In this document: piece after piece, positions 1 to 20,708 of the stretch
Layout of the letters: each line of letters starts with the position of its first letter
How positions within the stretch are numbered: position 1 is the first letter of the stretch
IMG/VR virus record: IMGVR_UViG_3300028430_000114
Span: 1 to 20,708 of that record
Origin: a virus
DNA length: 20,708 nucleotides
Reading direction: 5' to 3' (one strand)
Notes under the pieces: model-generated
Database searches by the model: none
Told to the model about the DNA's origin: nothing
The model's input: the letters and a program-made list of their open reading frames with translations, nothing else
Position numbers and translations under genes: made by a program

Positions 1-127
1 GAGACTTGTTAGTGAACACTTTGCCGCAACCCAAGCAAATCCAAGCAATTCCCATCTTGACTTCGGTTCTGCGCTTACCGCTTTCACCTCTTTGTCTACC
101 AAAGAATGTCCTGATTTGCTGAATCAA
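1..127 (-). CDS. Small zinc-ribbon-like protein, C-terminus cut by window edge
   Basis: Partial gene, 42 codons visible, running off the left edge. It appears to start at TTG (127-125), which overlaps the TGA stop of the upstream gene (126-124) as TTGA, with GAGGAG eight bases upstream as ribosome binding site. The visible residues are basic (GRQRGESGKRRTEVK) and then give WICLGCGKVFTNKS, which looks like the first CxxC knuckle of a zinc ribbon. The same end-to-start overlap links it to the rest of the leftward operon, which supports the non-ATG start. Function unknown; nucleic-acid binding is only a guess from the knuckle and basic charge. Confidence 0.6.
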   Translation of the reverse strand, partial: MIQQIRTFFGRQRGESGKRRTEVKMGIAWICLGCGKVFTNKS

Positions 128-357
128 GTGTTGCGCTCCTCGGCATAGCCGTTCTTTTGCTTTAGCAAGGCAATGGCTTGTAAAACAGCACTCTGTTGGC
201 CTAAATTTGTGTTGTAGAACAAATCTGTTAACTCATCATTCGTCAGCCCTACCCATGTGCGCTGTGCTGGCGCTTGCATTGAGTATTGGCACATACACCC
301 TTGCAATATGCTTGAGTGAAGCCCCGCCACTTTTCCGCAGTTTGGACAAGTGTTCAT
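124..357 (-). CDS. Small phage protein with N-terminal CxxC knuckle and VGLT module
   Basis: 77 residues. I start it at ATG 357-355 rather than further upstream because AAGGAGA lies just ahead of it and because this ATG overlaps the TGA of the upstream gene (356-354), the pattern used along this operon. It begins MNTCPNCGKVAGL, a CxxC zinc-knuckle-like motif, and carries QRTWVGLTNDEL in the middle, nearly the same module as QRTFVGLTDEEI in the upstream gene. The C-terminal half is predicted helical (AVLQAIALLKQK). Such modular small proteins are common in environmental phages; no function is known to me. It ends with TGA inside the TTGA start of the next gene. Confidence 0.7.
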   Translation of the reverse strand: MNTCPNCGKVAGLHSSILQGCMCQYSMQAPAQRTWVGLTNDELTDLFYNTNLGQQSAVLQAIALLKQKNGYAEERNT

Positions 358-794
358 GTGTTCTTCTCCTTCAGCTTTTCCTCTGCCCACCACACTGCTG
401 ACTGCCATGCCTGTTCAGTTACCCAAGATTCTTTACAGCCCTGTGCAATCTCCTCATCTGTCAGCCCTACAAATGTGCGCTGTGGTGGGGTGGTGCGAGT
501 TAGATGCTTCAGCCAATCAGCCTGATGCCACTCATCTTGACCGTTGATACGCAACTTGATGTCAGTCATGTGTGCGTGTCTTGCTCGGTCAACCAAGCGT
601 TGAATTGAATCCACTTGAAGGCTGTTGATTTTTTCATCTGTAATAAGCCACGCCACAGGCTCTTGCTCTGGCTGTGCCAAGGCTTCTTTGATGGCGGTGA
701 TAACTTCTAACTGGCGTTCAATTGAACCCACCCATTCGCCAACATGTACAGTTTCAACAAAATCAAGCGCCAGCTTCAGTGCTTCTTGTGTCAT
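354..794 (-). CDS. Modular small phage protein (MTQEALKLA / VGLT type)
   Basis: 146 residues starting at ATG 794-792, which overlaps the TGA of the upstream gene (793-791). Recognisable pieces, in order: MTQEALKLALDF at the N-terminus, IKEALAQPEQEPVAWL around residues 40-55, and QRTFVGLTDEEIAQGC followed by an acidic/tryptophan-rich helix (WWAEEKLKEK) at the end. The first piece also begins the next gene upstream, and the VGLT piece recurs in the gene downstream. This architecture, with interchangeable blocks around QEPVAW and VGLTDEE, recurs in phages of Burkholderiales in my recollection, but no activity has been assigned that I know of. Leftward operon, translationally coupled on both sides. 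Confidence 0.75.
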   Translation of the reverse strand: MTQEALKLALDFVETVHVGEWVGSIERQLEVITAIKEALAQPEQEPVAWLITDEKINSLQVDSIQRLVDRARHAHMTDIKLRINGQDEWHQADWLKHLTRTTPPQRTFVGLTDEEIAQGCKESWVTEQAWQSAVWWAEEKLKEKNT

Positions 795-1042
795 GTGTTC
801 ATCTCCATTGGTGGTGTGCAAGTATGAATGCTGTCAATGCCACCCAATCGTTTGCCGCATCGTGAGCAAAAGTTCTGCTCTGTGCGCTGTGCCAAGGCTT
901 CTTTTAGTGCTTGGTGTGCCCCAAGCATTACTTTTTCTCTTAATTCTGTGTGACTTGCAGATGTTCCATACAGACTTTCTACGTACCATATTGCCCGCAT
1001 ATGCGCATAGTCCTCGGCCAGCTTCAATGCTTCTTGTGTCAT
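791..1042 (-). CDS. Modular small phage protein with C-terminal CxxCG knuckle
   Basis: 83 residues, start ATG 1042-1040 overlapping the TGA of the gene before it (1041-1039); GAGGAATGAAGAA upstream supplies the binding site. N-terminus MTQEALKLAEDYAHMRA is shared with the following gene. The middle has LKEALAQRTEQ and the end has FCSRCGKRLGG plus a later CTPP, a possible zinc-binding knuckle. So it joins the MTQEALKLA head of one neighbour to a CxxCGK knuckle like that of another. Function unknown. The shared blocks are similar at the DNA level too, which suggests duplication and shuffling within the operon. Confidence 0.72.
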   Translation of the reverse strand: MTQEALKLAEDYAHMRAIWYVESLYGTSASHTELREKVMLGAHQALKEALAQRTEQNFCSRCGKRLGGIDSIHTCTPPMEMNT

Positions 1043-1188
1043 TTCTTCATTCCTCTGATAAAAATCCCAAACGAATCAAGAGTATCCTTGCCGAACCCTT
1101 GCATCTTCTCAATCTCGACTGCTACTTCCTCAAGAATGTCATTCCTCAATTCGTCATAGACCTCTTGTTGTGTCTTCCATTCAGACAT
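1039..1188 (-). CDS. 49-residue unknown protein
   Basis: A gene of 49 residues beginning MSEWKTQQEVYDEL and ending FIRGMKK. ATG at 1188-1186 is preceded by GAGGAATCT (good binding site). Its first eight bases (ATGTCTGA) overlap the end of the upstream gene, and its TGA overlaps the ATG of the next gene. The sequence is acidic and helical (LEEVAVEIEKMQGF). It resembles no family I can name. The start, stop and spacing fit the operon pattern exactly, which is the main reason for calling it. Confidence 0.65.
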   Translation of the reverse strand: MSEWKTQQEVYDELRNDILEEVAVEIEKMQGFGKDTLDSFGIFIRGMKK

Positions 1189-1390
1189 AGATTCCTCGCT
1201 TTTCACAGACGGTTGCATAGTTTTTGTCCTTCCTTTTGTAAAGTCGTTTACACGCCTTCAAGAGACTTTTCTTCTTGCTGATGACTTGGATGCTCTGTGA
1301 TTGTGGCGATGGCGTTAAGACATGGTTTATGCCCACCAGCAAGGCAACAATGAATGCTATGCGCACAAAGGCTTCAGAGAATGTCATCAT
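1181..1390 (-). CDS. Small membrane-anchored protein
   Basis: About 69 residues if started at ATG 1390-1388, the start best spaced (seven bases) from GAGGAG; an ATG at 1387 is the alternative, and longer starts at 1396 or 1405 lie too close to or upstream of that site. Near the N-terminus is one hydrophobic segment (FVRIAFIVALLVGINHVL), a likely signal anchor, followed by a very basic tail (KKKSLLKACKRLYKRKDKNYATVCEKRG). This gives a single-pass inner-membrane topology with a positively charged tail. Overlaps both neighbours. Function unknown; a lysis role is possible but not supported by any motif. Confidence 0.6.
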   Translation of the reverse strand: MMTFSEAFVRIAFIVALLVGINHVLTPSPQSQSIQVISKKKSLLKACKRLYKRKDKNYATVCEKRGIYV

Positions 1391-1622
1391 TGTCATTCTC
1401 CTCAATCAAGCGCACAATTTTGGCAAAGTCAAAACTGGAGAGTTCGTCAGTAATGTCAACCCATTTGCCATCAGCAAACTTTTGCAGTTCAAACTCATAT
1501 TTTTTGTAGAGTCCCTCTTTAGGGCTGTAGTCTGGGTCGTATGACCACTTAACCCTCAAGTCCCATTCAGTCTCAGGAAGCTGTAAGTCTCTGAGTTCAT
1601 CTAAACAAAGATCGAATTTCAT
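1374..1622 (-). CDS. Unknown acidic protein, first gene of leftward operon
   Basis: 82 residues, start ATG 1622-1620 with AAAGGCGTAA just upstream, the same binding site used by the 6063-6665 gene. The sequence is rich in Trp, Asp and Glu (TEWDLRVKWSYDPDYSPKEG) and reads like a compact beta-rich domain followed by an acidic helix (IVRLIEENDNDD). I do not recognise the family. It is the promoter-proximal gene of the leftward operon and faces the divergent control region at 1623-1728. Confidence 0.65.
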   Translation of the reverse strand: MKFDLCLDELRDLQLPETEWDLRVKWSYDPDYSPKEGLYKKYEFELQKFADGKWVDITDELSSFDFAKIVRLIEENDNDDIL

Positions 1623-1650
1623 TTACGCCTTTCAGTTGTTGAATGGATAA

Positions 1651-1703
1651 TGTGCAACACTATTATTCTGTCGTACATTAGGACATACCCTTATTGTCAA
1701 ACA
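1651..1703. promoter_or_regulatory. Divergent control region with three TGT-N3-ACA boxes
   Basis: Between the two divergent operons lie TGTGCAACA (1651-1659), TGTCGTACA (1669-1677) and TGTCAAACA (1695-1703). The last two extend to TGTCNNACATTA (1669-1680, 1695-1706). The boxes are short dyads and probably operators. A TTGACA on the minus strand (1700-1695) and TTGTCA on the plus strand (1694-1699) could be -35 elements, overlapping box three, but neither has a convincing -10 at 17 bp. The adjacent ribbon-helix-helix-like gene is the obvious candidate for the binding protein (inference). Confidence 0.45.
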
Positions 1704-1728
1704 TTAAATTGATTGTTAAGGTATGGGC

Positions 1729-1896
1729 ATGGCTAGACACAAATCGGAAATCACAGGAAGCCCACTCAAAATCGCAACTAGAGTTACTTTTGACCAATGG
1801 TTAGAGTTTCGCAAACTTGGCGGTTCTGTTTGGTTGAGAAACTTACTCAAGAATTCGATGGAGAATCGAAAGAGTCAACAACAGGAGAAAACATGA
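1729..1896 (+). CDS. Ribbon-helix-helix-like DNA-binding protein (putative repressor)
   Basis: 55 residues from ATG 1729 (TAAGG seven bases upstream); an in-frame ATG at 1723 would add two residues but sits only one base after that site. After a basic start (MARHKSEITGSPLK), IATRVTFDQWLEFRKLGGSVWLRNLLKN has the expected strand-helix-turn-helix order of Arc/CopG-type RHH proteins: an alternating strand, an amphipathic helix, a Gly-Gly turn and a second helix. Small RHH proteins act as dimeric repressors. It is the first gene of the rightward operon and adjoins the TGT-N3-ACA boxes, which suggests autoregulation. The family call rests on pattern only. Its TGA overlaps the next ATG. Confidence 0.55.
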   Translation: MARHKSEITGSPLKIATRVTFDQWLEFRKLGGSVWLRNLLKNSMENRKSQQQEKT

Positions 1897-2042
1897 AAAA
1901 AGTCATTATTGGCGCATACTTAGCACTTTCCAGCTTCACATTGTGGGCGGCTTGTTCAACGCATACATACTATGCAAACGGCAAATATGTGACTTGCACC
2001 ACTTGTTGTTATGGGAATAATTGCAATACGAACTGTTATTAA
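1893..2042 (+). CDS. Secreted six-cysteine peptide
   Basis: 49 residues, start ATG 1893 (AGGAGA four bases upstream) overlapping the stop of the RHH-like gene. The first ~19 residues (MKKVIIGAYLALSSFTLWA) form a classic Sec signal peptide ending in an A-type cleavage site. The remaining ~30 residues carry six cysteines (one at the mature N-terminus, then VTCTTCC, NNC and TNC), rich in Tyr, Asn and Thr. WAAC could be a poor lipobox, so a lipoprotein is an alternative to a disulfide-linked periplasmic peptide. Translational coupling to the RHH-like gene suggests both are made together early in infection. Function unknown; superinfection exclusion or envelope modification would fit the location. 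Confidence 0.65.
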   Translation: MKKVIIGAYLALSSFTLWAACSTHTYYANGKYVTCTTCCYGNNCNTNCY

Positions 2043-2143
2043 ACTAGAATGTGGACTTGGCTACCCTTAGCGGGGGAAAAGGCGATTCGTTACCGCTCTG
2101 CCACAGTCTCTTTGTAACGATGACCGACAACGTGAGGTTCATT

Positions 2144-2869
2144 ATGAAACTTATACCCAAAAATTGGGCTGTATTTCAGCACTATAAAGACCGCAATCCA
2201 CCTTGGATAAAACTCCATCGTGAAACCTTAAACGACAGAACATATATGACCTTGCCACTTGCTAGCAAGGCGCTAGCACCATTGATGTGGTTGCTAGCAT
2301 CAGAGTCCAAAAATGGTGTTTTTGATGGGTCAGCCGATGACCTCATGTTTAGACTACACATCACTAAGAAAGAATACGATGATGGAGTTAAGCCATTGAT
2401 TGATAAGGGATTCTTTGAGATTGCTAGCGGAGTGCTAGCAGACTGTCAGCAAGATGCTAGACCAGAGACAGAGACAGAGGCAGAGACAAAGAGAGAGACA
2501 GAAGCCAAAAAGTCCACAAGAGGCTCACGCCTCTCTGCTGATTGGGTTTTGCCAAAAGAATGGGCAGATTGGGCTAAACAGGAAAGACCCGATTTAGATT
2601 TGCGGAGTGTGGGTGAGCAATTTAAGGACTACTGGAGTGCAAAAGCGGGTTCAGGCTCTACAAAACTGGATTGGCAAGCAACATGGCGTAACTGGGTGAG
2701 AAACCAAAAGATGGTGTTTAAACAGGCTGACATTGCTAGAACGACAGTACCCTCAAGCTCACAGCGTGACCCTGCCCTTGTCAAACTGGATGAAGACAGG
2801 CTAAAGACTGCACCACCAAATCCAGAGGTTCTTGCGAGAATGAGAGCACTTTTAGGGAAAACAGCATGA
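2144..2869 (+). CDS. DnaT-like phage replication protein
   Basis: 241 residues. I start at ATG 2144 because GTGAGG lies seven bases upstream and the protein then begins MKLIPKNWAVFQHYKDR, the usual start of this type. Residues ~20-100 resemble a winged-helix replication domain (WIKLHRETLND, LPLASKALAPLMWLL). Residues 107-125 are a charged linker encoded by a GAGACA-like repeat (2463-2504). Residues ~128-186 carry the Trp-rich pattern of DnaT-type single-strand DNA-binding domains (DWVLPKEWADWAKQERPDL, DYWSAKAG, LDWQATWRNWVRN). Such proteins load the helicase at the origin. The gene contains clustered GCTAGC palindromes, possibly an origin. Its TGA overlaps the following ATG. Confidence 0.75.
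   Translation: MKLIPKNWAVFQHYKDRNPPWIKLHRETLNDRTYMTLPLASKALAPLMWLLASESKNGVFDGSADDLMFRLHITKKEYDDGVKPLIDKGFFEIASGVLADCQQDARPETETEAETKRETEAKKSTRGSRLSADWVLPKEWADWAKQERPDLDLRSVGEQFKDYWSAKAGSGSTKLDWQATWRNWVRNQKMVFKQADIARTTVPSSSQRDPALVKLDEDRLKTAPPNPEVLARMRALLGKTA
2261..2461. repeat. Two phased groups of GCTAGC palindromes (candidate origin iterons)
   Basis: GCTAGC occurs at 2261, 2272 and 2293, then again at 2423 and 2434, followed by GCTAGA at 2456. Start-to-start spacings are 11 and 21 bp in the first group and 11 and 22 bp in the second, close to one and two helical turns, so sites in a group face the same side of the DNA. The sites encode different residues in different frames (Ala-Ser or Leu-Ala). 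One further GCTAGC is at 3010; I saw no others in the window. Origins inside the initiator gene are known in lambdoid phages, so an origin role is plausible, but it is inference. Confidence 0.45.
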
Positions 2870-3135
2870 ACAAAAATGAAGCAAACCGCCTTTTGGATGA
2901 GGTAAGAGATGGAAACAGATTGCACCCCATTGCCAGAATCACCGAAGCACTATGGGCGACAGGGGATTGCGTTAGAAACTTACCTGTTCACACTCAACCA
3001 TTTAGTGAAGCTAGCATCAACGAATGGATGGAAAGCACACGCATGGTATCGGGCGAAGGAATTGGAAACTCACCCATTGGGGATTTACAAGGGAATCAGT
3101 CAGGAATTGACTCAAATAATGAAAGCAAAAAATGA
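2866..3135 (+). CDS. Unknown small protein overprinted by the next ORF
   Basis: 89 residues. ATG overlaps the stop of the replication gene (GCATGA) and its own TGA overlaps the ATG of the PAPS-reductase-like gene, so it fits the operon punctuation at both ends. The first ~35 residues (MNKNEANRLLDEVRDGNRLHP, then ITEALWATGD) look like a real phage protein type with an N-terminal LLDEVRDG helix. The rest is low-complexity and rich in Ser, Asn and Gly, and may be no more than the shadow of the +1 ORF at 2909-3154. Either two proteins are made or one frame is continued into the other by frameshift. Confidence 0.5.
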   Translation: MNKNEANRLLDEVRDGNRLHPIARITEALWATGDCVRNLPVHTQPFSEASINEWMESTRMVSGEGIGNSPIGDLQGNQSGIDSNNESKK

Positions 3136-3154
3136 ACCCATTTCTGATAAATGA
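2909..3154 (+). CDS. Unknown small helical protein in +1 overlap
   Basis: 81 residues in the +1 frame relative to the ORF at 2866-3135, which it overlaps over most of its length; it also runs 23 bases into the PAPS-reductase-like gene. The sequence is convincing as protein: GIALETYLFTLNHLVKLAS, then WKAHAWYRAKELETHPLGIY and ISQELTQIMK, the HAW-RAKELE pattern found in small phage proteins near replication genes in my recollection. ATG 2909 has GAGG five bases ahead. The N-terminus (METDCTPLPESPKHYG) is less certain and could instead be supplied by a frameshift from the upstream frame. Function unknown. Confidence 0.55.
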   Translation: METDCTPLPESPKHYGRQGIALETYLFTLNHLVKLASTNGWKAHAWYRAKELETHPLGIYKGISQELTQIMKAKNEPISDK

Positions 3155-3980
3155 ACCTACTTGCATAAGTTTCTCTGGTGGTAGGACATCGGCTTATATG
3201 CTTTATCGCATATTAGAAGCAAACAATATGACTTTGCCATCTGATGCAATTGTCTGTTTTGCCAATACTGGCAAGGAAGAAGAAGCCACTTTGCAGTTTG
3301 TTCACGATTGTGAGAAAAATTGGGGTGTAGAGATTCATTGGCTTGAATACAAATACGATGAAGTTCCGTCAAACAGGTGGAAAAGGGTAACTTTTGAAAC
3401 TGCTTCTCGTGAGGGTGAACCCTTCTTTGAACTTATTGACCAAAACGGTTCGCCATACCTGCCAAACCCAGTGGCTAGGATTTGTACCGCAAAACTAAAA
3501 ATCAGGGTGATAAACCACTATTTGAAGTCAATTGGTTGGCAACATGATGAGAATTCTGATTGGGTCGGCATTCGGGCTGACGAGATGCGTAGAGCCGCCA
3601 AGATGGACAGAAGCCGCACTCCATTGGTTACGGCAGGAGTTACCAAAGAAACAGTTGGAGAGTTTTGGAGAAGCCAATCTTTTGATTTGGGACTGCCAAA
3701 CATGAACGGAGTGACAATGCATGGAAATTGTGATTTGTGCTTCTTAAAGCCAACTCATCAGATCATGTCCCTTATTGCCGAAAAGCCTGAAAGGGCATTA
3801 TGGTGGATGAAGATGGAAGCCCATGCTAATTCGTCAAATAAGACATATGGCGATGGAGCAAAATTCAGAAAGGACAGGCCAAGTTATAAGGAAATGTACG
3901 ATTTTGCACTGCAACAAACGGATATGTTCGGAAATATTGACCCTAACGAAGAAGCAATCCCTTGCTTCTGTGGAGATTAA
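3132..3980 (+). CDS. PAPS reductase / adenine nucleotide alpha-hydrolase superfamily protein
   Basis: 282 residues. SGGRTSAYM at residues 15-23 is the PP-loop-type nucleotide-binding motif of PAPS reductases and relatives (including the phosphorothioation enzyme DndC). Cysteines at 118 (ARICTAKLK), 200 and 203 (GNCDLCFLK), and 278 and 280 (CFCGD) are arranged as expected for an iron-sulfur cluster. Family members activate or transfer sulfur with adenylated substrates. Phage versions are widespread and their substrate is unknown; here the neighbours are DNA-replication and recombination genes, which would fit DNA or nucleotide modification (inference). Its ATG overlaps the TGA of the ORF at 2866-3135; the binding site is weak, suggesting coupling. 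Confidence 0.75.
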   Translation: MNPFLINEPTCISFSGGRTSAYMLYRILEANNMTLPSDAIVCFANTGKEEEATLQFVHDCEKNWGVEIHWLEYKYDEVPSNRWKRVTFETASREGEPFFELIDQNGSPYLPNPVARICTAKLKIRVINHYLKSIGWQHDENSDWVGIRADEMRRAAKMDRSRTPLVTAGVTKETVGEFWRSQSFDLGLPNMNGVTMHGNCDLCFLKPTHQIMSLIAEKPERALWWMKMEAHANSSNKTYGDGAKFRKDRPSYKEMYDFALQQTDMFGNIDPNEEAIPCFCGD

Positions 3981-4448
3981 ATGATTTATATAGGAATCGA
4001 CCCGGGCGCAGTCTCAGGCGCAATTGCCGCAATTGACCACAATGGACAATTTATAGATGCCTGTTACATAGCCCACGAAAACGGCAGAATCCTACCTTTA
4101 GCCTTAGTGGATACCCTATCAACCTTTATTGACCCCAAAGAAGGCGGAGAGATAGGTATGGAGGCCGTCCATGCCATGCCAAATCAAGGCGCATCGTCAA
4201 CGGCTAAGTTCATGCGAGCCGCTGGCGCAATCGAAGCCGTTGCAATCCTGACACGATACCCTGTAACCTTTATTAGTCCTCAATCGTGGAAAAAGCATCA
4301 CGGCCTTGGTCGGGATAAATACGATTCAATTCTGTTGGCAAGGGAAAAGTGGCCTGAAGCAGGAATGCACATCAGGAAAAAGGGAGATCACAACATAGCA
4401 GAAGCCCTTTTAATTGCTGACTTTTTGAGGTTTAAGATCAATGGCTAG
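3981..4448 (+). CDS. RuvC-like Holliday junction resolvase
   Basis: 155 residues, starting immediately after the TAA of the previous gene with GGAG upstream. It has the RNase H-fold resolvase pattern: IGIDPGAVSGAIAAID with catalytic Asp7, GMEAVHAMPNQG with Glu61, FISPQSWKKHHGLGRDK, and the C-terminal KGDHNIAEALLIADF supplying Asp136 and Glu141 as candidate third and fourth acidic residues. Length matches bacterial and phage RuvC-type enzymes. It would cleave branched DNA in a metal-dependent way, resolving recombination or replication intermediates before packaging. The last eight bases overlap the next gene. Confidence 0.85.
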   Translation: MIYIGIDPGAVSGAIAAIDHNGQFIDACYIAHENGRILPLALVDTLSTFIDPKEGGEIGMEAVHAMPNQGASSTAKFMRAAGAIEAVAILTRYPVTFISPQSWKKHHGLGRDKYDSILLAREKWPEAGMHIRKKGDHNIAEALLIADFLRFKING

Positions 4449-4749
4449 GACGAGAAATCCAGATAGAGGCTACTTACAAAGGAAGCTAAAAGAGGCTGAA
4501 CAGGCTGTCTTATTGGCGGCAGGACAGGGAGACATCATCGATGGATTCTACGAATGCGTCTCTTGGTATCAACACTGCTACAACCTCGGATTGCGTCCAA
4601 CAATGAACTATGAGCATATTGGAATCACTGCTGGAGTTCTAAACAACCCTGAAGACTTTGAACCCCAATTAGAGCCAACAGAAGCCCCTATAAAGCGTTC
4701 ATTGTGGAGAAAGGTAGTCAGGACAAGGCGAATCCAGAGAAACCGCTAA
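4441..4749 (+). CDS. Unknown basic protein, last gene of rightward early operon
   Basis: 102 residues. ATG 4441 overlaps the RuvC-like gene by eight bases, with GAGG ten bases upstream. N-terminus is basic (MARTRNPDRGYLQRKLKEAEQ), the middle has GFYECVSWYQHCYNLGLRP, and the end is strongly basic (IKRSLWRKVVRTRRIQRNR), which suggests nucleic-acid contact. No family recognised. It is followed by the hairpin terminator at 4776-4795. Confidence 0.6.
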   Translation: MARTRNPDRGYLQRKLKEAEQAVLLAAGQGDIIDGFYECVSWYQHCYNLGLRPTMNYEHIGITAGVLNNPEDFEPQLEPTEAPIKRSLWRKVVRTRRIQRNR

Positions 4750-4775
4750 AAAAGGCTCTAATGCGGTCGGGCAAT

Positions 4776-4795
4776 AAAAAACCTCCCGAAGGAGG
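4776..4795 (-). terminator. Rho-independent terminator for leftward GP88-like gene (possibly bidirectional)
   Basis: On the minus strand CCTCC-TTCG-GGAGG is followed directly by six Ts, a textbook terminator with a stable UUCG loop. On the plus strand the same hairpin is followed only ten bases later by TTTTTT (4806-4811), so it may also stop the rightward operon, less efficiently. It lies in the 113-bp gap between two convergent genes. Confidence 0.85.
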
Positions 4796-4862
4796 CTGTA
4801 AGTTATTTTTTAAGGATTATTTTTAGAAGTAATGCAATCGTGGCATAAATCATTGTTTTCCT

Positions 4863-5513
4863 TCAATGCAAAGTGTAAGAGACGTTTTTAATTGATTTGT
4901 CCCAACACTTGCGACAATCAACGCATTTGTTGCCTTGTTTAGGAGCAGGACAGTTGCCTTCAGTGCTTGAAACTGTTGATGTATTTTCAAAGTTTTCTGG
5001 CGCATGGCTATCGATCATTGCGGCAGAGACTCTCACGCAGAGATTTTCGGGAAAACTACCAAAAGTGTCTAGATACTGATTTATAAGTTTTTTCTCTCTT
5101 GTTGGAATCCAAAATTTGACGTTTGGTAGCCTGTCTGCAATCCGCACAATGTCCAACAAATGCCCAAAAGACTGTAAGTCTCCTGAGTCGTGCCACCTGA
5201 AATAATCGGTTTTAGAGTCTCCAATGAGTTTAATCATAGAGTCAGTCCAAGAGATTGAATTTAGCCCTTCTGCTCGTTTCTGATGAGCCTGTTGGACACT
5301 TGGATATTGATAATTGGACTTTAAAGCATAGCAATCGTGGCAAACTGAGCCCTTAATTTTGGCTAGTTTTGCGCCTACCTTGCAAAGTTTGGCAGAGATT
5401 CCGTATGTGAAGCCCGGCATTTTGCTAGGCTTTCCAAGGCTTCCGGCAATCGACAAGGCTAGTTTTTTAGACAAGCGAGATTGAGGCACGGCAAAAAGAA
5501 TAGTTTGTTGCAT
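4863..5513 (-). CDS. GP88-like cysteine-rich phage protein
   Basis: 216 residues from ATG 5513-5511 (AAAAGG eight bases upstream); a GTG at 5540 would extend it but lies in the preceding terminator region. The pattern KMPGFTYGISAKLCKVGAKL, then GSVCHDCYALKSNYQYPSVQQ, is typical of the phage GP88 family as I remember it. Cys44, Cys58 and Cys61 are followed by a second cluster near the C-terminus (NKCVDCRKCWDK), so it probably binds a metal or an iron-sulfur cluster. It also contains YFRWHDSGDLQSFGHLLDIV and PTREKKLINQYL. Function is not established; the family name is from memory. Single-gene leftward unit with its own terminator. Confidence 0.65.
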   Translation of the reverse strand: MQQTILFAVPQSRLSKKLALSIAGSLGKPSKMPGFTYGISAKLCKVGAKLAKIKGSVCHDCYALKSNYQYPSVQQAHQKRAEGLNSISWTDSMIKLIGDSKTDYFRWHDSGDLQSFGHLLDIVRIADRLPNVKFWIPTREKKLINQYLDTFGSFPENLCVRVSAAMIDSHAPENFENTSTVSSTEGNCPAPKQGNKCVDCRKCWDKSIKNVSYTLH

Positions 5514-5524
5514 ATTGAAACCTT

Positions 5525-5556
5525 TTAAAAAAACAAACACCTAGCCAATCGCTAGG
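5525..5556 (-). terminator. Rho-independent terminator after the small membrane gene
   Basis: Minus strand: CCTAGC, loop GATTG, GGCTAGG-type complement (perfect six-base-pair stem, 5540-5545 with 5551-5556), followed by TGTTTGTTTTTTT. It lies between the 26-residue gene and the GP88-like gene and would end the 5599-5972 transcript. The stem contains GCTAGG, which is unrelated to the GCTAGC sites in the replication gene. Confidence 0.75.
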
Positions 5557-5598
5557 CTGAAAAGCACCCCCAATTCGGGATGCTCAACAGTCTAGAGA

Positions 5599-5679
5599 CT
5601 AGCCTCTCCAAGCCAATAAAACGCCAATGTAGGCAAAGGTTGCGAGACAAACAATAGCCAAAATAATGTCTTTTTTCAT
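5599..5679 (-). CDS. 26-residue single-pass membrane peptide
   Basis: ATG 5679-5677 overlaps the TGA of the upstream gene (ATGA), and the frame closes at TAG 5601-5599. The peptide is MKKDIILAIVCLATF followed by AYIGVLLAWRG: a basic N-terminus, one hydrophobic span of about 19 residues and a short WRG tail. This is the shape of a small phage membrane peptide; lysis, holin-like or exclusion functions are all possible and none is shown. The hairpin terminator at 5525-5556 follows it. Confidence 0.55.
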   Translation of the reverse strand: MKKDIILAIVCLATFAYIGVLLAWRG

Positions 5680-5972
5680 GATTGCGCCTCCTCATCCCAA
5701 AACATTGCTTCTTCATAGATTTCAGGGTAATACTCTTGAAGAAGGGCTTCACCCTTGGCTAAAGCCTCCTCAAGGGTTGCGTAGATGCCTTGGATAGCCT
5801 CAGAGAAGTCACAAGTGACATAGTAGCAAGTGACACAATAAACCCCTGAGAGCCTTTTATTGACAGAGACTAGCCCGTCTCCGTCCGCACAATAGACTTC
5901 TGAGACATCAGAGTATTGAGAAGGATGAATTGTCCAAGTAAGGTGAGAACTGTTAATAGTTTCTAATTTCAT
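5676..5972 (-). CDS. Unknown acidic protein
   Basis: 98 residues, ATG 5972-5970 with AAAGGCTTC upstream. The N-terminal half is beta-rich with three Cys (VYCADGDGLVSV, YCVTCYYVTC); the C-terminal part has TLEEALAKGEALLQEYYP and an acidic end (FWDEEAQS). No family recognised. The LEEAL-KGEALL helix resembles helices in small phage proteins read together with single-gene operons. It is translationally coupled to the 26-residue membrane peptide. Confidence 0.6.
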   Translation of the reverse strand: MKLETINSSHLTWTIHPSQYSDVSEVYCADGDGLVSVNKRLSGVYCVTCYYVTCDFSEAIQGIYATLEEALAKGEALLQEYYPEIYEEAMFWDEEAQS

Positions 5973-6021
5973 GATTGAAGCCTTTCAAAAATTTAAACGA
6001 CCAAGAAAAAACTTTCCCGAC

Positions 6022-6055
6022 CAAGAAGAAAAGCCCGAGATGGCAATCTCGAGCC
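6022..6055 (-). terminator. Terminator after the 6063-6665 gene
   Basis: Minus strand stem GGCTCGAGAT / ATCTCGGGC with loop TGCC (6032-6041 paired with 6046-6055, one G-U pair), followed by TTTTCTTCTT. It sits eight bases past the stop of the gene at 6063-6665. Confidence 0.7.
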
Positions 6056-6062
6056 TACCAAG

Positions 6063-6665
6063 TTACTCAGCACAACGGCTCAAAGAAAACTCGTAGTTGA
6101 TGCCGTCAATCGTTGCTTTGACAAAGTCAACTTGACGCTTAAGGATTGGCTCGATTGCTTCCAAGACTTTGCCGTAGTGTGTGCCGTCTTCTTCTGTGCC
6201 GTTTTCTTGATCAACTTCAGCCGCTTCATAAATTCCGTCACAAATATCTAAACCGTTTTCTGTCTTGTAAAGCGGAAGGCTTGTCCAATCTCCCTCAGTT
6301 TGACGAGTAGATTTAATCTTTAACCAATAATCACAATTCAGGGATTGATCGACTTCTGCATAGGTAGCAGGTTTGCCGTCAAGAAGCATTTGCCAAGCAT
6401 ATTGATAACCCTTGTCTTCCTCAAAGTCTTCAGCTTCTACCTCACCCGAAGAAAACGGGCCTTCTCCGTAGTGGTAGGAGACTGTTTCCCAAGCCGCATA
6501 ATCGCCTGTAAACATCTCTAGGTGGACTTCTCCGAGGTGATCCATGCAAGGCATTAGATATTCGTGCCAAGAGCCTGCTTGGTGGTATTCCGAGGCTCTG
6601 AAGGATAGTGGGAAGACTTTCTTGTCTCCACTTCTTAAAGTTACTTCTAAGGATAAGTTGCTCAT
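6063..6665 (-). CDS. Unknown phage protein, about 200 residues
   Basis: 200 residues from ATG 6665-6663, chosen because AAAGGCGTAAA precedes it, the same leader as at 1623-1632; an open frame continues upstream to 6803 but has no binding site. Sequence is acidic and aromatic: GSWHEYLMPCMDHLGEVHLE, then WETVSYHYGEGPFSSGEVEAE and GYQYAWQMLLDGKPATYAEV. Predicted mixed alpha/beta, soluble, no signal peptide. I do not recognise it. It is a one-gene unit with a promoter at 6725-6753 and a terminator at 6022-6055, so probably expressed early or constitutively. Confidence 0.6.
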   Translation of the reverse strand: MSNLSLEVTLRSGDKKVFPLSFRASEYHQAGSWHEYLMPCMDHLGEVHLEMFTGDYAAWETVSYHYGEGPFSSGEVEAEDFEEDKGYQYAWQMLLDGKPATYAEVDQSLNCDYWLKIKSTRQTEGDWTSLPLYKTENGLDICDGIYEAAEVDQENGTEEDGTHYGKVLEAIEPILKRQVDFVKATIDGINYEFSLSRCAE

Positions 6666-6724
6666 TTTTACGCCTTTCTTGTTGACACTTGTTGAACTGT
6701 ATAAGGGCATTTTTTTGCACCTTA

Positions 6725-6753
6725 CATATATATAGGTGAAAGAATCGTGCCAA
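6725..6753 (-). promoter_or_regulatory. Candidate promoter for the 6063-6665 gene
   Basis: Minus strand TTGGCA (6753-6748) is followed after 15-17 bases by an alternating TATATATATG (6734-6725), a workable sigma-70 -35/-10 pair. The same stretch also reads TGGCACG-N4-TTTCA (6752-6737), one base from the sigma-54 core (GG and the -12 GC replaced by TC), so a sigma-54-like promoter is a weaker alternative. Confidence 0.45.
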
Positions 6754-6915
6754 CTCTCGTAACCCCTTGATTTATAAGATACCTCCAAAACCCTAAGAAT
6801 CACAAAGGTTTAAATTCTTACTGGTCGGAAGTTATAGCCATGTGTCGAATCATTACTTTTTGTTCTTATGACTGGAAGTTGTTAAGGTATAGCGAAGATG
6901 CTACATCGCCCCTAT

Positions 6916-6950
6916 ATGCGAATCGTTCTCATTATCATTCTCATTTGCAT
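6916..6950. promoter_or_regulatory. Fur-box-like sequence
   Basis: The core TTCTCATTATCATTCTCATT (6926-6945), read on the minus strand, is made of the GATAAT/GAGAAT-type hexamers typical of iron-regulator Fur boxes (AATGAGAATGATAATGAGAA). It is flanked by the inverted arms ATGCGAAT and ATTTGCAT. No iron gene lies beside it in the window, so the role is uncertain. Confidence 0.4.
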
Positions 6951-6956
6951 AATGTT

Positions 6957-7040
6957 AGTTAGTGCTTACTCCCCGACCAACAAGTTAGTGAGTGCTCACT
7001 TCTATGTGTGTGAGTGCTTACTTGTAAGTGTGTACTCACT
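6957..7040. repeat. Four 14-bp operator-like repeats, AGTNAGTGCTYACT type
   Basis: AGTTAGTGCTTACT (6957-6970), AGTGAGTGCTCACT (6987-7000), TGTGAGTGCTTACT (7009-7022) and AGTGTGTACTCACT (7027-7040). Each is a full or partial dyad (AGTGAG-TG-CTCACT is perfect). Starts are 30, 22 and 18 bp apart. This looks like a multi-site operator for a dimeric regulator; no regulator gene is adjacent. Confidence 0.6.
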
Positions 7041-7413
7041 TTGATAGGGGGGAGGGGTATGCGTGGTGTTGTAAATATTTGTGAACCCTCCTCCACACTG
7101 GAAAAGCCAATCTAAGCGTACAACACTAAACAATGGCTATCTGGATTAGGGGAGAAGACGGAATAGGAAAGTCAGGATAGTATGGGCGTAGCAAGGCAGT
7201 CGTAGCACATCTCATGGTCTTGAGAGTCCCTAGACTAGGGTGGGTGTCGTATAGCGTACAGAGTTAAGTTAATCTCTGTGGGGCATCAGGTCGTATTACT
7301 GTTTCCAGTGCGTACCTCTTTATAGCCACCGCCCTTGACTTCCCTGTCGGGTCATGTTGGGCAACCGTATATCTCATGCCTTTGAGGGTGCGACTGCCAC
7401 ACCCGACATCCCT

Positions 7414-7869
7414 TTACTTGTAACGCCAATCAGTTGTATCCGTGTTGGATTTACCAATGTTACACGCCTCACACAAGACTTGCAAGTTCTCAATATCAAG
7501 TTCTAGTTTTGGATGCTTTGACCTTGGAAGAATGTGGTCAACATGGATGTACCCACTGGTTTCCCCACAAGCCTGACACTTCTTGCCAAACTTAACCAAA
7601 GCCTTGTACCTGACATCCCGCCACTCCCTAGTCTTATAGAAGTCTTTACCCATTCCAAAGAAATAGATGGGTGGTGGTTCAAACTGGACTTTCTTCTTGG
7701 GAGACTTCTTTTGCATAGCCCAAGCTATTTGAGAAGCCTTTTTGTTAATGAGTGCTTGGATGACAGGGCTGGATTCTGCTAGTTTTGCTAAAGTTTTCTT
7801 AGCTTTTGCGGCTCTGGATTTGCGTTGTTGCTTAACTGCCACCATTCCTGTCTTGCTGTAAATTGCCAT
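7414..7869 (-). CDS. HNH endonuclease
   Basis: 151 residues, ATG 7869-7867 with AAAAGG eight bases upstream. Residues 1-65 are very basic and Lys-rich (RKSRAAKAKKTLAKL, QKKSPKKK), probably for DNA contact. Residues 78-140 form the HNH zinc-finger nuclease: YKTREWRDVRYKAL, CQACG (Cys98, Cys101), HVDHILPRSKHPKL (His109, Asp111, His112), ENLQVLCEACNIGK (Asn128, Cys133, Cys136). Free-standing phage HNH proteins are homing enzymes or assist packaging; the position next to the terminase genes fits either. Expression seems tightly controlled: strong promoter at 7971-7999, an internal dyad and a leader hairpin that covers the ribosome binding site. Confidence 0.85.
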   Translation of the reverse strand: MAIYSKTGMVAVKQQRKSRAAKAKKTLAKLAESSPVIQALINKKASQIAWAMQKKSPKKKVQFEPPPIYFFGMGKDFYKTREWRDVRYKALVKFGKKCQACGETSGYIHVDHILPRSKHPKLELDIENLQVLCEACNIGKSNTDTTDWRYK

Positions 7870-7878
7870 AAAAAAAGC

Positions 7879-7963
7879 CTTTTAGGGGTGGCACAGTTGC
7901 GCCCCCCGAATGCACGGAGGCTGTACCACTTCTAAAAGACTCATAGTCTGGCGCAATCAGACT
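7879..7963 (-). ncRNA. Structured leader of the HNH mRNA
   Basis: Read on the minus strand, the leader opens with hairpin AGTCTG-ATTGCGC-CAGACT (7963-7945). It then has an 18-position stem pairing 7938-7921 with 7896-7879 (one mismatch, two G-U pairs). The loop of the first hairpin contains TTGCGC and the loop side of the second ends in GCGCAA (7902-7897), a six-base match that allows a kissing-loop or pseudoknot. An alternative hairpin, AGACT-CAT-AGTCT (7937-7949), competes with the first. The second stem covers most of the AAAAGG binding site (7883-7878). Confidence 0.55.
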
Positions 7964-7970
7964 TACCTCC

Positions 7971-7999
7971 ACTATACAAGAATCTGATTCTCGTGTAAA
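7971..7999 (-). promoter_or_regulatory. Sigma-70 promoter for HNH gene with operator-like dyad in the spacer
   Basis: Minus strand -35 TTTACA (7999-7994), 17-base spacer and -10 TATAGT (7976-7971), five of six matches in each box. The spacer holds the dyad AGAAT-CAG-ATTCT (7979-7991), placed where a bound repressor would block RNA polymerase. Transcription would start near 7964, exactly at the first leader hairpin. Confidence 0.65.
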
Positions 8000-8013
8000 G
8001 TGTGCGCTAACTT

Positions 8014-8071
8014 CCAAGACGCATGGAGATTGTCACTAGGTACTATTAGTAATAGTCACCAGCCGTGTTGG
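8014..8071. repeat. Helix-forming repeat, copy 1
   Basis: CCAAGACG (8014-8021) pairs with CGTGTTGG (8064-8071), seven of eight positions. Inside, TGGAGATTG (8024-8032) pairs with TAGTCACCA (8053-8061), with a CA/GC internal loop between the two helices. The tip forms an ACTATT-AGT-AATAGT hairpin (8042-8056) that competes with the inner helix. Copy 2 begins 98 bp later with the same arms. Confidence 0.5.
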
Positions 8072-8111
8072 TTAAGTTTACAGTTCATCAGAATAAGTAT
8101 TCAATCAACAA

Positions 8112-8201
8112 CCAAGACGCATGGGGATTGCAACGGCAGAGTTTGGTTCTGATGCATCCCGTGGGGTTAAGTGAAGTCCCCGCAGTCTCCAGCCGTGTTG
8201 G
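8112..8201. repeat. Helix-forming repeat, copy 2
   Basis: Same outer arms as copy 1: CCAAGACG (8112-8119) with CGTGTTGG (8194-8201). The inner helix is TGGGGATTG (8122-8130) with CAGTCTCCA (8183-8191), nine positions paired allowing G-U. The tip is different and longer, with CAGA-N7-TCTG (8137-8151) and GGGG-N11-CCCC (8163-8181). Between copies the inner arms vary while keeping most pairs. The 3' arm overlaps the acceptor strand of the tRNA-like element. Confidence 0.5.
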
Positions 8202-8304
8202 TGTAACTCAGTTGGTAGAGTCATGGGCAGATTTCTGTCGATGCTGTGTAGAGTTGCAACAAAGCACAGTAGGCGAGTCGCTGGTTCAAATCCAGCCACC
8301 AACA
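8197..8304 (+). tRNA. tRNA-like element with oversized anticodon/variable region
   Basis: A perfect seven-base-pair acceptor stem (GTTGGTG 8197-8203 with CACCAAC 8297-8303, discriminator A), a D arm (ACTC-AGTTGGTA-GAGT, 8206-8221) and a T arm (GCTGG-TTCAAAT-CCAGC, 8280-8296) match a tRNA. The segment between D and T arms is 58 nt instead of the usual ~23-40. It folds into GGCAG-ATTT-CTGTC (8226-8239) and TGCTGTG/CACAGTA (8242-8248 with 8265-8271), with no standard five-pair, seven-base anticodon arm. CCA is not encoded. It may be an interrupted tRNA, a tRNA mimic or a decayed gene; amino acid identity cannot be assigned. Confidence 0.55.
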
Positions 8305-8329
8305 ACCTTCTTCCCTAACTGGATAAAAG

Positions 8330-8725
8330 ATGAACGCTGTAGATGCACTTCCTGATAACCTGAAGAAATCTAAAGGTCGCCCCCGTGGTACAGGAAAGAT
8401 TACTCTCTCTAAGTACGCAGACAACCCCTCTGCACTCGTCTTACCCAAGACTGAACAACAGAAAATCAAAGAACTCAAAGACCTCCTGATAAACAGTGCT
8501 GGTTCTAATGTCGTCATCAAAGCAGTTGAGATTGCCATGAATGACGAACACCCTGCTCAAATGGCGGCACTCAAACTCTGTATGGACAGAATGCTTCCTG
8601 TCTCCCTGTTTGAAAAAGAAGGAAAACAACGCTCCGCTGTCAACATCACAATTTCAGGCATAGGTGGTGTCACTATTGGGGAAAACCCTATAGAAGCAGA
8701 AGATATAGAAAGCAAAGATGTCTGA
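8330..8725 (+). CDS. terS: Terminase small subunit
   Basis: 131 residues, called from position directly before and overlapping the large subunit by eight bases, and from its shape: a basic, Gly-Arg-rich start (KKSKGRPRGTGKITLSKYA), a helical middle with IKELKDLLINSAGSNVV and HPAQMAALKLCMDRMLP, and an acidic flexible tail (IGENPIEAEDIESKDV). Small terminases bind the packaging site near their own gene and hand DNA to the large subunit; here the site could be the folded region at 8014-8304. The start ATG 8330 has only a weak GGATAAAAG binding site. First gene of the late operon. Confidence 0.7.
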   Translation: MNAVDALPDNLKKSKGRPRGTGKITLSKYADNPSALVLPKTEQQKIKELKDLLINSAGSNVVIKAVEIAMNDEHPAQMAALKLCMDRMLPVSLFEKEGKQRSAVNITISGIGGVTIGENPIEAEDIESKDV

Positions 8726-9977
8726 TTTGAACTTCAGTCTCCTGCCTTGGCAACAAATTGTTTTTAGCGATAAAACAAGATTTAAAGTCATTGCCGCTGG
8801 TCGAAGATGCGGTAAGTCACGCCTCTCAGCCGTTACCCTCCTGATTGAAGGACTCCAATGTACTGCTGGTTCGGCTGTGCTGTATGTTGCCCCTACCAAT
8901 GGTCAAGCAAGACAGATTATTTGGGATGTCTTGATGGAGTTGGGCAGAGAGGTTATTCAGTCTAGCCACATCAATAACATGGACATCACCCTGATAAACG
9001 GAGCAAAAATCTATGTTAGAGGTGCAGATCGCCCAGATACTCTGCGAGGAGTGTCACTCACCTACGCTGTGCTTGACGAGGTTGCCGACATCAAACCAGA
9101 AGCATGGGAGCAAGTCATTCGTGCTTCGCTGTCAGACAAAAAAGGTCGGGCAATGTTCATCGGAACTCCCAAAGGTCGTAACTTTTTCTATGACATTTTT
9201 AAACTCGGAAAATCAGAAACCGACCCCGACTGGAAAAGTTGGCACTTCACCACCAAAGACAACCCCCTGATAGACCCAACTGAGATTGAGTCTGCCAAAA
9301 AAACCCTCTCTACCTTTGCTTTCAAGCAAGAGTACATGGCTTCCTTTGACAACGCTGGCTCGGATGTCTTCAAAGAAGAATGGCTGAAGTATGGGGTAGA
9401 ACCTGACTATGGAAGCTACTACATTGCTGTGGACTTGGCTGGATTTGAGGAAGTTGCCAAACAAGCCGCCAATTCCAAGAAAAGACTAGATCAGACTGCT
9501 ATCTCTGTGGTCAAGGTGACAGATGATGGGAAATGGTTTGTCAAAGAAATTGCTTATGGTCGGTGGGACATCAGGGAGACAGCCGCCACGATTCTGCTGA
9601 AAATGCGTGAATACCGCCCTTTGTCAGTGGGAATTGAGAGGGGTTCGTTAAAAAACGCAGTTTTGCCGTATTTGAGTGACTTAATGCGGAAAAATAATGT
9701 ATATTCACACATAGTTGACTTAACGCATGGCAACAGGAAAAAGACAGACAGAATTATCTGGAGTCTCCAAGGGCGGTTTGAGCATGGGCGCATTGTGCTG
9801 AACTCTGAGGAAGATTGGGATGAATTCAAAGACCAACTTTTGATGTTTCCAGCCCAAGGCGTACATGATGACTTACCCGACTCTTTGTCATACATCGACC
9901 AACTTGCTGTCACTTCATACTTCCAAGATGACCAAGAAGATGAGTGGGAGCCTTTAGATGTAATTTCGGGAGTATAA
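8718..9977 (+). CDS. terL: Terminase large subunit
   Basis: 419 residues, the DNA-packaging motor. ATPase domain: adenine-motif LLPWQQIVF at the start, Walker A GRRCGKS (28-34), Walker B YAVLDE (116-121, catalytic Glu121), coupling motif GTPKG (149-153). C-terminal RNase H-like nuclease: IAVDLAGF with Asp239, GIERGS with Glu306, and GVHDDLPDS with Asp383/384/387. This nuclease cuts the DNA concatemer at the start and end of packaging. All catalytic positions are present and length is normal, so it should be active. It overlaps the small subunit gene by eight bases and is followed directly by the portal ATG. Confidence 0.95.
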   Translation: MSDLNFSLLPWQQIVFSDKTRFKVIAAGRRCGKSRLSAVTLLIEGLQCTAGSAVLYVAPTNGQARQIIWDVLMELGREVIQSSHINNMDITLINGAKIYVRGADRPDTLRGVSLTYAVLDEVADIKPEAWEQVIRASLSDKKGRAMFIGTPKGRNFFYDIFKLGKSETDPDWKSWHFTTKDNPLIDPTEIESAKKTLSTFAFKQEYMASFDNAGSDVFKEEWLKYGVEPDYGSYYIAVDLAGFEEVAKQAANSKKRLDQTAISVVKVTDDGKWFVKEIAYGRWDIRETAATILLKMREYRPLSVGIERGSLKNAVLPYLSDLMRKNNVYSHIVDLTHGNRKKTDRIIWSLQGRFEHGRIVLNSEEDWDEFKDQLLMFPAQGVHDDLPDSLSYIDQLAVTSYFQDDQEDEWEPLDVISGV

Positions 9978-12044
9978 ATGGCAACCAAAAAATTAGACAA
10001 AGACGAATACTATCAACCCACTGAGGCTGATAAAGAGTTGACTTCATTCGTTACCGACCACTGTGATAGGTGGAGAGACTACAGAAACACAAACTTCCTA
10101 CCCTCCTATCTAGAGTACGAGCGTATCTTCCGAGGAGAGTGGGCATCTGAAGACAAGACCCGTGAGTCTGAGCGTAGCCGTATCGTCACCCCTGCCACAC
10201 AACAAGCAGTTGAAACCCGCCATGCCGAAATCATGGAAGCTATCTTTGGTCAAGGCGAGTTCTTTGACATTGAAGACAACATCCGAGATGTCAACGGCAA
10301 CCCGATTGACATTGAGTTAATCAAAGTTCAACTGAATGAAGACTTCAAGAAAGACAAAATCAGAAAAGCTATCGACCAGATCGAATTGATGGCTGAAATC
10401 TATGGAACAGGCATAGGTGAGATTATTGTCAAAACTGAAAAAGAGTATGTCCCTGCCACCCAACCCATCCCCAATATGCAAGGACAGGCGGCAATTGGAG
10501 TCATGGAAAGAGACAGGATTGCAGTCAAGATCATGCCTGTTAATCCCAAGAACTTCCTCTTTGACCCCAACGGCACATCCATTGATGACTGTATGGGCGT
10601 GGCTATTGAGAAGTATGTCTCAATACACAAAGTTGTAGAAGGAATCGAGAGAGGCATCTACCGCAAAGTAGACATCACGCCCACCTACGAAGACACCGAT
10701 CTTGAACCTACCCAAGAAGTATCGCAGTACCAAGATGAGAAGGTATTGCTGTTGACCTACTACGGGTTAGTACCCCGTGAGTATTTGAACAACTTAGAGG
10801 AAAACAAGGACATTGTTGAGTTGTTTCCTGACAATTCTTATGCCGAGGACTACACCGACATGGTGGAAGCCATTGTTGTGATTGCCAACGATGGTTTATT
10901 GCTTAAGGCTGAGGAAAACCCCTACATGATGAAGGACAGACCTGTTCTGTCTTACCAAGACGATACCGTTCCCAACCGTCTTTTGGGTCGTGGCACAGTG
11001 GAAAAAGCATTCAATATGCAAAAAGCCATTGATGCACAGACCCGTAGTCACTTGGATTCACTGGCATTGACCACTTCTCCCATGATTGCGATGGATGCAA
11101 CTCGTCTTCCAAGGGGTATGAAGTTTGAGATAAAGCCTGGAAAAGCAATTCTCACCAATGGCGCACCCTCAGAGATTCTTTATCCATTCAAGTTTGGTCA
11201 AAGTGACCCCAACAACCTAGCAACTGCCAAAGAATTTGAGCGTATGTTGTTGCAAGCCACTGGAACTATAGACTCTCAGGGCATAGTTAGCCAATCTAGC
11301 CGTGATGGTGGTGGTATGTCGATGGCAGTAGCCTCCATCATCAAGAAATACAAGCGTACATTGGTGAATTTCCAAGAAGATTTCTTGATTCCATTCATCA
11401 AAAAGGCGGCTTTTCGCTATATGCAGTTTGACCCAGAGCGTTATCCCTCTGTGGACATGAATTTTGTACCTACTGCTACCTTGGGCATCATTGCTCGTGA
11501 GTATGAACAACAACAATTCATTGGTTTGTTGCAGACTTTGGGTGCTGAAACCCCTGTTTTGCCGATTTTGCTCAAAGGCATCATTGGAAACAGCAGTTTG
11601 TCTAACAGAATGGAGTTGATTGCTAAGTTAGATGAGATGATGCAACCCAATCCTGAAGCACAACAGATGGCGCAGATGCAACAACAGTTGGCGTTGCAAG
11701 CGGCACAGGCTCAAATTGCAGTTTCTACTACTCAGGCAGAGCAGAATCGTGCTGAGGCTACCAAATTGTCAGTTGAAGCGCAGTTGTTGCCTCAAGAAAT
11801 ACAGGCTAAGAACCTTTCTTCGATCACCAAGAACTTGCCTAATGAAGATGATGCTAATCAGCGTGAATTCGACAAGAGAGTTAAGATTGCTGAGTTGATG
11901 TTGAAGGAAGCAGACATCAAGAACAAGTCTAAGATTGTTGAATTGCAGATGGCAGAGAAAAACAACAAGATTTCAGGCATGGAAGAAGACTTCCTAGAAC
12001 AATTATCTCGTGAATTAGGTTCTGGACAGACAGGAATTCAATAA
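9978..12044 (+). CDS. Portal protein
   Basis: 688 residues. Starts at ATG right after the TAA of the large terminase, with GGGAG upstream. The body has portal-type sequence (WRDYRNTNFLPSYLEYERIF, RIVTPATQQAVETRHAEI, then IYGTGIGEIIVKTEKEYVP and DSLALTTSPMIAMDATR). It is long, like podoviral and P22-like portals. The final ~130 residues are Gln/Ala-rich and form a probable coiled coil (MAQMQQQLALQAAQAQIAV), as in the barrel or crown helices of large portals. Twelve copies would form the DNA entry vertex and bind the terminase. Its TAA overlaps the next ATG by one base (TAATG). Confidence 0.85.
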   Translation: MATKKLDKDEYYQPTEADKELTSFVTDHCDRWRDYRNTNFLPSYLEYERIFRGEWASEDKTRESERSRIVTPATQQAVETRHAEIMEAIFGQGEFFDIEDNIRDVNGNPIDIELIKVQLNEDFKKDKIRKAIDQIELMAEIYGTGIGEIIVKTEKEYVPATQPIPNMQGQAAIGVMERDRIAVKIMPVNPKNFLFDPNGTSIDDCMGVAIEKYVSIHKVVEGIERGIYRKVDITPTYEDTDLEPTQEVSQYQDEKVLLLTYYGLVPREYLNNLEENKDIVELFPDNSYAEDYTDMVEAIVVIANDGLLLKAEENPYMMKDRPVLSYQDDTVPNRLLGRGTVEKAFNMQKAIDAQTRSHLDSLALTTSPMIAMDATRLPRGMKFEIKPGKAILTNGAPSEILYPFKFGQSDPNNLATAKEFERMLLQATGTIDSQGIVSQSSRDGGGMSMAVASIIKKYKRTLVNFQEDFLIPFIKKAAFRYMQFDPERYPSVDMNFVPTATLGIIAREYEQQQFIGLLQTLGAETPVLPILLKGIIGNSSLSNRMELIAKLDEMMQPNPEAQQMAQMQQQLALQAAQAQIAVSTTQAEQNRAEATKLSVEAQLLPQEIQAKNLSSITKNLPNEDDANQREFDKRVKIAELMLKEADIKNKSKIVELQMAEKNNKISGMEEDFLEQLSRELGSGQTGIQ

Positions 12045-13834
12045 TGGATATTGAAAACCTAGCCAAGGAGTTAATCCTTAAAAACATGACTCCTGAACAG
12101 CAGATGGCTGTTTTGGATTCAGTGCGTCAGTCGGTTCTTCAAGCCAAAGAAGTGCAAAAGAAGAAGATTGGTGAGAATGTTGACTTGGTTGTCCAAGCCC
12201 TCAAGAAGATTGAATCTGACATTCGTTCTCGTTTTGACGATGTTGGCAATGCCATTGAAAAGCGTGTTGCTTCTATCAAAGATGGTCGTGATGGTATCAA
12301 CGGCACAGATGGAAGGGATGGCAAAGATGGAAAAGCAGGTCGAGATGGCGCAAAGGGTGATAAGGGTGACGCTGGTAAAGATGGGCGTGATGGAGTGGAT
12401 GGTGTTGATGGTGTTTCTGTTACCTCTGCTCGGATTGATTTTGACGGTAGTCTTATCATTACATTGTCTTCTGGTGTTGAACTCAATGTTGGTGAGGTTG
12501 TTGCTCCTGACCTTGCAGAACGCATCAAAGTCATTACTAATGGTGGCGGCACTTCTCAGTTTGTTCTTGATACTCTAGCTTCCCTACAGTCTCAAATTGA
12601 CAACCTGATTCCTAGCCAGACAGGTAACTCAGGAAAGTATCTGACTACAAACGGCACGGCCCTATCTTGGGCTTCTGTTGCTGGTGGATTGAGTTATCAG
12701 GGTACTTGGAATGCTTCTACGAATACACCTACATTGACAAGCAGTGTTGGTGTTAATGGCTACTATTACATTGTTTCAACTGCTGGCTCTACTAACCTAG
12801 ATGGCATTACAGATTGGCAAATTGGCGATTGGTTGCTGTTTAATGGAACAGTTTGGCAAAAGATTGACCAAAGCAACTTAGTTACTTCTGTTAATGGACA
12901 AACTGGTGCTGTATCGGTTGGAACTGTAACAAGTGTGGCGGCTACGGCTGGAACAGGAATTACTGTTACTGGTAGCCCAATTACATCAAGTGGCACTCTG
13001 ACCATTACAAACTCTGCACCAGATCAAACTGTTTCGTTAACTGCAAGCACAGGCATTTCTACTAGCGGTACTTACCCTAACTTCACGATTACCAATTCTG
13101 CTCCAGATCAAACTGTTAGCTTGACTGCAAGCACAGGTATATCAACGAGTGGCACTTACCCCAACTTCACTATCACGAATACTGCCCCTGACCAAACAGT
13201 TGCATTGACCGCTGGAACAGGTATCAGTACCTCGGGTACTTATCCCAACTTCACCATTACCAACTCAGCACCAGATCAGACTGTTGCTTTGACAGGTGCA
13301 GGGACTACCTCCATCAGTGGTACTTACCCTAACTTCACTATCACATCAAATGACCAGTATTCAGGTACTGTTACCTCAATTACTGCTGGTACTGGTTTAA
13401 CTGGTGGAACGATTACGACAAGTGGAACTGTTGCCTTAGATACTAGTGGAGTTACTGCGGCAAGCTACACAGCGGCAAACATCACTGTTGATGCTTATGG
13501 TCGAGTAACTGCCGCATCTAATGGAACTGCTGGTGCAAGTATCAGTAACGATACAAGCACATCAACCAATCTCTACCCACTGTTTGCAAATGCAACATCA
13601 GGCACACCAACTACGATTTACACTGGCAATGCTAAGTTGCTTTACAAGCCTAGCACTGGTGAATTGCAGTCAACTGTTTTGGTGGCAAGCAATGGTATTG
13701 TTGTGAATTCACAGACTGTATCTGCTGACTACACTATTGCGGCTGGAAACAATGGATTAAGTGCAGGGACTGTTTCTGTTAATTCAGGAATAACTGTCAC
13801 AGTTTCAACTGGCTCTGTGTGGACTGTGGTGTAA
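12044..13834 (+). CDS. Collagen-like tail fibre protein
   Basis: 596 residues. Residues ~1-75 are helical and probably attach to the virion. Residues 81-125 are 15 uninterrupted Gly-X-Y triplets, mostly GRD, GKD and GVD, which should form a short collagen triple helix. Residues ~130-300 are beta-rich. Residues 324-435 are four 28-residue repeats (SAPDQTVSLTASTGISTSGT and similar, then YPNFTITN). The rest is Ser/Thr/Gly-rich, fibrous sequence. This is a trimeric host-recognition or structural fibre. It lies directly after the portal, an unusual place for a fibre gene. Confidence 0.8.
   Translation: MDIENLAKELILKNMTPEQQMAVLDSVRQSVLQAKEVQKKKIGENVDLVVQALKKIESDIRSRFDDVGNAIEKRVASIKDGRDGINGTDGRDGKDGKAGRDGAKGDKGDAGKDGRDGVDGVDGVSVTSARIDFDGSLIITLSSGVELNVGEVVAPDLAERIKVITNGGGTSQFVLDTLASLQSQIDNLIPSQTGNSGKYLTTNGTALSWASVAGGLSYQGTWNASTNTPTLTSSVGVNGYYYIVSTAGSTNLDGITDWQIGDWLLFNGTVWQKIDQSNLVTSVNGQTGAVSVGTVTSVAATAGTGITVTGSPITSSGTLTITNSAPDQTVSLTASTGISTSGTYPNFTITNSAPDQTVSLTASTGISTSGTYPNFTITNTAPDQTVALTAGTGISTSGTYPNFTITNSAPDQTVALTGAGTTSISGTYPNFTITSNDQYSGTVTSITAGTGLTGGTITTSGTVALDTSGVTAASYTAANITVDAYGRVTAASNGTAGASISNDTSTSTNLYPLFANATSGTPTTIYTGNAKLLYKPSTGELQSTVLVASNGIVVNSQTVSADYTIAAGNNGLSAGTVSVNSGITVTVSTGSVWTVV
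13013..13348 (+). repeat. Four tandem 84-bp repeats inside the fibre gene
   Basis: Units begin at 13013, 13097, 13181 and 13265, each encoding 28 residues of the form xAPDQTVxLTxxTGISTSGT-YPNFTITN. Units 1 and 2 encode identical protein but differ at many synonymous sites; unit 4 is the most diverged (ALTGAGTTSISGT). The silent divergence means the protein repeat is kept by selection and is not a recent slip. Confidence 0.9.
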
Positions 13835-13843
13835 AGGAAAACA

Positions 13844-14413
13844 ATGTCACAAGTAGCAATCTCAGGCAATGCCAGCGGCACAGGTACGCTGACCATTGCC
13901 GCACCTAATACAAACAGCAATTACACGCTGACTTTGCCGACAAATACAGGCACATTGATTTCAACAAAGAGTGCAGGGACTGTGTTGCAAGTGGCGAGTA
14001 CAACTAAAACAGATACATTTCAAACCACATCAACCACATTTGTAGATTTAACAGGTTTGTCTGTTTCTATTACCCCAACAAGTACATCAAGCAAAATATG
14101 GGTAATTGTTAATACTTTTATGGGGTCAAGCGATACAGCTGGTCTTGCTGTTTTTAATTTAGTTAGAGGCTCTACAAATGTTTCACAACCTGCAACAACC
14201 CCAACATTTAATGGAACGGCTGGTGGCTTCACATCAACCGCAGATAATATTCTGCCTGTTGGATTTAATTTTTTAGATTCTCCTGCAACAACAAGTTCAA
14301 CAACATATAAAGTTCAATGCAAAATGAATTCAGGCACTTTGTCTATAAATAGAAGAAACAGCGCTGATTGTGCATTTACATCAACAATCACAGTTATGGA
14401 GATTGCGGCATGA
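13844..14413 (+). CDS. Tail fibre-like structural protein
   Basis: 189 residues, ATG 13844 with AAAGGAAAAC upstream. Begins MSQVAISGNASGTGTLTIAA, an N-terminus echoed in the fibre genes at 14682 and 15935, followed by NSNYTLTLPTNTGTL, a motif common in phage fibre and baseplate-attached proteins. The C-terminal ~130 residues look like a beta-sandwich tip domain (FVDLTGLSVSITPTSTSSKI, YKVQCKMNSGTLSINRR). No catalytic motif, so binding rather than degradation is likely. Its stop overlaps the following small gene. Confidence 0.65.
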   Translation: MSQVAISGNASGTGTLTIAAPNTNSNYTLTLPTNTGTLISTKSAGTVLQVASTTKTDTFQTTSTTFVDLTGLSVSITPTSTSSKIWVIVNTFMGSSDTAGLAVFNLVRGSTNVSQPATTPTFNGTAGGFTSTADNILPVGFNFLDSPATTSSTTYKVQCKMNSGTLSINRRNSADCAFTSTITVMEIAA

Positions 14414-14685
14414 ATTACAAAGCAATTTACGCACTTTATTCAAATGTTGTCACTATTGACGATGGTACAGGTGCTTTTGATGCCCAAGGCAACAAAGTCG
14501 AAATTGACATGGATGCAGTCAATGCTTGGGTTGATCCCAACGCATACAAAGCCAAACGAGCATCAGAATACCCACCAATCACAGACTACCTTGATGGTGT
14601 AGTCAAAGGCGATCAGACGCAGATTGACAAGTACATCGCTGATTGCTTGGCAGTCAAAGCTAAATATCCCAAGGTGACTACATGA
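14410..14685 (+). CDS. Small fibre-associated protein (possible assembly factor)
   Basis: 91 residues from ATG 14410, which overlaps the preceding TGA and has GGAGATTGC upstream; an earlier frame start at 14368 lies inside the fibre gene. Sequence: MNYKAIYALYSNVVTIDDG, then KRASEYPPITDYLDGVVKGD and IADCLAVKAKYPK. Proteins with the YPPITDYLDG-VKGD pattern follow fibre genes in many marine and freshwater phages, in my recollection, and are suspected fibre-assembly factors or baseplate parts. No experiment known to me proves this. Confidence 0.6.
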   Translation: MNYKAIYALYSNVVTIDDGTGAFDAQGNKVEIDMDAVNAWVDPNAYKAKRASEYPPITDYLDGVVKGDQTQIDKYIADCLAVKAKYPKVTT

Positions 14686-15773
14686 CCATAGCGATTTCGG
14701 GCACAACAGGCATCACCCTTGATGGGCAGTTCAATTCTGCGTCATCAATGGGCTTCAAGAACCGCATCATCAATGGTGCAATGGTGATTGACCAGAGGAA
14801 TGCGGGGGCGAGTGTTACTCCTGCAACTGGTGCTTATACGCTTGATCGTTGGGCGGTTGAGATGAGTCAGGCATCAAAGTTTTCTGTACAGCAAAACGCT
14901 GGCAGTGTCACTCCTCCAACGGGTTTTAAGAACTATTTAGGCGCTACTTCTTTATCTGCGTATACAGTTGGGGCATCCGAATATTTTGTAATTGGGCAAG
15001 CAATAGAAGGATACAACATAGCTGATTTAGCGTTTGGTACGGCTGATGCGGCTACTGTTACTTTGTCATTTTGGGTGCGTAGTTCGTTGACAGGAACATT
15101 TGGTGGCACTGTGTTGAACAGCGGCGCTTCCCGTAATTATGTTTTCAGCTATACCATAAATGCGGCAAATACTTGGGAGCAAAAAACAGTAACTATTACA
15201 GGTGATACATCTGGCACATGGTTAACAACTAACGGTGCTGGACTTTTTGTGCGCTTTAGCATTGGCGCAGGGTCATCAGTTACAGGAACGGCTGGCTCAT
15301 GGTCAGGCACAACATATCGTTCTGTTACTGGTCAAACATCAGTAGTCGGAACAAACGGTGCTACTTTCTACATCACAGGCGTTCAACTGGAAAAAGGCTC
15401 AACAGCAACGAGCTTTGATTACAGACCTTACTCTACCGAACTAAGCCTTTGCCAGCGTTACTATTACCAAGTTGCGGCTGGTAGTTCTGCTTACACTCAA
15501 TTTGGTGCTGGTAGAGCATTTAGCACTACTGGCGGTAATGGAATTGTGCAGTTTCCAATTCCTATGCGAACCGCCCCTACTTTTGCGTTTTTAGGTGTTG
15601 TTGGTAACTATGACTTTAGCCCTACTGCAATCGCTAGTGGTGCTGTTCCATCTACTAATACGCACATGACTGTTGGATATACATTTTCATCGATTACAAG
15701 TGGTTCAATGTTTGTGCTTGGTCAAAACAATACTTCAACCCCATGTGGATTTACTTTTAGTGCGGAGTTATAA
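14682..15773 (+). CDS. Tail fibre protein with carbohydrate-binding-like domain
   Basis: 363 residues, ATG overlapping the previous TGA. The N-terminal ~25 residues (MTIAISGTTGITLDGQF) match the other fibre starts. MGFKNRIINGAMVIDQRNAG and YTLDRWAVEMSQ form the well-known start of a phage lectin-like beta-sandwich domain, ending with TFYITGVQLEKGSTATSFDY. The final ~110 residues (LCQRYYYQVAAGSSAYTQFG onward) form a separate receptor-tip domain. Likely role: binding cell-surface glycan. No enzymatic motif. Confidence 0.75.
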   Translation: MTIAISGTTGITLDGQFNSASSMGFKNRIINGAMVIDQRNAGASVTPATGAYTLDRWAVEMSQASKFSVQQNAGSVTPPTGFKNYLGATSLSAYTVGASEYFVIGQAIEGYNIADLAFGTADAATVTLSFWVRSSLTGTFGGTVLNSGASRNYVFSYTINAANTWEQKTVTITGDTSGTWLTTNGAGLFVRFSIGAGSSVTGTAGSWSGTTYRSVTGQTSVVGTNGATFYITGVQLEKGSTATSFDYRPYSTELSLCQRYYYQVAAGSSAYTQFGAGRAFSTTGGNGIVQFPIPMRTAPTFAFLGVVGNYDFSPTAIASGAVPSTNTHMTVGYTFSSITSGSMFVLGQNNTSTPCGFTFSAEL

Positions 15774-15938
15774 ATGTATAAATTATTTAAAGAAAATTAT
15801 ACTAGTTACGAAGCAGTTATTCGTTTATCAGATAACGCATTCATCCCATTCGACCCCGCCAACACAGACTACCAAGCCTACCTTGCATGGCTTGCAGAGG
15901 GCAACACACCAGAACCAGCAGATGAGGTGACAGAATGA
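15774..15938 (+). CDS. 54-residue fibre-associated protein
   Basis: ATG 15774 directly follows the TAA of the fibre gene, with GGAG ten bases upstream; TGA overlaps the next ATG. Sequence: [20 protein letters not shown], then [20 protein letters not shown] and [14 protein letters not shown]. The [24 protein letters not shown] pattern recurs in tailed phages as a small protein behind fibre genes, or as a C-terminal domain of related proteins. Role unknown; probably fibre assembly. Confidence 0.7.
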
Positions 15939-16468
15939 CTCTAATTCTTTCCGGCACAGACGGACTCTCAGATGTTGACGGTTCTGCCGCAACCCCTGCT
16001 ATAAGGGGAACAGATGCAAACACAGGTATTTTCTTTCCTGCCGCTGACACCATTGCTTTCTCTGAGGGTGGCGTGGAATCTATGCGACTCGACTCTAGTG
16101 CCAATCTGCAATTTAACTCAGGCTACGGCTCTGTTGCTACTGCTTATGGTTGTCGTGCTTGGGTGAACTTCAATGGCACAGGTACTGTGGCTATTCGTGC
16201 AAGTGGTAATGTGTCGAGTATCACGGATAACGGCACAGGTGATTACACAATCAACTTTACTACTGCAATGAGTGATGCAAATTACTCTGCTACTTTAACA
16301 ATGGACGACCAAGGCGGTAGTGTAAGAGGTGGCTCTGCTATAAACATAAAAAGTGGAGTTGCTCCGACAACCTCCGCAATAAGAATTTCAACTTTTTTTG
16401 GATCAACAGCTGCATCTGACGGCAATGTAGTTGATGCTTTATACGCTAATGTAGCAATCTTCCGCTGA
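15935..16468 (+). CDS. Tail fibre-like structural protein
   Basis: 177 residues, ATG overlapping the preceding stop. The N-terminal ~55 residues ([35 protein letters not shown], then [19 protein letters not shown]) are the typical fibre/tailspike module with TGIFFPA. The remaining ~120 residues ([40 protein letters not shown]) form the short tip module seen in many phage fibres. Third fibre gene in a row to use the ISG/LSG start. Probably trimeric; likely host binding. Confidence 0.7.
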
Positions 16469-16477
16469 AGGACAATC

Positions 16478-16681
16478 ATGAACTCAAGGATAATTTACCC
16501 AACAGACGATGGTGTTGCAATCATCATTCCCGCCGCTGAGTGCGGTTTAACCATTGAGGAAATTGCCGCCAAAGATGTTCCTACTGGCAAGCCCTACAAA
16601 ATTGTGGATGTCGCTGACATTCCAACAGACCGCACATTTCGGAATGCGTGGCAGGCTGACTTTACCGAGGTGACCCAATGA
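16478..16681 (+). CDS. 67-residue fibre-associated protein
   Basis: ATG 16478 with AAGGACAATC upstream. Sequence: MNSRIIYPTDDGVAIIIPAA, then ECGLTIEEIAAKDVPTGKPY and FRNAWQADF. The RIIYPTDDGVAII start and FRNAW-ADF end define a small protein found after phage fibre genes, in my recollection; role unproved. It ends in ATGA, coupling it to the next gene. Confidence 0.65.
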   Translation: MNSRIIYPTDDGVAIIIPAAECGLTIEEIAAKDVPTGKPYKIVDVADIPTDRTFRNAWQADFTEVTQ

Positions 16682-16899
16682 TTACCATCAACATTGACAA
16701 AGCCAAAGCCATTGCTCACGACAAGCGCAGAGAAGCACGAACGCTTGAATTTGCGCCTTTGGACATCAAAGCAACCATTCCATCTGAAGCAACAGCGGCA
16801 GAAGCGGCAAGGCAAGCTGTGCGTGATAAATACGCCACCATGCAGACTGCCATTGATGCGGCAACAACTGCTGACGCAATAAAAGCGGCTATGCCATGA
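16678..16899 (+). CDS. 73-residue fibre-associated protein
   Basis: ATG overlaps the previous stop. MITINIDKAKAIAHDKRREA and FAPLDIKATIP are followed by an Ala-rich helical tail (AAEAARQAVRDKYATM, DAATTADAIKAAM). The IDKAK-IAHDKRR-AR-EFAPLD motif is typical of small phage proteins partnered with the preceding FRNAW protein. The helical, charged nature suits a chaperone or a small tail component. Function not established. Confidence 0.65.
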   Translation: MITINIDKAKAIAHDKRREARTLEFAPLDIKATIPSEATAAEAARQAVRDKYATMQTAIDAATTADAIKAAMP

Positions 16900-17135
16900 G
16901 TCCTGACCTACAAAAGTATTACGAATCCCGATTTGAGATGATGGGGAATCAGGGTTGGAAGGATTTAATTATTGATATTGACAATATGATAGAGTCACTC
17001 AATAATATAAGCGTAATTCCTGATGAAAAGACCTTGCAGTTCCGCAAAGGAGAACTTTCCATCTTGACTTGGCTGAAAACCTTGAGAGAGGTCAGCGAAC
17101 GAGCCTACGAGGAATTGAATGAAAAGAATGTTTGA
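16896..17135 (+). CDS. Unknown helical protein
   Basis: 79 residues, ATG overlapping the preceding stop (ATGA). Sequence MSPDLQKYYESRFEMMGNQG, WKDLIIDIDNMIESLNN, then RKGELSILTWLKTLREVSER. It is acidic and almost all helical, with KGELSILTWL resembling small phage proteins found between portal and scaffold genes. It overlaps the next gene by 17 bases. A head-completion or assembly role is only a guess from position. Confidence 0.6.
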   Translation: MSPDLQKYYESRFEMMGNQGWKDLIIDIDNMIESLNNISVIPDEKTLQFRKGELSILTWLKTLREVSERAYEELNEKNV

Positions 17136-17346
17136 ATTTGCCTGTGAAAACGGGCATAAAACCGAAAGACTCTGTGATTATGAGACGCAGAGTTTTAGGT
17201 GCGAATGCGGAGAAACAGCCAACCGCATACTCAGTGCGCCAGCCTTTAGGTTGGAGGGGTGGTCTGGAGCATTTCCATCAGCGCATGGAAGGTTCGAGAA
17301 AAGCCATCTTGACAAACTAAAGTCTGAACGCAAGCAAAACTCATAA
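17119..17346 (+). CDS. FmdB-like zinc-ribbon protein
   Basis: 75 residues. ATG 17119 has GAGG six bases upstream; an ATG at 17128 is possible. MFEFACENGHKTERL and FRCECGETANRILSAPAFRL follow the FmdB-type zinc-ribbon layout (Cys9/His13 and Cys28/Cys30), though the first pair is CxxxH instead of CxxC. The C-terminal part (WSGAFPSAHGRFEKSHLDKL) is polar. Zinc-ribbon proteins of this kind occur just before scaffold genes in a number of phages; role unknown. Confidence 0.65.
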   Translation: MKRMFEFACENGHKTERLCDYETQSFRCECGETANRILSAPAFRLEGWSGAFPSAHGRFEKSHLDKLKSERKQNS

Positions 17347-17403
17347 GCAGAAATGCCGAGTTTAATGTCCTAAAACCGATTTACGGCAGGAAAAGGAAAA
17401 AAT

Positions 17404-18153
17404 ATGTCGATTGTTGACAATGATGACCAGACGCTAAGTGAGTTAGAAGCAGTTGAGAGCAAGAAGCAACAGACTGAACTTCAGGACTTGCCCGAGAAAT
17501 ACAGGCAAAAAACCCTTGAAGAAGTGGTCAAGATGCACCAAGAGGCTGAGAAAGTCATTTCTCGCCAAGGCAATGAGGTTGCAGAGGTTCGCAAACTGGC
17601 AGATGAACTGATTAAGCAAAATCTATCGTCTAAACAAGAGACTATTGAAAAAGAGCCAGAAGTAGACTTTTTTGAGAATCCTAAAGAGGCGGTTCGTAAA
17701 ACTGTTGATAACCATCCTGATGTTTTGGCGGCTAGACAAGCCAGTCAAGACTTCAAAAAGATGCAGATTCAGCAAAAGCTGGCGCAAGAACACCCTGATT
17801 TCGGTCAGATTGTTCAAGACTCAGACTTTGTGGATTGGGTGAAATCTTCACCTGTTCGCATTGGTTTGTACGCAAAAGCAGATGGTGAATTCGATTACGA
17901 CAGTGCCAACGAATTGTTGACTACTTACAAACAGTTGAAGGGCGTTAAGGCAAAGCAGACATCTGACGCAGGGGAAACTCAGCGCAAGTCAAGCCTTAAA
18001 GCCGCAAGTGTTGATGTGGGTGGCACAGGGGAATCTGGAAAAAGAGTTTACCGAAGGGCTGATCTAATTCGGCTGAAGATGACTGACCCTGCTCGTTACG
18101 AAGCCTTGAGTGATGAAATTTACCAAGCGTATTCCGAGGGCAGAGTCAAATGA
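17404..18153 (+). CDS. Scaffolding protein
   Basis: 249 residues, ATG 17404 after AAAAGGAAAAAAT. Highly charged and helical: SELEAVESKKQQTELQDLPE, YRQKTLEEVVKMHQEAEKVI, then a long coiled coil (VAEVRKLADELIKQ), LAQEHPDFGQIVQDSDFVDW in the middle and a basic C-terminus (KRVYRRADLIRLKM) that would bind capsid. Composition, size and position just before the major capsid gene are those of podoviral scaffolding proteins, which guide procapsid assembly and leave before or during packaging. Confidence 0.8.
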   Translation: MSIVDNDDQTLSELEAVESKKQQTELQDLPEKYRQKTLEEVVKMHQEAEKVISRQGNEVAEVRKLADELIKQNLSSKQETIEKEPEVDFFENPKEAVRKTVDNHPDVLAARQASQDFKKMQIQQKLAQEHPDFGQIVQDSDFVDWVKSSPVRIGLYAKADGEFDYDSANELLTTYKQLKGVKAKQTSDAGETQRKSSLKAASVDVGGTGESGKRVYRRADLIRLKMTDPARYEALSDEIYQAYSEGRVK

Positions 18154-18182
18154 CTTAACTAATCGTTTTTTGGAGATTTAAC

Positions 18183-19154
18183 ATGGCAACAGCATTTAAC
18201 CCCAGTAACTCAGTTACTACCACCACATCCGCAACATTCATCCCCGAAATTTGGAGTGATGAGATTATTGCGGCTTACAAGAAAAACTTGGTTTTGGCAA
18301 ACCTAGTAATGAAGATGAACTTCAAAGGTAAGAAGGGTGATGTGGTTCACATCCCTGCACCTACCCGTGGTACAGCTTCATTGAAAGCCGCTGAGACAGC
18401 AGTCACTTTGATTGCCGCCACAGAGACAGAAGTTCAAGTGTCAATCAACAAGCACTACGAATATTCTCGTCTGATTGAGGACATCGTTGAAGCCCAAGCC
18501 TTGAACAGCTTGCGTAACTTCTACACCTCAGACGCTGGCTATTCCTTGGCAAAACAAGTTGATACTGACTTGATTCAGTTGGGTCGTGCGTTCAACGGTG
18601 CTACCGTTGGTACAAACGATTACGCTACTGCCACCGCATCCACCAAAGCCTTTGTTGGTAGTGATGGCACAACTGTCTATAACAGTTCAACTTCCAATGC
18701 GGCCGCATTGACAGATGCCGCCATTCGCAGAACCATTCAGCGTTTGGATGACAACGACACCCCAATGGACGGTCGTTTCTTCATCATTCCTCCATCAAGT
18801 CGCAATACTTTGATGGGCTTGTCTCGCTATACCGAGCAAGCATTTGTGGGTGATGGAAACGCAATCCGCAATGGTGAAATTGGCAACCTCTACGGTATCC
18901 CTGTATTCACAACAAGCAATGCTGACACTGCGGCTGGTAACTCCACCACAGACCGTATTTGCTTGATGGGTCACAAGGATTCAATGGTTCTGGTTGAGCA
19001 AATTGCTGTGCGTTCACAAGTCCAGTACAAGCAAGAGTACCTTGCCACACTGTTCACATCTGACACTCTGTATGGAGTGAAGGCAGTTCGTGCGGCGGCT
19101 TCCACTGGTGCGGCATTGTCCTCATCTGCCTTTGCTTTGGCAGTTCCAGCCTAA
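18183..19154 (+). CDS. Major capsid protein
   Basis: 323 residues, ATG 18183 with TGGAGATTTAAC upstream. N-arm AFNPSNSVTTTTSATFIPEI, then WSDEIIAAYKKNLVLANLVM, FKGKKGDVVHIPAPTRG, then a P-domain spine-helix region (RTIQRLDDNDTPMDGRFFII, PPSSRNTLMGLSRYTEQAF) and a conserved end (YLATLFTSDTLYGVKAVR). This is the HK97-fold capsid of podovirus type. Located after the scaffold and followed at once by a strong terminator, a typical arrangement for high expression. No delta domain or protease is fused. Confidence 0.9.
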   Translation: MATAFNPSNSVTTTTSATFIPEIWSDEIIAAYKKNLVLANLVMKMNFKGKKGDVVHIPAPTRGTASLKAAETAVTLIAATETEVQVSINKHYEYSRLIEDIVEAQALNSLRNFYTSDAGYSLAKQVDTDLIQLGRAFNGATVGTNDYATATASTKAFVGSDGTTVYNSSTSNAAALTDAAIRRTIQRLDDNDTPMDGRFFIIPPSSRNTLMGLSRYTEQAFVGDGNAIRNGEIGNLYGIPVFTTSNADTAAGNSTTDRICLMGHKDSMVLVEQIAVRSQVQYKQEYLATLFTSDTLYGVKAVRAAASTGAALSSSAFALAVPA

Positions 19155-19162
19155 TTGCAGTT

Positions 19163-19203
19163 GTCCCTCCTACTTCTAGCAATAGGGGTAGGGGGACTTT
19201 TTT
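19163..19203 (+). terminator. Rho-independent terminator after the capsid gene
   Basis: GTCCCTCCTAC (19163-19173) pairs with GTAGGGGGAC (19188-19197), ten pairs with one bulged C and one G-U pair, followed by six Ts (19198-19203). It starts nine bases after the capsid stop. Confidence 0.9.
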
Positions 19204-19225
19204 AACCTAATTAGGAGAAATCAAA

Positions 19226-19549
19226 ATGGCAACCGCTTCAGCAGTAGTTTCACGCAGAGGTAATGACCAGTTTCGGGGCTTGTTCTCTGATACTTGGTCG
19301 GTAAAAGCAACCCTTGACGCTGGTTCGCTAGTCGATGGCGCAGGGGAAACAGACGATGTAACAGTGGCTGGTGTCGCCTTGGGTGACATGGTTATTGGTG
19401 CATCTTTGGGTGTGGATTTGGTTGGTTTGACAGTTACTGGCTATGTCAGTGCCGCCAATACCGTCAAGTTCCGCATTCAAAACGAGTCAGGTTCAACAGT
19501 GGATTTGGCATCTTCAACTTTGCGAATCGTTGTGGTTCGCATGGTGTAA
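19226..19549 (+). CDS. Probable virion protein, possible capsid decoration protein
   Basis: 107 residues, ATG 19226 after TTAGGAGAAATC, a very strong binding site. Sequence MATASAVVSRRGNDQFRGLF and a beta-rich body (VTVAGVALGDMVIGASLGVD, TVTGYVSAANTVKFRIQNES, LRIVVVRMV). Size, beta content and position directly after the capsid gene, between two terminators, point to an abundant head protein such as a decoration protein. No family is recognised with certainty; a head-tail joining protein is the alternative. Confidence 0.6.
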   Translation: MATASAVVSRRGNDQFRGLFSDTWSVKATLDAGSLVDGAGETDDVTVAGVALGDMVIGASLGVDLVGLTVTGYVSAANTVKFRIQNESGSTVDLASSTLRIVVVRMV

Positions 19550-19553
19550 GGAT

Positions 19554-19577
19554 AGGGGGGCTAGTCCCCCCTTTCTC
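19554..19577 (+). terminator. Rho-independent terminator after the 19226-19549 gene
   Basis: GGGGGG (19555-19560), loop CTAGT, CCCCCC (19566-19571), extended by an A-T pair and followed by TTTCTC. A perfect GC stem; the short T tract suggests partial readthrough into the next genes. Confidence 0.8.
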
Positions 19578-19591
19578 ATTTGAGGGGTTTT

Positions 19592-19813
19592 ATGGCTACT
19601 TTTCGCTGTCTTCAATCAGGTAACACTGTGACCTTTACCTTGCCCCATGACATTGCGTCAATGATTGGGCATCAAGGTTATGTGAGGATTGATGAGGCAG
19701 AAGTAACCAAAGAATCTGTAGAATCAGAAGTTAGAACAGATACCGCCTTTCGTGCGCCTGTTATCCCAACAATCAAGCGTATGGGTAGACCCAGAAAGGT
19801 TATAAATGTCTGA
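19592..19813 (+). CDS. Unknown small protein
   Basis: 73 residues from ATG 19592 (GAGGGG four bases upstream); an in-frame ATG at 19580 would start before that site. MATFRCLQSGNTVTFTLPHD and MIGHQGYVRIDEAEVTK form a compact beta-type domain, and the end is basic (PVIPTIKRMGRPRKVINV), containing an AT-hook-like GRPRK. Overlaps the next gene by eight bases. Possible head-related DNA-binding protein; not recognised. Confidence 0.6.
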   Translation: MATFRCLQSGNTVTFTLPHDIASMIGHQGYVRIDEAEVTKESVESEVRTDTAFRAPVIPTIKRMGRPRKVINV

Positions 19814-20009
19814 TATTGACGCAAGAGACTTTGGCAAATTAGAGGCTCAAGTAGAGGCACTCCAAAAGGAGATGCACCAGTTAAGCACAGATGTAAAAGC
19901 CTTACTTGAACTTGCCAACAAAGGCAAAGGTGGTTTTTGGATGGGTATGACTATCGCTTCATTCATGGGCGGCATCATTACCTTTATTGCTGATCGACTC
20001 TGGAAATAA
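19806..20009 (+). CDS. Coiled-coil membrane protein (XhlA/holin-like)
   Basis: 67 residues. Residues ~1-38 form an amphipathic coiled coil (FGKLEAQVEALQKEMHQLST), then a GKGG hinge and one membrane span (FWMGMTIASFMGGIITFIAD, ~44-63) with a basic end RLWK. Coiled coil plus one C-terminal span is the XhlA/holin-accessory shape. It may take part in lysis; no endolysin is within the window, so this is tentative. ATG overlaps the previous gene by eight bases. Confidence 0.6.
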   Translation: MSDIDARDFGKLEAQVEALQKEMHQLSTDVKALLELANKGKGGFWMGMTIASFMGGIITFIADRLWK

Positions 20010-20019
20010 GGAGAACACT

Positions 20020-20205
20020 ATGCCTATGGTTGGAAAAAAGAAGTTTCCCTACTCTGAAAAAGGGGAGAAAGAAGCAAAAGAATACGGAAAAAAGAAGGGT
20101 GTTCCTGTGACCATCATGGTTGCTATTGGAAAACCTAAAGGTTTGCCTATGCGTGGTGGCAGAACTGCTACCAACATGATGAAAAAATCAGGTCGTGGCA
20201 AATGA
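20020..20205 (+). CDS. Small basic Lys/Gly-rich protein
   Basis: 61 residues, ATG 20020 with AAGGAG six bases upstream. MPMVGKKKFPYSEKGEKEAK followed by GKKKGVPVTIMVAIGKPKGL, ending MMKKSGRGK. Net charge is strongly positive. The MPMVGKKKFPY-KG-KAK start is common in small phage proteins near head genes, in my recollection. Possibly DNA-binding or virion-packaged; function unknown. Stop overlaps next start. Confidence 0.6.
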   Translation: MPMVGKKKFPYSEKGEKEAKEYGKKKGVPVTIMVAIGKPKGLPMRGGRTATNMMKKSGRGK

Positions 20206-20369
20206 AAAAGACCAAAACACAAGCCAAAATCAGCAAGGTAATGCGTGAATATAAGGCGGGTGAATTGCACTCTGGCAAAGGTGGCAAGGTCGTAAAGAAC
20301 CCTCGCCAAGCAGTTGCCATTGCTTTGAGTGAAGCAGGGATGTCTAAGCCAAAGAAGAAGATGAAATGA
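20202..20369 (+). CDS. Small basic protein, DUF6496-like
   Basis: 55 residues: MKKTKTQAKISKVMREYKAG, then ELHSGKGGKVVKNPRQAVAI and ALSEAGMSKPKKKMK. The pattern KVMREYKAGELHSG...RQA-AIALSEAGMSK is that of the DUF6496 family as I remember it, widespread in tailed phages and some bacteria, function unknown. ATG overlaps the preceding TGA, and its TGA overlaps the next ATG. Confidence 0.75.
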   Translation: MKKTKTQAKISKVMREYKAGELHSGKGGKVVKNPRQAVAIALSEAGMSKPKKKMK

Positions 20370-20524
20370 AACAAGGACTCTACGCCAACATCCATGCTAA
20401 GCAAGCCAGAATCAAAGCTGGTTCAGGCGAGAAGATGAACAAGGTAGGGTCTAAAGCCGCACCTACAGCGGCAGACTTTAAACAGGCGGCAAAGACTGCA
20501 AAGAAACCTAAAAAGGTGAAGTGA
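20366..20524 (+). CDS. Small basic protein of unknown function
   Basis: 52 residues: MKQGLYANIHAKQARIKAGS, then GEKMNKVGSKAAPTAADFKQ and AAKTAKKPKKVK. The start MKQGLYANIHAK-RIKAGSGEKM-KVGSKAAPTA is a recurrent phage small-protein type that travels with DUF6496-like genes. Highly basic. Coupled to both neighbours by overlapping stop and start. No function known. Confidence 0.7.
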   Translation: MKQGLYANIHAKQARIKAGSGEKMNKVGSKAAPTAADFKQAAKTAKKPKKVK

Positions 20525-20708
20525 TGAAAACTCCTGCTTGGCAACGCTCCGAGGGCAAAAATCCCAAAGGGGGGTTGAATGCTAAGGGGAGAGCGTCTTA
20601 TAATGCACAAACTGGTGGTAATCTGAAAGCACCAGTTAAGTCGGGGGACAACCCTCGCAGAGCAAGTTTTTTGGCTCGTATGGCTGGCAATGATGGCCCT
20701 GAGTACAA
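20524..20708 (+). CDS. DUF6321-like protein, C-terminus cut by window edge
   Basis: 61 residues visible, running off the right edge. ATG 20524 overlaps the previous stop by one base (TGATG). MKTPAWQRSEGKNPKGGLNA, then KGRASYNAQTGGNLKAPVKS and GDNPRRASFLARMAGNDGPE match the DUF6321 phage family as I remember it (TPAWQRKEGKNPKGGLNAKGR). Basic; function unknown. Continues the cluster of small basic proteins. Confidence 0.75.
   Translation, partial: MKTPAWQRSEGKNPKGGLNAKGRASYNAQTGGNLKAPVKSGDNPRRASFLARMAGNDGPEY

What the first reader, a model, noticed from the sequence alone, without database searches (positions are those of the whole stretch)
7879..7999. HNH gene controlled by a dyad-bearing promoter and a kissing-loop leader
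The promoter spacer carries AGAAT-N3-ATTCT. The predicted transcript starts with a six-pair hairpin whose loop (TTGCGC) complements the loop edge of an 18-position stem (GCGCAA). That stem buries the ribosome binding site of the HNH gene, and a third hairpin competes. Hairpin-occluded binding sites are established for T4 intron and free-standing homing endonucleases; a loop-loop interaction added on top would be a more elaborate switch.
Basis: partly seen in the sequence, partly recalled or inferred. Interest (0 to 1): 0.62.

Follow-up and report, generated by a model that had tools for sequence, protein, structure and literature searches.

The report
Kissing-loop leader at swappable phage RNA locus
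In front of a phage nuclease gene lies a folded RNA whose first loop pairs with a distant bulge, a contact that evolution has kept intact in 11 sequence versions; the same RNA also precedes a second, unrelated gene, and related phages carry entirely different structured RNAs behind the same promoter.

Summary
54 leaders of the main family (45 distinct after trimming) carry six loop sequences, each exactly complementary to its bulge partner; divergent relatives bring the versions to 11. In 38 aligned leaders all 228 kissing cells pair, five of six pairs change on both sides, and no G-U occurs. The RBS-burying stem covaries too.

The leader is not HNH-specific: the same promoter, leader and U-tract also precede an unrelated 74-aa basic protein, and two HNH loci lack it. 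Phages with near-identical flanks have, straight after the same -10 box, other structured RNAs without leader or ORF, so the whole transcribed unit is swappable. The HNH gene is always (43 of 43 contexts) followed by a second, ~230-nt structured RNA with its own pseudoknot. No Rfam family matches these RNAs.

Best reading: the leader is a cis-acting gate (SD occlusion plus terminator-like U-tract, docked or switched by the kissing contact) on ORF-bearing cassettes at an exchangeable structured-RNA locus beside terS. Structure is shown by covariation; gating and its direction are inferred. The promoter dyad is variable (perfect in 7 of 22 distinct spacers).

The parts
7994..8013 (-). iteron-like stretch AAGTTAGCGCACACTTTACA overlapping the -35 box
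   Evidence: resembles downstream repeat AAGTGAGTACACACTTACA at 7041-7023; 6 iteron-like hits against 0.04 expected in 8010-6801; in another clade GGGTAAACCC lies both in the spacer and downstream. Match to the promoter made by eye, one extra T
7971..7999 (-). sigma70-type promoter TTTACA-N17-TATAGT; spacer dyad AGAAT-N3-ATTCT at 7979-7991
   Evidence: spacer variants; conserved up to the -10 box in alleles A, B, C and D
7945..7963 (-). P1 hairpin; loop strand K = UUGCGC at 7956-7951
7875..7942 (-). P2/P3: lower stem 7942-7932/7885-7875, 2x2 internal loop, upper stem 7929-7921/7896-7888, inner hairpin P3 7920-7915/7908-7903
   Evidence: every helix has pairs with compensatory changes
7897..7902 (-). 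3' bulge strand K' = GCGCAA, pairs with K
   Evidence: 228 of 228 cells paired, 5 of 6 pairs with double changes
7878..7883 (-). SD-like AAAAGG buried in lower P2
   Evidence: sequence and fold
7870..7876 (-). U7 tract directly before the start codon (terminator-like)
   Evidence: sequence; at least 5 T in all 38 rows of A1; missing in the L194 group
7414..7869 (-). HNH endonuclease ORF, 151 aa, ATG at 7869; two basic N-terminal helices plus HNH domain
   Evidence: Pfam HNH E 8e-11; PDB 5h0m GVE2 HNHE; model
7183..7412 (-). ~230-nt structured RNA after the HNH stop codon; pseudoknot strands 7397-7391 and 7202-7196
   Evidence: HNH directly upstream in 43 of 43 distinct contexts; compensatory changes in most helices; no Rfam match
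7174..7967 (-). exchangeable unit: replaced wholly by other RNAs (alleles C, D) or downstream of the leader (allele B) in related phages
   Evidence: blastn breakpoints
6953..7041 (.). iteron-like repeats downstream of the unit

Best explanation
The feature is a new cis-acting leader RNA. Shown by comparison: P1, an 11+9 bp stem (P2) with a 2x2 internal loop halfway, an inner hairpin (P3) and a kissing helix between the P1 loop and a 3' bulge, all kept by compensatory change; the SD-like sequence lies in the lower stem; a U-tract and the start codon follow at once in nearly all members; the leader serves two unrelated ORFs and is absent from the ORF-less alleles examined. Inferred: it is a gate on cassette expression. 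With the lower stem closed, the SD is hidden and the hairpin with its U-tract can terminate transcription; the kissing contact either docks P1 onto upper P2 by folding at the central internal loop and locks this state, or it holds a form with the lower stem open, which would be the ON state. The gate sits behind the promoter of an exchangeable structured-RNA locus next to terS; the HNH gene with its own 3' RNA is one allele of that locus. That the phage protein which binds the nearby repeats also controls the promoter is a guess from sequence likeness.
For: Covariation of every helix including the kissing one. L194, held out of the model, is found at 50 bits, with loop UUAGCGCC facing GGCGCUAA; Vibrio phages 2.095.A and 1.276.O have the same layout with UGGUGA:UCACCA and GUCGAGU:ACUCGAC. 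ATG 1-2 nt past GGGCTTTTT in both ORF types. Leader absent from the C and D allele loci searched with the model. Allele breakpoints at the -10 box or 4 nt past it. Energies: lower P2 13.5 kcal/mol, kissing duplex -7.7 (6 bp) to -11.0 (7 bp), a comparable scale. Precedent for hairpin-hidden RBS in I-TevI, mobE, segB (PMC3014915).
Against: No expression, probing or termination data. The terminator scan did not call the hairpin (its rule allows loops of 3-8 nt only) and the lower stem is A-U rich. The L194 group lacks the U-tract while the Vibrio leaders have the U-tract but no adjacent ORF, so neither SD occlusion nor termination alone is universal. In a straight P2 the bulge is about 22 layers from P1; whether the contact is intramolecular was not modelled.
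Confidence: 0.6

Rival explanations
1. The leader is the gene of an independent ~95-nt small RNA with its own promoter and terminator; the ORF start merely lies behind it.
For: Compact stable fold, good promoter, U-tract; in Vibrio phages the U-tract is not followed by an ORF.
Against: In two unrelated ORF types the start codon lies 1-2 nt past GGGCTTTTT and the SD-like sequence is inside the stem; the leader is absent from the ORF-less alleles searched. A terminated short RNA could still act in trans as a by-product.
Confidence: 0.17
2. Plain T4-like RBS-hiding hairpin: the kissing contact only stabilises the OFF state and nothing is switched or terminated.
For: SD sequestered in the MFE; precedent of mobE and I-TevI; L194 group has no U-tract.
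Against: Does not explain the U-tract kept in all A1 rows nor the Vibrio members without an adjacent ORF.
Confidence: 0.2
3. K and K' pair between two RNA molecules (dimer or ring, as in phi29 pRNA or the GOLLD and ROOL cages), not within one.
For: Covariation cannot tell intra- from intermolecular pairing; P1 sits at the base of P2 with a 0-3 nt linker while the bulge is about 22 layers up; intermolecular kissing loops are known in phage RNAs (PMC12286853).
Against: The 2x2 internal loop kept at mid-stem could let the upper stem fold back; a leader fused to an mRNA is an unlikely building block.
Confidence: 0.12

Closest known systems
RBS-sequestering hairpins of phage homing endonuclease genes (I-TevI, Aeh1 mobE, T4 segB)
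   Same: SD-like sequence buried in a stem directly upstream of a phage nuclease gene
   Different: Adds a covarying kissing helix and a U-tract; also serves a non-nuclease ORF; an internal late promoter, as in T4, was not tested for
Transcription attenuators and riboswitch-type leaders with pseudoknots
   Same: Promoter, structured leader, hairpin plus U-tract before the ORF
   Different: The kissing strands vary in sequence, so no fixed ligand pocket is evident there; no Rfam match
GOLLD, ROOL and other ornate phage RNAs
   Same: Large structured phage RNAs of unknown function with kissing loops, near tRNA-like elements
   Different: Here about 230-500 nt, no Rfam match, several different RNAs alternate behind one promoter
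IscB/HEARO omega RNA systems
   Same: HNH domain (NCBIfam guided_IscB matches the HNH part, 35.8 bits) with a structured RNA next to the gene
   Different: 151-aa protein with no RuvC domain found, far below the family cut-off (175 bits); RNA lies 3' of the gene; no Rfam HEARO match

Membership tests
T4-type RBS-occluded homing endonuclease leader | SD or start codon inside a stable stem | tested here: met
   stem covaries
T4-type RBS-occluded homing endonuclease leader | late promoter inside the hairpin that yields a transcript without it | not tested
   the sigma70-type scan of 7300-8400 reported one promoter, upstream of the leader; a promoter of another type would be missed
T4-type RBS-occluded homing endonuclease leader | downstream gene is a homing endonuclease | tested here: inconclusive
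   HNH domain present, homing not shown; in other loci the leader precedes a 74-aa non-HNH ORF
Intrinsic terminator / attenuator | hairpin followed by a U-tract | tested here: met
   at least 5 T in all A1 rows; absent in L194; not called by the scan, whose loop rule excludes it
Intrinsic terminator / attenuator | transcripts end there in a regulated way | not testable with these tools
   no transcript data
Known Rfam RNA families (riboswitches, HEARO, group I intron, GOLLD, ROOL) | covariance model match | tested here: not met
   7860-8340: only tRNA reached its gathering score; four weak sub-threshold matches (mir-3688 on both strands, Plastid-ycf2, mir-228). 6800-7430 up to E 10: one weak snoRNA match. 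Alleles B, C, D and Vibrio, Xanthomonas, Sulfitobacter loci: tRNA and one weak sRNA match
IscB (RNA-guided) | family score above the curated cut-off | tested here: not met
   35.8 bits against 175, residues 84-147 only
phi29-type pRNA | intermolecular loop pairing into a ring on the portal | not testable with these tools
   no assembly data

The most novel reading that the evidence does not exclude
The ~230-nt RNA that follows the HNH gene in 43 of 43 contexts and the HNH protein with its basic helical arm form a ribonucleoprotein: an RNA-dependent or RNA-guided homing nuclease without a RuvC domain that spreads its cassette over rival RNA alleles at the locus.
Probability: 0.13. Interest if true: 0.92.

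Novelty: new variant of a known kind. Interest (0 to 1): 0.7.

Why it matters
It gives a leader with a loop-bulge kissing contact proven by covariation, with natural compensatory variants ready for testing, and it exposes a phage locus where at least four different structured RNA units, none matched in Rfam, replace one another behind one promoter. That makes testable why phages would swap whole structured RNAs as others swap genes, and what the RNA that accompanies the HNH nuclease does.

Tried and rejected
1) Pairing of the leader bulge with the 3' RNA (its CAGUCGCACCC is complementary to GGGUGCGACUG of L003): rejected, because the 3' RNA motif stays the same in loci whose bulge differs. 2) A known RNA family: no Rfam match to the leader, the 3' RNA or the other alleles. 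3) S74 as a homologue of the HNH N-terminus: profile comparison probability 0.7%. 4) HNH relatives in prokaryote genomes: none confirmed. 5) First leader pattern scan found nothing because it required AGGCTTTT. 6) RNAalifold on the raw 3' RNA alignment was poor because MAFFT misplaced some helices; helices were checked strand by strand instead; a few short strand strings occur more than once, so those rows (Pb, L001 Pf, L050 Pd2, L201 Pe, L051 Pf) carry less weight. 7) Homology of the type C RNA with the HNH 3' RNA (same 5'-loop to 3'-end topology) was suspected by eye and not tested.

Full report
Observation. The window is an IMG/VR virus record. On the minus strand TTTACA-N17-TATAGT leads into a leader that folds with -43.3 kcal/mol, z -5.0: P1 with loop AUUGCGC, an 11+9 bp stem P2 interrupted by a 2x2 internal loop, inner hairpin P3, a 3' bulge GCGCAA, then U7 and the ATG of a 151-aa HNH protein. 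SD-like AAAAGG is inside the stem.

Is it more than chance? HNH relatives and a scan for the stem motif gave many leaders. In the 54 complete ones (45 distinct after trimming) the bulge hexamer is exactly complementary to loop positions 2-7, in six sequence versions. On alignment A1, which adds the divergent L048 and L050 with two more versions, all 228 kissing cells pair, five of six pairs change on both sides without any G-U, and the whole structure pairs in 99.1% of cells against 41-51% when slid. RNAalifold independently returns P1, P2 and P3. L194 was not in the model and is found at 50 bits, with loop UUAGCGCC facing GGCGCUAA. Two cultured Vibrio phages show the same layout with other sequences; the model does not reach these, so they rest on architecture read by eye and the MFE fold. 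Counting these, there are 11 K:K' versions.

Not HNH-specific. The same promoter, leader and U-tract stand before a 74-aa basic ORF (pI about 10, two predicted helices), with ATG 1-2 nt past GGGCTTTTT in both ORF types. HNH loci L051 (= L206) and L213 lack the leader. In the Vibrio phages the U-tract is followed by about 300 nt before the HNH ORF.

A second RNA. Directly after the HNH stop lies a ~230-nt RNA. All 43 distinct contexts checked have the HNH ORF directly upstream; the scan that found them stopped at exact matches to one motif, so relatives without that motif would be missed. Helices P0, Pa, Pc, Pd, Pe and Pf are kept by different complementary strands in divergent members; the pseudoknot shows one covarying pair, GCAGUCG:CGACUGC to GGAGUCG:CGACUCC. 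Rfam has no match.

Exchangeable locus. Upstream of terS in related phages the same promoter is followed by one of at least four units: A leader-HNH-RNA; B leader-74aa-another RNA; C an RNA of about 250-330 nt without ORF, at least 120 stretches in viral contigs before the scan stopped, with a 5' loop to 3' end pseudoknot of 4-7 bp that varies in step in several groups and 15 of 41 predicted pairs with double changes; D an RNA of about 500 nt seen in three loci. blastn breakpoints: A-C homology ends 4 nt past the -10 box and resumes at 7174; A-D ends at the -10 box; A-B share the leader to 9 nt into the ORF. The leader model does not hit the C and D loci searched. No Rfam family covers B, C or D.

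Promoter. The 5-bp dyad is perfect in 7 of 22 distinct spacers; only AGA-N7-TCT is constant. The stretch over the -35 box resembles the repeats at 7041-6953, and in another clade GGGTAAACCC occurs both in the spacer and downstream, so a phage DNA-binding protein may control the unit. This is inference.

Mechanism. The lower stem is worth 13.5 kcal/mol and the kissing duplex -7.7 to -11.0. Either the central internal loop lets the upper stem fold back so that both form, or the two compete. A cis-acting gate on ORF-bearing cassettes is held most likely (0.6), because the leader goes with ORF-bearing units, hides the SD, and carries the U-tract. T4-type endonuclease leaders are the nearest precedent (PMC3014915); the passages read there mention no kissing contact. 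GOLLD and ROOL show that phage RNAs can use intermolecular kissing loops (PMC12286853).

HNH protein. The best solved relative is phage GVE2 HNHE (5h0m). The IscB model matches the HNH part only and far below its cut-off, so it is not filed as IscB. No relative was confirmed in prokaryote genomes. No paper found in the searches describes this locus, but the library holds only open-licence papers.

Noticed in passing
window 8197-8304 (+): tRNA-like element (Rfam tRNA 44 bits) with matching acceptor, D and T arms but about 54 nt in place of the usual middle; ARAGORN does not call it.
   Followed up: partly
window 8014-8201: Two tandem units bounded by CCAAGACGCATGGRGATTG and AGTCWCCAGCCGTGTTGG with different insides; related phages swap the insides and the tRNA-like part upstream of terS.
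   Followed up: partly
window 2054-2122 (+): Rfam int-alpA RNA match (38.6 bits) at the start of the replication-protein ORF.
   Followed up: no
L058, L061, L154 upstream of terS: Alternative structured RNAs C, D and B behind the same promoter; no Rfam family.
   Followed up: yes
L225 791-1432, L230 703-1192: Sulfitobacter phage phiGT1 and Xanthomonas phage Kintu have long structured non-coding gaps upstream of their HNH genes.
   Followed up: partly
L056, L089: Extra gene between terS and the RNA unit, flanked by a second promoter-like stretch (CTCACTTTACATCARAAAGCGAG).
   Followed up: no
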